Assembly: GCF_017876675.1 (NCBI RefSeq)
Contig: NZ_JAGIOI010000001.1
Location: 4,278,001 to 4,342,000, forward strand
Source of the DNA: Arthrobacter stackebrandtii
GTDB lineage: Bacteria; Actinomycetota; Actinomycetes; Actinomycetales; Micrococcaceae
DNA: 64,000 bases
Direction: 5' to 3'
In this document: positions 1 through 64,000 of the stretch, one piece after another
Numbering within the stretch: the first letter of the stretch is position 1
Layout: each line of letters starts with the position of its first letter
Translations under genes and position numbers: made by a program
Notes under the pieces: generated by a model
Database searches by the model: none
Told to the model about the DNA's origin: nothing
What the model saw: only the letters and a program-made list of their open reading frames with translations

Positions 1-345
1 ACCCGCGAGGAAATCTCAGTTGCGCTGCAGGACCTGCACGACGCCGGGACCGATTTGATCACGATCACGCAGTACCTGCGTCCCTCCGAACGCCACCTGC
101 CTGTGGACCGCTGGGTCAAGCCCCAGGAGTTCCTGGACATCTCCCAGGAGGCGGAGGAAATCGGCTTCCTCGGCGTCATGTCCGGGCCGCTGGTCCGTTC
201 CTCCTACCGGGCCGGCCGCTTGTGGGCAACGGCCATGCGCAAGAAGGGGCTGGACATTCCAGAACACCTTGCACACATTGCCGAAGGCATTGAAGATTCA
301 GGGCACACGCGGCAGGAAGCTGCCTCGCTGCTGGCCGCACAATAA
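1..345 (+). CDS. lipA: Lipoyl synthase, C-terminal part (5' end outside window)
   Basis: The frame is open from the left edge and stops at TAA 343-345, leaving 114 residues. LipA is a radical-SAM enzyme that inserts two sulfurs into protein-bound octanoyl groups to make lipoate. The radical-SAM cysteines lie upstream of the window. What is visible is the end of the TIM barrel, with the family motif [12 protein letters not shown] at about residues 24-35, followed by a conserved [14 protein letters not shown] segment. The DUF4191 gene follows 31 bp downstream, an order known from mycobacteria (lipB-lipA-DUF4191-RDD-glnA). Confidence 0.95.
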
Positions 346-361
346 GTCCGCCGGAACCCGC

Positions 362-367
362 TAGAAT
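362..367 (+). promoter_or_regulatory. Candidate -10 box of DUF4191 gene (leaderless)
   Basis: TAGAAT lies 9 nt before the ATG at 377, and no Shine-Dalgarno sequence is visible between them. This is consistent with transcription starting at or just before the start codon. Confidence 0.4.
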
Positions 368-376
368 TGAATCACT

Positions 377-1138
377 ATGGCCAAAACTGACTCCCCATCC
401 AGCAACACCGACGACTCCAAGCGTTCACTCTTCGCTCGCAAGCCCAAGGCTGAGAAGCCGAAGAAGAACAAGAAGCCCAGCCGCATCAAGCAGATGGTGG
501 ACATCTTTAAGATGACCCGCAAGTCTGACCCGATGATCACGTGGCTGATGATCGGGGCGTTCTTGCTCCCCATCGCCATCTGCTTCGGCATCGGCTTCTG
601 GCTGAACAACTGGATCACCGGCCTGCTGGTGGGCATCCCGCTGGGCGTGCTTGCCGCCCTGTTGATCATGTCCCGCCGTGCCGAGCGCGCCGCCTACGCC
701 CAGATTGAGGGCAAGGCCGGAGCCGCGGGCGCTGCGCTCAGCGCATTGAAGAAGGGCTGGATCTTCGATGAGCAGCCTGCCTCCGTGAACCCGCGCACGC
801 AGGATGTGGTGTTCCGCGCCATCGGCAAGCCGGGAATTGTCCTGGTCACCGAGGGGCCCTCCACCCGGGTCAAGGGCCTTGTTGACGCCGAACGGCGCCG
901 CCTGAACCGGATCCTTCCCAACGTCACCGTCACCGTCATTGAGACGGGCCGCGGCGAGGGCCAGGTTCCGATCGCCCAGGTCACCAAGAAGATGGGCAAG
1001 CTGAAGAAGGAACTGACCAAGGTTGAGGTCAGCGCCGTCAACAAGCGCATCACCTCCATGGGCAACAAGCTGCCCATTCCCAAGGGGATCGACCCCTACA
1101 AGGCACGCCCCGACCGCAAGGCGGCACGCGGCCGCTGA
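377..1138 (+). CDS. DUF4191 family membrane protein
   Basis: The 253-residue protein has a basic, Lys/Pro-rich N-terminus (residues 1-50), two adjacent membrane segments (about 53-75 and 79-98) and a soluble C-terminal domain rich in Lys and Arg. It matches the DUF4191 family, found next to lipA and glnA in many actinobacteria; its function is unknown. The ATG at 377 has no Shine-Dalgarno sequence but a -10-like TAGAAT lies 9 nt upstream. A strong terminator follows 17 bp after the stop, so the gene is probably a single transcription unit or the end of a lip transcript. A membrane-anchored nucleic-acid- or lipid-binding role is possible from the basic charge but is only a guess. Confidence 0.9.
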   Translation: MAKTDSPSSNTDDSKRSLFARKPKAEKPKKNKKPSRIKQMVDIFKMTRKSDPMITWLMIGAFLLPIAICFGIGFWLNNWITGLLVGIPLGVLAALLIMSRRAERAAYAQIEGKAGAAGAALSALKKGWIFDEQPASVNPRTQDVVFRAIGKPGIVLVTEGPSTRVKGLVDAERRRLNRILPNVTVTVIETGRGEGQVPIAQVTKKMGKLKKELTKVEVSAVNKRITSMGNKLPIPKGIDPYKARPDRKAARGR

Positions 1139-1155
1139 CGACTGCTCAACATTCA

Positions 1156-1188
1156 ATGCCCGGTGGGACTTCCCACCGGGCATTTTTG
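1156..1188 (+). terminator. Rho-independent terminator after DUF4191 gene
   Basis: A perfect 12-13 bp stem (1156-1168 with 1171-1183) closes on a very short loop and is followed by TTTTT on the plus strand. Confidence 0.9.
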
Positions 1189-1480
1189 TGCCGTGCCGGC
1201 CGCGGCCCAGTGTGCCACGTGCCAGGGAGCGACCATGCGCGTGGTGCCGGGCAGCATACTTGGAACCCGCGCTCCTTGACCAAGGGGAACTTGAAACAGC
1301 AGCACATGCGATGGAGCCAGCCTGGGCGGTCGCACGAACTGCTGTTTCAGCCGAAGGTCGCATGGCAGTTGGCTGTATCCGGGAACTCCGGACCGGCCTT
1401 GCCAAAACCGGGCACAGCGCAAGGTGCGGGTGCTCCGGGAAGGCGGGTCCGGCGTCGGGCATCAGGAAAAGAAACACCCG
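1189..1480. other. Gene-free stretch with a large imperfect hairpin
   Basis: About 290 bp lie between two terminators, with no convincing gene on either strand. An inverted repeat has perfect 11-bp arms (TGAAACAGCAG at 1292-1302, complement at 1339-1349) that continue inward with partial pairing to an 18-nt loop. The stretch may encode an RNA or be an intergenic repeat; no promoter is obvious. Confidence 0.45.
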
Positions 1481-1516
1481 TTAAACAACAGCACCCCCGG
1501 CGTACCGGGGGTGCTG
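1481..1516 (-). terminator. Rho-independent terminator of RDD gene
   Basis: A perfect 12-bp stem (1489-1500 with 1505-1516) closes on a 4-nt loop. Read on the minus strand it is followed by TTGTTT. It lies 15 bp after the RDD stop. Confidence 0.85.
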
Positions 1517-1530
1517 GCGGGCTGATGCGC

Positions 1531-1968
1531 TCAGCGGCGGATCAGGATGGTTTTGATGGCGCGGTCGTGCAGGCCGCGGTGGTCTGCATCGACGATGATG
1601 CACGGGATGACCAGGCAGATGAGCACGGCGCGGATGACGCCGTCGAGCAGGCTGGGCTGGCGGCCGTCGAGCTTGACCACCTCGATGCCCATGATGCGGT
1701 GGCCCACACTGTAGCCGAGCAAGCCAACCAGGAGCATCTGCTCCACAGCGAAGACGGCGAGGGTTGCCGTGGGGTCGCCGCCAAAGAAGGCGTTGGAAAT
1801 GAGCAGCGACAGGCCCCAGTCAATGCAAATGGCCAGAATGCGACGGCCGGCACGGGCCATTGAGCCAGGTCCAGATTCTGGTTGCCCCAAACGTTCGCCC
1901 GGAAATTTCGATATATTGGAAGTGTCCGGGCCGCTGAGCCAAGAACCGATGTCTTTACGATTTACCAC
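1531..1968 (-). CDS. RDD family membrane protein
   Basis: The 145-residue protein has the RDD pattern: Arg at 42-43, Asp at 50 in the first membrane segment, and a late D-x-RGLHDR motif near residues 129-136. Three membrane segments cover about 44-60, 70-92 and 110-127. RDD proteins are small integral membrane proteins of unclear, possibly transport-related, function. I chose the GTG at 1968 because a TAGGCT hexamer lies exactly 6 nt upstream, as in leaderless actinobacterial genes, with GGAGGG in between. An internal ATG (residue 37) just before the domain is the alternative. The gene diverges from glnA; this neighbour pair is also known in mycobacteria. Confidence 0.88.
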   Translation of the reverse strand: MVNRKDIGSWLSGPDTSNISKFPGERLGQPESGPGSMARAGRRILAICIDWGLSLLISNAFFGGDPTATLAVFAVEQMLLVGLLGYSVGHRIMGIEVVKLDGRQPSLLDGVIRAVLICLVIPCIIVDADHRGLHDRAIKTILIRR

Positions 1969-1974
1969 CCCTCC

Positions 1975-1980
1975 AGCCTA
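1975..1980 (-). promoter_or_regulatory. Candidate -10 box of RDD gene
   Basis: TAGGCT on the minus strand lies 6 nt before the GTG start, which places transcription initiation at about the start codon. Confidence 0.45.
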
Positions 1981-2026
1981 CCGGTGTGCGTCCTGCGCGG
2001 CGGAATCCACGGAAGTCGGAGGGCTT

Positions 2027-2064
2027 GTAACGTGCCGGAAACAATTCCGACACGGTGAAGTAAT
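2027..2064 (+). promoter_or_regulatory. GlnR-like operator ladder upstream of glnA
   Basis: Four pentamers lie at exact 11-bp steps: GTAAC (2027), GAAAC (2038), GACAC (2049) and GTAAT (2060). The first pair matches the GlnR consensus gTnAC-n6-GaAAC known from Streptomyces and mycobacteria. A TAGGCT -10 candidate follows at 2075-2080, so bound GlnR would sit just upstream of the promoter, as expected for an activator. The presence of GlnR in this organism is not shown by the window. Confidence 0.6.
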
Positions 2065-2148
2065 CGCCCTGTTCTAGGCTTGTATTCGTTGCACAGGCAC
2101 CACGGCCGTTTTCGAGCCGGCCACAATCCCCAGCGCCAAGGAGCGTAG

Positions 2149-3573
2149 ATGTTCAAGAACGCGGAAGAAGTCCTCCAGTTCATCAAAGACGAAGATGTGA
2201 AGTTCGTCGATATTCGATTCACAGATCTCCCAGGCGTCCAGCAGCACTTCAATGTGCCTGCCAAGACCGTTGACCTTGACTTCTTCGTCAACGGCCAGCT
2301 CTTTGACGGCTCCTCCATCCGGGGTTTCCAGGGCATCGCGGAATCAGACATGCAGCTGATCCCGGACCCCAAGACCGCCTTCGTTGACACGTTCCGCAAG
2401 GAGAAGACCCTTGCGTTGAACTTCTCGATCGTGAACCCGCGCACCGGCGACCCGTACCACCGCGACCCCCGCGGCGTGGCTGAGAAGGCCGAGGCGTACC
2501 TGGAGTCAACCGGCATCGCCGACACCGCCTTCTTCGGCGCTGAAGCCGAATTCTTCGTCTTCGACAACGTCCAGTATGAATCCTCCGCAAAGGGCTCCTT
2601 CTACAAGATCGATTCAGAAGAGGCCTACTGGAACACCGGCCGCGAAGAAGTTGGCGGCAACCTGGGCTACAAGACCCCCGTCAAGGGCGGCTACTTCCCG
2701 GTTGCACCCATTGACCACCAGGCCGACCTGCGCGACGCCATGTGCCTTGAAATGGATGCTGCCGGCCTCGAGGTTGAGCGCTCCCACCACGAGGTTGGCG
2801 CCGCCGGCCAGGCAGAGATCAACTACAAGTTCAACACGCTGGTCCACGCAGCCGATGACATGCAGAAGTTCAAGTACGTCATCAAGAACACCGCCTGGGC
2901 CTGGGGCAAGTCCGTCACGTTCATGCCCAAGCCCGTGTTCGGCGACAACGGCTCCGGCATGCACTGCCACCAGTCGCTGTGGAACAACGGCGATCCGCTG
3001 TTCTACGACGAGAAGGGCTACGCCGGCCTCTCCGACATGGCCCGCTGGTACATTGGCGGCCTGCTCAAGCACGCCGACGCCGTCCTGGCCTTCACCAACC
3101 CCACGGTGAACTCCTACCGCCGCCTGGTCAAGGGCTTCGAGGCCCCGGTCAACATGGTCTACTCGCAGGGCAACCGCTCCGCCGGCATCCGCATCCCGAT
3201 CACCGGATCCAACCCGAAGGCCAAGCGCCTCGAGTTCCGTGCACCGGACCCCTCGTCCAACCCGTACCTGGCGTTCGCCGCGCAGCTGATGGCAGGCCTT
3301 GACGGCATCAAGAACCGCATCGAACCACCGGCACCCATCGACAAGGACCTCTACGAGCTGCCCCCTGAGGAGGCCAAGGACATCCCCAAGGCCCCCGAGT
3401 CGCTCGAAGAGGCCCTGGTCGCCCTGGAGAACGACAACGAGTTCCTCCAGGCCGGCGGCGTCTTCACCCAGGACTTGATCGACACCTGGATCGACTACAA
3501 GCGCGAAAACGAGATCAAGCCGCTGCAGTTGCGCCCGAACCCGTATGAGTTCGAGCTCTACTACGGCTGCTAG
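2149..3573 (+). CDS. glnA: Glutamine synthetase, type I (GSI-beta)
   Basis: This enzyme makes glutamine from glutamate, ammonia and ATP as a cytoplasmic dodecamer. The protein is 474 residues, the usual GSI length. Visible motifs are the FDGSSIRGF loop near 52-60, the metal-binding FFGAEAEFF at 128-136, the ATP-site [10 protein letters not shown] at 267-276, NRSAGIRIP near 342-350 and the adenylylation loop [11 protein letters not shown] with Tyr402. That tyrosine implies control by GlnE, which is encoded at 12.5-15.6 kb. The ATG at 2149 follows AAGGAGCGTAG, a good ribosome binding site. A GlnR-like operator lies upstream and a terminator follows 15 bp after the stop, so it is monocistronic. 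Confidence 0.98.
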
Positions 3574-3588
3574 CCGCTCATGAATGCA

Positions 3589-3628
3589 GGAGGGTCGGAA
3601 CATTGCGTTCCGGCCCTCCCATTTGTTT
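3589..3628 (+). terminator. Rho-independent terminator of glnA
   Basis: A 13-bp stem with one G-T wobble (3589-3601 with 3607-3619) is followed by ATTTGTTT. Confidence 0.9.
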
Positions 3629-3680
3629 AATGTTCGACGGCGGCGCGCGCCCGCAGCTTTCGGCGCGCCGGGCGGGCAGG

Positions 3681-3881
3681 CTAGCGCTTGCCAAACTTCT
3701 TGTGGACTGCCTGCTTGCTCACGCCGAGGCACAGCGCAATGGCTTCCCAGGAAAGCCCGGCGGCACGGGCGCGTGCCACCATTTCCGATTCTGTGCGGGC
3801 GAGCTGTTTGCGGGCTTCCGCCACGGCATACAACGACTCCGCGGGCCCCATTCCCTCAGTGTTTCCAAGCAGAGTTTTCAC
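3681..3881 (-). CDS. Small helix-turn-helix DNA-binding protein (66 aa)
   Basis: Residues 40-62 read as a helix-turn-helix, WEAIALCLGVSKQAVHKKFG, preceded by a charged helix (about 15-38). There is no effector domain. The GTG start at 3881 has a very strong Shine-Dalgarno sequence (AGGAGG, 7 nt before), which together with the conserved HTH makes this a real gene despite its size. The recognition-helix wording resembles AsnC- or sigma-like HTH modules. Its targets are unknown; it may regulate neighbours or be an orphan nucleoid-type binder. It lies convergent to glnA and downstream of the acetyltransferase gene on the same strand. Confidence 0.8.
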   Translation of the reverse strand: MKTLLGNTEGMGPAESLYAVAEARKQLARTESEMVARARAAGLSWEAIALCLGVSKQAVHKKFGKR

Positions 3882-3948
3882 GATCCCAACCTCCTGGCGT
3901 AAACGTTAGTTGACGTGGGCCCTGCCGTCAATGAAAGTTGACGGCCTT

Positions 3949-4581
3949 TCACGGAGTGTGAAAAGTCCTGTACATGATCCGCTGGGGACCCGACCGCCCG
4001 CCCAGGTACCTGCCATGGTCCGCAAACCCGGCGTGTGCATAGGCGCGCAGTCCGGCAGCGTTGTCCTCGTTGACGCCAAGCACGACCCCTTCCGCCGGCA
4101 GGTCAAGCTCCGCCGCAATGCCTTGGGCAAGCCCGACGGCGGCTTCGGTCGCCGCGGTGCCGTACCCGAGCCCCTGCGCACGGCGGTCGATCAGGAAGCC
4201 GCGCAAAAGGATCGCACTGTCGTTGTCGGCCCATCCGGCGTCGCGGCCTGCATTGACATGCAGAATCCCCATGCCCACCACCGCCCTGCCTGCGCCGCCC
4301 GACGTCTCGGCGGTGGCCGGGGCGGCGATCGTGCATGCGGCGGCTGTCCCGGCAGTGACTGCAAACAGGTGGCGGTGCGGGTCGGCCAGGGCCTTTTGCG
4401 CCATCGGCCACGGTTCGCCCACGAATGCCGCCTGGCCCGGCATGAGCTCCAGGGCGGCAATGCCGGCCAACAACTTGGAATGCTCGGGTGCCCCGTTCAC
4501 GGGAAGGAGGGTCACGGCGGCCGGAGTATGCATGCGAAAATCATATGCTGCCCTGGTAAACAACCCTGTTCCGTGCATCAT
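3949..4581 (-). CDS. GNAT family N-acetyltransferase
   Basis: The 210-residue protein has the acetyl-CoA-binding motif A of GNAT enzymes, visible around residues 125-150 as LRGFLIDRRAQGLGYGTAAT. A late N-x-AGLRAYAHAGF segment (about 174-185) is typical of motif B in GNATs that act on small molecules or antibiotics. The substrate cannot be told from sequence. The ATG at 4581 (followed by a second ATG) has GAGGAG about 8 nt upstream; an in-frame ATG at 4533 would give a shorter and perhaps more typical N-terminus. The gene is 67 bp upstream of the small HTH gene on the same strand. Confidence 0.85.
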   Translation of the reverse strand: MMHGTGLFTRAAYDFRMHTPAAVTLLPVNGAPEHSKLLAGIAALELMPGQAAFVGEPWPMAQKALADPHRHLFAVTAGTAAACTIAAPATAETSGGAGRAVVGMGILHVNAGRDAGWADNDSAILLRGFLIDRRAQGLGYGTAATEAAVGLAQGIAAELDLPAEGVVLGVNEDNAAGLRAYAHAGFADHGRYLGGRSGPQRIMYRTFHTP

Positions 4582-4766
4582 CGAGCGGTCTCCTCACAGC
4601 AGCCAGAAGGTGACGGAAACGCTGGCAGGGACCTCCCTCCGTGGGGTAACCTGACCCTCATGAAATCCTTGGCGGCGGAGAATCCTGTCCACTACTTCCG
4701 GATGCCGCTACCTCCAACTGGTGGCGCCGCCGGCCGCCGGCCGATGAGCAGCGGGGAGAACCACTG

Positions 4767-5210
4767 ATGGCCATCAAGCTCGACAATGTCGGCATCGCCG
4801 TGCGTGACATTGAGGCGGCGATAGCCTTCTTCACCGACCTCGGCCTCACTGTGCTTGGCCGTGACACGGTCAGCGGCGAGTGGGCCGACACCGCTGTCGG
4901 GCTCGACGGAAACCATGCCAAGATCGCCGTGCTCCAGACACCCGACGGCCACGGCCGCCTCGAGTTCTTCGAGTACATCCACCCGGACGCGATCGAGACG
5001 GAACCGACACGTCCCAACGAGATTGGCATGCACCGGGTGGCATTTTCCGTCGACGACATCGACCAATCCTTGGCGATTGCCGCGAAACACGGCTACCACC
5101 CGCTCCGGGGCGTGGCCACCTACGGGGACATCTACAAGCTCACGTACCTGCGCGGCCCCAGCGGAATCCTGGTGATGTTCGCGCAGGAGCTCAAGCCGGC
5201 GGGCTCGTGA
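4767..5210 (+). CDS. VOC superfamily protein, methylmalonyl-CoA epimerase-like
   Basis: The 147 residues contain two beta-alpha-beta-beta-beta modules of the vicinal-oxygen-chelate fold. The first begins KLDNVGIAVRDIEAA and the second MHRVAFSVDDIDQS, and the protein ends in a typical GPSGILVMFAQ strand. The overall pattern is closest to methylmalonyl-CoA epimerase and glyoxalase. Residue 7, normally the first metal-binding His of epimerases (HxGIAV), is Asn here, while the His of the second module and the Glu of RLEFFEY are kept. The exact reaction is therefore uncertain and a metal-free or altered activity is possible. No methylmalonyl-CoA mutase gene is in the window. Confidence 0.8.
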   Translation: MAIKLDNVGIAVRDIEAAIAFFTDLGLTVLGRDTVSGEWADTAVGLDGNHAKIAVLQTPDGHGRLEFFEYIHPDAIETEPTRPNEIGMHRVAFSVDDIDQSLAIAAKHGYHPLRGVATYGDIYKLTYLRGPSGILVMFAQELKPAGS

Positions 5211-5243
5211 ACCCGGCTCCCCTGCGTCTCACGCGCGGGGCAG

Positions 5244-5350
5244 GGTTAGGGGAAACCGCGGCACAGTGATGCGGCGTTGGGGAAAACCGCGGAACAACTG
5301 ATGCCGCGTTGGGGAAAACAGGGACTTATCTGATGCGGGATCGGGGATGG
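5244..5350 (+). repeat. 32-bp intergenic tandem repeat, about 3.3 copies
   Basis: Two full 32-bp units (5267-5298 and 5299-5330) begin TGATGCSGCGTTGGGGAAAA. A partial copy precedes them (5244-5266) and another follows (5331-5350), reaching the glsA stop. The same unit recurs at 59192-59243 and, inverted, beside the IS110 element. It lies between the convergent VOC and glsA genes. Confidence 0.75.
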
Positions 5351-6265
5351 CTAGAAGATGGACCAGCCGGTCTTTGCCGTGAACTCGTCCAGGGCCGCGA
5401 TGCCGGCAACGGAGTTTCCGTTGGGGCCCAGCGACGGACCCCAGACCGTGATGGCGCAGCGGCCCGGGACGATGGCCACGATGCCGCCCCCCACCCCGCT
5501 CTTGCCGGGAAGGCCCACACGGTAGGCGAACTCCCCCGCGGCGTCGTACGTGCCGCACGTGAGCATGACGGCGTTGACCCGCTTACTCTGGTTGGGGCTC
5601 AGAAACGGCGTGCCGCCGGCCGCCACGCCGTGCCGGGCCAGGAACAGCGATGCCTTGGCCAGGTCCTCGCAGCTCATGGACAACGCACACTGCCGGAAAT
5701 ACGCCTCCAGCACGTCGTCCACCGGGTTCTCCAGGTTGCCGTAGCTGGCCAGCAGGTGCGCCATGGAGGCGTTGCGGTGGCCGTGGTCGGCCTCGGATGC
5801 CGCCACGACGGTGTCAATGTCCACGGCGGGGTTGCCTGATTCCAACCGCAGGAGGCCCCGGATCGAGGCGGCCGCGTCCCCGGTCAGCGTCAGCAGCCGG
5901 TCCGTCACCACAAGTGCGCCGGCGTTGATAAACGGGTTGCGGGGAATGCCGTGGTCCGCCTCCAGCTGGATCATGGAGTTGAACGGCGTGCCGGATGGTT
6001 CCCGGTGCACCCGGCGCCAGATCGAGTCATAGTCGTAGGACATGACCAACGCCAGGGAGAACACCTTGGAGATCGACTGGATGGAGAACTGCTCCTTCCA
6101 GTCCCCCGCCCCGTACACTTCACCGTCGGCCATGGCCACGCAGATGCCAAACTTCTCCGGTGAGACCTCCCCGAGGCTGGGGATGTACGAGGCAACCGCC
6201 CCGTCATGGCACAGCGGGGCCACATGCTCCGCGATGCCCTCAAGCACCTCCTGCAAATCTTCCAC
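5351..6265 (-). CDS. glsA: Glutaminase
   Basis: This enzyme hydrolyses glutamine to glutamate and ammonia. The 304-residue length fits the family. The serine-dependent beta-lactamase-like active site is visible as QSISK at 63-67 (catalytic Ser64, Lys67). Further family motifs are NPFINAGA and the late GKSGVGGGIVAIVPG. I chose the GTG at 6265 because it follows GGGAGGG at ideal spacing and gives the usual length; the open frame extends 37 codons upstream into a terminator, so a longer form is unlikely. The gene lies just downstream of the glutamine-type ABC transporter on the same strand, separated by a strong terminator, suggesting a local glutamine uptake and breakdown function. Confidence 0.93.
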   Translation of the reverse strand: MEDLQEVLEGIAEHVAPLCHDGAVASYIPSLGEVSPEKFGICVAMADGEVYGAGDWKEQFSIQSISKVFSLALVMSYDYDSIWRRVHREPSGTPFNSMIQLEADHGIPRNPFINAGALVVTDRLLTLTGDAAASIRGLLRLESGNPAVDIDTVVAASEADHGHRNASMAHLLASYGNLENPVDDVLEAYFRQCALSMSCEDLAKASLFLARHGVAAGGTPFLSPNQSKRVNAVMLTCGTYDAAGEFAYRVGLPGKSGVGGGIVAIVPGRCAITVWGPSLGPNGNSVAGIAALDEFTAKTGWSIF

Positions 6266-6336
6266 ATGCCCTCCCAACGAAAGTACCGGCGTCGAACCTG
6301 GGCCGCTGCCGCCCGCACGCAGGCGGGCAGCGGGCC

Positions 6337-6374
6337 AAAAAAATGGGGGTGGCAGCCAATCAGCCGCCACCCCC
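6337..6374 (-). terminator. Rho-independent terminator of the amino-acid ABC operon
   Basis: On the minus strand a 10-bp GC stem (6365-6374 with 6344-6353) is followed by seven T residues. It starts 15 bp after the glnQ-type stop. Confidence 0.92.
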
Positions 6375-6388
6375 ACACTACAGAGGTG

Positions 6389-7138
6389 CTAGAGGACCTT
6401 CGCGAGGAAGTCCTGCAGGCGCGGCTGCTGCGGGTTGCCGAAGACGTCCTCGGGCCGGCCCTGCTCGCAGATGACGCCGCCGTCCATGAAGATGACACGG
6501 TCGGCGACCTCGCGGGCGAAGCCCATCTCGTGCGTGACCACAACCATGGTCATGCCCTCGGCGGCGAGGTCGCGGATGACCTGCAGAACCTCGCCCACCA
6601 TTTCGGGGTCGAGGGCGCTGGTGGCCTCGTCGAAGAGCATGATGCCGGGGTTCATGGCCAGCGCGCGGGCGATCGCCACGCGCTGCTTTTGCCCGCCGGA
6701 CAGCGAGGCGGGGCGGGCGTCGGCCTTCTCGGCCAGGCCCACGCGGCGCAGCAGTTCCATGGCCTGTTCGCGGGCACCGGGCTTGTCCTTCTTCTTCAGT
6801 TCCACCGGCGCCAGCATGATGTTCTGGATGACGGACATGTGCGGGAACAGGTTGAAGTGCTGGAACACCATGCCAATGTTCTGGCGCACGGCATTCAGGT
6901 CAACCTTGGGCTCGGTCAGGTCAAAGCCGTTGACCGTGACGGAGCCGGCGGTGATGTCCTCGAGCTTGTTCAGGCAGCGCAGGAAGGTGGACTTGCCCGA
7001 GCCCGAGGGGCCGATCACGCACACCACCTCGCCCTCAGCAATGTCCACGTCGATCCCCTTGAGGACCTCGTTGGCGCCAAAGGACTTCTTCAGCCCGCGG
7101 ACGGCAATTTTCACGTTCTTTTCAGTGGTGGGGCTCAT
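6389..7138 (-). CDS. glnQ: Polar amino acid ABC transporter ATPase (GlnQ type)
   Basis: The 249 residues are a complete polar-amino-acid ABC ATPase: Walker [10 protein letters not shown] at 43-51, Q-loop around [12 protein letters not shown], signature LSGGQKQRV near 145, Walker [12 protein letters not shown] near 165 and the H-loop [10 protein letters not shown]. The domain supplies energy for import together with the fused binding-protein/permease encoded directly upstream; the two reading frames overlap by 4 nt, indicating translational coupling. Glutamine or glutamate is the likely substrate from family similarity and the neighbouring glutaminase, but other polar amino acids cannot be excluded. 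Confidence 0.93.
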
Positions 7139-8649
7139 TTGTTGAACTTCCTGTCAAGGGCGTTGGATACCTGGGTCAGGATGGTGATGACGATGAAGTA
7201 CAGTGCCGCCACGATCAGCAGGGTCTCGCCCGTGCGGAAGTTCGAGGCGTAGATCTGCTGGCCCTGGTAGGTCAATTCCGCGAAGCCGATGACGGCAAGG
7301 AGGGAGGTGTCCTTCAGGGTGATGATGAACTGGTTGATGAACGACGGCGTCATGATCTTGACCGCCTGCGGCACCACTACACGGCGCATCGATGTGACGT
7401 AGCTCAGGCCGAGGCTGCGGCTGGCTTCCAGCTGGCCGGGATCCACGGACTGGATGCCGCCGCGGACGATTTCGGTCATGTAGGCGCCGGCGTTCAGGCT
7501 CAGCGTGATGACACCGGCCGTGAGCACGTCGAGGGGCTGGCCGGTCATCTGCGGCAGGCCGAAGTAGAAGAAGAACGCCTGGACCAGCAGCGGGGTGCCG
7601 CGGAAAATGGAGACGTAGGTGGTGGCGATGCCGCGCAGGACAATGTTTTCGGAGACCTTGAAGAAACCAAACAGGATGCCCAGGACAAGCGCGATGGCCA
7701 GGGAGAGCACGGTGGCGACCATGGTCAGCCACAGGCCCTTCATCAGTGCCGGCCAGCTGTTCTTGAGGAGGTCGAAGAAGCCGCCCTGCTCCTGCACCTC
7801 GGACTTGGCAAGGTACTTGTCCAGGATGGCGTCGTATTCACCGTTGGCCTTCAGCGTGGCCAGGCCGTCGTTGAATGCTGCCAGGAGGTCCTGGTTCTGG
7901 CCCTTGTTGACCGCGAATCCGTAGGAACTGCCCTGTTCCTTGTCGGTGACGATCTTTAGGCCGTTGTTCTGGCTGACACCGTAGGCAAGCACCGGGTAGT
8001 CGTCGAACACGGCGACGGAGTTGCCGGCCTTGACGTCGTCGTACATGGTGGCGGAGTCTGCCAGTGCCTTGACGGTGAAGCCGTACTGGCCGGCGATGGA
8101 CTTGGCGAATGACTCGCCTTCACTGCCGCGCTTGGCCGTGACGGTCTTGCCCTTGAGGTCCTCGTAGGACTTGATGTCCTGGTTGTTCTTGGCCACGGCC
8201 ATTTGCACGCCGGAGTCGAAGTACGGTTCGGAGAAGTCAAAGATCTTCTTCCGCTCGTCCGTAATCGACATGCCGGCGATGACGCCCGCCACCTGGTTGG
8301 ACTGCAGTGCCTGCAGGGCGGCATCGAAACCGAGCGACTTGATGTCGACCGTGAAGCCCTCCTCGTCGGCGATCGCGTGGATCAGGTCCATGTCGATGCC
8401 CACCAGGTTGCCGCTGCCGTCGCGGAACTCAAACGGCGCGAAGGTGGTGTCGGTGGCGATGGCGAAGGTCTTGCCCTTGGCATCGGTGACCTGGACACCG
8501 GCGGACTGGGTGCCGGGCTGCGGGGCCGCCGGCGCACTCAGCGCTGAGGCGCCGCCGATCCCCAGCAGCATGGCGGCAACAGTAAAAAAGGCGGCGAGTG
8601 CGGCAAATATGCCGCCCCTGCGCCGCCGCATGGGTGAGTGCCTAAGCAT
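7135..8649 (-). CDS. Fused substrate-binding protein and permease of polar amino acid ABC transporter
   Basis: The 504 residues combine a secretion signal or anchor (about 11-45), a periplasmic-binding-type domain (about 52-280, starting [16 protein letters not shown]) and an inner-membrane permease (about 300-500). The permease carries the conserved EAA loop near 411-432 ([20 protein letters not shown]). Such SBP-permease fusions are known among glutamine/glutamate transporters of Gram-positive bacteria; tethering removes the need for a free lipoprotein. The ATG at 8649 follows TAAGGGAAAACT; a second ATG at residue 7 is possible. It forms a two-gene operon with the overlapping ATPase gene. 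A TAGGCT -10 candidate lies at 8715-8720. Confidence 0.92.
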
Positions 8650-9060
8650 AGTTTTCCCTTACAACGATGGATTCGATCCCTGTCCAGACGAATGAATTAC
8701 CCCCAAGACGTTACAGCCTAAAGTCCCATCAGGCGAGACGAAATGGATCCCGCCGGAAGTTTGTGTCCGTACCGTGAGGATCCACGGGCCGGGTTCCGGT
8801 GCACTGCTGTCCCACAACACCTGCGGGATGGCCCGGCCGCCGGCATCCCTGAGGCGCCGGCACAGTGCAGCTGTGCCGCAAACAGGTCAACGGCACCCGA
8901 CGGTTCGCGAGGCCCCAGGCACGGACCGGACCCGCCACGCCAGCCGACCCGGGGCGGGCACTTCGTTGTGGATTCGCCTAGGCTTGATGTGGCGTCCGTT
9001 ACCTTCAGCGCCGCCCGGAACAACCCGCGTCATCCGGAACCACCCGCGAAAAGGCCATTA
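8650..9060. other. Divergent promoter region between ABC operon and sulfatase
   Basis: The 411 bp hold no convincing gene. TAGGCT -10 candidates occur for the ABC operon (8715-8720, minus) and for the sulfatase (8979-8984, plus). A 7-bp stem with a 5-nt loop (GGCACAG at 8859-8865 pairing with 8871-8877) is the only clear dyad; it lacks a T-tract and may be an operator. Confidence 0.4.
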
Positions 9061-10638
9061 ATGTCCCAGTCCACACCCCTGCCCACGTCCACGCCCGAAT
9101 CCAAGCCCAACGTGATCCTCATCTGCGTCGATGAGTGGCGCGGCGACTGCCTCGGCGCCGAGGGCCACCCCCACGTCCAGACACCGCACCTGGACGAACT
9201 GGCGTCCAAGGGTGCCCGCTTCCGCCACGCCTACTCGGCAACGCCCACCTGCGTCCCCGCCCGCGTTGCCCTTTTCACGGGGCAGTCGCAGGAGCGGCAC
9301 GGCCGGGTGGGCTATCAGGAGGGTGTGAAGTTCGACGACGTCCATCCCGTCACGCTCCAAGGGGAGTTCCGCCGTGCGGGCTACCAGACACAGGCGATCG
9401 GCAAGCTGCACGTGTATCCGGAACGGTCCCGGGTGGGCTTTGACGACGTCATGCTCCATGACGGATTCCTGCACTTCGCCCGCAGGGAGCACCGCCGCGA
9501 TTTCAAGTTCTTTGACGACTACGTGCCGTGGCTGCGCCGACAGCCCGGAGCCACGGCGGATGAGGAATACATGGACCACGGCGTGAACTGCAACTCCACC
9601 GTGGCCCGGCCCTGGGACAAGCCCGAACGCCTGCATCCCACGAACTGGGCGGCAGGCCAGGCGGTGGAGTGGCTCTACCGGCGGGACCCCACGCGGCCCT
9701 TCTTCCTGTACCTTTCCTTCCACCGCCCGCACCCGCCGTATGACCCGCCGGCCTGGGCGATGGAGATGTACCTTGACTTGCCGGCCGTGGCACGCCGGGT
9801 GGGCGACTGGGTGCACCACTACGAATCCGTGCGCCACGACGGCCTGCACCAGACGGCCTTCGGGACGCTCTCCCCCGCCGTCATGCAGCGCGCACGGGCC
9901 GGATACTACGGGCTCATGACCCAGATCGACCACCAGCTCATGCGCGTCTTTGAGGCCCTGAACGAGTTTGGCCTGGCGGATAACACCGTCATCGCGTTCA
10001 CCTCCGACCACGGCGAAATGCTGGGCGAGCACGACTTCTACCGCAAGGCCGTGGGCTATGAGGGCTCGGCCCGGGTGCCGTTCATTGTCACCCCGGCCCC
10101 GAACGACGCTGCCGCACTGCGCGGAACCGTGGTCGACGAGGTGGTTGAGCTGCGCGACATCATGCCCACCCTGCTCGACCTGGCCGGCGTGCCCGTGCCG
10201 GCTTCCTGCGACGGGAAGTCGCTGGCGAGGTTCCTGCGGGAGATGCCGGCCGCCGTCGGACATCCAGCGGAGAATCAGGCAGGCGGGGAGAGTCCCGGCC
10301 AGGAACAACCTGCCGGACTAGAGCCGTGGCGGGAGTGGCTGCACGGCGAGCATGTCTACTTTGGCCAGTCGCTGCAGTGGGTCACGGACGGCCATGTGAA
10401 GTACCTGTGGGCATCAGGCTGGGGAAGCGAGGAACTGTTCGACCTCGACGCAGACCCCGGCGAGCTGCACAACCTCGCACCCCTGCCGGAGCACGCCGGG
10501 CTGCTGGCGCTGTGGAAGGGGCGGCTCATTGAGGCGCTCTCCGGGCGCGAGGAGGGTTTTGTGCACGACGGCGAACTGGTCACCGGTGCGCCCGTGTCCA
10601 CCATGCTTCCCCACGCCAGGGCGCTGGCCGGCATGTAG
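9061..10638 (+). CDS. Sulfatase family hydrolase (Cys-type)
   Basis: The 525-residue alkaline-phosphatase-superfamily enzyme has the sulfatase signature. CVPAR at 64-68 is the C-x-P-x-R motif whose Cys is converted to formylglycine by a separate maturase that is not in the window. Metal ligands are seen in ICVDEWRGD (21-29) and in FTSDHGEMLGEHDFYRK near residue 320. The C-terminal part carries LFDLDADPGELHNLA, typical of arylsulfatase and choline-sulfatase groups. The substrate is not predictable. I chose the ATG at 9061 because homology begins there; the open frame extends upstream without domain content. No signal peptide is seen, so the enzyme is likely cytoplasmic. Confidence 0.88.
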   Translation: MSQSTPLPTSTPESKPNVILICVDEWRGDCLGAEGHPHVQTPHLDELASKGARFRHAYSATPTCVPARVALFTGQSQERHGRVGYQEGVKFDDVHPVTLQGEFRRAGYQTQAIGKLHVYPERSRVGFDDVMLHDGFLHFARREHRRDFKFFDDYVPWLRRQPGATADEEYMDHGVNCNSTVARPWDKPERLHPTNWAAGQAVEWLYRRDPTRPFFLYLSFHRPHPPYDPPAWAMEMYLDLPAVARRVGDWVHHYESVRHDGLHQTAFGTLSPAVMQRARAGYYGLMTQIDHQLMRVFEALNEFGLADNTVIAFTSDHGEMLGEHDFYRKAVGYEGSARVPFIVTPAPNDAAALRGTVVDEVVELRDIMPTLLDLAGVPVPASCDGKSLARFLREMPAAVGHPAENQAGGESPGQEQPAGLEPWREWLHGEHVYFGQSLQWVTDGHVKYLWASGWGSEELFDLDADPGELHNLAPLPEHAGLLALWKGRLIEALSGREEGFVHDGELVTGAPVSTMLPHARALAGM

Positions 10639-10654
10639 GCACCTGTCCCGGCTG

Positions 10655-11620
10655 CTAGTCCAGTGCGATGTAGCCGTTCGAATCGGGCAGCTTGGGATCG
10701 TGGTACCGGATGAATTTGGAGCCGTGGCTGTTGTCCACGAGGAAGGCCGCGTAGCCGGTAAAGTTGCCGGTCACCTGCTGCCCCTTGGCGAAGAGCTTGG
10801 GGGCCGGAGGAACCACGTTGGAATTGAACGCGTGGTAGCGAATCGCAGTGGTCTGCAGCTCGATCCGCTGCTTGTAGCCAAACAGTGGCTTGCCGCTGAT
10901 GCTTTTCAGCGTCAGGTTGGCTGCGACAAAACGGTGGGTGTCCCCCGGGTCGGTGTTGGCCGGCTCCAACTCGAGCAGCTGTTCCGTTGCGTTGTCGCTG
11001 AAACTGTTCAGAACAATCTCGAAGTGTTCGGCAATGACGCGGGTGCCCAGGCGGTGCGGATCTTCGGGGGTGCCGGCGTTGGTGGAGAGCGGGGCATCCG
11101 CGGTGCCGTGGGCGTCCCACGGAATGTTTGCCTCGAGGCCCTGCGCATCGGGGCGCTCCGCCACCTCAGGCTCAGGCTCGGACTCCGTCACTGCCTCCTG
11201 CCCGTCCGCCTGCGACTGCGGTTGTTCGGCAGCGAAGGATTCCATGGCCACCGGCGGTTCCACCTCTTCAACGGTGAATTCATGGGACTCGGTGAATTCC
11301 CAGTTGTCGGTGCCTGCCAGTGCATTGAGCAGGTTGCCGCCAAAGGCAATCAGCAGCACCGTGACAATGATGGAGGTGGCAGCGGCGACGGCTCCCAGGA
11401 TCAGCCCCGTGAGCGACTTGCCGCGGGAGCGCTTCCTTCGCAGCGCGAGTGCGCCGAGGATGATGGCGGTGGCGCCCAGGAGCAGGCCCAGAACCGGGAC
11501 GGCGCCGCCCAACACTGCAATGATGCCGACCACGAGGGCCGCTGTCGCAAGCCCGTCGGGCGCCTTGGCCTGGGGCGGGGCACCGGAAAGGGCTTGGTCG
11601 GGAACGGGCGGCTGGGTCAT
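10655..11620 (-). CDS. DUF4190-type membrane protein with extracytoplasmic domain
   Basis: The 321 residues begin with a Pro/Ala tail, then two hydrophobic blocks (about 24-48 and 66-90) in the arrangement of DUF4190. An acidic Glu/Pro-rich linker (about 100-150) follows, then a C-terminal domain with the beta-strand pattern of DUF4352-like immunoglobulin folds (about 180-320). It is probably a membrane-anchored surface protein of unknown function. The ATG at 11620 is preferred over an upstream ATG because CAGGAGCC precedes it at good spacing and the TM region then starts soon after. It converges with the sulfatase gene and diverges from the next gene. Confidence 0.75.
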   Translation of the reverse strand: MTQPPVPDQALSGAPPQAKAPDGLATAALVVGIIAVLGGAVPVLGLLLGATAIILGALALRRKRSRGKSLTGLILGAVAAATSIIVTVLLIAFGGNLLNALAGTDNWEFTESHEFTVEEVEPPVAMESFAAEQPQSQADGQEAVTESEPEPEVAERPDAQGLEANIPWDAHGTADAPLSTNAGTPEDPHRLGTRVIAEHFEIVLNSFSDNATEQLLELEPANTDPGDTHRFVAANLTLKSISGKPLFGYKQRIELQTTAIRYHAFNSNVVPPAPKLFAKGQQVTGNFTGYAAFLVDNSHGSKFIRYHDPKLPDSNGYIALD

Positions 11621-11895
11621 GGCAGGCTCCTGGGCAGCTTCGGCAGGGCGGCAGCTGCGGCCGTGCACAGGTTCTGTCGTGCACCGGCTGCTCCGGCGGC
11701 CCGTATGTGTGGCCAGACTATGGGCGGCCCTGTCAGTTTCATGAAAGCCACCGGACACATGCGGGCACGCCTTTTCCACCCTGGCCGAGCCCGCCTCCCG
11801 TGCCGAAGCCGTTTAAGAATGATCACATCCACGGCGCTAGTCTCAGCTGCACGGGCCGACGCCGGCACCACACCTATTTTTCAAGGAGCGCAGCC

Positions 11896-12444
11896 ATGGG
11901 ACTCGGACAATGGATTCAACGCAGCCTGGGGATGTCGGGCGGCATCAAGGTGGGACTGGAAGTGCCCCCGGTCTTTGACTGGCCGGACCGGGTGATCCCG
12001 GTGGCGGTGACCGTCACCGGCCACAAGGCCGAACCGCGCACCATTACGGGCTTCGACTTTGTCCTCAGGGACAAGGCCCCCGCCAGCGCCGATGCGGATG
12101 CCGGCAACGGCAGCCGCTTTCGCCACGAATGGAGCCACAAGGAAATGATCGCGCTCGAGCCCGGCGCCTCGGTGACCGTGCCGCTCCACTACGTGCTTCC
12201 CACGCCGCCCTCGGCCGAAGAGCTGGGCATCGCCGACAGCCTGCAGGCCAAGGGAATAGCCGAGCGGATGCTGGCAAAGGGCTTCATGGCCGCCACGAAA
12301 CTGCCCGAGGGAATACACCAATACCTTCTTACGGTCGATGTGCGGGTTGACGGCGTGAAACGCGGCGTCGGCGACACCCGCAGCATCAAGCATGGCGGCA
12401 GGACCAAGACCACCTTCGGGTTTGGCGGTGTGAACATCGGCTAG
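11896..12444 (+). CDS. Conserved hypothetical protein, possible arrestin-like beta-sandwich
   Basis: I do not recognise this 182-residue protein securely. The ATG at 11896 follows AAGGAGCGCAGCC. The first 120 residues alternate hydrophobic strands (IKVGLEVPPVFDWPDRVIPVAV) with a charged loop, like the SpoOM/arrestin-type beta-sandwich, and the end is Gly-rich (KTTFGFGGVNIG). There is no signal peptide or membrane segment, so it is probably cytoplasmic. It converges with glnE, 52 bp away, and has no obvious partner. Confidence 0.7.
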   Translation: MGLGQWIQRSLGMSGGIKVGLEVPPVFDWPDRVIPVAVTVTGHKAEPRTITGFDFVLRDKAPASADADAGNGSRFRHEWSHKEMIALEPGASVTVPLHYVLPTPPSAEELGIADSLQAKGIAERMLAKGFMAATKLPEGIHQYLLTVDVRVDGVKRGVGDTRSIKHGGRTKTTFGFGGVNIG

Positions 12445-12496
12445 GCGGGACCCGCGGGTATGAGGGCGAGTCGCCCCAGCGCCGGGCAGGAATTGC

Positions 12497-15400
12497 TCAG
12501 CCGTAGAAGAGCCGCTCAAACACGGCGCGGGCACGGCGGGTCAGGCCCAGGTAGTCGTCCTCGAACGCCGTGGCGTTGCCGGGTTCATAGCCGCACCAGC
12601 GGGCCACCGCTTCCAGGTCCCGCCGCGCCGACGGCAGCAGGTCGGATGGCTTGCCCGTCCACATGACGTTGGCATTGCGGATGCGTCCGGCCAGGCGCCA
12701 GGCGGCCTCGAGCACGGCGGCGTCGTCCCCGCCCAACAGGTCCAGCCGGATGGCTGCGTGCAACGCCGGGATAGTGGCGGTGGTGCGCAGTTCCGGATGC
12801 TCGTGGGCGTGCTGGAGCTGCAGCAGCTGCACCAGCCACTCGACGTCGCTGAGCCCGCCGCGGCCCAGTTTCACATGCCGCGACGGATCGGCACCGCGCG
12901 GCAGCCGCTCTGATTCCATGCGTGCCTTGATCCGCTTGATTTCGCGCAGGCTCGCCTCCGGAAGCTCCCGCGGGTAGCGGATGGGGTCGGCCATGGCGAT
13001 GAAGTCCGCCGCCAGCTCGTCCGATCCGGCCATCGGCAGTGCACGCAGCAGCGCCTGGGCCTCCCATGGGGACGACCAGCGCTGATAGTACTCCCGGTAG
13101 GCCTCGAGGGAACGCACCAGCGGCCCGTTCCGCCCTTCGGGGCGGAGGTCCGCGTCGACGCTGAGCACCCGTTCGGCCACAATGGCCGGACGCAGGGGCG
13201 CCGTCAGCAGCGCTGTCAGCTTTTGCACAATCGCCTTGGCCTGCTGTGTGGCCGCCTCGGCGCCGGCACCGGAGGGCCCGTCAACGGGCAGGTGCACGAA
13301 CAGCACGTCGGCGTCGGATCCATAGCCGATCTCCCTCCCGCCCTGCCGGCCCATGGCCACCACCAGCACCCGTGTCAGCGGCTCGGTTCCGGCGTACACC
13401 TCGTTTTCTGCCACATGAAGCGCGCCAAGTACGGCCGCCCGGTCAGTGTCGCTGAGGGCCAGGGCCACGGCGTCCTGGTCCAGCAGGCCGCAGCAGTCGG
13501 CGATGGCGATCCGCAGGATCTCGCGCTGGCGCAGCAGCCTGATCAGCCGGATCGCATCCGTGCCGTCGCCGTGGCGGGACAGCGTGGCCCGGATTTCCCC
13601 CCACTGCGATTCAAAGCTCTGCGGCACCAGGTCCTTGGAGTTCCCCAGCCACGCGGTCGCCTCCGGGGATACTGCCAGCAGGTCCGCCACGAGGGAGGAA
13701 CTGGAGAGCAGGTGGCACAGCCGTTCCGCTGCGGCTTGGTGGTCGCGGAGCATGCCCAGGTACCAGTGCGAAGTGCCCAGCGAATCGCTCACCCGGCGGA
13801 AGGCGAGCAGGCCTGCATCGGGATCGACGCCGTCGGCCAGCCAGCCCAGCAGCACCGGCAGGAGCTGGCGTTGCAGCGCGGCCCTGCGGCTCACCCCGGC
13901 CGTCAGCGCCTCGATGTGCCGCACCGCGCCTGCTGCGTCCCGGTAGCCGAGCGCGGCCAGGCGGGCCTTGGCGGCGTCGGTGGTCAGGGCGGCGTCCTCG
14001 GCGCTGAGGTTCGCTGCCGTGGCCAGGATGGGGCGGTAGAAGATGCGTTCATGCAGGGCGCTGACGGAACGCTTGACCTGGGCCCAGTCCGCCAGCAGGG
14101 AATCGGCGCTGGGCCGCTTCGTGTTCAGCGGACCCGTGACCGAACGTGCCAGGGCCCGCAACTGCCGGGGGTCGCTGGGCATGGTGTGGGTCCGGCGCAT
14201 GTGCACCAGCTGGATCCGGTGTTCCAGGACGCGCAGGTAGCTGTAGTGGTTGAGCAGCAGCGCCGCGTCCGTGCGGCCAACGTAGCCCGCCTTGGCCAGC
14301 GCATCGATGGCTGCAGTGGTGGCCCGCACCCGCAGGCTCTCGTCGCTTTTGCCATGAACCAGCTGCAGCAGCTGCACCGTGAACTCCACGTCCCGCAGCC
14401 CGCCCCGGCCCAGCTTGATCTGCCGGTCGGCGTCGGCATCGGGGATGTTGGCTGCCACCCGGCGGCGCATGGCCTGGACGGATTCCACAAAGCCCTCACG
14501 CTCCGAGGACGCCCAAATCAGCGGGGCCACGGCCGCCTCAAATGACTGCCCCAGCTCCACGTGCCCGGCGATGGTGCGGGCCTTGAGCAGGGCCTGGAAT
14601 TCCCAGCTTTGCGCCCAGCGCTGGTAGTAGGCGAGGTAGGAATCCAAGGTGCGCACGAGCGGCCCGTCCTTGCCCTCGGGGCGCAGGTTTGCGTCCACCT
14701 CCCACAGTCCCGGTTCGCGTTCCGGGGCGTAGATGGTGCGGGAAACGGCACCTGCCAGCGCGTTGCCCACGCGCACGACGGCGGCCTCGTCCAGTTCGGC
14801 GGCGGGCGGCAGGTTCGGAGCGCCCCAGGTGCCGGAAGGGCCGGTGCCTGAACGGGGTGCCACGACATACATGACGTCGACGTCAGAAATGTAGTTCAAC
14901 TCCCGGGCCCCGCACTTGCCCATGCCGATGACCGCCAGCTCCACGGCGGCCACCTTGTCCACCCCCATTGCGGCACCCACCTCGGTTCGGGCCACGGCCA
15001 GGGCCGCCTCCAGCGCGGCCGCCGCAAGGTCCGCCAGCACGGCGCCGACCTCCGGCATGGCCTGCTGCGGGGATGCGGCCGCCAGGTCCATGACGGCCAG
15101 CTCGCACAGGTGCCTGCGGTAGCTGGTGCGCAGGGCGATCCGGGCTGCCTTTCCCTCCAGTGCGGACACCGGCACCGCAGCCTCCGGATCCGCACCCACC
15201 GCACGCAGCAGCGAGCCGCGCAATGCCGAAGCGTCGGCGGGGCCAGGCACCGGGGAGGGCGCGCCGTCGAACATGTCCAGGTGTTCAGGGTGGCGCATCA
15301 GGAAGTCGGCGAGGGCCTCCGAGGCGCCCAGCAGCCTGAAAAGCGACTCGTTCGGGGCGCGGCGGCCGGTGTCCGGATCCGGCTGGAAGAGGCTGTCCTG

Positions 15401-15589
15401 GCTCTCCGGCACGGCGCTGAGCAGCCGCACCAACGACTGCAGGGCCATGTCCGGATTGTCGGCCAGGGCCAGTGCGTCCAACAGCTCCGGCTGGTCAAGC
15501 CCGGCGAGTTCGTCGAAGCCGAGGAAGCGTTCGCACATTTCAAGGTCGGAGAAGCCCCGGGAGATCAAGGTGCGGGTCAGTGAACTCAT
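12497..15589 (-). CDS. glnE: Bifunctional glutamine synthetase adenylyltransferase/deadenylase
   Basis: GlnE attaches AMP to, and removes it from, the regulatory tyrosine of GSI subunits in response to nitrogen status. The protein is 1030 residues, close to actinobacterial GlnE. The two nucleotidyltransferase halves are visible: N-terminal motif GMGKCGARELNYISDVDV at 222-239 (deadenylylation half in E. coli) and C-terminal motif GRQGGREIGYGSDADV near 745-765 (adenylylation half). Each is followed by a KLGRGGL-DVE helix bundle. It lies 8 bp downstream of glnA2 on the same strand, and both probably form one transcript, as in mycobacteria. Its substrate GlnA (Tyr402) is encoded at 2.1-3.6 kb. 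Confidence 0.97.
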   Translation of the reverse strand: MSSLTRTLISRGFSDLEMCERFLGFDELAGLDQPELLDALALADNPDMALQSLVRLLSAVPESQDSLFQPDPDTGRRAPNESLFRLLGASEALADFLMRHPEHLDMFDGAPSPVPGPADASALRGSLLRAVGADPEAAVPVSALEGKAARIALRTSYRRHLCELAVMDLAAASPQQAMPEVGAVLADLAAAALEAALAVARTEVGAAMGVDKVAAVELAVIGMGKCGARELNYISDVDVMYVVAPRSGTGPSGTWGAPNLPPAAELDEAAVVRVGNALAGAVSRTIYAPEREPGLWEVDANLRPEGKDGPLVRTLDSYLAYYQRWAQSWEFQALLKARTIAGHVELGQSFEAAVAPLIWASSEREGFVESVQAMRRRVAANIPDADADRQIKLGRGGLRDVEFTVQLLQLVHGKSDESLRVRATTAAIDALAKAGYVGRTDAALLLNHYSYLRVLEHRIQLVHMRRTHTMPSDPRQLRALARSVTGPLNTKRPSADSLLADWAQVKRSVSALHERIFYRPILATAANLSAEDAALTTDAAKARLAALGYRDAAGAVRHIEALTAGVSRRAALQRQLLPVLLGWLADGVDPDAGLLAFRRVSDSLGTSHWYLGMLRDHQAAAERLCHLLSSSSLVADLLAVSPEATAWLGNSKDLVPQSFESQWGEIRATLSRHGDGTDAIRLIRLLRQREILRIAIADCCGLLDQDAVALALSDTDRAAVLGALHVAENEVYAGTEPLTRVLVVAMGRQGGREIGYGSDADVLFVHLPVDGPSGAGAEAATQQAKAIVQKLTALLTAPLRPAIVAERVLSVDADLRPEGRNGPLVRSLEAYREYYQRWSSPWEAQALLRALPMAGSDELAADFIAMADPIRYPRELPEASLREIKRIKARMESERLPRGADPSRHVKLGRGGLSDVEWLVQLLQLQHAHEHPELRTTATIPALHAAIRLDLLGGDDAAVLEAAWRLAGRIRNANVMWTGKPSDLLPSARRDLEAVARWCGYEPGNATAFEDDYLGLTRRARAVFERLFYG

Positions 15590-15597
15590 GGCAGGGT

Positions 15598-16944
15598 CTA
15601 GAGCACCCCCAGGTACCGGTTGATCTCATAGGGGGTGACCTGGAGGCGGTACTCCTGCCATTCCTCGCGCTTGTTCCGCAGGAAGTTCTCGAAGACCTGC
15701 TCACCGAGGATGGCCGGCATGAGCTCGGACTCCTCCATTTGGCGCACGGCGTCGTGGAGGCTGGAGGGCAGCGGGTCGTGGCCCAGGGCGCGGCGTTCCG
15801 CGCTGGTCAGGGCGCTGATGTCCTCGACGGCGGCCGGCGGGAGCTCATACCCTTCCTCGATGCCCTTGAGCCCGGCGCCGAGGAGCACGGCGTAGGCCAG
15901 GTACGGGTTGGCGGCGGAGTCGATGCCGCGGTACTCGATGCGCGAGGCCTGCCCCTTGCCGGGCTTGTACAGCGGCACCCGGACCAGTGCGGAACGGTTG
16001 TTGTGCCCCCAGGAGACGTAGCTGGGGGCCTCTCCCCCGCCCCAGAGGCGCTTATAGGAGTTGACGAACTGGTTGGTGACGGCGGTGAATTCCGGGGCGT
16101 GCTTGAGGATGCCTGCCATGAACTGGCGCGCCGTCTTGGAGAGCTGGTACTCGGCGCCCGGTTCGTGGAAGGCATTGGAATCACCCTCGAACAGGGAGAA
16201 GTGGGTGTGCATGCCGGAGCCGGGGTGTGAGGAGAACGGCTTGGGCATGAACGTGGCGTAGGTGCCCTGCTGGATGGCGACCTCGCGGATCACGGTGCGG
16301 AACGTCATGATGTTGTCCGCCGTGGCCAGCGCGTCGGCGTAGCGCAGGTCGATCTCGTTCTGGCCGGGACCGCCCTCGTGGTGGCTGAACTCCACCGAGA
16401 TGCCCACATCCTCCAGCATGGTCACGGCCGTGCGGCGGAAGTCCTGGGCGACCCCGCCCGGGACGTGGTCAAAATAGCCGGCCTGGTCCACGGGGACGGG
16501 GATGCCGTCCGGTCCGGGGCGGTCGCTCTTGAGCAGGTAGAACTCAATCTCAGGGTGCGTGTAGCAGGTGAAGCCCATGTCCGCGGCCTTCTCCAGCGTG
16601 CGCTTGAGAACGTTGCGCGGATCCGCGGCGGAGGGTTCGCCGTCGGGTGTCAGGACATCGCAGAACATGCGCGAGGTCTGCTCCGACTTTCCGTTGCCGC
16701 GCCAGGGCAGGATCGCGAAGGTGGAGGGGTCCGGCTGGGCCAGCATGTCCGACTCAAAGACCCGGGCAAGCCCCTCGATGGCGGAACCGTCGAAGCCGAG
16801 CCCCTCCTCAAAGGCGCCTTCCACTTCGGCCGGTGCCAGGGCCACGGATTTCAGCGAACCCACGACGTCGGTGAACCAGAGCCGCACAAAACGGACATCG
16901 CGCTCTTCGATGGTGCGCAACACAAATTCCTGTTGACGGTTCAC
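15598..16944 (-). CDS. glnA2: Glutamine synthetase homologue GlnA2
   Basis: The 448-residue GSI-fold protein has GFDGSAIEG near 50-58, PEIEFYLL near 131-138, HPGSGMHTHFS at 240-250 and NNRSALVRVP near 315-324. It is shorter than GlnA and belongs to the actinobacterial GlnA2 group, some members of which act on polyamines or small amines; true glutamine synthesis is possible but unproven. The loop equivalent to the adenylylation site reads EEGYELPPAAVED, so a tyrosine (Y366) is present, unlike what I recall for other GlnA2 proteins. The GTG at 16944 follows GAGGCAG; upstream in-frame codons lack family similarity. glnE follows after 8 bp. Confidence 0.93.
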   Translation of the reverse strand: MNRQQEFVLRTIEERDVRFVRLWFTDVVGSLKSVALAPAEVEGAFEEGLGFDGSAIEGLARVFESDMLAQPDPSTFAILPWRGNGKSEQTSRMFCDVLTPDGEPSAADPRNVLKRTLEKAADMGFTCYTHPEIEFYLLKSDRPGPDGIPVPVDQAGYFDHVPGGVAQDFRRTAVTMLEDVGISVEFSHHEGGPGQNEIDLRYADALATADNIMTFRTVIREVAIQQGTYATFMPKPFSSHPGSGMHTHFSLFEGDSNAFHEPGAEYQLSKTARQFMAGILKHAPEFTAVTNQFVNSYKRLWGGGEAPSYVSWGHNNRSALVRVPLYKPGKGQASRIEYRGIDSAANPYLAYAVLLGAGLKGIEEGYELPPAAVEDISALTSAERRALGHDPLPSSLHDAVRQMEESELMPAILGEQVFENFLRNKREEWQEYRLQVTPYEINRYLGVL

Positions 16945-17088
16945 GCCGCTGCCTCTTTCTAAGGGTGGTGCCCGCACTCCATCCAAGGTGTGGCTGCGGG
17001 CAGCTCGGTTGCTGCTGTGAACACTCTACTAAGGACTGTCCCGCCGCGGGCACATTGCGCGCCGTCCGGCCCCGGCGCCAACTCGTAA

Positions 17089-17094
17089 TAAGCT
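17089..17094 (+). promoter_or_regulatory. Candidate -10 box of panB
   Basis: TAAGCT lies 6 nt before the ATG at 17101, and there is no Shine-Dalgarno sequence in the gap. This suggests a leaderless transcript. Confidence 0.4.
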
Positions 17095-17100
17095 GGTGCC

Positions 17101-18063
17101 ATGGCATCCTCAAGCATCCCTGATTCCTCCGCGCCCGCACACAACGCCGTGTCCGGCGAACCGGCCGTTGCGCCTGAGCTTCCCGCGCCCTACGGCAACG
17201 CCGCCGGCACCCCGGCCGCTGCCTCGGCAGGCACAGCCGCTGCCGGCCCGGCCGGTATTCCGGCAAAGGCGGCCAAGGTCCGCACCCACCACCTGCAGGC
17301 CGCCAAGCGCGCCGGGGAAAAATTCGCCATGCTCACGGCATACGACCAGTACACCGCCCAAATCTTTGACGAGGCCGGCATCGAGGTGCTCCTCGTGGGC
17401 GATTCCGCGTCCAACAACGTCCTGGGCAATGAGACGTCGCTGCCCATCACGCTGGACGAGATGATTGTCTTCTCCCGCGCCGTCACAGCCGGCGCCAAGC
17501 GGGCCCTCGTTGTTGCGGACCTGCCGTTCGGTTCTTATGAGCAGTCCCCCGAGCAGGCCATCGCCTCCTCCGTCCGCCTCATGAAGGAGGGCCTGGTGCA
17601 CGCCGTGAAGATGGAAGGCGGCGCCTACTATGCCCCCACCGTCCGAGCACTGACCCAGGCCGGCATCCCCGTGATGGCGCACATCGGCTTCACCCCGCAG
17701 GCCGAACACGTGCTGGGCGGCTACCGGGTCCAGGGCCGCGGCGAGTTTGCCCAGACCATGATTGACGACGCCGTTGCCCTGGTTGACGCAGGAGCGTTCG
17801 CAGTGCTGATGGAAATGGTCCCGGCCGACACCGCTGCCGCCGTGGATGCCGCCATTGCCGTGCCCACCGTTGGCATTGGCGCCGGCAACACCACCACCGG
17901 CCAGGTGCTCGTGTGGCAGGACATGGCCGGGCTGCGGACCGGCAAGATGGCCAAGTTCGTCAAGCAGTATGCCCAGATGCGCACCATCCTGGCCGACGCC
18001 GCCCGCGAGTACGGCGAAGAGGTCCGCTCCGGCGTGTTCCCCGGCCCGGAGCACACCTTCTAG
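17101..18063 (+). CDS. panB: 3-methyl-2-oxobutanoate hydroxymethyltransferase
   Basis: PanB transfers a one-carbon unit from methylene-tetrahydrofolate to ketoisovalerate, the first committed step of pantothenate synthesis. The barrel starts near residue 58 (VRTHHLQAAKRAGEKFAMLT), with the Mg-binding LVGDSASNN near 98-106 and the late GAGNTTTGQVLVWQDM. An Ala/Pro-rich N-terminal extension of about 55 residues precedes it, also known in some actinobacterial PanB proteins. The ATG is kept because a TAAGCT hexamer lies 6 nt upstream; a start nearer the barrel is not ruled out. No panC or panD is adjacent. Confidence 0.95.
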   Translation: MASSSIPDSSAPAHNAVSGEPAVAPELPAPYGNAAGTPAAASAGTAAAGPAGIPAKAAKVRTHHLQAAKRAGEKFAMLTAYDQYTAQIFDEAGIEVLLVGDSASNNVLGNETSLPITLDEMIVFSRAVTAGAKRALVVADLPFGSYEQSPEQAIASSVRLMKEGLVHAVKMEGGAYYAPTVRALTQAGIPVMAHIGFTPQAEHVLGGYRVQGRGEFAQTMIDDAVALVDAGAFAVLMEMVPADTAAAVDAAIAVPTVGIGAGNTTTGQVLVWQDMAGLRTGKMAKFVKQYAQMRTILADAAREYGEEVRSGVFPGPEHTF

Positions 18064-18210
18064 TCCCCCAAGTCCTTCTTAACCTCGCTTCGCTCGGCCA
18101 GGGAACCCTCGGACTTGTGGGCCCACCACGGTGGAAAATGAGTCCGATTCACCCGGCCTGGAATCCACTGGCCGGGCGGCGTCGCGGCGGGCGTGCCGGG
18201 AACAACGGGG

Positions 18211-18384
18211 CTATTCGTCGTCGTCCTCGTCAAAGGCATCCGCGGCCTCGTTGCGGGCGCGGACCCGTTCCGGCGCGGCCTCGGCCTCGGCACGCGTTTC
18301 ATAGGGGCCGATCAGCTTCTGCCAATCGGATTGGGCGTCCTTTTCAACTTCGTGCGTTTCCACGTTGTACCAGTACTGGGCCAT
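18211..18384 (-). CDS. Small SPOR-like protein (57 aa)
   Basis: The short acidic protein begins MAQYWYNVETHEVEKD and continues LIGPYETRAEAEAA, a pattern annotated as SPOR-domain-like in Arthrobacter. Its end is Asp/Glu-rich (AFDEDDDE). The ATG at 18384 is favoured over an upstream start because AAGGAGG precedes it at ideal spacing. SPOR modules bind denuded peptidoglycan at septa, but this single half-repeat has no signal peptide, so a cytoplasmic role is more likely and the function is unknown. It is convergent with panB and divergent from map. Confidence 0.75.
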   Translation of the reverse strand: MAQYWYNVETHEVEKDAQSDWQKLIGPYETRAEAEAAPERVRARNEAADAFDEDDDE

Positions 18385-18475
18385 GGTTTCCTCCTTGGAC
18401 TTGACGTGTGTCACTGTCATCTTAGGCCCAGCGCACGGGGCGGGTGTCCAGGCTGCGGCGGGCGGCGGAAAAACT

Positions 18476-18481
18476 TATAGG
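18476..18481 (+). promoter_or_regulatory. Candidate -10 box of map
   Basis: TATAGG lies 8 nt before the ATG at 18490, consistent with a leaderless or near-leaderless transcript. Confidence 0.4.
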
Positions 18482-18489
18482 ATGGTGGC

Positions 18490-19368
18490 ATGTCTTCCAC
18501 CGCACTTACGGCCCCAGTCGGCACGCTCGTCCCCGGAACCATCAGCCCCGAGCTGGCCGTTCCCCTGTCCATCCCACGCCCCGAATACGTGGGCAAGGCC
18601 GGCCCGGCACCGTTCAAGGGTTCCGAGGTCAAGGACGCCGAGACGCTGGAGAAGATCCGCATCTCCGCCAAGATTGCCGCACAGGCCATCGTTGAGGTGG
18701 GCAAGAACATTGTCCCCGGCGTGACCACGGACCAGCTCGACCGGATCGGCCATGAGTTCCTGCGGGACCACCAGGCATACCCTTCCACGCTGGGGTACCG
18801 CGGCTTCCCCAAGTCCCTGTGCTCTTCCCTCAACGAGGTGATCTGCCACGGCATCCCGGACAGCACCGTGGTCCAGGACGGGGACATCATCAACATTGAC
18901 ATCACCGCCTTCAAGAACGGTGTCCACGGAGACACCAACTGGACCTTTTGCGTGGGCGATGTGGACGAAGAGTCCAGGCTGTTGGTGGAACGCACCCAGG
19001 AATCCCTGCGCCGCGCCATCCGCGCCGTGGCCCCGGGCCGTGAAATCAACGTGATCGGCCGCACCATCGAATCCTACGCAAAGCGCTTCGGTTACGGAGT
19101 GGTGCGCGACTTCACCGGGCACGGGGTGGGCGAGGCCTTCCACACCGGACTGATCATTCCGCACTACGACGCCGCCCCCGCCTACAACACGGTGCTGAAG
19201 GAAGGCATGGTGTTCACCATCGAACCCATGCTCACGCTCGGCACGATTGAATGGGACATGTGGGCTGATGACTGGACGGTCGTCACCCGCGACCGCAAGC
19301 GCACAGCTCAATTCGAGCACACCATGGTGGTCACGGCCACGGGCGCCGAAGTCCTGACCCTCCCGTAA
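18490..19368 (+). CDS. map: Methionine aminopeptidase, type I with N-terminal extension
   Basis: This enzyme removes the N-terminal methionine of nascent proteins. All five metal ligands of the pita-bread fold are in place: Asp137 (NIDITAF), Asp148 (HGDTNW), His211 (GHGVG), Glu245 (TIEPM) and Glu276 (FEHT); His120 (CHGIPD) lines the active site. The first about 45 residues ([12 protein letters not shown], then [12 protein letters not shown]) form the proline-rich extension of the type Ic group known from M. tuberculosis, thought to help ribosome contact. The length of 292 fits that group. ppgK follows 45 bp downstream on the same strand. Confidence 0.96.
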
Positions 19369-19413
19369 CCCTTCCGACGTTTTTGCACAACAACTACATT
19401 TTTTGGAGCCTGC

Positions 19414-20208
19414 ATGTCTAAGAAGCACCCATCCTCCGCAACCGTGATTGGCATTGACATTGGCGGAACCGGCATCAAGGGCGGCATCGTCGAGCTGAAA
19501 ACCGGCGAGGTCCTGGGCGAGCGCTACCGGATCGACACACCCTCCCCCTCCACGCCCGAGGCCGTTGCCAAGGTGGTCAAGGCCATCGTCGACGAGCTCA
19601 TGACGCGCGAGCACGCCCCGGACGAGGACGCCCCCGTGGGCATCACCTTTCCGGCCATCATCTCCCACGGCGTGTCGCTCTCGGCTGCTAACGTGGACCA
19701 GTCCTGGATCAACGCCAATGTTGATGACATCTTCACCAAGGAACTGGGCCGTCCCGTGCAGGTCATGAACGACGCCGATGCCGCCGGCCTGGCCGAGGCC
19801 CGCTACGGCGCCGGCCGCAAGGTCAAGGGCACCGTCCTGGTCATCACCCTGGGCACCGGGATCGGCTCGGCGTTCATCCACGACGGCATCCTCATCCCGA
19901 ATGTGGAGCTGGGCCACTTGGAACTGGACGGCTTTGACGCCGAGTCGAAGGCCTCGGCCAGCGCACGCGAACGCGACGACCTCACGTGGGACGAATACGC
20001 GGTCCGGCTGCAGCGCTATTTCTCCCACGTGGAGTTCCTCTTCTCCCCCGAGCTGTTCATCATTGGCGGCGGCATCTCCAAGCGCAGCGAGGACTACCTG
20101 CCCCAGCTGAAGCTGCGCACGCCGATCATCCCGGCGGAACTGGCCAACAACGCCGGCATCGTGGGCGGCGCGCTGCAGGCCGCCGTGCACTTCAAGATCA
20201 CGAAGTAA
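19414..20208 (+). CDS. ppgK: Polyphosphate glucokinase
   Basis: PpgK phosphorylates glucose using inorganic polyphosphate (and often ATP). The 264-residue ROK-fold protein has the phosphate loop IDIGGTGIKGG at 14-24, the catalytic Asp in MNDADAAG (Asp120), the second phosphate loop TLGTGIGSAF at 145-154 and LGHLELDG near 166-173. It lacks the zinc-binding Cys cluster of bacterial ROK glucokinases, which fits the polyphosphate group. A related glucomannokinase is known from Arthrobacter, so mannose may also be used. The ATG at 19414 follows TTGGAGCCTGC. The SDR gene begins 6 bp after its stop. Confidence 0.94.
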   Translation: MSKKHPSSATVIGIDIGGTGIKGGIVELKTGEVLGERYRIDTPSPSTPEAVAKVVKAIVDELMTREHAPDEDAPVGITFPAIISHGVSLSAANVDQSWINANVDDIFTKELGRPVQVMNDADAAGLAEARYGAGRKVKGTVLVITLGTGIGSAFIHDGILIPNVELGHLELDGFDAESKASASARERDDLTWDEYAVRLQRYFSHVEFLFSPELFIIGGGISKRSEDYLPQLKLRTPIIPAELANNAGIVGGALQAAVHFKITK

Positions 20209-20214
20209 TCCCCC

Positions 20215-20970
20215 ATGGCCGGCTCCTTGGGTGTTGCCATTGTCACGGGAGCCAGCCGCGGGATTGGCGCCGCCACGGCACGCCTGGCAGCCCGGGCCGG
20301 GTACGCCGTCGTGGTCAACTACAGTGCTGACGACGGCGGCGCCTCCCAGGTGGTCCGCTCCATCACCGCGGCCGGCGGCCTGGCCCAGGCCGTCAAGGCG
20401 GATGTCAGCAGCCCCGACGACGTCCGGGCCCTCTTCGATGCGGCGCAAGCCATGGGAAGGGTGCGTGCCGTCGTTAACAATGCAGCCATCACCGGCGATA
20501 TGATCGGCCCGCTGGTGGACGTCCCTCCGGACGTCGTCAGGCGGGTCCTCGACGTCAACGTGGCAGGCATGTTGTTCATGTGCCAGGAGGCCCAGCGGCG
20601 CATGTCCACCGCCACGGGCGGCAGCGGCGGCGGCATCGTCAACATCTCCTCGACAGCGGTCAAGGCGGGCTCCCCGGGAACGTGGGTGCACTATGCCGCG
20701 TCGAAGGGCGCCGTGGACGTCCTGACTGTCGGCTTCGCCGCAGAGGCGGCGGCGCACGGGATCCGGGTCAACGCGGTCTCCCCCGGCGCCACCAACACGG
20801 GGCTGCACGCGGCGGCGGGGGCACCCGACCGCGTGGCGCGGCAGGCCCACCTGGTTCCGCTGGGCCGCGGCGGGGAGCCGGAAGAAGTTGCAGCCGCGGT
20901 GATGTGGCTGCTCAGCGACGAGGCGTCCTATGTGACCGGAGCGATCCTCCCGGTGGCCGGCGGCCGGTAG
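20215..20970 (+). CDS. Short-chain dehydrogenase/reductase (SDR)
   Basis: The 251-residue classical SDR has TGASRGIG at 11-18 (cofactor), NNAA at 88-91, Ser145, Tyr160 and Lys164 (YAASK), and the PGATNTGL loop after strand six. Residues NYSADD after strand two, lacking a strong acidic NAD selector, suggest NADP(H). The ending VTGAILPVAGGR is typical of FabG-like oxidoreductases. The substrate is unknown. It starts 6 bp after ppgK, so it is probably cotranscribed with it. Confidence 0.9.
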   Translation: MAGSLGVAIVTGASRGIGAATARLAARAGYAVVVNYSADDGGASQVVRSITAAGGLAQAVKADVSSPDDVRALFDAAQAMGRVRAVVNNAAITGDMIGPLVDVPPDVVRRVLDVNVAGMLFMCQEAQRRMSTATGGSGGGIVNISSTAVKAGSPGTWVHYAASKGAVDVLTVGFAAEAAAHGIRVNAVSPGATNTGLHAAAGAPDRVARQAHLVPLGRGGEPEEVAAAVMWLLSDEASYVTGAILPVAGGR

Positions 20971-20987
20971 CCTTTCCCGAAGTTCTA

Positions 20988-21048
20988 TGACGCAGCTGGT
21001 GCATCAAAAATGCCAAGAAAACGCTTTCCAACAGCAACAACTGCGTCA
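20988..21048. repeat. Inverted repeat between convergent SDR and nrdR genes
   Basis: TGACGCAG (20988-20995) and its complement CTGCGTCA (21041-21048) flank a 45-nt AT-richer spacer. It could form a weak bidirectional terminator or be a protein site; no T-tract is present. Confidence 0.35.
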
Positions 21049-21064
21049 CAGTCGCGTGCGGGGG

Positions 21065-21529
21065 CTACTTTGTGCCGGCGGCCTGTGACTCGCTGCGCAG
21101 CTGGGCAATGGCGGACTCGAAGTCCTCGAGGGAGTCGAAGGCCTGGTAGACGCTGGCGAAGCGCAGGTACGCCACGAGGTCGAGCCGGCGCAGCGGCGCA
21201 AGGATGGCCAGGCCGACGTCGTTCGCGTCAATCTCCGCCGCCCCGCTGGCGCGAATGGATTCCTCAACTTCCTGGGCCAGCATGGCGAGGTCGTCGTCCG
21301 TTACGGGGCGACCCTGGCATGCCTTGCGCACGCCGCTGATGACCTTGGAGCGGCTGAACGGCTCGGCCACGCCGGAACGCTTGGTGACGGACAAGCTGGC
21401 CGTTTCCACGGTGCTGAAGCGGCGGCCGCATTCGGTGCACTGCCGGCGCCGCCGGATGGATGAGCCGTCGTCCGACAGGCGCGAGTCAACCACCCGCGAG
21501 TCGGGATTGCGGCAAAACGGGCAGTACAT
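21065..21529 (-). CDS. nrdR: Transcriptional repressor NrdR
   Basis: NrdR represses ribonucleotide reductase genes when dATP/ATP loads its ATP-cone. The 154 residues have an N-terminal zinc ribbon with Cys3, Cys6, Cys31 and Cys34 (MYCPFC and CTECGRRF), then an ATP-cone (about 49-139, beginning [14 protein letters not shown]). The length is normal. No nrd genes are nearby. It lies downstream of hisD on the same strand, separated by a hairpin, and converges with the SDR gene. Confidence 0.96.
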
Positions 21530-21600
21530 GCTGGTCCCTTCCGGTCATGGTTCACCCCAAGTGTAGGGCGAGATTCAGGCAAATTACAATCGCGTAATTA

Positions 21601-21629
21601 CCCCCGGACCGAGGCGGTCCGGGGGTTTT
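21601..21629. terminator. Terminator hairpin between hisD and nrdR
   Basis: A perfect 10-bp stem (21601-21610 with 21616-21625) has a 5-nt loop, followed by TTTT on the plus strand and TAATTA on the minus strand. Its position just after the hisD stop argues for use on the minus strand, though the T-run is better on plus. Confidence 0.65.
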
Positions 21630-21637
21630 CGCACAGG

Positions 21638-23002
21638 CTACGGAAAGCGGACTGCCACCGCGTCACCGTGCGCCGGCCATCCCTCCGCCTTGGAGAGCGT
21701 GATGACGTGCCCGGCCACCTCGGCCAGTGCGTCCTTCGAGTAGTTGATCAGCTGGACGGCACGCAGGAACGTGGTCACATTCAGTCCCGAGGAGAACGCC
21801 GCCGTGCCGCTCGTGGGCAGCACGTGGTTGGACCCGGCGCAGTAGTCGCCCAGGCTGACGGGGCTGTACTCCCCCACAAAAATGGCGCCGGCATTGATGA
21901 TGCGGGCCGCGACAGCCTGGGCATCGGCGGTCACCACTTCCAGGTGCTCGGCTGCATAGGCATTGCAGACCGCCACGCCCTGGTCGATCCCGTCCACCAG
22001 CACGATCCCCGACTGCGGGCCGGACAGCGCGGTTTCCACGCGTTCGCGGTGCGCCGTCCGTGCCACCTGGACACCCAGTTCGCGCTCGACGGCGTCGGCC
22101 AGCTCGGGCGAGTCCGTCACCAGCACGGAGGCAGCGTTGGGATCGTGCTCGGCCTGGCTGATGAGGTCGGCGGCAACGAACACGGGGTTGGCGGTGGAGT
22201 CGGCCAGGACAGCGATTTCCGTGGCGCCTGCCTCGGAATCGATGCCCACCACGCCCTTGACCAGGCGCTTGGCCGTGGCGACGAATATGTTGCCGGGGCC
22301 GGAAACAACGTCAACGGGGTCGATGGTGTCGCCGCCACCGTTGGGGCCGGTGCCGGCGTCAACGCCGTAGGCGAAGGCGGCGATGGCCTGTGCCCCGCCC
22401 ATGGCGTAGACCTCGTCAATGCCAAGCAGGGCAGCCGCGGCAAGAATGGTCTGTCCCGGCATCCCCCCGTTTTCCTTTTGCGGCGGGGAGGCCAGGGCGA
22501 TCGAGGCCACGCCCGCGGCCTGGGCGGGGACGGCGTTCATGATGACGGAGGACGCCAGCGGGGCAAGGCCGCCTGGGACGTACATGCCCACGCGGGAGAC
22601 CGGAACCCAGTGCGAGGACACCACGGCGCCGCTGGCCACCTGGAAGTCAACGTTGGCGGGCTTCTGGGCCTCGGCAAACGCGCGGGCCCGGGCGATGGAT
22701 TCCTCGAGCGCAGCCCGTACGGTGGGGTCCACGGTCTCCAGCGCCTCGGCGAGTGCCGCGGCGGGGACCCGGGGATGTTCCTGGGCAACGCCGTCGAACT
22801 TGTGTGCCAGATCCGCAAGGGCGGCATGGCCGCGGCCCCTGACGTCGGCGATGATGGCGGAAACGGCCGCTTCGGCCGTGGCCACGGTTGAGGCGGCAGT
22901 GCGGGGCACGGCGTTTTTCAGCTCTGCCAGGCCCAGGGCGCGGCCGCGCAGGTCGGTTCGTTTCAGGGTTACGGATGCCACGGGGGATTCAAGGTTGCTC
23001 AC
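21638..23002 (-). CDS. hisD: Histidinol dehydrogenase
   Basis: HisD oxidises histidinol to histidine in two NAD-dependent steps. The 454-residue protein has the expected motifs: [32 protein letters not shown], the zinc and catalytic region [32 protein letters not shown] and a late His in [11 protein letters not shown] placed the start at the GTG at 23002, 42 codons into the open frame, because TAAACT lies 8 nt upstream (leaderless type) and homology begins shortly after; a GTG seven codons later is possible. No other his gene is on either side, although his operons often begin with hisD. Confidence 0.94.
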
Positions 23003-23010
23003 AACTGCCA

Positions 23011-23016
23011 AGTTTA
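23011..23016 (-). promoter_or_regulatory. Candidate -10 box of hisD
   Basis: TAAACT on the minus strand lies 8 nt before the GTG start; no ribosome binding site is visible. Confidence 0.4.
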
Positions 23017-23706
23017 CCCGGGAAGCGGCTCCGCACCCTCCCGTGTCTCGGATGCCGGCTTGTCGCCCATGTAGATGGAAATCAACTGGGCCCACACCAC
23101 CAGGAGGCTGCTGGCCAGGGGCCACAACAGGAGCACGGTGGGGCTGCGCAGGGAGAAGACGATGCTGGGGTTGGCCATGTTGTCCGGCGGGGTCTGGAAC
23201 AGGTCACCGGCAAACACGCCGATGCGCCAGGCGAGGACCGACGCCGCGAGGCAGCCCAGGACCATGCACAGGTACATCGGCAGGGAAAGCCCGGCACCGC
23301 CCCGCGGCATCTTCCAGCCGCGCAGTGCCAGCACGCCGGTTGCCACGCCCGCGGCAAGGAGCAGCAGGCCGAGTGTGAGGTCGCGCGGGAGCCACGTCTG
23401 GTAGTCGGTGCCGCTGCCGTAAAAAGCGCCGCCCGGGGCCGCCAGCCACCACGTGATGCCAGCGACGATTCCCGTGGCGGCGAAGAACAGCGCCCACGCG
23501 CCCCACGGTTCCTTTGCCTTGTTGCGGCGGCTCCTGCGAGACGCCAGCGCACCCAGGGCGGGGTGTCCGGCGTCGGGCATGGGGCCGGATGCCGGAACGG
23601 GCGCACGCCCAAAACCGGGCGCAGAAGCGTCCGCAGGGCCGGGAGCTTCCCAGGGCGCCGGGGCGGGTGCGGGGGTGTCCCCGGGGAACGGCGTGCCGGG
23701 GCCCAT
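23014..23706 (-). CDS. Conserved membrane protein downstream of dnaE
   Basis: The 230-residue protein has a Pro/Ala/Gly-rich cytoplasmic start (about 1-55), a basic patch [12 protein letters not shown] and about four membrane helices (about 68-85, 112-128, 142-160 and 192-213). I do not recognise a functional family; similar proteins sit beside dnaE or hisD in Arthrobacter. The ATG at 23706 overlaps the dnaE stop as TGATG and has GGAAGG just upstream, so translation is coupled to dnaE. It ends 11 bp before the hisD start. Confidence 0.75.
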
Positions 23707-26700
23707 CAGCCTTCCAGACATGTGGGGCCGAGCAGCACCTTGAGGTCGCCGAAGAGCGCAGGCGTGGGGTTCACCCTGTGGTGCAGTGGCAGCTGCATGA
23801 CCTTCACCGAACGGCTGCCGGAGAGGTGCATCTTGACCTCCGTGTTGCCCCGGTGGTCATTGAGGACCGACTTCAGAGACTCCAGGATGGGCTCGTTGGC
23901 CTTGTGTTCCGGCATGGAGATCACGAGCGGTCCGGCCATGCCCTCGCTGAGGTCCGGGACGGAAAGTTCCATGGCGTTGAGGGTGATCGCGCCGTCGTCG
24001 CGCTTTTGCAGGCGCCCCTTGACCACCACGATCAGGTCCTCGGCAAGCACCGTGGCGATGGGGCCGTAGACCTGGCCGAAGAACATGACCTCGAGCGAGC
24101 CGCCCAGGTCCTCCACCTCGCAGCGGGCGTACGGGTTGCCGCTGCTCTTGGCGATGCGTCGCTGCAGGTTGGTGATCATGCCGGAGATGGTGATGATGTG
24201 CCCGTCCTGGGGCCCGTCGTCGGCGAGGACCTGTGTAATGGACATGTCCGCATTCTGGCTCAGGACACCCTCGAGGCCGCGCAGGGGGTGGTCGGAGACG
24301 TACAGGCCCAGCATGTCGCGTTCGAAGGCGAGCTTGTCCTTCTTTTCCCATTCGGGCAGGTCCGGGATTTCGGTGGTGAGCGCCGATTCCGGCTCCTCGT
24401 CGCCGCCCAGCCCGGCGAAGAGGTCAAACTGTCCCACCGCCTCGTTGCGCTTGATGGTGATGACCGAGTCGACGGCTTCTTCGTGGATCATGGCGAGTGC
24501 GCGGCGGTTGTGGCCAAGGGAGTCGAAGGCTCCCGCCTTGATGAGCGATTCAATGGTGCGCTTGTTACACACCACGGCCGGGACCTTCATGAGGAAGTCG
24601 GAGAAGTTCTCGAAGTTGCCGCGTTCCACCCGGGATTCCACCAGGCCGTTGACCACGTTGGCGCCCACGTTGCGGATGGCGCCCATGCCGAAGCGGATGT
24701 CGGTGCCGACTGGGGTGAAGTTCAGTGCGGACTCGTTGACGTCGGGCGCCAGGACGGTGATGCCCATGTGCCGGCACTCGTTCAGGTACAGGGCCAGCTT
24801 GTCCTTGTCATCGCCGACGCTGGTCAGCAGCGCCGCCATGTATTCGGCCGGGTGGTGTGCCTTCAGGTAGGCGGTCCAGTAGCTGATGACGCCGTACGCG
24901 GCGGAGTGGGCCTTGTTGAACGCGTAATCGGAGAACGGCAGCAGGATGGCCCACAGGGTCGCGACGGCCTCGTCCGTGTAGCCGTTGTCGATCATGCCCT
25001 GGTGGAAGCCCTCATACTGCTTGTCCAGTTCCGACTTCTTCTTCTTGCCCATGGCGCGGCGCAGGATGTCTGCGCGGCCCAGCGAGTAGCCGGCCAGCTT
25101 CTGCGCAATGGACATGACCTGCTCCTGGTACACGATCAGCCCGTACGTTCCACCCAGAATTTCCGCCAGCGGCTCTTCAAGCGTGGGGTGGATGGGGGTG
25201 ATCGGCTGCAGGCCGTTCTTGCGCAGCGCATAGTTTGTGTGCGAGTCGGCGCCCATGGGGCCCGGGCGGTACAGGGCCAGGACGGCGGAAATGTCTTCGA
25301 AGTTGTCCGGCCGCATCAACTTCAGCAGGGACCGCATGGGCCCGCCGTCGAGCTGGAAGACGCCCAGCGTGTCGCCGCGGGCCATGAGCTCATAGGAGGG
25401 GGCGTCGTCGAGCGGCAAATGCTCCAGGTCAAGGTCGATGCCCTTGTTCGCCTTGATGTTCTCCAGCGCGTCGGTGATGATCGTGAGGTTTCGCAACCCC
25501 AGGAAGTCCATCTTGATCAGGCCCAGGCCCTCGGATGTGGGGTAGTCAAACTGGGTGATGACCTGCCCGTCCTGGATGCGGCGCATGATCGGGATGACGT
25601 CGATGATGGGGTCCGAGGACATGATCACGCCGGCGGCGTGCACGCCCCACTGGCGCTTGAGCCCCTCCAGGCCCTTGGACAGTTCGAAGACCTTGCCGGC
25701 TTCCGGGTCCGTGTTGATCAGGTTGCGGAAATCCTGGGCCTCGCCGTAGCGCTTGGCCTCCGGGTTTTCAATGTCGCTGAGGGCAATGTCCTTGGCCATG
25801 ACGGCGGGGGGCAGTGCCTTGGTCAGCATTTCACCCATGCTGAACGGGTGGCCCAGCACGCGGGAGGAGTCCTTCAGCGCCTGCTTGGTCTTGATGGATC
25901 CGTAGGTGACGATCATGGCAACGCGCTCGTCGCCGTACTTCTCCGTCACATACTTGATGACCTCGTGGCGGCGTCGATCATCGAAGTCCACGTCGAAGTC
26001 GGGCATGGAGACGCGCTCGGGGTTGAGGAAGCGCTCAAAGATCAAACCGTGGCGCAGCGGGTCAAGGTCGGTGATGCGCATGGCGTAGGCCACCATGGAG
26101 CCGGCGCCGGAGCCGCGGCCGGGGCCGACGCGGATGCCCTGGTTCTTGGACCAGTTGATGAAGTCGGCGACCACCAGGAAGTAGCCGGGGAAGCCCATGC
26201 GGATGATGACGTCCAGCTCGTAGTCGGCCTGCTTGCGGACGTCGTCCGGGATGCCGGCCGGGTAGCGGTACTTCAGGCCGGCGTCGACTTCCTTCACCAG
26301 CCACGACGTCTCGTCCTCCCCCGGCGGGCAGGGGAACTTGGGCATGTAGTTGGCGTCGGTGTTGAAGGAGACGTCGCAGCGCTCAGCGATCAGCAGCGTG
26401 TTGTCGCACGCCTCGGGCAACTCCGAGAACAGCGACCGCATCTCTGCGGCCGACTTCAGGTAATAGCCGCTGCCGCTGAAGGCAAAGCGCTTGCCGCCCT
26501 CGTCATAGGTGGGTTCGCTCAGCGTGGAGCCCGACTGGAGCGCGAGCAGGGCCTCGTGCGCCTTGGCGTCGTGCTCGTGCGTGTAGTGGAGGTCGTTGGT
26601 GGCCAGCAGCGGAATGTCCAATTCCTTGGCCAGGCGCAGCAGGTCCTTCGTGACCCGCCGCTCAATGTCCAGGCCGTGGTCCATCAGCTCACAGAAGTAA

Positions 26701-27272
26701 TTCTCCTTGCCGAAGATGTCCTGGAATTCGGCGGCGGCGGCCTTGGCCTCGGTGTACTGGCCCAGGCGCAGGCGGGTCTGGACCTCGCCGGAAGGGCAGC
26801 CGGTGGTGGCGATGATGCCGGGGTGATACAGGTTCAACAGTTCCCGGTCCAGCCGCGGGTACTTGCCGAGCGGGGAATCCAGTGAGCCAAGCGATGACGC
26901 GCGGAACAAGTTGCGCATGCCCTGGTTGTTGTAGCTGAGCAGGGTCATGTGCGTGTAGAAACCGCCGCCGGAGACGTCGTCCTTGCGCTGGGAATCCTCC
27001 GTGCGCCACTTGACCCTGGACTTGTCCGTGCGGGCCGTGCCCGGGGTGATGTACGCCTCGACGCCAATGATCGGCTTGATGCCGGCATCCGTGGCCTTGC
27101 GCCAGAAGTCGTAGGCGCCGAACAGGTAGCCATGGTCGGTGGTGGCCAGGGCCGGCATCTTGAGCCGGTTGGCCTCCTCGAACAGTTCGGTCAGGCGCGC
27201 CGCACCGTCCAGCATGGAGTATTCGGTGTGCGTATGGAGATGGACAAAACTGTCAGTCGATGAGCTAGCCAC
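23706..27272 (-). CDS. dnaE: DNA polymerase III alpha subunit
   Basis: DnaE is the replicative DNA polymerase of the holoenzyme. The 1188 residues start with a PHP domain (HLHTHTEYS at 11-19, TTDHGYLFG near 44), which in actinobacteria can proofread. The polymerase core follows, with GPGRGSGAGSM near 385 and the catalytic aspartates in PDFDVDFDD near 422-430, then helix-hairpin-helix and OB-fold domains (about 1030-1110, ITISGMITNLQRR). No intein or break is seen. The ORF overlaps the downstream membrane-protein gene by one base. The upstream 258 bp separate it from rluD and hold a terminator and three short repeats. Confidence 0.97.
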   Translation of the reverse strand: MASSSTDSFVHLHTHTEYSMLDGAARLTELFEEANRLKMPALATTDHGYLFGAYDFWRKATDAGIKPIIGVEAYITPGTARTDKSRVKWRTEDSQRKDDVSGGGFYTHMTLLSYNNQGMRNLFRASSLGSLDSPLGKYPRLDRELLNLYHPGIIATTGCPSGEVQTRLRLGQYTEAKAAAAEFQDIFGKENYFCELMDHGLDIERRVTKDLLRLAKELDIPLLATNDLHYTHEHDAKAHEALLALQSGSTLSEPTYDEGGKRFAFSGSGYYLKSAAEMRSLFSELPEACDNTLLIAERCDVSFNTDANYMPKFPCPPGEDETSWLVKEVDAGLKYRYPAGIPDDVRKQADYELDVIIRMGFPGYFLVVADFINWSKNQGIRVGPGRGSGAGSMVAYAMRITDLDPLRHGLIFERFLNPERVSMPDFDVDFDDRRRHEVIKYVTEKYGDERVAMIVTYGSIKTKQALKDSSRVLGHPFSMGEMLTKALPPAVMAKDIALSDIENPEAKRYGEAQDFRNLINTDPEAGKVFELSKGLEGLKRQWGVHAAGVIMSSDPIIDVIPIMRRIQDGQVITQFDYPTSEGLGLIKMDFLGLRNLTIITDALENIKANKGIDLDLEHLPLDDAPSYELMARGDTLGVFQLDGGPMRSLLKLMRPDNFEDISAVLALYRPGPMGADSHTNYALRKNGLQPITPIHPTLEEPLAEILGGTYGLIVYQEQVMSIAQKLAGYSLGRADILRRAMGKKKKSELDKQYEGFHQGMIDNGYTDEAVATLWAILLPFSDYAFNKAHSAAYGVISYWTAYLKAHHPAEYMAALLTSVGDDKDKLALYLNECRHMGITVLAPDVNESALNFTPVGTDIRFGMGAIRNVGANVVNGLVESRVERGNFENFSDFLMKVPAVVCNKRTIESLIKAGAFDSLGHNRRALAMIHEEAVDSVITIKRNEAVGQFDLFAGLGGDEEPESALTTEIPDLPEWEKKDKLAFERDMLGLYVSDHPLRGLEGVLSQNADMSITQVLADDGPQDGHIITISGMITNLQRRIAKSSGNPYARCEVEDLGGSLEVMFFGQVYGPIATVLAEDLIVVVKGRLQKRDDGAITLNAMELSVPDLSEGMAGPLVISMPEHKANEPILESLKSVLNDHRGNTEVKMHLSGSRSVKVMQLPLHHRVNPTPALFGDLKVLLGPTCLEG

Positions 27273-27390
27273 CGAACCATTCTACGTGGCGAAACTGGAA
27301 CCCCGCCCAGCCGCGCCGGACCCTCCCTGCGTCCCGCCGTTCGCCGCGGAAGGACGACGGCGGGAGGTGCCGGTGGGCGAGGCTGCGCGT

Positions 27391-27428
27391 GAAAAGCCCG
27401 ACGCCATTGCAGCAATGGCGGCTTTTTC
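27391..27428 (-). terminator. Terminator of lspA-rluD unit
   Basis: A perfect 19-bp palindrome, CGCCATTGCAGCAATGGCG (27402-27420), is flanked by an A-run and a T-run (AAAAGC and GCTTTTT), giving an intrinsic terminator that can work on both strands. It lies about 100 bp after the rluD stop. Confidence 0.75.
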
Positions 27429-27532
27429 ATGGACACGTCCGCACTCAGTAGTGCGGTGCGACAGGGTTGACCAAAAACCAGCCATTGCTGCGACGGCGTC
27501 CTGGAGAAACTTGCCAGTGCTGCGATGGGGTC
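27402..27532. repeat. Three copies of a 20-bp intergenic repeat
   Basis: Copy A is inverted and forms the terminator stem (about 27401-27420). Copies B (27481-27500) and C (27513-27532) are direct. Each reads roughly GCCATTGCTGCRAYGGCGTC with 2-3 differences between copies. Copy C abuts the rluD stop codon. Confidence 0.65.
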
Positions 27533-28454
27533 AGTGTTCGCCGCGGAGGTGGTCCAATGCGTAGGAGAGGTCCTGCGGGTAGGGGCTCGTGACGCTGACC
27601 AGGTCTCCGGTGCTGGGGTGGGTGAAGGCCAGCTTGTGGGCGTGCAGCCACTGGCGGGTCAGGCCCAGTTCGGCGGCCAGTGTGGGGTCGGCCCCGTAGG
27701 TGAGGTCCCCGGCGCAGGGGTGGCGGAGTGCGGAGAAGTGCACACGGATCTGGTGCGTGCGGCCCGTCTCCAGGTGCACCTCCACCAGTGACGCCTTGCC
27801 AAACGCCTCAAGCACCTCGTAATGCGTGATGGAATCGCGCCCGTCCTCAATCACGGCAAAGCGCCAGTCATGGCCGGGATGGCGGCCGATCGGCGCGTCG
27901 ATGGTCCCCTGCAGGGGATCGGGCAGGCCCTGGACCACGGCGTGGTAGATCTTCTCCACCGTGCGGTCGCGGAACGCCTGCTTCAGCACAGTGTAGGCGT
28001 GCTCCGTCTTGGCCACCACCATGGCACCGGAGGTTCCCACGTCGAGGCGGTGCACAATGCCCACCCGCTCCGGTGCGCCGGACGTGGAGATCCGGTAACC
28101 GGCAGCAGCCAGCCCGCCCACGACCGTGGGGCCCACCCAGCCCGGCGACGGGTGCGCGGCCACTCCCACGGGCTTGTCAACCACGACAAAGTCGTCGTCA
28201 TCGAGCAGGATGTCCAGCCCGTCCACGGGCTCCACCACCACTTCGAGCGGGTCGCGGCGTTCGGGAATCGTGACCTGGATGCTGGCGCCGGCCTTGAATT
28301 TCTCGCTCTTGCCCATGGCGGCGCCGTCCTGGAGCACGTTGCCCTCGGCGCACAACAGTGCTGCAGCGGAACGGGAGATGCCCAGCAGGGCTGCCAGACC
28401 GGCGTCGGCCCGGCTGCCGGCAATCTCGCCCGGCACCTGGAATGTCTCAGTCAT
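27531..28454 (-). CDS. rluD: RluA/RluD family rRNA pseudouridine synthase
   Basis: The 307-residue protein converts uridine to pseudouridine, probably in 23S rRNA. It has an N-terminal S4 RNA-binding domain (about 13-63), then the RluA catalytic domain with HRLDVGTSG at 135-143, where Asp138 is the nucleophile, and the later [11 protein letters not shown]. The start overlaps the end of lspA by 8 bp, so the two are coupled, an arrangement common in Gram-positive bacteria. The exact target position cannot be read from the sequence. Confidence 0.93.
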
Positions 28455-29046
28455 TGCTGTCCCCTTCCGGCGTGTCCTGCTGCGCTGCTGCCTTCCGGGC
28501 GCCCGCCTTGGGCTCCTCCACGGAACGTGTGCCGTCCAGGCCGATGCCCAGCAGTGTCAGCAGGCAGATGACGATGACCCCGCCCACCACGGCCATGTCG
28601 GCCATGTTGAAGATAGCGAAGTTGGGGAAGGAGATGAAGTCCACCACGTGGCCCATGCCGAACGACGGCGGTCGGAACAGCCGGTCTGTCAGGTTGCCCA
28701 GGGCGCCGCCGAGGACCAGGCCAAGGCCGATGGCCCACCACACGGAGCGGATGCGCCGGGACATGACGATGATCGCCGCGGCAACCACCGCCATGATGAT
28801 CGTGAACACCCACGTAAAGTTTTCACCGATTGAGAAGGCCGCCCCGGAATTGAGGATGTGGTACCACTGCAGCACGCCCGGAATGACCGGTGTCTGCTCC
28901 CCGAGTTCCATGGTGGAACTGACCCACCATTTGGTCAATTGGTCGCAGGCGTAGGCAAATGCGGCAACACCGATCCAGATCAGCCAGAAGGACCATCGGA
29001 AGGTTTTGGCGCCGGGCTTCTGTGCCGGCTGTGGATTCTCGCTCAT
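28447..29046 (-). CDS. lspA: Lipoprotein signal peptidase (signal peptidase II)
   Basis: LspA cleaves signal peptides of diacylated prolipoproteins in the membrane. The 199-residue form has four membrane helices and both catalytic aspartates: Asp121 in GNLTDRL and Asp150 in FNMADMAVV. The tail (about 172-199) is charged and poorly conserved. I chose the ATG at 29046, with the family beginning shortly after; an upstream TTG in frame at 29085 overlaps a TATGAT -10 candidate (29085-29090), which argues against the longer form. rluD overlaps its end. Confidence 0.94.
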
Positions 29047-29182
29047 GGTGCTTTCGGGTGGTCGGGACACGAAGTATCTACTCAATCATAGGCGGCGCGG
29101 CGAAGGCACCTGCATGCGTGGCGGCACGGCTGCCGGGCAAGGGGGAAACAACCGGTGCGGTCGCCTCGTGGGCCCAAACGGG

Positions 29183-29224
29183 CAAACAAAAGCCGGCGGT
29201 CAGGTTCCCCTGTGCCGCCGGCTT
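29183..29224 (-). terminator. Terminator of divIVA
   Basis: A 10-bp stem (29215-29224 with 29190-29199) on the minus strand is followed by TTTTGTTT. It starts 12 bp after the divIVA stop. Confidence 0.88.
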
Positions 29225-29236
29225 GTGTCTTGTTGC

Positions 29237-29905
29237 TTAGGAATCCGAGCTGCTCTCGGAGAAATCAGGTGCTGCCACCGACCCGCGTGCATCCAGGTCA
29301 CGCAGCTGGCCCTCGATGTACGTCTTCAGGCGCGTCCGGTAGTCGCGCTCGAATCCGCGCAGCTGCTCAACCTTGCGCTCCAGTACGGAACGCTGCTGCT
29401 CCAGGGCACCGAGCGTCTTGCGGCTCTTCTCCTGGGCGTCGTTGACAAGTGCACTGGCCTCGATCTGTGCCTCGGCAATGATCTTGTCGCGCTGCTCAAC
29501 ACCGGAGTTGACGTATTCGTCGTGCAGGCGCTGCGCCAGGGCGATGACGCCCGTGGCCGATTCGGCACTGTCTGCGGCTGCCGGCGCGGGGGCCGGTGCT
29601 GCAACAGGTGCTGCCACGACGGGCTCGGGAACGACGGGCTTGGGGGCCTCGGGTTCGGGAACGACGGTCTTCTCAACGACCGGCGCTTCCTTCACGGGCA
29701 GCGCCGCCGCCTGTGCAGGAACGGTGCCCGTGCTGGCTTCAGCCTGGGCAAGCTGCTTGCGCAGGTCGTCATTTTCCTGGTGCAAGCGACGGAGTTCCAC
29801 GACGATCTCGTCAAGAAAATCGTCGACTTCGTCCTGGTCGTAGCCTTCACGGAACTTCGTTGGCTGGAACCGCTTGTTGACAACGTCTTCTGGCGTAAGC
29901 GCCAT
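29237..29905 (-). CDS. divIVA: Polar growth and division protein DivIVA (Wag31)
   Basis: DivIVA marks cell poles and septa and recruits wall synthesis. The 222 residues begin with the membrane-binding domain and first coiled coil (MALTPEDVVNKRF, then YDQDEVDDFLDEIVVELRRL, about 1-55). A Pro/Val/Ala-rich linker (about 60-105) and a long second coiled coil (about 115-195) follow. The ATG at 29905 follows GAGGTGACTAC. It is the last gene of the ftsZ-side division cluster; a terminator follows. The 145 bp upstream are AT-rich and probably carry its own promoter. Confidence 0.94.
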   Translation of the reverse strand: MALTPEDVVNKRFQPTKFREGYDQDEVDDFLDEIVVELRRLHQENDDLRKQLAQAEASTGTVPAQAAALPVKEAPVVEKTVVPEPEAPKPVVPEPVVAAPVAAPAPAPAAADSAESATGVIALAQRLHDEYVNSGVEQRDKIIAEAQIEASALVNDAQEKSRKTLGALEQQRSVLERKVEQLRGFERDYRTRLKTYIEGQLRDLDARGSVAAPDFSESSSDS

Positions 29906-30050
29906 GTAGTCACCTCATTGCTCTTAGTGAGTCAGCATCCGGCCGAAACCATACCGACTACGGTGCCTATACAAATCTGGAGATCTGCATCGGGGGGTCT
30001 ATCGTTTTTTACACTATAACTTTTCCGCAGCGAAAACTAACGACGCGGCG

Positions 30051-30341
30051 CTAACTCGCCAAACTTTTTGTGACACTCATCCCAATTCCCACGGCCACGA
30101 TCAATAGCAAGAAGCCGATATCCAGCGCCACGGAGCCTATCCGCAGGGGTGGGATCATGGCCCTCAATTTGCGCAGCGGCGGGTCGGTGAGCCGGTAGAT
30201 CAGCGACGCGCCGACGAGTGCGGCACCCTTGGGACGCCAGTCACGGGCAAACACCTGCACCCAGTCGAACGCCATCCTCACCAGCAGGGCAAGGAAGTAC
30301 AGGAACAACAAGACATAAAGAACAGCAAAAACAATTGTCAC
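30051..30341 (-). CDS. YggT family membrane protein
   Basis: The roughly 96-residue protein has two membrane segments (about 3-22 and 70-90) around a conserved WRPKGAALV...YRLTDPPLRKLRAMIPPLRIG loop, the YggT signature. It sits between sepF and divIVA as in most actinobacteria and is thought to help division or membrane organisation. The start is uncertain: the open frame reaches 30404, but homology begins at the GTG at 30341; a GTG at 30353 is another option. No clear ribosome binding site is seen. Confidence 0.88.
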   Translation of the reverse strand: MTIVFAVLYVLLFLYFLALLVRMAFDWVQVFARDWRPKGAALVGASLIYRLTDPPLRKLRAMIPPLRIGSVALDIGFLLLIVAVGIGMSVTKSLAS

Positions 30342-30448
30342 GCGGGTACACACAATCTCTAGGTTGAGAAACTCTCGTGGAACTTTAGTCCAAGAATAGT
30401 CCACCCGGCCCGCAGCAGGCTGGGAGGACCCTTCGTGGCTCGTGTGTT

Positions 30449-30485
30449 AAACGACCAGCCCGGGCACAACGTGCCCGGGCTGGTC
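30449..30485 (-). terminator. Terminator of sepF
   Basis: A perfect 15-bp stem (30471-30485 with 30453-30467) with a 3-nt loop is followed on the minus strand by GTTTAA. It lies about 20 bp after the sepF stop. The stem is strong but the T-run is short. Confidence 0.8.
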
Positions 30486-30505
30486 AATGGAGGCGCTGCT
30501 GGGGC

Positions 30506-31033
30506 CTAGCTCTGGTTGAAGAAGCTGGCCTGGGTGTCTGAAATCTTCTTGTCGTCGCCCAGCACCTCGATGTATGACGGTGAGAGAAGAAACACCTTGT
30601 TGGTCACACGCTCAATGGAACCGCGGAGGCCGAACACCAGGCCGGCGGAGAAGTCCACGAGCCGCTTGGCATCGGCTTCGCCCATGTCCGTGACATTCAT
30701 GATGACCGGAATGCCGTCACGGAAACTCTCGCCAATGATCTTCGCATCATTATACGAGCGGGGGTGGACGGTGGTGATCTGGCGCAAACTAACTGCCTCT
30801 TCCCGATTTGATGCGGCACGCTTGATGGGGGTTACCGGGGCCCGGTATTCTTCGTCGCCGGCCTTGGGTGCGGGCGCTTCCTGGACAGGGGCGGCAACGG
30901 GCGCGGCTTCACGCACGGGCACCTCAGAATAGTCGTCGTCCTTGGCGAACTGCGGCGCATGCTCGGCGTCGTACTGCTCGTCACCGTCAGCGAGCCCAAG
31001 AAAGATCATTGTCTTGCGCATAGCGCCAGCCAT
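30506..31033 (-). CDS. sepF: Cell division protein SepF
   Basis: SepF bundles FtsZ and anchors the Z-ring to the membrane. The 175 residues have a basic amphipathic start ([13 protein letters not shown]), an acidic Pro/Ala linker (about 18-75) and the globular SepF domain (about 80-168, beginning [20 protein letters not shown], with the Gly-rich dimer segment [13 protein letters not shown]). The ATG at 31033 follows GAGGAG. Actinobacteria lack FtsA, and SepF is the main membrane link for FtsZ. Confidence 0.96.
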
Positions 31034-31119
31034 GGTTGCTCCTCATTAGTTATGCAAAGCACAAAACTCTGTGATGATACGTTGTGCAGGAAATTCCGTT
31101 GTTGCCAACACCCAAAACG

Positions 31120-31869
31120 CTACAGCACGGCCGGGCGGGGTCCGAGTATATCGGAACCGACACGCAGGTGTGTCGCCCCGTATGCCAGCGCGGTTTCCAG
31201 GTCGTGGCTCATGCCGGCCGAGATCCATTTGGCTTCCGGATGTTCGCCCACCAGCTGTCCGGACAGTGCAGCCAGCAGTTCGAACGCCGGCTCCGGGTCT
31301 ACGCCCAGCGGCGCCACCGCCATGACGCCCGCCAGTTCCAGCGCCTCACTGGCGCCAATGCGCTCGGCAAGCCCCATCATGGACGACGGCGCCAGCCCTC
31401 CCCTGCCGCTGCCGGCAGGGGCGGCCAGCTCCGGGTAGGCGCCGGAAAGGTCAAGCTGGATGTAGCAGCGCAGCTTGGCCCGGGCCGACTCCTGCTGCTC
31501 AGCCACCATGGCCCGGTCCAGCGCCTTGGCCAGCGACGGGCGGTCGATGGAATGGACGGAGTGGGCGTAGCGGGCCACGGACTTGGCCTTGTTACTTTGC
31601 AACTGGCCTATGAAGTGCCACCGCAGGTCGGGGTCGGCCACTTCGGCTGCCTTGGCGGCAGCCTCCTGGTCCCGGTTCTCGCCCACATCCGCCACGCCCA
31701 GGAGGCGCAAACGCTGCACATCGGTTCCTGGGTGGAACTTGGTGACCACAATGAGTGTTGGTTCGGCGGCATCCGCCGCGGGCCGGGCAGCGGCTATGCG
31801 ACGGCGTACGCCGTCGAGCCGCTCGGCAAGCTGGGTGGTGCGGGCATCGTCAAGGGACAAATAATTCAC
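31120..31869 (-). CDS. YggS-type pyridoxal phosphate homeostasis protein
   Basis: The 249-residue protein adopts the alanine-racemase N-terminal fold and binds pyridoxal phosphate through Lys44 in VVTKFHP. Other family marks are GENRDQEAAAKA, WHFIGQLQSNKAK and the late GMSHDLETALAYGATHLRVGS. It balances vitamin B6 and amino/keto acid pools. The GTG at 31869 has AAAGGA close upstream. It follows pgeF after 24 bp and precedes sepF. Confidence 0.94.
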   Translation of the reverse strand: MNYLSLDDARTTQLAERLDGVRRRIAAARPAADAAEPTLIVVTKFHPGTDVQRLRLLGVADVGENRDQEAAAKAAEVADPDLRWHFIGQLQSNKAKSVARYAHSVHSIDRPSLAKALDRAMVAEQQESARAKLRCYIQLDLSGAYPELAAPAGSGRGGLAPSSMMGLAERIGASEALELAGVMAVAPLGVDPEPAFELLAALSGQLVGEHPEAKWISAGMSHDLETALAYGATHLRVGSDILGPRPAVL

Positions 31870-31893
31870 ATTTCCTTTAAGGTGCTGGGCCCG

Positions 31894-32652
31894 TCAGGGC
31901 CGCGGTGTTGCCGTGACCAGCCCGATGAAGCGGCCTTCTGGTTCGCCGTCGCGCTGGGACCGGCGGTGGGAGTAGTAGCGGCTGTCTTCCAGGGTGCAGA
32001 TTCCGCTTGCGTGGGCCGTGACGCCGTGGGCGCGCAATTGGGCGAGCACTGCTGCCGGCAGGTCCAGCGCCGGTGTGCCCCAGCTGGTGGTGGCATGTGC
32101 CTGCGGGACCCGGGCCGCAACGGATGCCCGCATGTCCTCGGGGACCTCGTAGCAGGAACCGCAGATACTGGGGCCAAGCCAGGCTTCGATGCCAGCCGCG
32201 CCCGCATGCTGCAGCTGGGACACGACTGAGTCGATGACCCCCGCCTCCACCCCCGGCCGCCCGGCGTGGGCGACGCCCAGCAGCGGCTCCCCGCCGGAAC
32301 CGGTGCCCACCAGGACCACGGGGACACAGTCGGCCACCATGACGGCCAGGCCGGCGGCCGGGCCGGACACGTTTGCGGGGTCAAGCACCATGGCGTCTGC
32401 CGTGGGTGCGGCGGAGCCCTGTTCGCCGCCGGCAACGACGGCTGTGTGCGCCCCGTGCACCTGGTTCATCCAGGCGATGGAACCGCCGGCGGCGGCCGCC
32501 ACGGCCGCCACGGCGGCCCGGTGTTCGGCGACGCGTGCGGGGTCGTCACCCACGTGAAAGGCCAGGTTGCCTGCCGTGGTGTCGGTGAAGCCGACCCTGA
32601 TTCCGGGGCGAACTTCCTTCATGGACCACATGCGGGCAACCTGACCATTCAT
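31894..32652 (-). CDS. pgeF: Peptidoglycan editing factor / multicopper-like polyphenol oxidase family
   Basis: The 252-residue YfiH/PgeF family protein has the metal-site residues His66 (QVHG), Cys109 (ADCVPV) and His129 (GVAHAGRPG). Related proteins act as purine nucleosidase or phosphorylase, or remove wrongly placed amino acids from muramyl peptides. Its place between ftsZ and yggS is standard in actinobacteria and fits a wall-quality role. The ATG at 32652 is 36 bp after ftsZ; an ATG at residue 11 is an alternative. Confidence 0.93.
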   Translation of the reverse strand: MNGQVARMWSMKEVRPGIRVGFTDTTAGNLAFHVGDDPARVAEHRAAVAAVAAAAGGSIAWMNQVHGAHTAVVAGGEQGSAAPTADAMVLDPANVSGPAAGLAVMVADCVPVVLVGTGSGGEPLLGVAHAGRPGVEAGVIDSVVSQLQHAGAAGIEAWLGPSICGSCYEVPEDMRASVAARVPQAHATTSWGTPALDLPAAVLAQLRAHGVTAHASGICTLEDSRYYSHRRSQRDGEPEGRFIGLVTATPRP

Positions 32653-32688
32653 GATTCACCGGCAGCACAGTGCCGGCAGGGGCGGATC

Positions 32689-33858
32689 TTACTTCAGGAA
32701 GTCGGGGACATCCAGGTCGTCGGAACGGTGACCGGTGAGGTCGGGTTCGACGATCGCGGGCAGCTCAACATCAAAACCGCCGTCGGCCGGAACGTGGGCC
32801 CCGGACTGGGTGCTCCACTGGTTCAGGTTGGTGACAGTGGCGCTGGCCGGTTCCGCCAGGGGCGCCGGAGGGGCGACGGCGACTGCCGGCTCCGCTGCGG
32901 CGGCCTCGGCCTCGGGTGCGTCAAAGCCGGCGGCAATGACGGTGACGCGGACCTCGTCGCCGAGGGCGTCGTCGATGACCGCACCGAAGATGATGTTGGC
33001 CTCCGGGTGGGCCACTTCCTGGACCAGCCGCGCGGCCTCGTTGATCTCGAACAGGCCGAGGTCGGAGCCGCCCTGGACGGACAGCAGCACGCCGTGGGCG
33101 CCGTCGATGGAGGCTTCCAGCAGCGGTGAGGCGATGGCCAGTTCCGCGGCCTTGACGGCCCGGTCCTCTCCGCGGGCCGAACCGATGCCCATGAGGGCCG
33201 AGCCGGCACCCTGCATGACCGACTTCACGTCGGCAAAGTCAAGGTTGATCAGGCCGGGGGTGGTGATCAGGTCGGTGATGCCCTGGACACCGGACAGCAA
33301 CACCTGGTCGGCGGAACGGAAGGCGTCCATGACCGAGACGTTGCGGTCGCTGATGGACAGCAGGCGGTCGTTGGGGATCACGATGAGCGTGTCGACCTCA
33401 TCGCGCAGCGCCTCGATGCCGCTGTCGGCGCTGGAAGCGCGGCGTCGTCCCTCGAAGGTGAAGGGGCGCGTTACCACGCCAATGGTCAGGGCGCCGAGGG
33501 TCCGGGCAATGCGCGCCACAACGGGGGCGCCGCCGGTTCCGGTGCCGCCTCCTTCACCTGCGGTGACGAACACCATGTCGGCCCCGCGCAGAACCTCTTC
33601 GATCTCCTCCGCGTGGTCTTCGGCCGCCTGCCGCCCGACATCCGGGTTGGCGCCGGCCCCGAGGCCGCGCGTCAGTTCGCGGCCGACGTCAAGCTTGACA
33701 TCTGCGTCGCTCATCAGCAGCGCCTGCGCGTCGGTGTTGATGGCGATGAATTCCACGCCGCGCAGACCCACGTCAATCATGCGGTTCACTGCATTTACTC
33801 CGCCGCCGCCGATACCGACGACTTTGATGACTGCCAAGTAATTCTGGGGTGCTGCCAC
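32689..33858 (-). CDS. ftsZ: Cell division protein FtsZ
   Basis: FtsZ is the tubulin-like GTPase that forms the Z-ring. The 389-residue form has the GTP loop [13 protein letters not shown] near 15-27, the tubulin signature GGGTGTGG at 103-110 and the T7 loop [10 protein letters not shown] variable linker (about 320-375) leads to the conserved tail DDLDVPDFL that binds SepF and other partners. I chose the GTG at 33858 because the family starts [11 protein letters not shown] and AAGGGA lies about 9 nt upstream; the ATG 13 codons earlier lacks support. It has its own promoter with a striking palindrome (see 33996-34041). Confidence 0.98.
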
Positions 33859-33995
33859 GTTACGTGTCCCTTGTTCGTTTGTTGCTTCGAAGATCAAAAA
33901 GTGTTGCTTCGCCGGCTCCGCCAGCGGTCCCGGCAGGCCCCTCAGCGTCGATCCTGAGATGAACCTTTCAGTTCCACTTGAAGCTTTGCCAGCTT

Positions 33996-34014
33996 AACCT
34001 TCAAGTTGAAGGTT
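33996..34014. promoter_or_regulatory. 19-bp palindrome at the ftsZ promoter
   Basis: AACCTTCAAGTTGAAGGTT is a perfect inverted repeat (9-bp arms, 1-bp centre) that touches the predicted -10 box and covers the expected transcription start. A second dyad, CTTGAAG (33977-33983) with CTTCAAG (33999-34005), overlaps it. It reads like a repressor operator of the MarR or similar dimer type; the binding protein is unknown. Confidence 0.5.
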
Positions 34015-34041
34015 ATAGTTATGTCAAGTAACTCTTGTCAG
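34012..34041 (-). promoter_or_regulatory. Candidate ftsZ promoter
   Basis: On the minus strand, CTGACA (34036-34041) and TATAAC (34012-34017) are separated by 18 nt. Confidence 0.5.
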
Positions 34042-34104
34042 TGACGCTATGGTGCATCCGCCCCGCATGCAATTACCACTGCCGCGTGTCGCATGAATCC
34101 GGCC

Positions 34105-34144
34105 AAAAAACCACGCATTCCCCCGCCAGGCACCTGCCTGGCGG
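34105..34144 (-). terminator. Probable terminator after ftsQ
   Basis: A 10-bp stem with a 2-nt loop (34123-34144) lies 33 bp after the ftsQ stop. On the minus strand a TTTTTT run follows about 12 nt later. The plus strand also has ATTATTTT, so direction is not certain. Confidence 0.5.
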
Positions 34145-34176
34145 ATTATTTTCACGCCCGCACCATCATCTCACCT

Positions 34177-35439
34177 TTACCGCGTCACCGGATGGCGCGG
34201 GGCGCTGACGTCAAAGACGTTGACGGGCGCCGGTTCGGGCTCTCCGGGTACGGGCTCCGGGGCGGGTGCCGTCAGCAGCGCTTCCAGCACCACGGCCTTG
34301 AGCTCCATGTCGCTGGCATCCCCCCAGATGACGCTTCGTCCGTCGACCAGCTTCAGCTCCACGGCGTCGGGTGAGGCGGCTGTGGCATTGGCCAGCTGGG
34401 ACAGGATTGTCTGGGGCAGGTTCGCCAGCACGGCCGTCATCGCCTTGAAGGTGTCCTGCCCGATCACGGCCTTGCCGCCGTCGATCAGTGGCAGCGGCAC
34501 GGATGCCGGGTCCGCGGTGGAGCCAAGCTCCACCCCGTCCGGGTCCACCAGGAGGTAGCTGTCTTCATTCTTGAGCAGGGCCACAGGCACCCGCTCCACA
34601 ATGTGGACCAGCAGCGTGGACGGCGGCTTGGCCTCAATGCTGGAACTTTTGACCTGCACCACCGGCTCCAGCAGCTTCTGGACGTCCTCGGCCGTCACCT
34701 GCGGCAGGGGTCTGCCGTAGACAGGCGCGATGGCATGGTCCAGGATCTTCGGGTCCACGAGCTTCTGTCCGTCAAAGACCACCGTCTTGACGGCCAGGAC
34801 AGGGGAAAACAGGGCGAAGGACATGACCAGGGCCAGCACGGCCAGAACGCCGGCCGTTCCATAGATGACGGCTCGGCGCCTGCGCTTGTGTGCAGGCATG
34901 GGAAAGGCCAGCACCTGCGCGTCAGTGCCGGCGTCCCCCGGTGCATGTTCCTCCCGTGCCGTTCCGGCGGCGGGACCGGGCCGGGAGGCGCCGGATCCGG
35001 CAGGCTTGGCCGCGCCGGGCCGGGGCGTGGCGGTTTTCCCAACGCCCGCCGTGGCTGATGCGGGTTCAGCGGGCGTGGCAGCTGCAGGGCCGGCCTTCCG
35101 GGAAGGGGCCTGGGCGCCCGAACCCGTCACCGGGCCGGGTACGGCCCTGGCCTTGGCCTTGACCTTCCCGCGAACCGGCTGCACTCCGCGCGCTTTTCCG
35201 CCGTCCGGCAGCGGTTCGACGGACACCTTTGAACTGGTGCTGCGCACCGCCCCCGCAGCCGGTGCGGCCTGGACCCGGGCACCGTCAGAGGACGGTCCAG
35301 CCGGCAGGTTCCGCGCCTGGCCATCACCGGCCGACGCCTCATGCGCCGGCGCTTCCTGCGCCTGCGGGTCGGCGGAGATGCCCGGGCCGTCGTGCCCCGG
35401 GCGGGTGCGAATGACGCGCGGCTTGCGCGGCTCAGCCAT
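34177..35439 (-). CDS. ftsQ: Cell division protein FtsQ (POTRA domain)
   Basis: FtsQ links early and late division proteins and regulates septal synthesis. The 420-residue protein has an unusually long Ala/Pro/Gly-rich cytoplasmic part (about 1-190), one membrane helix (about 193-215), a POTRA domain beginning KTVVFDGQKLVDPKI, then the beta domain (about 290-400). The ATG at 35439 overlaps the end of murC by 8 bp. The cytoplasmic part is much longer than in E. coli FtsQ and is low-complexity, so it is probably disordered. Confidence 0.93.
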   Translation of the reverse strand: MAEPRKPRVIRTRPGHDGPGISADPQAQEAPAHEASAGDGQARNLPAGPSSDGARVQAAPAAGAVRSTSSKVSVEPLPDGGKARGVQPVRGKVKAKARAVPGPVTGSGAQAPSRKAGPAAATPAEPASATAGVGKTATPRPGAAKPAGSGASRPGPAAGTAREEHAPGDAGTDAQVLAFPMPAHKRRRRAVIYGTAGVLAVLALVMSFALFSPVLAVKTVVFDGQKLVDPKILDHAIAPVYGRPLPQVTAEDVQKLLEPVVQVKSSSIEAKPPSTLLVHIVERVPVALLKNEDSYLLVDPDGVELGSTADPASVPLPLIDGGKAVIGQDTFKAMTAVLANLPQTILSQLANATAASPDAVELKLVDGRSVIWGDASDMELKAVVLEALLTAPAPEPVPGEPEPAPVNVFDVSAPRHPVTR

Positions 35440-36853
35440 GGCCGTGCCCCTGCAGCGCAGCCACAAGATCGGGCCCAAGCTCCGTGACGTCTCCTGCGCC
35501 AACCGTCAAGATGATGTCCCCAGCGACGGCCCCGCCAGCCAGCTGTGCGACGGCCGCGGCAGTGTCCGGCGCGTAGCCGGTGGGCTTGTGCAGCCGGGAA
35601 GTGATGAGTTCGCTCGTGACGCCGGGGACGGGGTCCTCGCGGGCCGGGTAAATGTCGAGCACGGCCACGGTGTCGGCCAAGTCCAGCGCCTGCGCAAATT
35701 CGGCGGCAAATTCTGCCGTGCGGGAGAACAGGTGCGGCTGGAACAAAACGTGTACCTTGTGTGATCCCGCCACGGTGCGGGCTGCATGAAGGGCGGCGGT
35801 GACCTCGGTGGGGTGGTGGGCGTAGTCGTCGTACACGGCCACGCCGCGCCCCTCCCCCTTGGCTTCAAAGCGGCGTGCGGCACCGCTGAACTGGGCCAGG
35901 CCGGCAACGGCAGCGGAAAGGTCAACACCAAGGACCACAGCCACGGCCAGGGCGGCCGCGGCGTTGCGCAGGTTGTGGTCGCCGGGAACGCCAAGCCGCA
36001 GTTCCACCTCCTGGGCCTCCCCGCCCGGCAGCAGCCCGGAACGCACCACCACGGAGGCGCTGGTGCGCAGCCCGTCCCGCTCCCCCGGGACCAGCCGAAT
36101 GTCCGCACCGTCGGCGAAACCGTAGCCCAGGCAGCGGGTCCCCGCAGCGGCGGCGTGCGCAGCCAAGGCGGCCGATCCGGCGTCGTCCAGGCAGGCCACC
36201 AGCGTGCCGTCGGCCGGCAGCAGGGCCACAAAATCCTCGAAGGCGGCAAAGACGGCCTCGGCCGTGCCGTAGTGGTCCAGGTGGTCGGCCTCCAGGTTGG
36301 TGACGACGGCCACTTGCGGGCGGTAGTTGAGGAAGGAGGCGTCGGATTCGTCGGCCTCGGCCACAAACACGGGTGCCGTGCCGTGGGCCGCGTTGACGCC
36401 GAGCCCCTGCACCGTGCCGCCCACCGCGAAGGATGCGTCCACCCCGGCGGCCCGCAGCATGACGGTGGCCATGGAGGTCGTGGTGGTCTTGCCGTGGGTG
36501 CCGGCGATCGCCACGACGGCGTCGTCCGCCATGGCGGAGGCCAGCGCCTGTGAACGGTGCAGCACGCGCAGCCCCGCGGCCCTGGCGGCAGCCAGCTCAG
36601 GGTTGGACTCGCGGATGGCGGTGGATACCACCACGGTGTCGGCCCCGGCGACGTTTCCGGCGGCCTGGCCCAGGAACACGGCGGCGCCCATGCCCTTGAG
36701 CTGTTCCAGCCCGGCAGAATTCCGGGCGTCGGAGCCGCTGACGGCAACACCCTGCCCCAGCATGATGCGGGCGATCGCGGACATGCCCGCCCCGCCCATG
36801 CCGATGAAGTGCACGCGGCCGAGTTCAGCCAGTGTCGGTGGAATGTAAGCCAC
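35432..36853 (-). CDS. murC: UDP-N-acetylmuramate--L-alanine ligase
   Basis: MurC adds L-alanine to UDP-MurNAc. The 473-residue form has the N-terminal HFIGMGGAGMSAIARI, the ATP loop GTHGKTTTTS at 118-127, the central EADESDASFLNYRP and the late DDYAHHPTEV. I chose the GTG at 36853, preceded by AGGAAGGAA about 10 nt before; the ATG at 36874, which overlaps the murG stop as ATGA, is a credible alternative adding seven residues. It is part of the tightly packed mur-fts operon. Confidence 0.96.
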   Translation of the reverse strand: MAYIPPTLAELGRVHFIGMGGAGMSAIARIMLGQGVAVSGSDARNSAGLEQLKGMGAAVFLGQAAGNVAGADTVVVSTAIRESNPELAAARAAGLRVLHRSQALASAMADDAVVAIAGTHGKTTTTSMATVMLRAAGVDASFAVGGTVQGLGVNAAHGTAPVFVAEADESDASFLNYRPQVAVVTNLEADHLDHYGTAEAVFAAFEDFVALLPADGTLVACLDDAGSAALAAHAAAAGTRCLGYGFADGADIRLVPGERDGLRTSASVVVRSGLLPGGEAQEVELRLGVPGDHNLRNAAAALAVAVVLGVDLSAAVAGLAQFSGAARRFEAKGEGRGVAVYDDYAHHPTEVTAALHAARTVAGSHKVHVLFQPHLFSRTAEFAAEFAQALDLADTVAVLDIYPAREDPVPGVTSELITSRLHKPTGYAPDTAAAVAQLAGGAVAGDIILTVGAGDVTELGPDLVAALQGHGHG

Positions 36854-36870
36854 GGGGGTTGTTTCCTTCC

Positions 36871-38025
36871 TCATGCGCTGGGCGTCCCGCCAGCGGCAAA
36901 TACCATGTCGGCCATGCGTTCTGCGGCGTCTCGAATGCCGTGCCGGGCAGCGGCCGCCCCCATCTGTTCCAGCCGGGGGCCGTCCAGGACCAGCGGCACC
37001 AGTTCGCGCTCGATCCAAGCTGCGTCAAGGTCTCCGTCGGCAACCAGCACTGCTGCGTCCGCGCGCACCAGTTCGTCGGCGTTGCGGGCCTGCTCACCGT
37101 TGCCAATGGGCAGCGGGACAAACACTGCGGGAAGCCCGACGGCGGCCACCTCCGACACCGTGCCCGCGCCTGAGCGGCACAGCAGCAGGTCGGCTGCCGC
37201 GTAGACATCCGCCATGGTGTCCACATACTCGCGCTGGCTGTACAGGGGGGCAGCAAGCGTCGTGCCGTCGTCGTTGAGGACCGGCTTGCCCTTGCCTGTG
37301 ATGTGGAGGGTCTGGATGCCGGCCGCGGACAGCGCGGACAGGGCTCCGGACACGGCAGTGTTCAGCCGCAATGCGCCCAGTGAGCCGCCGGTGACGATCA
37401 GTGTGGGCAGCTCCGGGTCCAGGCCCAGGCGTTCGCGGGCACCGGCACGGGCGCCGGCACGGTCCAGCCCGGCAATGTCGGCCCTCATGGGCATGCCCAC
37501 CAGGTGGGCGTGGCGGATCTTGGTTGCGGCAAAGGCCGTGCCCACATGGCTGGTGAACCGGGCCCCCACCCTGTTGGCCAGGCCGGCCCGGGTGTTGGCC
37601 TCATGGATGACGATCGGCACGCCGAGTGACTTTGCGGCCAGGTACATGGGGGTGCAGACATAGCCTCCCACACCCACCAGCACGTCAGCCCCGGCGTTGT
37701 TGAGGATGGCCTTGGCCGTGGTGACGGCCTGCCGCATGCGCACGGGCAGCCGGGCCAGGTCCGCGGAGGGCCGCCGCGGCAGCGGGATGCGTTCAATGAA
37801 GGCAAGTTCGTGCCCGGCTGCAGGGACCAGCGTCTCCTCGAGCCCGCCCCTGCTGCCCACGGCCACGATCCCGGCCCCGGGCTGCTGTTTCCGGATGGCG
37901 GCGGCGATGGCCAGCAGCGGGCTGACATGCCCGGCAGAACCGCCCCCGGCCAATACGACGGACAGCGGCTGCCCCTGGCGTTCCGGGCGGCGCTCCGCCG
38001 GTGTCTGGTTGTGGTGCTGCATCAT
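36871..38025 (-). CDS. murG: UDP-GlcNAc:lipid I N-acetylglucosaminyltransferase
   Basis: MurG turns lipid I into lipid II on the inner membrane face. The 384-residue GT28 protein has [15 protein letters not shown] near 27-41, [28 protein letters not shown], the sugar-nucleotide site [10 protein letters not shown] and the late [14 protein letters not shown]. The ATG at 38025 overlaps the ftsW stop (ATGATG over TGA); the second ATG is equally possible. murC follows 17 bp or less downstream. Confidence 0.96.
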
Positions 38026-39446
38026 TGGCTTTTCTTGGTGCTTTCTGCTGTGGTGCGGGCCGGCGTGCTGCCAGTTCGCAAAGTGCTGCGGCCCCGTGCG
38101 CCGCGGCGCTGCGTGCCGGACGGTTCGGTGCGTGAGAAGGACAGGACCACGCCAATGGCGGCAAGGACCATGATCAGCGCTGTGCCGCCATAGGAAATGA
38201 GGGGAAGGGGCACGCCGATCACGGGCAAAAGGCCCACCACCACGGAAATGTTGACCACGGCCTGGCCGATGATCCAGGTCAGGATCATGCCGCAGGTGAC
38301 CCTGGCGAAAGTGTCGTTGCGCGTGTTGATGACGCGGAAGATGGCGTAGGCCAGGACGGCGTACAAGGCCACGATGACGATGGTGCCCATGAGGCCGAAT
38401 TCCTCGCCAATGATGGCGAAGATGAAGTCGTTGTGCGCTTCGGGGATCCAATTCCATTTCTGCCGGCTCTGCCCCAGGCCCACACCGAACCACCCGCCAG
38501 AAGCCAGGGCATACACACCGTTGAGGTACTGGTCGCAGGAGCCGGCCACGCTGCAGTCTCCCAGCCAGCTGGCAAAGCGGCCAGTCCGGTTGTCGCTGGA
38601 AATGTTGGCCACCAAGGCGACAATGGCGGCAGCTGCCACGGCCACTCCAAGGGTCCAGGCGCGCACACCTGCGAACGTCAGGCCCGCCAGGACCATGATT
38701 CCGACAATGACGGCGGTGCCAACGTCATGGCCCAGCAGGATCAGCACCAGAATGATTCCGGCGCCCACACCCACGGGCAGGACGACGTGCACGAAGTCGC
38801 GCACCAGGCGCCCCTTGGCGGCAAGCACAGCGCCCATCCAAACGGCCAGGGCAAGCTTGGCGGCTTCTGACGGCTGGAACTGGATGCCGGCCAGGTTGAC
38901 CCAGTTCAGGTTGCCGTTGACGTTCACCCCGAGCGGCGTAAACACGAGCACGAGCAGGGCCATGGCGAGGAGCATCAGGAACGGCGCGAGCTTGCGCCAA
39001 AGGGCCTGGGACACGCACGAGAGCACGAACATGAGCATGAGGCCGCCGACGGCAAAGGCCGACTCCTTGATGAAGAGGTCGTAGGGGTCCTCCCCCTTGG
39101 AAATGGTTTCGGCCGTGGAGGCCGAAAGCACCGTCATGCGCCCGATCATGGTCAGCGCAATCGTGGTGCCGACGATCCAGTAGTACCAGACGGTGGGACG
39201 GCCGACCCTTGCGTTGAACCAGTCCCGGAACCCCTGAAAGGGCCGGGTCCGTGCGGACTTGCCCCGGCCGACTGGATGCGACACCGCGGGCTTGGCGGCA
39301 GCCGGCTTGGCAGTACCGGTTGTGGGTTCGGAAGGTTTAGCAGCCGGCTTGGCTGCAGCCCGCCCGCCTTGGGCGGGCCCGGCACCCTTCCCTGCACGGG
39401 GTCCTCCTGTGGCGCCCCGTCCCGGCTGTGTGGGTGTCCTGGCCAC
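38022..39446 (-). CDS. ftsW: Septal peptidoglycan polymerase FtsW (SEDS family)
   Basis: FtsW polymerises lipid II at the septum together with FtsI. The 474-residue protein has a Pro/Ala/Lys-rich cytoplasmic start (about 1-65), about ten membrane helices, the SEDS motif [31 protein letters not shown] near the large loop, [16 protein letters not shown] and [12 protein letters not shown] near the end. I chose the GTG at 39446, which shares one base with the murD stop and has AGGGA 6 nt before; the longer open frame only overlaps murD. The basic C-terminal tail resembles those reported to bind FtsZ or FtsI. Confidence 0.95.
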
Positions 39447-40975
39447 TAGGAGTCCCTGTCGGCGCTCGCCCGTGATTCCAACAGCTCCCGGACGGCGTCC
39501 ATGAACGCCTCGCCCCGGTGCGCGTAGGAGGTGAACTGGTCCATGGAGGCCGACGCCGGCGCCATCAGCACGGTGTCCCCGTCCTGTGCCAGGGAGTCGG
39601 CCATGGCAACGGCCTCGGCCATCACGGCGTCCCCGCGCAGTGCGGAGGTGTCGGCATGGCGTCCGCCTTCGGCCCGGGTCGCCATGACCTGGACGGCCGG
39701 TGCATGTGCGGCGAGGGCGGCTGCGAGGTCCGAGCTGTCGGCGCCGATCAGGATCACGGCCTTGAGCCTGGCCGCGTGGGCCTTGACCAGGTCGTCGTAG
39801 TTGACGCCCTTGGACAGTCCGCCTGCAATCCAGATGACGGGCTTGAAGGAGGCCAGGGAGGCGGCGGCGGCATGCGGGTTGGTGGCCTTGGAGTCGTTGA
39901 CCCACAGCACACCTTCCGCGGTGGCGACAGGCTGGATGCGGTGTTCACCGTTGTGGTAGGCCACCAGGCCTGCCCGGACGTGCTCCGGCTTCAGGCCGTA
40001 GGCAAGCACCAGGGCTGCTGCAGCGGCGGCGTTGGCGACGAGGTGGCGGGGCACGAGGTCGCCGATGTCGCTGACCTTGGCCAGCTCGGCGGCCGAGTCC
40101 TTGCGCTCGGCAATGAAGGCCCTGTCAACCAGCAGGCCTTCCACGACGCCCACCATGCTGATGGAGGGGATGCCGGTGGTGAATCCCACGGCACGGCAGC
40201 CTTCCTGCACGTCGGCCCCCTCAACCATCCGCTCGGTCTCGATCTGCTCGGCGTTGTAAACACAGGCGACCCGCGTGTTGTTGTAGATCTTGGCCTTGTC
40301 CGCGGCGTAGTTCTCAAAGCTGCCATGCCAGTCGACATGGTCTTCGGCCAGGTTCAGGCAGACGCTGGACACGGGCGCCAGTGACTGCGTCCAGTGCAGC
40401 TGGAAGGTGGAAAGTTCCACGGCCAGGGCATCCCAGCCCTCGGGGTCCCGGACTGCGTCGAGAATGGGCGTGCCAATGTTCCCGGCGGCGATGGCGCGCA
40501 GCCCGGCCACCTGCAGCATGGATTCCACCATGGTGGTGGTGGTGGTCTTGCCGTTGGTGCCGGTGATGGTGATCCATTCGGCCGTCCTGCGGCCTTCCTT
40601 GGTGCGCACGCGCCAGGCCAGCTCGACGTCGCCCCAGATGGGAATGCCTGCCTGCGCCGCGGCGGCCAGCAGCGGGTGGCTGGGCCTGAAGCCGGGGCTG
40701 GTGACGACCAGTTCTGCGTCCCGTCCGTCAACCAGGGGCAGCACGGTGGAGGTTTCCTCGCCGAGGAGCACATCCTTGACGCCCACGATCTTGAGGGTGT
40801 CGGCGTTGCCGCGTGCCTCGTCGTCGTCCGCGGCGGCAACCACCACAACATGGGCGCCCAGCTCGGCGAGGGTGTCCGCCACGGAGAAACCGGTCTTGCC
40901 GATTCCGGTGACGACCACGCGCAGCCCGGCCCAGTCGGCATCCCAGCTGGTCAGCGACTCGAGTCGGTTTTCCAT
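39446..40975 (-). CDS. murD: UDP-N-acetylmuramoylalanine--D-glutamate ligase
   Basis: MurD adds D-glutamate to UDP-MurNAc-L-Ala. The 509-residue protein has the N-terminal Rossmann domain (VVVTGIGKTGFSVAD), the ATP loop GTNGKTTTTT at 139-148, the central LNLAEDHVDWHGS and the late VNDSKATNPHAA. The ATG at 40975 is preferred; an ATG at 40999 inside mraY is also in frame. No strong ribosome binding site is visible, so coupling to mraY translation is likely. The stop overlaps ftsW by one base. Confidence 0.95.
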   Translation of the reverse strand: MENRLESLTSWDADWAGLRVVVTGIGKTGFSVADTLAELGAHVVVVAAADDDEARGNADTLKIVGVKDVLLGEETSTVLPLVDGRDAELVVTSPGFRPSHPLLAAAAQAGIPIWGDVELAWRVRTKEGRRTAEWITITGTNGKTTTTTMVESMLQVAGLRAIAAGNIGTPILDAVRDPEGWDALAVELSTFQLHWTQSLAPVSSVCLNLAEDHVDWHGSFENYAADKAKIYNNTRVACVYNAEQIETERMVEGADVQEGCRAVGFTTGIPSISMVGVVEGLLVDRAFIAERKDSAAELAKVSDIGDLVPRHLVANAAAAAALVLAYGLKPEHVRAGLVAYHNGEHRIQPVATAEGVLWVNDSKATNPHAAAASLASFKPVIWIAGGLSKGVNYDDLVKAHAARLKAVILIGADSSDLAAALAAHAPAVQVMATRAEGGRHADTSALRGDAVMAEAVAMADSLAQDGDTVLMAPASASMDQFTSYAHRGEAFMDAVRELLESRASADRDS

Positions 40976-40980
40976 CACAT

Positions 40981-42093
40981 TCACAGTCGTACAATCCATT
41001 CAGCGTAAAAGGCTCCCAGGCCCACGGCCACCATCAGTCCGGCGAGGATCCAGAAGCGGACCACCACTGTCACTTCCCGCCAGCCCTTGAGCTCAAAGTG
41101 GTGCTGCAGGGGCGCCATGAGGAAGACACGCTTGCCCTTGGTCAGCTTGAAGTAGCCCACCTGGATGATGACGGAGCAGGAGATCAGCACGAACAGGCCG
41201 CCGATGATGGGCAGGAGCAGTTCGGTGCGGGAGAGGATGGCGAAGCCGGCAATGGCGCCGCCGATGGCGAGGGAGCCGGTGTCGCCCATGAAGATCTTGG
41301 CCGGGGAGGTGTTCCACCACAGGAAGCCGATCAGTGCAGCGAACATGATGACGGAGATCAGGGACAGGTCCAGCGGGTCGCGCACTTCGTAGCAGACGGA
41401 GTCGGCGGGGAACTTCCGGGACCCGCAGGCCTGGCTGCTCTGCCAGAGGCCCATGAGCGTGTAGGCGCCGAACACCAGGATGGCGGCACCGGTGGCCAGG
41501 CCGTCGAGGCCGTCCGTGAGGTTCACGCCGTTGGTGGCGGCGGTGATGATGAAGTTGGACCACAGGATGAACAGCACGACGCCGAGCCCGGCCCCGGCGA
41601 ACGCCAGGTTCAGCCAGGGAATGTCGCGGGCAAAGGAGATGAACGTGCTGGCCGGGGTGACCCCGGCGCTGTTGGGGAAGCCCAGCGCCATGACGGCGAA
41701 GGAAATGCCCACCACGGCCTGCCCGATCAGCTTGCCCTTGGGGTCAAGGCCGGTGTTGTGCTGCTTGGTGATTTTCAGGAAGTCGTCAAGGAAGCCCACC
41801 AGGCCCATGCCCACCATGAGGTAGATCATCAGCAGGCCCGACGCCGAGGGGCCGGGCAGGTTGGGGTTCATCAGCCACACGAGCAGGTGGGTGATGAAAT
41901 AGGCCGCCACGACGGAGCCGACCACCACGGTGCCGCCCATGGTGGGGGTGCCGCGCTTGATCTGGTGGGTGGTGGGGCCGTCCTCGCGGATGATCTGTCC
42001 GTAGCCTTTTTTAACGAGGAAGCGGATGAACAGGGGGGTGCCGATCATGGCAAAGGCGAGAGCCAAGCCTGCACCGATAAGCAATGCAATCAT
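40981..42093 (-). CDS. mraY: Phospho-MurNAc-pentapeptide translocase
   Basis: MraY makes lipid I by moving phospho-MurNAc-pentapeptide to undecaprenyl phosphate. The 370-residue, ten-helix protein has REDGPTTHQIKRGTPTMGG near 36-54, the Mg-site FLDDFLK at 101-107, NGVNLTDGLDGLATG near 190-204 and the cytoplasmic HHFELKGW near the end. The ATG overlaps the murF stop by 4 nt (ATGA). Confidence 0.97.
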   Translation of the reverse strand: MIALLIGAGLALAFAMIGTPLFIRFLVKKGYGQIIREDGPTTHQIKRGTPTMGGTVVVGSVVAAYFITHLLVWLMNPNLPGPSASGLLMIYLMVGMGLVGFLDDFLKITKQHNTGLDPKGKLIGQAVVGISFAVMALGFPNSAGVTPASTFISFARDIPWLNLAFAGAGLGVVLFILWSNFIITAATNGVNLTDGLDGLATGAAILVFGAYTLMGLWQSSQACGSRKFPADSVCYEVRDPLDLSLISVIMFAALIGFLWWNTSPAKIFMGDTGSLAIGGAIAGFAILSRTELLLPIIGGLFVLISCSVIIQVGYFKLTKGKRVFLMAPLQHHFELKGWREVTVVVRFWILAGLMVAVGLGAFYAEWIVRL

Positions 42094-43622
42094 GGCTGGG
42101 CGGTCCTTTCACCGGGGGTGTTGTCAGTGGTTTGTTCGGGGTGCTCCCCCGTGGGTAATGCTATCCGATCGCCCAGGAATCGAAGGCCCGCGCCATTCGA
42201 GGACTTGAATAAAACTATGTCTCCGGGCGCCAGTTCCGCCCGCAGCACCGCCTCCGCAGCGTCGGCGTCGGGCACGAACATGGATTCGTCCCCCCAGGAA
42301 CCTTCCATGACGGCGCCCACGTGCATGGCCCGGGCGCCGGCGCCCACCACCAGCAGGCGGGAGATGTTGAGGCGGACGGCGACACGGCCCACGAGGTCGT
42401 GCTCGAGGACGGAGTCTGTGCCAAGTTCAAGCATCTCCCCCAGCACGGCCCAGGTGCGCCGGGTGCCGCTGCCGCCGAGTTCGGCGAGGGTTCGCAGGGC
42501 AGCCCGCATGGATTCCGGGTTGGCGTTGTAGGCGTCGTTGATGACGGTGACGCCGTCGCTGCGGTCAGTGCGTTCCATCCTGTGCCGGCTCACGGGCCCC
42601 TGGCTATTCAGCGAGTCGGTGATGGCCGACGGCGCGACGCCCAGGGCGTGCGCCGTGGCGGCGGCCGCAAGCAGGTTTGCCACGTGGTGCAGGCCAAGCA
42701 ACCGGCTGCTGACAGCAAAGCTGCCCGGGGTGCCGGGGAAGGAAAGGTCAAATTCGGGGTGTCCGTCGGCGTTGGTGCGCACCCCGCGGGCCTGCACGGT
42801 GCCGGCCGCTGCGCGGTTCGCGGACCCGGCGCCGGCTTCCGGTGCAGCCTCGGCGTCGGCGCTGCTGAAGAACGTGATTGGTGCGGCGGAGCGTGCGGCC
42901 ATGGCACGGACCCGGCCGTCGTCAAAGTTCAGCACGGCGCGGCCGGACGGTGCCAGGGCGGCCACCAGCTCGCCCTTGGCCGTGGCGATGTTGTCAATGG
43001 AGCCGAACTCGCCGGCGTGGGCGCTGCCGACGCCGAGGACGACGCCGAGGTCCGGGTGGACAATGTTGGCCAGGTAGCTGATCTGGCCCATCTTGGTGGC
43101 ACCCATTTCAATGATCAGGTAGCGGGTGGTTTCCACTGCCCGGAAGACGGTGAGGGGCACGCCCACCTCACCGTTGTAGGAGCCCACGGGGGCCACGGTT
43201 TCCCCGGCCTGCGAGAGGATTCCCTGCAGCAGGTCCTTCGTGGTGGTCTTGCCGGCAGAGCCGGTGATGCCGATGACGTCCAGTGCGGAGTGCTCCCGGA
43301 TGCGGGACACCACGGCGGCGGCAAGCGTCCCCATGGCGAGGACGGCGTCGGCGACGATGACCGCCGGGAAGGGCGTCCCGGCGTCGTCCGCGGGCACCGC
43401 CCGCTCGGCCAGTGCCAGCACGGCACCGGCGGCGAAGGCTGCGGCGAGGAAGTCGTGGCCGTCGGCGTTTTCGCCTGCCTTGGCAACATACATGCCGCCG
43501 GGGGCCAGCTCCCGCGAGTCCGTGGCGATGGCCGCCACGTCAATGCGCAGGGCGGGGTCCGTGCCGGCGGTGAGCGTGCCGTTGGTCAGTTCGGCTATCT
43601 GGGCCGCGGAAAAATCAATCAT
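42090..43622 (-). CDS. murF: UDP-MurNAc-tripeptide--D-alanyl-D-alanine ligase
   Basis: MurF adds D-Ala-D-Ala to complete the UDP-MurNAc-pentapeptide. The 510 residues have a MurE/F-type N-terminal domain, the ATP loop GSAGKTTTKD at 121-130, the EMGATKMGQISYLANI segment and the late INDAYNANPESMRAAL. Its start overlaps murE by 8 bp and its end overlaps mraY by 4 bp, typical of coupled operon genes. Confidence 0.96.
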   Translation of the reverse strand: MIDFSAAQIAELTNGTLTAGTDPALRIDVAAIATDSRELAPGGMYVAKAGENADGHDFLAAAFAAGAVLALAERAVPADDAGTPFPAVIVADAVLAMGTLAAAVVSRIREHSALDVIGITGSAGKTTTKDLLQGILSQAGETVAPVGSYNGEVGVPLTVFRAVETTRYLIIEMGATKMGQISYLANIVHPDLGVVLGVGSAHAGEFGSIDNIATAKGELVAALAPSGRAVLNFDDGRVRAMAARSAAPITFFSSADAEAAPEAGAGSANRAAAGTVQARGVRTNADGHPEFDLSFPGTPGSFAVSSRLLGLHHVANLLAAAATAHALGVAPSAITDSLNSQGPVSRHRMERTDRSDGVTVINDAYNANPESMRAALRTLAELGGSGTRRTWAVLGEMLELGTDSVLEHDLVGRVAVRLNISRLLVVGAGARAMHVGAVMEGSWGDESMFVPDADAAEAVLRAELAPGDIVLFKSSNGAGLRFLGDRIALPTGEHPEQTTDNTPGERTAQP

Positions 43623-45333
43623 CAGTTGAGGACTCTATCGTGCTTGCATTGGTGAGCGGGAATCCGCGGGCGGCCAGGGCCGTGCGCAATTCCACCCTGT
43701 CGTCGAGGGAAATATTGACCCCCATGACTTCTTGGTAAACTTCATGGCCGCGTCCCGCGACCAGGATGACATCCTCCGGTCCGGCCAGTTCCACGGCGCG
43801 GGTGATCGCGGCGGCGCGGTCCCCGGATTCCTCCACGACCCGGCCCAGGCCTTCGCGGTCGTTGGCTTCGCGGGCCCCGGCCAGGACGTCTGCGCGGATG
43901 GCGGCGGGGTCCTCGTCATGCGGGTCGTCGTCGGTGATGATCACCACGTCGGCCCCGCGCGCCACCACGGCACCCATGATGGGCCGCTTGGTGGCGTCGC
44001 GCTCCCCCGTGGCGCCGAAGACGGCGATCAACTTCGCCCCTTCGGCCTCGGGCCGGACGGCGTCCAGGGCGCGTTCCAGGGCGTCCGGGTTGTGCGCAAA
44101 GTCGACGACGGCCACCGGGGCCGTGCCCACCAGCTGCATGCGCCCGGGCACCTCGATGGTGAAGGGGTCGGCCGTGTCCAGGACGTGCTGGAGCCGGTCC
44201 AGGACTACCTGCCGGGCCTCATCCCCCTGCCCGACGGCGGAGCTGGCCGCCGCCGCCTGCGCCAGCAATTCGGTGGCCACCATGAGCAACGCCAGCGCGG
44301 CGTTGGCCACGTTGAAGTCTCCCGGCAGGCCCGTGCGGACAGTCAGGACTGCCCCGCGGGGGCCGTGCAGCCCGAAGCGGGAACCCACGCCGTCGCGGCG
44401 CACCGAGCGCACCTGCCAGTCGGCCAGGGCATCCGCCGGGGTGCCCAGACTGTCAGTGGCAGGGGCTCCTTCCGGCTGGGGCTGGGCGGTGGCGAGGGTC
44501 GTGGTGGGGACTGAGGCCTCCGCCGCCATGCGCCGGCCCCAGGCGTCGTCCACCGTGATGACGGCGTGGCGGGTGTGGGCCGGGGTGAACAGGGCGGCCT
44601 TGGTGCTGTAGTAGCCTTCCATGCCGCCGTGCAGGTCAAGGTGGTCCTGGGTCAGGTTGGTGAACCCGGCCACGCTGAATTCCACGGCGTCAACCCGCCC
44701 GAAGGCCAGGGCGTGCGAGGAGACTTCCATGGAGGCCGCATCGAGCCCCTTCTCCGCCATGAGGGCCAGCAGCCCGTGCACGTCCGTGGATTCGGGAGTG
44801 GTCAGCTTGCTCGGGACGGCCTGCCCGCCGGCCAGAATCTCAATGGTGCCGATCAGGCCCGTGGCCCTGCCCAGTGCCTGCAGCAGGGAATTCAGGAAGT
44901 AAGTGGTGGTGGTCTTGCCGTTGGTGCCGGTCACGGCAAACAATTCCAGTGCCCGCGCACCGTCCGGGCGGGCATAGACGGCGGCAGCCACCGCGCCCGT
45001 CACGGCCCGCGGGTCCGCGACGGTGAGCACAGGCACACCCGGCGCTCCTCCCAAAAGCCGGGCTCCGGCGTCGTCCGTCAGGATTGCGGCGGCGCCGGCG
45101 GCAATGGCGGCAGCGGCGAACTGGGCGCCATGGGCCTTGGCGCCGGGCAGGGCGAGATAGAGGTCGCCGGGGAGGATGGTGCGCGAGTCAAGGCTGACCC
45201 CGCCCACCCGGACGGCCCCTGCCTGTCCGTTGAGGGCGGCGGCGGGCACGCCCACAAGGTCAGCCAGTTGGGCCAGCGTGGCCCCGTGGGGGTGCGCAGG
45301 ACGCAGCGGGGCGGGCGGGTTGTTGACAGGCAC
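43615..45333 (-). CDS. murE: UDP-MurNAc-dipeptide ligase adding the third amino acid (probably L-lysine)
   Basis: MurE adds the diamino acid at position 3 of the stem peptide. The 572 residues contain the N-terminal domain, the ATP loop GTNGKTTTTY at 136-145, the carbamylated-Lys region and the C-terminal domain. The substrate-selecting motif reads DDDPHDEDP near 465-475, not the DNPR of diaminopimelate enzymes; loss of that Arg fits an L-lysine enzyme, as expected for Arthrobacter wall type A3alpha. The GTG at 45333 follows AGAGGATCC with wide spacing. An internal insert around 255-290 (about 30 residues, low complexity) lengthens it relative to E. coli MurE. Confidence 0.95.
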   Translation of the reverse strand: MPVNNPPAPLRPAHPHGATLAQLADLVGVPAAALNGQAGAVRVGGVSLDSRTILPGDLYLALPGAKAHGAQFAAAAIAAGAAAILTDDAGARLLGGAPGVPVLTVADPRAVTGAVAAAVYARPDGARALELFAVTGTNGKTTTTYFLNSLLQALGRATGLIGTIEILAGGQAVPSKLTTPESTDVHGLLALMAEKGLDAASMEVSSHALAFGRVDAVEFSVAGFTNLTQDHLDLHGGMEGYYSTKAALFTPAHTRHAVITVDDAWGRRMAAEASVPTTTLATAQPQPEGAPATDSLGTPADALADWQVRSVRRDGVGSRFGLHGPRGAVLTVRTGLPGDFNVANAALALLMVATELLAQAAAASSAVGQGDEARQVVLDRLQHVLDTADPFTIEVPGRMQLVGTAPVAVVDFAHNPDALERALDAVRPEAEGAKLIAVFGATGERDATKRPIMGAVVARGADVVIITDDDPHDEDPAAIRADVLAGAREANDREGLGRVVEESGDRAAAITRAVELAGPEDVILVAGRGHEVYQEVMGVNISLDDRVELRTALAARGFPLTNASTIESSTDD

Positions 45334-45387
45334 GTGCTTGGGATCCTCTGGTTGGTGTGGCGGAATGGCCGGGGCGCGGGGCGGCGG

Positions 45388-47208
45388 CTACTTGTAGAAC
45401 TTGGGCGGTTCGACCGGCGGCGTGGTGGAGGGCGGGACGTCGTAGCTGCGCAGCACTTGCCCCATCACCTGGTTGAAGGTGTTCCCTTGCGTGACGCCGT
45501 AGATCTTTCCCTGCGGGCGCTGGACGGTGATGCCCACCACGTACTTCGGGTCCTCCATGGGCGCCATGCCAATGAAGGACGAGGTGTAGCCGTCGAATCC
45601 GACGCCGTTGTCCGCGGGTGCCTCTGAGGTTCCGGTCTTGCCGCCCGTACGGTAGCCGGGGATGCCAACCACCTTGTAGTCGGTCATCGTGACCACGCCC
45701 TCCAGCATATCGCGGGCGTCCTGTGCCGTCTTCGGACTGATCACCTTGACCCCGGGAGCCGTGGGCTCCTTGGTCACGGTGCCGTCGGCGGCCGTGTAGG
45801 ACTCCACAATGGTGGGCTTGAGGCGGACGCCGTCGTTGGCGATGGTCTGGAAGATCATGGTGGTCTGCAGCGGGGTCTGGGCGACACCCTGCCCGAACAG
45901 GACGGTGTACTGTTGGCGGCCGTCCCAGTTCTGCCAGTCTGCCAGGATGCCGGGGCTTTCGCCGGGCAGCTGGATGCCGGTCTTTTCACCGACGCCGAAC
46001 TTGCGCATGTAGTCGTAGCGCTGCTCCGGCGTGAGTGCGGAGCCTGCCATGACGGTGCCCGTGTTCATGGAGTCGGCGATGATACCGGCCAGGGTCCGCT
46101 GTTCCGTGCCGTGGTCAAAGGCATCCGTAAACGTCTGCCCGTCGATGGTGAAGGCCGGCGGCACCAGGTAGTGGCTCATGGGCGTGGCCAGGCCCTCTTC
46201 CACGAGGGCGGCCGCGGTCATGATCTTGCTGGTGGAGCCGGGCTCCACGACGGCACTGACGGTGCGGGAGCCGATATTGGCCGGGTCCGAGGCGCCGACG
46301 TTGTTGGGGTCGTAGGAATCGCTGTCACCCAGGGCGATGACCTTGCCCGTGGCCACTTCAATGACGCTGACGCTGGCATACTGGGCGCTGTACTGTTCCT
46401 TTTGCTGCTGGGCCGCCTGCTGGGCGTAGTACTGGATGTCCTGGTCGATGGTCAGCTGGACTGTCTGTCCGTCCACCGCCGGATCGGTCCGCACGGGGGC
46501 GGTGGGAATGATGATGCCGTTCTTGCCGGCCTGGTAAGTCCTGCTGCCGTCGGTTCCCGTGAGCTTGGCGTCCATGGTCTGTTCAATGCCGGCCAGGGCC
46601 TTGCCGTCGGCGTCGACGAAGCCCACGATGGGCCCGCCCACCGCACCCATCGGATAGACCCGCTTGGTCACGGCTTCCGAGTAGATGCCGGGAATGCCCA
46701 GCTCCGCCACCTGCTTTTCCACCAGTGGGCTGACATCCTTGGTGATGTAGTTGAAGCTCTTGTCTCCGGTTGCTGCCTGCACAACCTGGTCCACAGGCAG
46801 TTTGAGCAGGTCCGCCAGCTGCTTCAGGCCCTCGTCCTTGGTGTACTCGACGATGCTGGATTTCCCGGTTTTCTCATCCACGACACGGTGCCCGTACTCC
46901 TCGTACTTGCCCATGTTGATTTGGGAGACCGTGATGTTGTACCTCACGATGCTCTCCGCCAGGACATTGCCCTTGGCGTCGATGATCTTGCCGCGGACGG
47001 CCGGCAGCTTCTGCACCACCGTGCGCTGGTTTTCCGCCGCCTGGGCCATGTTGCCGGTGTCCAGGCCCTGCACCATGACCAGCCGCCCGGCAATAAGCAG
47101 CAGGGCAGCCATCATGATGATGAATCCGATACGCATGCGTCCGCGGCCGACCTTGTTCAGTTGCTGGGCAGTTGCACCGTGTGCTGACTGGGCGGGTTTT
47201 TGTGCCAC
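45388..47208 (-). CDS. ftsI: Septal transpeptidase PBP2/FtsI
   Basis: FtsI crosslinks septal peptidoglycan. The 606-residue class B penicillin-binding protein has a short cytoplasmic start, one membrane helix (about 27-47), the dimerisation/pedestal domain and the transpeptidase domain with SxxK at Ser325-Lys328 (PGSTSKIM), SMN at 380-382 and KTG at 524-526. The GTG at 47208 is used; no better start is seen. It lies 80 bp after ftsL and 54 bp before murE. Confidence 0.95.
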   Translation of the reverse strand: MAQKPAQSAHGATAQQLNKVGRGRMRIGFIIMMAALLLIAGRLVMVQGLDTGNMAQAAENQRTVVQKLPAVRGKIIDAKGNVLAESIVRYNITVSQINMGKYEEYGHRVVDEKTGKSSIVEYTKDEGLKQLADLLKLPVDQVVQAATGDKSFNYITKDVSPLVEKQVAELGIPGIYSEAVTKRVYPMGAVGGPIVGFVDADGKALAGIEQTMDAKLTGTDGSRTYQAGKNGIIIPTAPVRTDPAVDGQTVQLTIDQDIQYYAQQAAQQQKEQYSAQYASVSVIEVATGKVIALGDSDSYDPNNVGASDPANIGSRTVSAVVEPGSTSKIMTAAALVEEGLATPMSHYLVPPAFTIDGQTFTDAFDHGTEQRTLAGIIADSMNTGTVMAGSALTPEQRYDYMRKFGVGEKTGIQLPGESPGILADWQNWDGRQQYTVLFGQGVAQTPLQTTMIFQTIANDGVRLKPTIVESYTAADGTVTKEPTAPGVKVISPKTAQDARDMLEGVVTMTDYKVVGIPGYRTGGKTGTSEAPADNGVGFDGYTSSFIGMAPMEDPKYVVGITVQRPQGKIYGVTQGNTFNQVMGQVLRSYDVPPSTTPPVEPPKFYK

Positions 47209-47288
47209 TGCTGTTCCTTGCTTGTCGCGTGCGCGTTGTTGCCTGTTGCCGTCTCTCCCGCTTTTGCTGCGGGTGTGTGGGATTTAGC

Positions 47289-47999
47289 CTAGCCGTCCTG
47301 CTCCGCCGGCGCCGGGATTGTGCCGCCGTTCAGGTCGGGTCCGGCTGGTTTTGCCGGCACCGGTGCCGCCTTTTCTGCCTTGGCTGCGGCCTTTTCGTCC
47401 TTGGCTTCGGCAGCTGCCGGGCTCACGGGCTTCTCTTCCGGCGCCGCGTCGGCGGGCGGCAGCGAACTGGCCGGAACTTCGCGGAGCGAGTCCACGGCGG
47501 CCGGCGGGATGACCACCAGGCCCTTGGTGTCCGCCTTGGCAGGCTGCGGGGTGCCACTGACCTTCTTGTTCCGGACGTCGATCTGGCCGGTGCTGTCTGC
47601 GGGAACCATGCCCAGGGCTGCGGCACTGGCCACGAGTTCCTGGGGTGCCGCCTTGGCCGCGATTTCCTGCTCGAGTGTCTGGTTGGCCTTGATCAGGTCT
47701 GCCTGGTGGTTTTTAAGGCCCACCAGTTCGTACTGGCCCTTGGTGACGGAGATACTCATGGCCAGCACGACTGACAGGGCGACGACGATGACCATGAAGA
47801 CAATCACCAAAAGCTGCTGGCGGCCCTTCCGCGGTGTGGAGACGACCAGTGAGAGCGGTGTCCGGGGCTTGCTACGGGCGGCGGTCTTTTCCGCGACCGG
47901 CGCAGGAACCGGCAGGGACATGTCCAACGCGCGGGCGCTCGAGCCGTCGCTGATGGGCATCCGGCTTGCGTTGTTGCTGCGTGGTGCTGCCTTGCTCAT
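47289..47999 (-). CDS. ftsL: FtsL-like division protein
   Basis: The 236 residues have the FtsL layout: a cytoplasmic basic part (1-60), one membrane helix (about 61-83, [20 protein letters not shown]) and a short coiled coil (about 90-118, [19 protein letters not shown]). An extracellular Ala/Pro/Lys-rich tail to residue 236 follows and is longer than in classical FtsL. Position between rsmH and ftsI supports the call, since sequence identity within FtsL is low. The start overlaps rsmH by 4 bp. FtsL is expected to pair with FtsB/DivIC and FtsQ. Confidence 0.85.
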
Positions 48000-48994
48000 G
48001 TGGCGCTCCTGACCCTGATCTTTTCCACGGCCCGCAGACGTGCCGAGGCCGCCCGGGGGTTTTCTGCTATTTCTTCGTCTGTTGGTATTTCCGTGCCCTT
48101 GGTCAGGCGTTTCAAGGTGGGCTTGTGCTCTTCAAGCTCAACGGGGAAGCCTGCCGGGGCCGACGACGTCGATCCGGCGGCAAAGACGGCCTTGACGATC
48201 TTGTCTTCAAGGGAGTGGTAGGACATGACGACGGCCCGGCCGTGCAGTGCCAGTGCGTCAACCGCGGCCGGGATGGCCCGCTCCAGGACGCTGAGCTCCT
48301 CATTGACCTCAATGCGCAGCGCCTGGAAGGTGCGCTTGGCGGGGTGGCCGCCGGTGCGGGAGGCGCCGGCGGGAACCACGTTGCGGATGATCTCCACGAG
48401 CTCGCCTGTCCGCGTCAGCGGGGCCCTGTCCCGCGCCGCCACGATGTGGTTGGCGATGCGGCCCGCGAATTTTTCCTCGCCCCATTTGCGGATGATCCGC
48501 ACCAGCTCCTCTTCCGAGTAGCTGTTAACTACGTCGGCGGCTGTCTGACCCCGGCTGGTGTCCATGCGCATGTCGAGCGGTGCGTCGAAGGAATAGGCGA
48601 ATCCGCGGTCGCGCTCGTCCAATTGCAGGGAGGAGACGCCCAGGTCCATGAGGATTCCGTCGATGGCGGGGATGCCTAGGTCCTCCAGAACCTCTGCAAT
48701 CTCGTCGTAGACGGCGTGGACCAGGTCGGTGCGTCCCTGGAACGGGGCGAGCCGTTCGCCGGCCAGGCCCAGTGCCTCTGTGTCCCGGTCGATGCCGATC
48801 AGGTGCAGGTCGGGGAACCTCTGCAGCATGGCTTCACTGTGGCCGCCCATGCCGAGGGTCGCGTCTATGACAACGGGGGTGCGTCCGGCGGCGCGGGCCA
48901 CGTCAAAGGCCGGGGCCAGAAGGTTGATGCAGCGATCTTTCAGAACTGGAGTGTGGCGTTCGGACGTAGGTGGCGTGGGGGTTTCCGACGTCAT
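47996..48994 (-). CDS. rsmH: 16S rRNA (cytosine1402-N4)-methyltransferase
   Basis: RsmH (MraW) methylates C1402 in the ribosomal P site. The 332 residues have the SAM loop [10 protein letters not shown] near 44-53, the [21 protein letters not shown] segment and the family's conserved [11 protein letters not shown] near the end. I prefer the ATG at 48994, 5 nt after CGGAGTC, over the GTG one codon upstream. The 300-bp leader contains an mraW-RNA-like hairpin, suggesting RNA-level control of the downstream dcw genes. Confidence 0.95.
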
Positions 48995-49307
48995 CACGAC
49001 TCCGTTTCTCTTCGGTCAAAACCGGGAGGGGAAATCTTATCCCCCGTGGCAATGCTGATAATCGAACAAACTGCTTTGGTGCGTTCTTGCTGTGGCCAGG
49101 ACCGCCGCCCGCGTCTTTGTGGGCTGCCTCTTGAACCAGATCCCCCTCCGCGCCACGCCGTGCCAGGCCTGGCTCCGGGGAAGGTGAGCCAGGAATGGCC
49201 TTGCGGGGCGGCTGGAGATCTCATCCAAGATCGCCGTCCGTACCTTGGAAAGCCACTTGGCTGCGTCTTTCCGTTTCCTGCTGGTGGTGCAAGTGGTGGA
49301 CTATTTG
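48995..49307 (-). promoter_or_regulatory. rsmH leader with mraW-RNA-like hairpin
   Basis: Between mraZ and rsmH lie about 310 bp without a gene. On the minus strand an 8-bp stem (49186-49193 with 49168-49175) presents a 10-nt loop containing CUUCCCC. As I recall, this loop is the hallmark of the actinobacterial mraW RNA motif found in leaders of this same gene. A second small hairpin (about 49027-49045) with a GGGG/CCCC stem lies just before the start region. Covariance has not been tested. Confidence 0.55.
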
Positions 49308-49739
49308 CTAGCCAATGCCGGGAATGCCTTGTTCATCTGTTGCTGAGAACGCGCTTTCCTTGGCACTGAGGTAGTCCGCCCAAGCGCCTGCATCCCAGAT
49401 TTCTGCCCGGCTGCCGGCACCAATGACCACCAGTTCCTTTTCGAGACCTGCATACGCACGAAGCGTTGCCGGAATGGTGACCCGGCCCTGCTTGTCCGGC
49501 ACCTCATCTGAGGCTCCCGACAGGAAAATTCGAATGTAGTCACGGGCCGCCATGTTGGACAGTGGTGCATCCTGCATTTGGGCCAGAACCTTTTCAAATT
49601 CCCTTGCGCTGAAGACGTAAATGCAGTTTTCCTGCCCCTTGGTCAGGACAAGTCCGCTGGAAAGCTCCTCTCGGAACTTTGCGGGAAGAATGATCCGGCC
49701 TTTCTCATCAAGGCGTGGTGAGTGTGTTCCGAGAAACAT
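49308..49739 (-). CDS. mraZ: Transcriptional regulator MraZ
   Basis: MraZ binds its own promoter and controls the dcw cluster. The 143 residues hold the two AbrB-like half-domains: [17 protein letters not shown] at 10-26 and [18 protein letters not shown] near 81-98. The length is typical. It is the first gene of the cluster, and three 10-bp-spaced GTGGAG boxes overlap its promoter 60-90 bp upstream. Confidence 0.96.
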
Positions 49740-49801
49740 TCCCCCACCACCTTCATTGTCGAGACCTGGTGACCGCTCCTACCCCACTCCCCTCTTACGT
49801 G

Positions 49802-49827
49802 CTCCACATTACTCCACAATCCTCCAC
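49802..49827 (-). promoter_or_regulatory. Three MraZ-type boxes
   Basis: On the minus strand GTGGAG occurs at 49822-49827, 49812-49817 and 49802-49807, an exact 10-bp period. Three or more 10-bp-spaced G-rich repeats are the known MraZ operator layout. Confidence 0.75.
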
Positions 49828-49833
49828 CGTCAA
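49806..49833 (-). promoter_or_regulatory. mraZ promoter
   Basis: TTGACG (49828-49833) and TAATGT (49806-49811) on the minus strand are spaced by 16 nt. The MraZ boxes fill the spacer, so MraZ binding would block RNA polymerase. Confidence 0.7.
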
Positions 49834-50195
49834 CTCTCTTTCCGGGCGTGTTTGACGCACTTCACATAAATATTTCCCGCAATGACGCGGATCACGGAGA
49901 GTGGTTGGCGGTGGAGGGAAAAACGCGGCGCCTCCCCTTCACCGGGCCCTTTTCAACCAAAAAGGACCCCGCGGGGCGCTATTTTCCGCATCTGGCGGAG
50001 TCTGTGGATGAAAGTGGAGCATTGCAGGGATCCCTGGGACAGGTGGGGGTGGATACAAATGGAGCGTTGCGGAGCAGGGCCGGGGCAGCCCGCAGCCAGG
50101 TTCGGAGGGGCGGGCTGCACGGTCGCCGGAAAGGTCCGGCACCGGCGCCCGGAAGCTGCCTGCAGCTGGTTACCTCGAATAATGGCCCGGACACG

Positions 50196-50224
50196 AAAAA
50201 AGCCCCCGAAGCGGGAGCTTTTTT
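50196..50224. terminator. Terminator after DUF3040 gene
   Basis: AAAAAAGC and GCTTTTTT flank a CCCCG/CGGGA stem with one mismatch and an AAG loop. It is bidirectional by symmetry. The DUF3040 gene on the minus strand is the likely user, about 80 bp upstream. Confidence 0.8.
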
Positions 50225-50302
50225 GCATTGCCGTGTGCCTGCAGGGTGTGGCGTCAACCCGCCGTCACCTTGGAGACGGCCCCGCGGGGCCGCAATGAAC
50301 GC

Positions 50303-50680
50303 CTACTGTTCGCGGCGGCGTTCCTCCCACTTTTCTTCCAGGCCGTTCATGAAGCCGCTCTTCTGCTTGGGCCGTGCGCCATTTCCGGTCTTGTGCTCTG
50401 CACCGGGGGTGTCGGAGAACTTGGGGCGGGAAATGGCCACATAAACTCCAGCACCCATGACCAGGAAGCCAAGAATGCCAAGGACGATCAGGTGGGTGGC
50501 CACCCCGCCCAACAGGACCAGCAGGCCGGTGATGCCGATCAGGACACCGATGACGATGTTGCGCGTCGACATTGACCGCGATGGCGACGAGGACAAGGCG
50601 TGGGCGAATTTGGGATCTTCCGCATGGAGCTGCTGTTCCAATTGGTCAAGCAGTCTCTGCTCGTGTTCAGAGAGGGGCAT
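50303..50680 (-). CDS. DUF3040 family membrane protein
   Basis: The 125-residue protein has a conserved N-terminal helix MPLSEHEQRLLDQLEQQLHAEDPKFA, the DUF3040 hallmark, then two membrane segments (about 40-62 and 64-84) and a charged tail. The function is unknown; it is widespread in actinobacteria, often near mraZ or dinB. It is probably a small inner-membrane protein with a cytoplasmic N-terminal helix. Confidence 0.88.
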   Translation of the reverse strand: MPLSEHEQRLLDQLEQQLHAEDPKFAHALSSSPSRSMSTRNIVIGVLIGITGLLVLLGGVATHLIVLGILGFLVMGAGVYVAISRPKFSDTPGAEHKTGNGARPKQKSGFMNGLEEKWEERRREQ

Positions 50681-50923
50681 GACGACCTCCTTCAGGTCAG
50701 GGCCGTGGGCGTCTTAACTCTGTTAACGTTTCCAACGCTCCATTTAGTTCCGCCTGGAATACCGCCATGGCCGGCACCTGCGCCGAACGTTGCGACCCCT
50801 GCACAAACCAACGGACCGTGAAGCTGTCATTGAGTCAACTCCTAGTACTAACAATAGGCTTGATTTGACCGAACTAAAAGCCGTGTCGCGAACACCCGGG
50901 ATACTCATGGCTTTCCCCCAATT

Positions 50924-52141
50924 TCACGGCGCGGGCGGCGGCTTCAGCAGGCGGGCCGGGACGATCTTGGCGCTGCCAAACCGGGCGGCAATGGCATCGC
51001 CCACCACCTCGGCGGCCCGGGAGTTGTCATCCCTGGGATCCAGGGTGAATTGCAGGGGCGCACTGTCCACGGCATCCAGGCGTTCCATCCGCACGCCGAT
51101 CAGCCGCACGCTTTGCGGCCGCCGGCCCAGCGCCTGCAGGAGGGCCACCGCGCCGGCGTAGATCTGCCCGGCACTGTCGGTTCCGGCCCCGAGAGCCTTG
51201 GAGCGGGTGATGGTGGAGAAGTCGGCGTACTTGATCTTCAGCGCCAGGGTCCGCCCGCTGAGCCCGGATTCACGCAGCCGCCCGGCCACCCTGTGTGAAA
51301 GCCGCAGCAGTTCACGCGTCAGCACCTCGTCCGAGACGGTGTCCTCGGCAAAGGTTTCCTCCGCCCCGACACTCTTTTCCCTGTGCTCCCCCGTCACTGG
51401 CCGCGGGTCGATCCCCCAGGACAGCGCATGCAGCGCCGCGCCACTGGTGCCGAGCGCCTTTTGCAGGGAGCTGACAGGCGTGGCCGCAACATCGGCCACC
51501 GTGAAAATGCCCAGCCGAGCCAGCACCTCACGGGTCTTGGCGCCCACACCCCACAGCGCCCCGACCGGCAGCGTGTGCAGGTACTCCACGGTTCGCTCCT
51601 TTTCAATGAGGAGCATCCCGTCCGGCTTGCACCTGGTGGATGCGACCTTGGCCACGAACTTGCTTGAGGCGATCCCCACGGATGCCGTGATGCCCACTTC
51701 AGCGGCAATGCGCCGCCGAATGAGGGCACCAATCTCCAGTGGCGTGCCGAGCCTGCGCAGCGACCCGCTGATGTCAAGAAAGGCCTCGTCCACGCTGAGC
51801 TGCTCCACGGTGTCGGTGATGGAGTGGAACACGGCCATGACCTGGGCCGAGACCTGCTGGTACAGCCCGTGGGTTGGGGGAATAACGACGGCGGCCGGCG
51901 CCATCCGCATCGCCGTCGCCATGGGCATGGCGGAACGCACGCCGGCGGCCCGGGCCTCGTAGGAGGCGGAGAGCACCACGGACCGGCCTTCGGGGTGGCC
52001 CACAATGACCATCTTGCCCCGCAGTTCCGGGCGCTTGCGCAGTTCCACGGAAACAAAGAAGGCATCCATGTCCACGTGCATGATGGTGCAGCCCTCCTGC
52101 ACGGGCGCGCTGCCCGGCACCGGGGGCTGAAGATTGCTCAC
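50924..52141 (-). CDS. dinB: DNA polymerase IV (Y-family, error-prone)
   Basis: DinB copies past damaged template bases. The 405 residues have the catalytic acids in HVDMDAFFVSVE (Asp24) and SVDEAFLD (Asp118, Glu119), helix-hairpin-helix thumb segments and the little-finger domain (about 250-350). The C-terminus PARLLKPPPAP has no evident beta-clamp motif of the QLxLF type, so clamp contact may be weak or elsewhere. A degenerate LexA box lies 33 bp upstream. It diverges from idsA. Confidence 0.93.
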   Translation of the reverse strand: MSNLQPPVPGSAPVQEGCTIMHVDMDAFFVSVELRKRPELRGKMVIVGHPEGRSVVLSASYEARAAGVRSAMPMATAMRMAPAAVVIPPTHGLYQQVSAQVMAVFHSITDTVEQLSVDEAFLDISGSLRRLGTPLEIGALIRRRIAAEVGITASVGIASSKFVAKVASTRCKPDGMLLIEKERTVEYLHTLPVGALWGVGAKTREVLARLGIFTVADVAATPVSSLQKALGTSGAALHALSWGIDPRPVTGEHREKSVGAEETFAEDTVSDEVLTRELLRLSHRVAGRLRESGLSGRTLALKIKYADFSTITRSKALGAGTDSAGQIYAGAVALLQALGRRPQSVRLIGVRMERLDAVDSAPLQFTLDPRDDNSRAAEVVGDAIAARFGSAKIVPARLLKPPPAP

Positions 52142-52173
52142 AGCCCAATTCTAGTGACTGCGCCGGAGCTATG

Positions 52174-52187
52174 CGAACATACTTTCG
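52174..52187. promoter_or_regulatory. Candidate LexA (SOS) box upstream of dinB
   Basis: CGAACATACTTTCG matches the actinobacterial SOS box CGAAC-N4-GTTCG with one mismatch. It lies 33 bp before the dinB start, in the dinB-idsA divergent region. Confidence 0.45.
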
Positions 52188-52293
52188 TGAGGTAGGCAAC
52201 AACGGCCCGGGAGAGGTCCTGCAACATGGCTAAACTAAGTTCTGTTGGCGCAACGGCCGCACCAGTTAACCCACAGCAAGGACCCCAGAGAGC

Positions 52294-53397
52294 ATGAACG
52301 CAACGCCTGACACCGCTGCCGCCACCATGGCAGCCGAGCATGAGGCATTCATTGCCGCCGTCGCAACCCAACTGAACAGCTTCCTGGCGGAAAAGCGCGT
52401 GCTCATGGAAGGCATCTCCCCCGCCACGCTGGTGCTGGTGGATTCCATCAAGACCCTGGTCACGGGCGGCAAACGGATGCGTGCCCTGCTGTGCTACTGG
52501 GGCTGGCGCGGGGCGGGCGGGGCCGCGGACGCCCCGGCCATCATCGCGGCAGGAGCGGCACTGGAACTTTTCCAGGCGGCCGCACTGATCCACGACGACA
52601 TCATTGACCGTTCAGACACCCGCCGCGGCGGCCCCAGTGTGCACCGGCAGTTCAGCACGCTGCACAGCGACAGCGGCTGGGCCCTGGACGACGAGCGCTT
52701 TGGCCATGCAGCCGCCATCCTGACGGGCGATCTCTGCCTCTCGCTGAGCGAGGAAATGTTTGCCGGCATCGGCGCCGGCGCGGCCAGCCGGGCCCGGGCG
52801 GTGTTCAACCTGATGCGCACCGAAGTCATGGCCGGGCAGTACCTGGACATCCTGGAAGAGGTGGCCGGGCCGTCCAAGCCGCATGAGACCGCGGTGGCCC
52901 GCGCGTCGGCCATCATCCGGTACAAGAGCGCAAAGTACTCCTCGGAGCATCCGCTGGTGCTCGGCGGCGCCCTGGCCGGGGCGTCCGCGGAGTTGCTGGG
53001 CGGCTACAGCGCCTTTGCCCTGCCGCTGGGCGAGGCGTTCCAGCTGCGCGACGACGTCCTGGGCGTCTTCGGCGACCCGGCCCAGACGGGCAAGCCCGCC
53101 GGCGACGACCTGCGCGAGGGCAAGCGCACTGTGCTGGTGGGGCTCACCATCGACAACGCGGGCGAAACGGACCGCACCTTTGTCGACCGGAACCTGGGCC
53201 GCCAGGACCTCAGCGATGCCGACATTGAGCGCATGTGCGCCATCATGGTCGACTCCGGGGCGCTTGCACGCACGGAGGACATGATCGGCGAGCTAAGCGG
53301 CACGGCCTTCGCCGCGCTCGCCCGGCTGCCGATCGATGCGTCCGTTGCCGGGGCGCTGTCGGCGCTGGGCCGCGGCGCGGTGTCACGAACCGCCTAG
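52294..53397 (+). CDS. idsA: Polyprenyl diphosphate synthase (IdsA type)
   Basis: The enzyme condenses isopentenyl units into geranylgeranyl or longer diphosphates for quinone, carotenoid or carrier lipids. The 367 residues have the first Asp-rich motif DDIIDRSD (from Asp101), a GGK-R motif near 58-63 and the second Asp-rich motif QLRDDVLGVFGD. Small residues (Ala) at the fourth and fifth positions before the first motif suggest products longer than farnesyl. The order idsA - Rv2175c-like - kinase is conserved with mycobacteria. Confidence 0.92.
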   Translation: MNATPDTAAATMAAEHEAFIAAVATQLNSFLAEKRVLMEGISPATLVLVDSIKTLVTGGKRMRALLCYWGWRGAGGAADAPAIIAAGAALELFQAAALIHDDIIDRSDTRRGGPSVHRQFSTLHSDSGWALDDERFGHAAAILTGDLCLSLSEEMFAGIGAGAASRARAVFNLMRTEVMAGQYLDILEEVAGPSKPHETAVARASAIIRYKSAKYSSEHPLVLGGALAGASAELLGGYSAFALPLGEAFQLRDDVLGVFGDPAQTGKPAGDDLREGKRTVLVGLTIDNAGETDRTFVDRNLGRQDLSDADIERMCAIMVDSGALARTEDMIGELSGTAFAALARLPIDASVAGALSALGRGAVSRTA

Positions 53398-53443
53398 GCA
53401 GTTCCTGCACCCACAACTGCCCGGGCGCTTCCTGTCCCGGCTG

Positions 53444-53794
53444 CTACCAGCCCAGGGCTGATGCGCGGCGGCGGATCTCGGTCTTGCGTCCCTCGCGCAG
53501 GGCGTCGATGGGCCGGCCGGGCAACGACTCGTCGTCGGTGAACAGCCACAAAATGGCTTCTTCATCTTCAAATCCTGCGTCATGGAGGACCGTGATGGTC
53601 CCGCGCAGGCTTTCCAGCACATGGTCGCCGGAGATGAACTCGGCGGGGACTGCGCGGATGTTGCGCTCCCCCACGCGGGCGGACAGCAGGGACCCGTCCT
53701 TGACCAGCGCGTGGACCTTGGTGATCGAGACGTCCAGCATCTCGGCCACATCAGGCAGGGGCAACCACTCTTTAACTATGTTTTCAACATTACT
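53444..53794 (-). CDS. Rv2175c-family DNA-binding protein
   Basis: The roughly 116-residue protein begins with a winged HTH (EWLPLPDVAEMLDVSITKVHALVKDG) and has the C-terminal segment conserved in Rv2175c of M. tuberculosis, a DNA-binding substrate of the kinase PknL. The PASTA kinase encoded 1.7 kb away is the obvious partner here. The start is set at GTG 53794 by homology; an ATG at 53815 is in frame. The gene diverges from the LysM gene, and two dyads lie in the shared promoter region, so it may regulate itself and the wall hydrolase. Confidence 0.87.
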   Translation of the reverse strand, partial: SNVENIVKEWLPLPDVAEMLDVSITKVHALVKDGSLLSARVGERNIRAVPAEFISGDHVLESLRGTITVLHDAGFEDEEAILWLFTDDESLPGRPIDALREGRKTEIRRRASALGW

Positions 53795-53828
53795 CACACA
53801 CAAAGGTTCCCACATGTTGGGTCCGGCC

Positions 53829-53874
53829 GTGCAAATGATGCACCCTTTTGATTAATTCTGTGCTGAAATGCACA
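53829..53874. promoter_or_regulatory. Two dyads in the Rv2175c-like/LysM divergent promoter
   Basis: GTGCA-N5-TGCAC (53829-53843) and TGTGC-N6-GCACA (53859-53874) have centres about 30 bp apart, three helical turns. They look like paired operators for a dimeric regulator. Confidence 0.45.
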
Positions 53875-53918
53875 CAGCAACCCCACATTCCTTGGAGTTT
53901 GGTGTAAATTCACAGTTA

Positions 53919-53933
53919 GTCACATCAGTAACA
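53919..53933 (+). promoter_or_regulatory. MtrA-like direct repeat upstream of LysM gene
   Basis: GTCACA and GTAACA are repeated with a 9-bp period. It resembles the direct repeats bound by MtrA, which controls wall hydrolase genes in other actinobacteria. It lies 48 bp before the LysM start. Confidence 0.35.
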
Positions 53934-53980
53934 TGGTTCCCAATGGCATCATCTGTAACGGAAAACTGAGGTATGCACCC

Positions 53981-55387
53981 ATGAGTTCCCCACGTCCCAC
54001 GGCCACAGGCGCCAAGCAGCTGGCAGCCGTCGCCACTGCTGCCATCCCCGTTGTCATGCTCTCGTCCCTCTCCCTTGCCGGCCCCGCAGCCGCCGCACCG
54101 GCCAAAGCCGAGATGAAGCCCTCCGGCAGCCACGGCGCCCTGAACGGGAAAGCCATCGTCGCGGCCGTCCAGGCACGCACCCTCGGCAGCAACGTCTCCG
54201 TCACCGCGGTGGCCAGCTCCGTGCCCCGCGCGGTGACCGCCATGAGCCCGGGACAGCAAACGTCCGTCACCGGGTTCCTGCGCACGGCCCCGGCCACCGT
54301 CCACACAGTGGCTGCCGGTGAGACCGTCTCCGGGATCGCTGCCGGCTACGGCGTTTCAACCGGCTCCGTGCTGGAACGCAACAACATGGCAGCTTCAGAC
54401 ATCATCCACCCCGGGCAGCTCCTGCAGATTTCCGGCACCGCCCCCGCGGCCCAGCCGGACGCCGGGGCGGGCCGTGCGCCGTCGAACGAGTACATTGTCA
54501 AGGCAGGGGACACCCTCAGCGGCATTGCCGCCAGCCAGGGCACCAGCCTGGAAAGCCTGTACTCACTCAACGGCCTCAACCACTCGTCGGTGATCCACCC
54601 CGGGCAGGCCGTCAAGTTCGGCGCCAGCCCGGCGGCGCCGGCACCTGCCGCGGCATCCGAGAAGACGCCGGCACCCTCGGGAACGGCATACGTCATCAAG
54701 GCCGGGGACACGCTGTCCTCGATTGCCGCGGCGCACAACGTGAGCCTGGGCGCGCTGGTGGCGGCCAACAACGCCGATGCGAACGCCACCATCTACCCCG
54801 GGAAGACACTGCAGATCCCGGGCGTCAGCGCAGCCGCAAGCAACATCACGCCCATCACTGCCGTGCCCGAAACCGCGCCCGTGGAGCTGACCCCGGAGCA
54901 GCAGGTGCCCAGCACCTTCCTGCACTACACCTACCCGCAGGCCGTGGTGAACGACGCCAACCGCAACAAACTGGCGCTGTTGTCGGCACCCTCCCCCAAC
55001 CAGGAGCAGATGAAGGAAATGGTGGCCCGCACGGCTGCCAGCATGGGCGTGGACCCTGCCCTTGCCATGGCCTTTGCGATGCAGGAATCCGGTTTCAACC
55101 ACCAGTCGGTCTCCCCCGCCAACGCCATCGGCACCATGCAGGTCATCCCCGACGCCGGCGACTGGGCCTCGGGCCTGGTGGGCCGGACGCTGAACCTGCT
55201 GGACCCGCAGGACAACGTCACGGCGGGCGTGGCCATCATCCGGGCGCTGCAGCAGGGCGGCGTCAGCGAGGACGAGGCCATCGCCGGCTACTATCAGGGC
55301 CAGTACTCGGTCAGCGTCAACGGCTTGTTCCCGGACACCGTCAACTACGTTGCCGGCATCAAGGCCAACCGCGAGCTCTTCCGCTAG
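53981..55387 (+). CDS. Secreted LysM/transglycosylase peptidoglycan hydrolase
   Basis: The 468-residue protein has an N-terminal signal peptide (hydrophobic stretch then AGPAAAAPA), a linker and three LysM repeats that bind glycan: TVAAGETVSGIAAGYGV, VKAGDTLSGIAASQGTS and IKAGDTLSSIAAAHNVS. A C-terminal lytic-transglycosylase fold follows with the catalytic-type Glu in AMQESGFNHQS and AIGTMQVIP. It probably cuts or remodels peptidoglycan outside the membrane. The ATG at 53981 follows GAGGTATGCACCC. Its neighbours are an Rv2175c-like regulator and a PASTA kinase, a wall-linked set. Confidence 0.92.
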   Translation: MSSPRPTATGAKQLAAVATAAIPVVMLSSLSLAGPAAAAPAKAEMKPSGSHGALNGKAIVAAVQARTLGSNVSVTAVASSVPRAVTAMSPGQQTSVTGFLRTAPATVHTVAAGETVSGIAAGYGVSTGSVLERNNMAASDIIHPGQLLQISGTAPAAQPDAGAGRAPSNEYIVKAGDTLSGIAASQGTSLESLYSLNGLNHSSVIHPGQAVKFGASPAAPAPAAASEKTPAPSGTAYVIKAGDTLSSIAAAHNVSLGALVAANNADANATIYPGKTLQIPGVSAAASNITPITAVPETAPVELTPEQQVPSTFLHYTYPQAVVNDANRNKLALLSAPSPNQEQMKEMVARTAASMGVDPALAMAFAMQESGFNHQSVSPANAIGTMQVIPDAGDWASGLVGRTLNLLDPQDNVTAGVAIIRALQQGGVSEDEAIAGYYQGQYSVSVNGLFPDTVNYVAGIKANRELFR

Positions 55388-55513
55388 GACGTGCGCCCGC
55401 CCGCACGGGCAGCCGCCCTCCGTCATGGGCGCACACTGGGAAATAAACTACGCTCTCAACGAAAAGGGTCCGCCGGCACGGTGTTGCTGGCGGGCCCCTG
55501 CCGTTTCAACTCT

Positions 55514-55519
55514 TAAGAT
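55514..55519 (+). promoter_or_regulatory. Candidate -10 box of the PASTA kinase gene
   Basis: TAAGAT lies 6 nt before the GTG start, with GGAAGG directly abutting the GTG. It suggests a leaderless transcript. Confidence 0.4.
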
Positions 55520-55525
55520 GGAAGG

Positions 55526-57640
55526 GTGCAAGAAGTCTCCGCTGACCCCCTGATCGGGTCCATTGTCGATGGCCGCTACCAGGTTCTCTCCAAGGTGGCG
55601 GACGGCGGCATGTCCACTGTCTACCGGGCCAAGGACCTCCGGCTGGGCCGGCACATTGCGCTGAAAATCCTCCCGGCCGAGCTCGCCAGCAACGCGGCGT
55701 TTATCGCTGCACTGGGCAGCGAGGCCGCCAGCGCAGCCAGCCTCTCGCACCCGCACGTGGTCCAGATCCACGACCACGCAGTGAGCCCCGAGCACGCCTA
55801 CCTTGTCTATGAGTTCATCGACGGCCACACCCTGCGCGACGTCATCAGGCAGCGCGCCCCGCTGAGCCCCCGCACGGCCCTGGACCTGCTGGACCCCGTG
55901 GTGGAAGGGCTCGCCGCAGCCCACGCGGCCGGGATCGTCCACCGCGACGTCAAGCCGGAGAACGTGCTGATCTCCCGCCAGGGCTGGGTCAAGATCGGGG
56001 ATTTCGGCCTCTCCCACGCCGCCAGCGCCGCGAACCTCACCGGCGAGCTCCTCGGCACCGTCCACTACATTGCCCCCGAGCTGGCACTGCGCCGCGGCAG
56101 TGACGCGCGCAGCGACATCTACTCCGCCGGGATCGTCCTCTACGAACTCCTCACCGGGAAGAAGCCGTTCACCGGCACGGACCGGGACATTGTCACGGCG
56201 CAGGCGCGCCAGGACGTGCCCGCCCCGTCGCTGCTGGTGCCGGGCCTGCCCGCCGTCATGGATGAGCTGGTCCGCTACATGACGGAGAAGGACCCCGACC
56301 ACCGCCCGGCAGACGGCGCTGCGCTGCTCGAGGACCTGCGCCACATCCGCCGGACCCTGGACACCGGCGAGCCGGAAGTCGGCAGCCCTGCCGCCGACGC
56401 AAACTCGCGCACCGAGGTCATCGCCGCGCCCTTTGACCAGGAATTTGCCAACACCGGGGAGTTCACCGAGGCGATTCCATCCGAGGCCACCACCGTCATT
56501 GCGGCCACCAGTTTCGCCACCTCCGTCATGCCCCTTCCTTCTTCCCTGTATCCGGACCTGCCCGACGCCGGACACCCCGCCGCCGCTGATCCCGGCACCG
56601 ACCCTGCGCCTGCTTCCGGAGACGGCGGGGCTGACGATGCACCCCCGGCCAGGCTCTCCAAGCGGCAGGCGAAGGCACTGGACAAGACTGAGAGGAAGCA
56701 GGCCCTGAGGGAGGCATCCACTCCGCGAACCACGCTGGGACCGGCGCATCCACGCCGCCGGGCCCTGCTGTGGACCCTGCTTGTGGTGTTCCTTGCCGTG
56801 CTCGCCGCGGCTGCCGGCTGGTTCCTGGGCTTTGGTCCCGGCGCCCTCGCCGATGTACCCGATGTGCACAACAAGACTGTCCCGCAGGCCACCGAACTGC
56901 TCCGCACGGCGGGTTTCGACAATGTGCCAACCTCAGGCATCTTTGACGAAAAGGTGGCGGAGGGCTTCGTGGTCAACACGGACCCGTCCGCCGGGGAGTC
57001 GCTGCGCAAATTCAGCGCCGTGACGCTGCTGGTCTCGCGCGGCCCGGTCCTCTTCGCCGTCCCCCAGGTGGCGGGCGGCACCCTCGACGCCGCCAAGACG
57101 GCCCTGGCCGACGGGAACCTGGCCGTGGGAAGCGTCACCGAGCAGTATGACGAAAAGGTCCCGGCCGGCGTCGTGCTGTCCCAGGACCCCGCCGCAGGCG
57201 AGGAGTTCCGCGGCAACACAGCCGTGAACCTGGTGGTTTCGCTCGGCCCCAAACCGATTCCCGTGCCAGCCGTCACCGGCCTGCCCCAGGCCGACGCCGA
57301 AGCCGCACTGCAGGCTGCGGGACTCGTGGCGGCCGTGGCCCCCGAGCAGCAGAACAGCGTGAGCGTTCCTGCCGGCTCCGTGCTGTCGCAGTCCCCCGAC
57401 TCCGGTGAACTCAAGGCCGGCGACACCGTCACGCTGACCATTTCCATGGGACCCAAGATGATAGACGTCCCCAGCATGGTCGGCAAGCAGGTGGGTGCCG
57501 CAACAGCCGAGCTCAAGGCGCTGGGCTTCGAGGTCGAGGTGAAGAACCTGCTGGGCGGCTTCTTTGGGACCGTCCGCTTCCAGACGCCCGACGGCGGACA
57601 GGCCCCCGAAGGCTCCACGATCGTCCTGCAGGTCATCTAG
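55526..57640 (+). CDS. Membrane Ser/Thr kinase with four PASTA domains (PknL/PknB type)
   Basis: The 704 residues comprise a kinase domain (about 18-275) with the glycine loop VADGGMSTVYRA, Lys47 (ALKIL), HRD at 139-141 with DVKPEN and DFG at 159-161. A juxtamembrane linker, one membrane helix (about 411-432) and four PASTA repeats follow (starting near DVPDVHNK, AVPQVAGG, PVPAVTGL and DVPSMVGK). PASTA domains sense muropeptides or lipid II, so the kinase likely adjusts wall growth. By position it corresponds to pknL, which in M. tuberculosis phosphorylates Rv2175c; as I recall, mycobacterial PknL lacks PASTA repeats, so domain content differs. GTG start. Confidence 0.93.
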   Translation: MQEVSADPLIGSIVDGRYQVLSKVADGGMSTVYRAKDLRLGRHIALKILPAELASNAAFIAALGSEAASAASLSHPHVVQIHDHAVSPEHAYLVYEFIDGHTLRDVIRQRAPLSPRTALDLLDPVVEGLAAAHAAGIVHRDVKPENVLISRQGWVKIGDFGLSHAASAANLTGELLGTVHYIAPELALRRGSDARSDIYSAGIVLYELLTGKKPFTGTDRDIVTAQARQDVPAPSLLVPGLPAVMDELVRYMTEKDPDHRPADGAALLEDLRHIRRTLDTGEPEVGSPAADANSRTEVIAAPFDQEFANTGEFTEAIPSEATTVIAATSFATSVMPLPSSLYPDLPDAGHPAAADPGTDPAPASGDGGADDAPPARLSKRQAKALDKTERKQALREASTPRTTLGPAHPRRRALLWTLLVVFLAVLAAAAGWFLGFGPGALADVPDVHNKTVPQATELLRTAGFDNVPTSGIFDEKVAEGFVVNTDPSAGESLRKFSAVTLLVSRGPVLFAVPQVAGGTLDAAKTALADGNLAVGSVTEQYDEKVPAGVVLSQDPAAGEEFRGNTAVNLVVSLGPKPIPVPAVTGLPQADAEAALQAAGLVAAVAPEQQNSVSVPAGSVLSQSPDSGELKAGDTVTLTISMGPKMIDVPSMVGKQVGAATAELKALGFEVEVKNLLGGFFGTVRFQTPDGGQAPEGSTIVLQVI

Positions 57641-57648
57641 CCCCTCCC

Positions 57649-57660
57649 AACGCCGCATCT
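57649..57660 (-). repeat. Inverted copy of the intergenic repeat core at the left IS110 flank
   Basis: AACGCCGCATCT is the complement of the 32-bp unit core (TGATGCGGCGTT), but ends in CT where intact units read CA. This change is the probable left junction of the IS110 element. Confidence 0.5.
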
Positions 57661-57940
57661 CTAATAGTTGTTGGCAGGCCTGGTGCCCGCTGGCAGGATT
57701 GATGCAGGGCCGCTGCAGTGTGACTCACGCCGCATCTGGCCTGGTGTTCTCACCAGTGCCTTTGAAGTGACTTGTCCGCTGTGGCGGTCCGGCATCGGCC
57801 CGGCCTCTTGTCATGGCTTGATAAAAGGTTGGCCGAACCCTTGGGAACGTGCCTCGTTAGAGATTTGCCTGACAAGAACCCTATTCCAGGCCGATGCCGT
57901 CCGCACGGTCATCTACACACGGGAATGGAGGATCACCGTC
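57661..57940 (+). ncRNA. Candidate bridge RNA of the IS110 element
   Basis: The 280-nt region before the transposase is gene-free and rich in short dyads: CTGGTG-TTCT-CACCAG (57741-57756), GGTT-GGCC-GAACC and GCCTG...CAGGC. It contains ACGCCGCATCT (57727-57737), identical over 11 nt to the left junction (57650-57660), placed directly 5' of a hairpin as a left target guide would be. I could not identify a convincing right guide or donor loop by eye. Confidence 0.45.
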
Positions 57941-58993
57941 ATGACTATCGTTGCAGAAAAGTTTGCCTACGTCATCGGTGTTGACACCCATGCTAGGACC
58001 CACACCTATGCCATCACCGCCGCAAGAACCGGGGCGTGTCTGGGATGTGAGGTGTTCCCCGTTACCGCCGCCGGCATCAAGCGCGCGATCGGCTGGATCC
58101 GACGCAACACCACCGGTGCCGTCCTGGCCGCGGTGGAGGGAACCCGCTCCTACGGGGCCTCCCTGACCCGGGCCCTGACCGCGGAGAACATGCCCGTGGT
58201 GGAGGCGAAACCGCCGTGGAAGAAGGCCCGCGGCGGGGCCGGGAAGACCGATGCCATCGACGCCATGGCGGCCGCAACAGGCATCCTGGGCACCGATACC
58301 GGCCGGCTGCTGTTTCCCCGCATCGAGGGCACCAGGGCCGCGGTGAGCGTGCTGCTGGCCGGCAGGCGCCGCCTGGAGGGCCAGACCACCGCCAACCGCA
58401 ACGCCCTGAACGCCCTGGTGCGCGAAATCGATCTCGGCCTTGACACCCGCGAAGCCCTGACCGACAAGACGGTCGCCGAGATCGGCTCGTGGCGGCCGCG
58501 CCCCAGCGACACCGTGGAGCAGCAGACCGGGCGGGAGGAAGCCTCCCACCTCGCCCGGGAGATCACCGCCGCGGCCGTGCGGATCAAGGCGAACGAGGCC
58601 CGGCTGGGCCGGCTGTGTCAGGAACTCGCCCCGGGCCTGCAGGACCAGCCCGGGCTCGGGCCCGTGACCGTGACCGTCGGGATCATCCTGGCCGCCTACT
58701 CCCACCACGGCAGGGTCCGCGACGAGGCCGCGTTCGCCTCCCTCGCCGGGGTCTCACCCCTGCAGGCCTCCTCCGGGAACACCACCCGGCACCGCCTGAA
58801 CCGCACCGGGGACAGGCAGCTGAACATGGCCCTGGACGTCGTCGCCAGAACCCGCATGCGCTGCAACCAGAAAACCAGGGACTTCGTCGAACGCCGCACC
58901 AAGGAAGGCCTCAGCTACCGCGAGATCAAACGAGTCCTCAAGCGCTACATAGCACGCGACATCTTCCGCCAACTCGAGAAGATATTCGCTTGA
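57941..58993 (+). CDS. IS110-family transposase (recombinase)
   Basis: The 350-residue protein has the N-terminal RuvC-like DEDD domain, with Asp15 (GVDTHARTH), Glu66 (AAVEGTRS), Asp104 and Asp107 (KTDAIDA). The C-terminal Transposase_20 domain has the Ser-containing segment AGVSPLQASSGN (Ser277/Ser278) and RHRLNRTGDRQLN. All expected catalytic residues are present and the frame is unbroken, so it is probably active. The ATG at 57941 follows TGGAGGATCACCGTC. It lies between the kinase gene and aroG. Confidence 0.95.
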   Translation: MTIVAEKFAYVIGVDTHARTHTYAITAARTGACLGCEVFPVTAAGIKRAIGWIRRNTTGAVLAAVEGTRSYGASLTRALTAENMPVVEAKPPWKKARGGAGKTDAIDAMAAATGILGTDTGRLLFPRIEGTRAAVSVLLAGRRRLEGQTTANRNALNALVREIDLGLDTREALTDKTVAEIGSWRPRPSDTVEQQTGREEASHLAREITAAAVRIKANEARLGRLCQELAPGLQDQPGLGPVTVTVGIILAAYSHHGRVRDEAAFASLAGVSPLQASSGNTTRHRLNRTGDRQLNMALDVVARTRMRCNQKTRDFVERRTKEGLSYREIKRVLKRYIARDIFRQLEKIFA

Positions 58994-59013
58994 CAACCAA
59001 CATAAAAGGGTCA

Positions 59014-59045
59014 CATAATCTCCCCTTTAGCCGGACGCGGCATCA
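59014..59045 (-). repeat. Inverted copy of the 32-bp intergenic repeat at the IS110 right flank
   Basis: Read on the minus strand it begins TGATGCCGCGT and matches the unit at 5299-5330 in about 22 of 32 positions. It lies 20 bp after the transposase stop. Confidence 0.5.
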
Positions 59046-59191
59046 ATACCCCACCGAGAGCTGCCGGGAAGACGCTTGGGGCTTGTCCGTCACGCACCAT
59101 TTACTGGAGCTTGCAGCCGGCCAGTTGCGCAGTTGTATTTGCGGCAGGGATCCCCGCTTTGCTGCCACGTCCACGAACCCAGGGCAACAAG

Positions 59192-59243
59192 TGATGCCGC
59201 GTTCAGGAAAAACGGCACTTATCTGATGCCGCGTCGGGAGTGG
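59192..59243 (+). repeat. 32-bp intergenic repeat, one full and one partial copy
   Basis: The full unit 59192-59223 (TGATGCCGCGTTCAGGAAAA then ACGGCACTTATC) differs from the unit at 5299-5330 at only about five positions; a partial copy follows. Confidence 0.75.
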
Positions 59244-59275
59244 TTGCGGGAACGGGTGCGGGAATGTTGCCGGCC

Positions 59276-59320
59276 AAAGCAAGGCGGCCCCCGCCTTCTC
59301 GCTGGAAGGTGGGGGCCGCC
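59276..59320 (-). terminator. Terminator of aroG
   Basis: A roughly 16-bp stem with one G-T wobble (59283-59298 with 59305-59320) has a 6-nt loop. On the minus strand it is followed by TTGCTTT. It starts 25 bp after the aroG stop. Confidence 0.8.
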
Positions 59321-59344
59321 GTCGTGCTTGGCATTGAAGCGGTG

Positions 59345-60742
59345 TTAGACCGACTTGCGCAGTTCCTCCGAGATGAGGAACGCCAGCTCGAGGGACTGCT
59401 TGTGGTTCAGGCGGGGGTCGCAGACGGACTCGTAGCCGGTGAGGAACGCCTCCTGGTCGATGGGGTCGGCACCGCCGAGGCACTCGGCCACGTCGTCGCC
59501 GGTCATCTCCACGTGCACGCCGCCCGGGAAGGTGCCCTGCGCCTGATGGACCTCGAAGAAGCCGCGGACCTCGTCGATGACGTCGTCGAAGCGGCGCGTC
59601 TTGTATCCGTTGGGCGAGGTGACCGTGTTGCCGTGCATGGGGTCGGTGACCCACAGGACCTGGGCGCCGGAGGCTGTGACCTTCTCCACCAGGTTCGGGA
59701 GCTTCTCGCGGATGTTGTTGGCGCCCATGCGGGTGATGAATGTCAGGCGGCCGGGCTCGCGGTTGGGGTCGAGCTTCTCAATCAGGGCCAGTGCGTCGTC
59801 GGCCGACGTGGTGGGGCCGAGCTTGACGCCGATCGGGTTGCGGACGCGGGAGAGGAATTCGACGTGCGCCTGGTCGAGGTCGCGGGTGCGCTCACCGATC
59901 CACAGGAAGTGTGCGGAGGTGTCGTAGGGCAGGCCGGTGCGGGAGTCGATGCGGGTCAGGGCGCGCTCGTAGTCCAGCAGCAGGGCTTCGTGGCTGGCGA
60001 AGAACTCGACGGTCTTCAACGCCTCGAAGTCGGCGCCGCAGGAGGCCATGAACTTGATGGCGCTGTCGATTTCCTTGGCTAGGCGCTCGTAGCGGCTGTG
60101 AGCCGGGTTGGAGGTGAAGCCGCGGTTCCACTCGTGGACGCTGCGCAGGTCCGCGAAACCGCCCTGGGTGAAGGCGCGAATCAGGTTCAGCGTGGAAGCC
60201 GAGGTGTGGTACGCCTTGAGCATGCGCTCGGGGTTGTGCTGGCGGGACTCTGCGGTGAAGTCGAAGCCGTTGACGATGTCTCCACGGTATGCGGGGAGGG
60301 TCACGCCGTCGCGTGTTTCATCATTGGAGGAGCGCGGCTTGGCGAACTGGCCGGCCATGCGGCCCATCTTGATGACGGGCAGCTGCGCGCCGTACGTCAG
60401 CACCACTGCCATCTGCAGGATGGTCTTGACGCGCGAGCTGATCTTGTCGGCGGTGGCAGCCTCGAAGGTTTCGGCGCAGTCGCCGCCCTGCAGCAGGAAC
60501 GCCTTGCCCTGTGCGGCCTGTGCCAGGCGGGAGCGCAGCACGTCGACCTCCCCGGCAAACACGAGCGGCGGCACGGAGGACAGTTCCTTCACCGTGGGGC
60601 CAAAGGAGGGGTGCTCGGACCAGGTGGGCTGCTGCGCAATGGGCAGATCGCGCCAGTCGTCCAGTCCTGGGTAGACAGCGGCACCGGGGACGGAAATACC
60701 GGCAGCGGGTGCGGAAACGGCGTTCAAAGTTAGATCAGTCAC
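59345..60742 (-). CDS. aroG: 3-deoxy-7-phosphoheptulonate synthase, class II
   Basis: This enzyme joins phosphoenolpyruvate and erythrose 4-phosphate, the first step of aromatic amino acid synthesis. The 465-residue class II enzyme has the N-terminal WRDLPIAQQPTW, the active-site segments LLQGGDCAETF, KMGRMAGQFAKPRS, HFLWIGERTRDLDQAHVEF, GVKLGPTTSADD, WVTDPMHGNT and HVEMTGDDVAECLGG. The GTG at 60742 is preceded by TAGGGT at 6 nt, a leaderless layout. Confidence 0.97.
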   Translation of the reverse strand: MTDLTLNAVSAPAAGISVPGAAVYPGLDDWRDLPIAQQPTWSEHPSFGPTVKELSSVPPLVFAGEVDVLRSRLAQAAQGKAFLLQGGDCAETFEAATADKISSRVKTILQMAVVLTYGAQLPVIKMGRMAGQFAKPRSSNDETRDGVTLPAYRGDIVNGFDFTAESRQHNPERMLKAYHTSASTLNLIRAFTQGGFADLRSVHEWNRGFTSNPAHSRYERLAKEIDSAIKFMASCGADFEALKTVEFFASHEALLLDYERALTRIDSRTGLPYDTSAHFLWIGERTRDLDQAHVEFLSRVRNPIGVKLGPTTSADDALALIEKLDPNREPGRLTFITRMGANNIREKLPNLVEKVTASGAQVLWVTDPMHGNTVTSPNGYKTRRFDDVIDEVRGFFEVHQAQGTFPGGVHVEMTGDDVAECLGGADPIDQEAFLTGYESVCDPRLNHKQSLELAFLISEELRKSV

Positions 60743-60748
60743 CCCTTA

Positions 60749-60754
60749 ACCCTA
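60749..60754 (-). promoter_or_regulatory. Candidate -10 box of aroG
   Basis: TAGGGT on the minus strand lies 6 nt before the GTG at 60742. Confidence 0.45.
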
Positions 60755-60809
60755 TCCCTGAATCAGGCACCCCACCAACGCGTCCGTTTCATGAGACGAC
60801 GGCGGACGG

Positions 60810-61613
60810 CTAGCGGGTGCCTGGCTCCGGTGTTTCCGGTTCCTTCTTGGCGCCGATGACGGTGACGGCGCCCGGCGCCGGCCCGGTTTTCGGTTCCAGG
60901 CGGACCGCATCCGGGGAGGTCTTGGCCGTCTTGTCGGCCGCCATCTTGTCCTTGACGGTGGAGGCGTAGGAGTCAACATATTCCTGGCCCGACAGGCGCA
61001 TGAGCTCGTACATGATCTCGTCCGTGACGGAGCGCTGGACGAAGCGGTCGTCGGCCATGCCCTGGTAGCGGCTGAAATCCATGGGCTCACCGAAAATGAC
61101 GCCCAGGCGGCGGATCGTGGGGATGCGCCGGCCAATGGGCTGGACCTTGTCGGTGCCGATCATCGCGACGGGGATGACGGGGACGTTGGCCGTGAGCACC
61201 AGCTTGGCCACGCCCACCTTGCCACGGTAGAGCCGTCCGTCGGGGCTGCGGGTGCCCTCGGGGTAAATGCCCAGCAGGCCGCCATCCTTGAGCACATCCA
61301 CGCCCGTCTGCAGGGAACCTGCCGACGCGGCGCCGCCGGAGCGGTCCATGGGCAGCTGGTTGGTCAGCTTGAAAAACGCCGCCGTGAGCCTGCCCTTGAT
61401 GCCGCGGCCGGTGAAGTAGTCGCTTTTGGCCAGGAACACCACGGGGCGCGGGACCATGAGGGGCATGAAGATGGAGTCTGAAAACGAGAGGTGATTGCTG
61501 GCCAGCACGGCGGGACCCTCGGTCGGAAGGTTGTCCAGGCCCTTGGTCCAGGGACGGAACAGCACCTTCAGGATGGGGCCAAGAAAAATCTTCTTCAGTA
61601 CCCAATAGATCAC
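60810..61613 (-). CDS. 1-acylglycerol-3-phosphate acyltransferase family (PlsC-like)
   Basis: The 267-residue membrane-associated acyltransferase has motif I NHLSFSD (His41, Asp46) and motif III YPEGTRSPDG (117-126). The hydrophobic start (MIYWVLKKIFLGPILKVLF) suggests membrane attachment, and the tail (about 225-267) is charged and Pro-rich. It probably acylates lysophosphatidate in phospholipid synthesis; other acyl acceptors are possible. I chose the GTG at 61613 because AGAAGGAG lies 7 nt before; the ATG at 61631 has no ribosome site. In mycobacteria a PlsC-like gene also follows aroG by a few genes. Confidence 0.92.
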   Translation of the reverse strand: MIYWVLKKIFLGPILKVLFRPWTKGLDNLPTEGPAVLASNHLSFSDSIFMPLMVPRPVVFLAKSDYFTGRGIKGRLTAAFFKLTNQLPMDRSGGAASAGSLQTGVDVLKDGGLLGIYPEGTRSPDGRLYRGKVGVAKLVLTANVPVIPVAMIGTDKVQPIGRRIPTIRRLGVIFGEPMDFSRYQGMADDRFVQRSVTDEIMYELMRLSGQEYVDSYASTVKDKMAADKTAKTSPDAVRLEPKTGPAPGAVTVIGAKKEPETPEPGTR

Positions 61614-61742
61614 GGTGGTGCTCCTTCTCATGGTGCGCCGGGCAGGCGGCGGACCCGGTTCGCTGCAAAGCCTCCGCTGCGGGCTCAACAACAGTAGTCT
61701 AGTGAAAGCTACACACTACAGCGGCAGAAAGGGCACACCGGC

Positions 61743-62564
61743 ATGAAGCAGTCTTTTGGTTCCCAGGATGCACCGGCGCCCGGGGAAGACCGGACGGGCA
61801 ATCACGGGCAGGACGCATCCGTCCACGGCGCCTTCCGGTCCGCGGGCCACGGCAGCCTGGCCCGCGTGGGCGTGGCCGTATGCCACGGATTCACCGGCTC
61901 CCCCATCAGCATGCGGGCGTGGAGCGAGCATCTCGCCGACGAGGGCTTCGCCGTGAACATGCCGCTGCTGGCGGGCCACGGCACCTCGTGGCAGGAGCTG
62001 TCCAAGACGCCCTGGGAACATTGGTACAGGGACTTCGAGGCGGCCTACCTGGAGCTCGCGGGCCGCTGCGACACCGTGTTCGTGGCCGGCATGTCCATGG
62101 GCGGCGCCCTCGCACTGCGGGTGGCCGCCCTCCACCCGGTGGCAGGCCTGGCGCTGGTCAACCCGGGACTGACTTTCGACGACCCCCGGGCCAGGTACTC
62201 GGGCCTGCTCAAACACGTGCTGAAGAGTGTTCCCGCCATCGGCGACGACATCAAGGCCCCCGGGATCAGCGAGGGGGCCTACACCCGGACTCCCGTTGCC
62301 GCCGTCCATGAACTCTCCCAGCTGTTCGCCGACACGATCTCACTACTGCCGCGGGTGAGCGCCCCGGCCCTGGTGTTCCGCTCAACTGTTGACCATGTGG
62401 TCCCGGACTCCAGCATTGACATCCTGCACGAACGCATTGGGAGCCGCAACGTCCAGCTGGTTCCCCTGGAAAACAGCTACCATGTAGCCACCATGGACAA
62501 TGACGCACCCTTGATCTTTTCCGAATCCGCGGCATTCTTTCAAAGGAACCTTCATGCAATCTGA
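61743..62564 (+). CDS. Alpha/beta hydrolase (carboxylesterase/monoacylglycerol lipase type)
   Basis: The 273-residue protein has an oxyanion segment CHGFTGSP (47-54), nucleophile elbow GMSMGG with Ser118, Asp217 in STVDHVV and His247 in NSYHVAT, a full catalytic triad. It is closest in pattern to Est30-type carboxylesterases. The first about 38 residues are polar and outside the fold. The ATG at 61743 follows AAAGGGCACACCGGC. It diverges from the acyltransferase gene and overlaps the next gene by 11 bp, so the two are probably coupled. Confidence 0.9.
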   Translation: MKQSFGSQDAPAPGEDRTGNHGQDASVHGAFRSAGHGSLARVGVAVCHGFTGSPISMRAWSEHLADEGFAVNMPLLAGHGTSWQELSKTPWEHWYRDFEAAYLELAGRCDTVFVAGMSMGGALALRVAALHPVAGLALVNPGLTFDDPRARYSGLLKHVLKSVPAIGDDIKAPGISEGAYTRTPVAAVHELSQLFADTISLLPRVSAPALVFRSTVDHVVPDSSIDILHERIGSRNVQLVPLENSYHVATMDNDAPLIFSESAAFFQRNLHAI

Positions 62565-63084
62565 TCCCGGCTCGGGCGTGCCGCACACCGGCGACGACGA
62601 CGAGGTGTGGCGCGACCTTGTCGCCCGGTTGGAAGAGCCCGACGACGCCTTCCTTGACGCCGGGCTGCAGCACCCTGACGGCCCCGTCGCCCCGGACGCC
62701 GCCGTGGACCGCAAGGGCGTTGACGACTTTGACCCGCTGGGCGTTTGGCGCCAGCAGGCCACCCCCGCTCCGCATGAACCTGCGGCACAGCTGCCCCCGG
62801 GCGCTGCCGGCCCCCGCGACTATGCGGTGGAGGACGACGGCGACGGCGAGTTTGTTCCGGAGGAGCTTCCCAGCCTGAGAAACTCCGACCCTGCCATCAT
62901 GATGTCCTGGATTGGTGCTGCGGGAGGGCCGTTGTTCCTCGTGTTCGCCTCGATCTTCTGGCGCCAGGCACCCCTGCTGCTGGTCATCGGCGTCATCATG
63001 GCCTTCATCGCCGGCACCGGCTACCTGCTGTACCGCCTGCCCAATTCCCGCGACCACGATGGCGGGGACGGCGCCGTCGTCTAG
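62554..63084 (+). CDS. Conserved membrane protein with acidic N-terminus
   Basis: The 176-residue protein has a long acidic, Pro/Ala-rich cytoplasmic part (about 1-112) and two membrane helices near the end (about 118-136 and 139-158). I do not recognise a domain; similar proteins follow the esterase gene in Arthrobacter. The ATG at 62554 follows AAAGGAACCTTC and lies inside the end of the esterase frame, indicating translational coupling. The function is unknown. Confidence 0.75.
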   Translation: MQSDPGSGVPHTGDDDEVWRDLVARLEEPDDAFLDAGLQHPDGPVAPDAAVDRKGVDDFDPLGVWRQQATPAPHEPAAQLPPGAAGPRDYAVEDDGDGEFVPEELPSLRNSDPAIMMSWIGAAGGPLFLVFASIFWRQAPLLLVIGVIMAFIAGTGYLLYRLPNSRDHDGGDGAVV

Positions 63085-63117
63085 GCCCGGCACGACGGCG
63101 CACGTCCGGCAGGTGCC

Positions 63118-64000
63118 TCAGGCGCCTTGGCCGGGCCCCGCCTCGGCGGCAAGGCGCGCCCTGGCCAGGTCGGCAGCCCCCACCAGTCCCGCCGTCGGCC
63201 CCAGCTGCGCGGCCGCAATGACCGCCTCCTGCCGGTACCCGCGCCCGGTGAGGTTGCGTGAGTAGGCGCGTCGGGCAGGCTCCAGCATGAGCCCGCCTGC
63301 TGCGCTGAGTCCGCCGCCGATGATGAAGAGCGCCGGGTCAAGGGCCGCCGACAGGTTGGCAATGCCCAGCCCCAGCCAGTCCCCCACTTCGGCCACCAGC
63401 TCCATCGCTGTGGCCTCGCCCGCCAGTGCCAGCTCGGTGACGACGTTGCCGGTGATGTCCTTGTGCCGGCCCTGGACCGCGTCAAGCAGCCCCGCAGCCA
63501 TCGGCGAATGCTTCTTGGCCAGTTCCCTGCCCTCGCGGCCCAGGGCATTGCCCGACGCGTACTGCTCCCAGCAGCCCCGGTTGCCGCATTCGCAGCGGTG
63601 CCCGCCCGGCATGATGATCTGGTGGCCGAACTCCCCCGCCATGCCAAAACTGCCGCGCTCGACGCGCCCGTCAATCATGAGGGCCCCGCCAATGCCCGTG
63701 CCGAGGGTGAGCATGATGAGCCGCTCGTGTCCCCGTCCGGCCCCGAACCGCCATTCCGCCCAGGCAGCCGCGTCGGCGTCGTTCGTGATCAGCACCGGCC
63801 GGCCCAGGAGGGATTCCATGGTGGCCTGCAGCGGCTCATCGCGCCAGGCCAGGTGCGGGCTAAACACCACCCGGGCCCCGGCCAGGTCCATCCAGCCGGC
63901 GGCGCCGATGCCGACCGCTTCGATGTCATGCCGCGCGGCGAGTTCGCCCACCAGTTCCACGATGACCTGTTCGACGGCGCGCGGGTCGCGTCCCGGCGTG
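63118..64000 (-). CDS. ROK family glucokinase (5' end outside window)
   Basis: The open frame runs from the right edge to the stop at 63118; about 294 residues are visible and the N-terminal phosphate loop is missing. Seen are the catalytic Asp region NDADAAAWAEW, the second phosphate loop TLGTGIGGAL and the ROK zinc motif HRCECGNRGCWEQY. This pattern fits the actinobacterial ROK glucokinases that phosphorylate glucose with ATP. It is distinct from the polyphosphate glucokinase at 19.4 kb, so this organism carries at least two glucose-phosphorylating enzymes. Confidence 0.9.
   Translation of the reverse strand, partial: TPGRDPRAVEQVIVELVGELAARHDIEAVGIGAAGWMDLAGARVVFSPHLAWRDEPLQATMESLLGRPVLITNDADAAAWAEWRFGAGRGHERLIMLTLGTGIGGALMIDGRVERGSFGMAGEFGHQIIMPGGHRCECGNRGCWEQYASGNALGREGRELAKKHSPMAAGLLDAVQGRHKDITGNVVTELALAGEATAMELVAEVGDWLGLGIANLSAALDPALFIIGGGLSAAGGLMLEPARRAYSRNLTGRGYRQEAVIAAAQLGPTAGLVGAADLARARLAAEAGPGQGA

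Follow-up and report, generated by a model that had tools for sequence, protein, structure and literature searches.

A predicted bridge RNA and its dispersed-repeat target in an IS110-group element of Arthrobacter stackebrandtii

The element, its ends and the repeat that holds it

The window analysed here is a stretch of 64,000 nucleotides of Arthrobacter stackebrandtii DNA, along which all positions are counted, and it carries an insertion sequence with one recombinase gene and a long non-coding left end, set into a tandem repeat. The main features of the insertion are as follows.

57660 to 59012, forward strand: IS110-group insertion sequence, 1353 bp with one copy of the TC core counted (that of the right end), delimited by same-genus homologues and the empty site in relative L201
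57658 to 57659, forward strand: core TC, left copy, from the L201 empty site and the right junction
59011 to 59012, forward strand: core TC, right copy, from the right junction and the L201 empty site
57650 to 57659, forward strand: left target (LT) with core, ACGCCGCA-TC, the end of a 32-bp repeat unit, from the L201 empty site and the repeat family
59013 to 59019, forward strand: right target (RT) ACATAAT, where the repeat unit resumes, from the junction and the L201 empty site
57927 to 57931, forward strand: GGAGG, probable ribosome-binding site of the transposase, from sequence
57941 to 58993, forward strand: IS110 recombinase of 350 amino acids, DEDD plus Transposase_20, from domain searches and alignments

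Similarity to same-genus homologues is confined to about 57658 to 59012-59013, and in L201 the same locus is found without the element. The window flanks, once joined, align to this empty site free of gaps (...GCATC/ACATAA... against ...GCATC/AGATAA...) and the 32-bp repeat period is intact across the joint when window and L201 are compared. In that alignment the site is scarless and, as characterises IS110 elements, without target duplication beyond the short core. A previous, sequence-only reading of this DNA had asked for an empty site to define both ends; L201 supplies both, and with TC standing at either end and the empty site free of gaps the element is therefore 57660-59012. Its non-coding left end is of 281 bp (57660-57940) and its right end of 19 bp (58994-59012), which is the arrangement of the IS110 group; in the IS1111 group the arrangement is the reverse, with a short left and a long right non-coding end.

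The recombinase is above the gathering scores of both Pfam PF01548 and PF02371 and reaches 131.2 bits with NCBIfam NF033542 ("IS110 family RNA-guided transposase"), just under the cut-off of 140. Residues D15, E66, D104, D107 and S278 are invariant in 14 relatives and align by profile with D11, E60, D102, D105 and S241 of IS621; phmmer with the single sequence against the PDB found nothing, and IS621 was reached only by profile. A 6-bp duplication (GTGACCGTGACC, 58665-58682) leads to a two-residue insertion (VTVT) that is absent from the more than 50 other recombinases read, in which the length of the segment is constant, and the window copy may be inactive because this insertion sits in a conserved segment of the recombinase. 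Since a protein search of the genome contigs gave one relative only (46%), relatives were taken from whole-genome searches; plasmid records held partial matches only, of about 65-70%.

The string ACGCCGCATCT has exact copies at 57650-57660 and 57727-57737, as the sequence-only reading had claimed, and at no other place in the 64-kb window; a third copy with one mismatch, reading ACGCCGCATCA, is at 5267-5277 on the minus strand and is a copy of the dispersed repeat. As a copy of the target the match holds for ten of its eleven bases (ACGCCGCATC) and fails for the eleventh: the element begins with T57660, and T57737 is a conserved base of the RNA scaffold. Because the 10-mer is found at 85 places in the genome, where a reversed control has 12, the 11-nt match by itself does no more than suggest a guide; a repeat variant, ACGCGGCATC, occurs 58 times against 14 for its reversed control. 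Successive units of the dispersed repeat (consensus ACGCSGCATCAGATAAG...) follow at a period of 32 bp and lie at mostly apparently intergenic positions. Besides 57650-57659 the tandem repeat is also found at 59013-59055 and 59190-59235, and the genome has about 140 half-sites.

Fold and target guides of the predicted RNA

The left non-coding end is predicted to encode a structured RNA, whose parts up to the donor loop are these.

57672 to 57884, forward strand: predicted bridge RNA, ends approximate, from the consensus and single-sequence folds
57701 to 57724, forward strand: 5' strand of the target-loop basal stem, partner at about 57774-57796, 12 of 22 pairs changed on both sides
57727 to 57736, forward strand: left target guide (LTG), ACGCCGCA and then UC pairing with the core, from covariation at bases 57728-57734
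57738 to 57760, forward strand: target-loop apical stem, which includes the hairpin 57741-57756, from the consensus fold
57764 to 57770, forward strand: right target guide (RTG), GAAGU and then GA pairing with the core, from covariation
57771 to 57772, forward strand: conserved CU after the RTG, where IS621 has its target-loop handshake guide
57807 to 57876, forward strand: donor-binding loop, a stem (57807-57817 with 57867-57876) and internal loop, 6 of 10 stem pairs changed on both sides

Nine aligned relatives give a consensus fold of 55 pairs, made up of a long stem with the target loop and a second hairpin with the donor loop, and the guides fall in its internal loops. The main evidence for this fold is alignment A1, which is MAFFT-based, of nine sequences and made without structural fitting, and it is preferred over alignment A2 since A2 was fitted to the model. 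In A1 both-sided changes are seen in 26 of the 55 pairs and 93% of cells pair; none of 500 shuffles reached the covariation observed, and slid registers were likewise far off. The window sequence alone folds 3.9 SD better than its shuffles (z -3.9). The covariance model R1, which spans 57676-57884, has matches in 119 of 398 family genomes and 19 of 32 genera, and across 102 aligned R1 matches, in an alignment fitted to the model, 47 of the 55 pairs carry both-sided changes. The hairpin reported beside the 11-nt match is present as CTGGTG-TTCT-CACCAG at 57741-57756, and folding, the check suggested for the match, puts it in an internal loop and in no consensus helix. Over the element no Rfam family reached its gathering score and a relaxed threshold gave nothing relevant; a Pseudomon-groES hit on the opposite strand, at 27 bits against 50, was dismissed as chance. 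Elsewhere in the window an mraW RNA motif (RF01746) at 49118-49237 on the minus strand is just above its gathering score.

About 65 natural relatives were compared and 100 further element loci were fetched, the loops of each being set against its own flanks. Subgroup A has the left end TCTAAT and core TC, subgroup B the left end TGTGAG and a core that is mostly AC, and subgroups A and B (L100-L199, L041, L056) have one common RNA scaffold. In 36 subgroup-A elements with distinct guides LTG positions 2-8 agree with the element's own left flank at 67% identity, against 30% when permuted (z 12.2; as relatives share ancestry this and the other z-scores overstate independence and are descriptive, with one element used per guide), and a scan along the whole RNA has its sole peak at 57728 (z 12.6, the next best being 3.3). 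The RTG bases 57764-57768, reverse complemented, are identical to the right flank at 77% of positions in 22 elements and at 33% after permutation (z 9.7 in the block test and 10.2 in the scan), again as the sole peak along the RNA, and these statistics cover motif-located elements only because the subgroup-A right ends were found by motif, with two mismatches at most and a slight preference for TC. The peaks occur in the strand senses predicted by the bridge-RNA model, LTG and RTG being on opposite strands, and in a base-by-base matrix for subgroup A the top eight of 3649 tests are seven LTG positions and base 57864 of the donor loop. In the window the reverse complement of the RTG, TCACTTC, matches 5 of 7 bases of the right flank TCACATA, and some relatives (L106, L058, L150) show poor matches of guide to flank. 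The CU at 57771-57772 could, by analogy, pair with the donor GG before the core (C:G, U:G). Subgroup B, in which exact ends were settled for part of the copies, has the same guide-flank diagonal, with the first core base covarying and the second mostly C, and from these sequences the first base of the core appears to have changed between the sister subgroups.

The proposal that the 11-nt copy holds the left target guide of an IS110 bridge RNA is upheld by guide-flank covariation and by position in an internal loop. There is next to no probability left for the idea that the repeat arose by chance, or as a duplicated fragment of the abundant ACGCCGCATC, and has no guide role; with so many genomic copies a stray one inside the element is conceivable, but relatives in unrelated sites match their own flank from the same RNA position, which a stray copy cannot do, and so covariation refutes it. 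A different account makes the structure a cis-regulatory leader of the transposase mRNA, acting as an attenuator or in translational control, with the protein recognising target DNA. It draws on the structured RNA being just upstream of the transposase, where co-transcription is expected, yet the guides differ between elements whose scaffold and recombinase are much alike. A leader also has no need of left and right guides that match opposite strands, or of a donor loop that matches both ends of its element, and we hold this account to be very improbable. A regulatory role of the structured RNA in addition to guiding is possible.

Donor loop, core frame and putative split promoter

The reading as a bridge RNA with guides extends to a donor loop and to the joined ends of a predicted circle.

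57821 to 57828, forward strand: left donor guide (LDG), AUAAAAGG, which matches ATAAAAGGGTC of the right end, from end comparison
57855 to 57863, forward strand: right donor guide (RDG), CGUUAGA and then GA pairing with the core, complementary to left-end TC-TCTAA
57864, forward strand: donor-loop handshake base U, the complement of A57657, the left-target base that precedes the core, from covariation
57660 to 57665, forward strand: TCTAAT of the left end, putative -10 half of a split promoter and also right-donor (RD) sequence, from sequence and conserved spacing
58990 to 58995, forward strand: TTGACA, putative -35 hexamer of the split promoter, 17 nt from the right end, from sequence and conserved spacing
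Predicted circle junction, ends joined: GGGTC/TCTAATAG

Two strands of the donor loop match the element's ends, and they covary in part. At the fourth LDG base, which is A or G, 16 of 17 elements have the variant that their right end carries (Fisher p 0.0006). The LDG is without core pairing, in that ATAAAAGG matches and the next bases, UUG, mismatch GTC. The RDG, CGUUAGAGA, is complementary to left-end TCTCTAA when the two are set against each other. The sequence-only reading had found no right guide or donor loop by eye; both are present, as RTG 57764-57770 and as LDG 57821-57828 with RDG 57855-57863. Base 57864 is complementary to the target base before the core at 82% against 34% permuted, tied highest of the 3649 tests in subgroup A, and a handshake guide at the corresponding donor-loop position is described for IS621 (PMC11208158).

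The core had been read as CT, and the junctions with L201 place the exchanged dinucleotide at TC instead (57658-57659, equal to 59011-59012). In support of a CT core as in IS621, mismatched to target CA, the donor circle GGGTCTCTAATAG holds both TC and CT and the guide reads CUG at the core point; against it the right junction is TC/A and the empty-site relative GCATC/AGATAA, the left targets of 32 of 39 subgroup-A elements end in TC, and covariation links the base before TC with handshake base 57864, which comes straight after the core-pairing GA. From this covariation the core frame is, by analogy with IS621, therefore TC (PMC11208158), and the CT frame, which we regard as unlikely, was rejected on junction sequences and covariation. 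That the repeat has CA and the junction CT at this point follows from the core being TC and T57660 being owned by the element.

In 28 of 30 elements the distance from a -35-like hexamer to the right end is exactly 17 nt. The arrangement TTGACA-17-TCTAAT is complete only in the predicted circle and would function there as a promoter, to judge from its sequence; promoters built across joined ends are documented for IS621 and ISEc21 (PMC11208160, PMC11187229). In the integrated copy (58990-59019) the right target gives CATAAT 18 nt after TTGACA, with 11 of 12 consensus bases, and together the two may form a promoter that points out into the downstream flank.

Proposed life cycle and known relatives

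With its ends, core, guide-target covariation, fold, split promoter and repeat target as found here, 57660-59012 is almost certainly an IS110-group insertion sequence with a 5' non-coding bridge RNA, following a life cycle of which we infer the transcription, RNA binding and catalysis. By homology with IS621 the recombinase would excise the element as a circle, and the joined ends would create the promoter TTGACA-17-TCTAAT from which the bridge RNA would be transcribed. The donor loop would then pair with the circle junction through LDG and RDG, and strand exchange by the recombinase would take place at the common TC core. The guide would address the 32-bp dispersed intergenic repeat in the host genome, and so insertions would land outside genes. 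Targeting a repeat in this way, the strategy of IS621 on REP elements, would give insertion sites that are abundant and harmless to genes.

Like IS621 (Durrant 2024, PMC11208160; Hiraizumi 2024, PMC11208158), the element has a predicted bridge RNA in its left non-coding end, LTG and RTG matching opposite strands, LDG and RDG in a donor loop, a putative handshake guide, a putative promoter across the predicted circle junction, a DEDD plus serine recombinase and a REP-like repeat target. It differs from IS621 in having a TC and not a CT core, and in its recombinase, whose divergence is too great for one sequence to find the IS621 structure; the IS621 right guide is of four bases including the core, whereas most relatives of the window element have five bases beyond the core. 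A CT (NT) core with an almost invariant T as second base belongs to IS621 and its close orthologues (PMC11208160, PMC11208158) and is not taken here as defining for all bridge RNAs, and the dinucleotide shared here, TC, does not fit it. ISEc21 with its seekRNA (Siddiquee 2024, PMC11187229) is likewise of IS110 type, with a non-coding region upstream of tnp, one guide match per strand, no target duplication and natural re-direction among relatives, and is unlike the window element in target and sequence and in that seekRNA is described as a short processed form.

Natural guide-target covariation and re-targeting were already described in 2024 (PMC11208160, PMC11208158, PMC11187229). All the findings fit the published bridge RNA or seekRNA mechanism, and so the element is a good further example of a mechanism that is not new; a TC or NC core, against CT or NT in IS621, may be new relative to the published description of IS621. 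The chances seem evenly balanced that the element belongs to a large actinobacterial IS110 clade, reaching over the 19 genera with R1 matches, that has an NC core, its second base C nearly fixed, instead of NT. If that is true, the choice of core would set NC-core recombinases apart from IS621 as an orthogonal system. The elements supply pairs of recombinase and RNA with a different core for testing. The relatives amount to a natural re-targeting experiment, in which a near-identical scaffold carries dozens of guides, each matching its own insertion site, and one donor-loop base tracks the target in line with the IS621 handshake model; this supports the bridge-RNA mechanism in actinobacteria. 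Another IS110-family element in ISfinder, ISAar29, is presumably from Arthrobacter, judging by its name. A bridge RNA has been predicted for it along comparable lines (PMC11208160, Extended Data Fig. 10).

Other copies of the repeat in the same genome hold remnants of a left end (L002/L059) and of a right end (L003), and the lineage has therefore landed in the repeat at least three times. L003 is identical to the window element at 80 of 81 bases, and the right guide of L059, TCAGATG, matches the repeat's TCAGATA; judged by sequence, the remnants come from the window element or a close one. A second IS110-group element is present in the same genome in six copies (L004-L009), and its guide TTGGTACAAC matches its flank ACTGGTACAAC.
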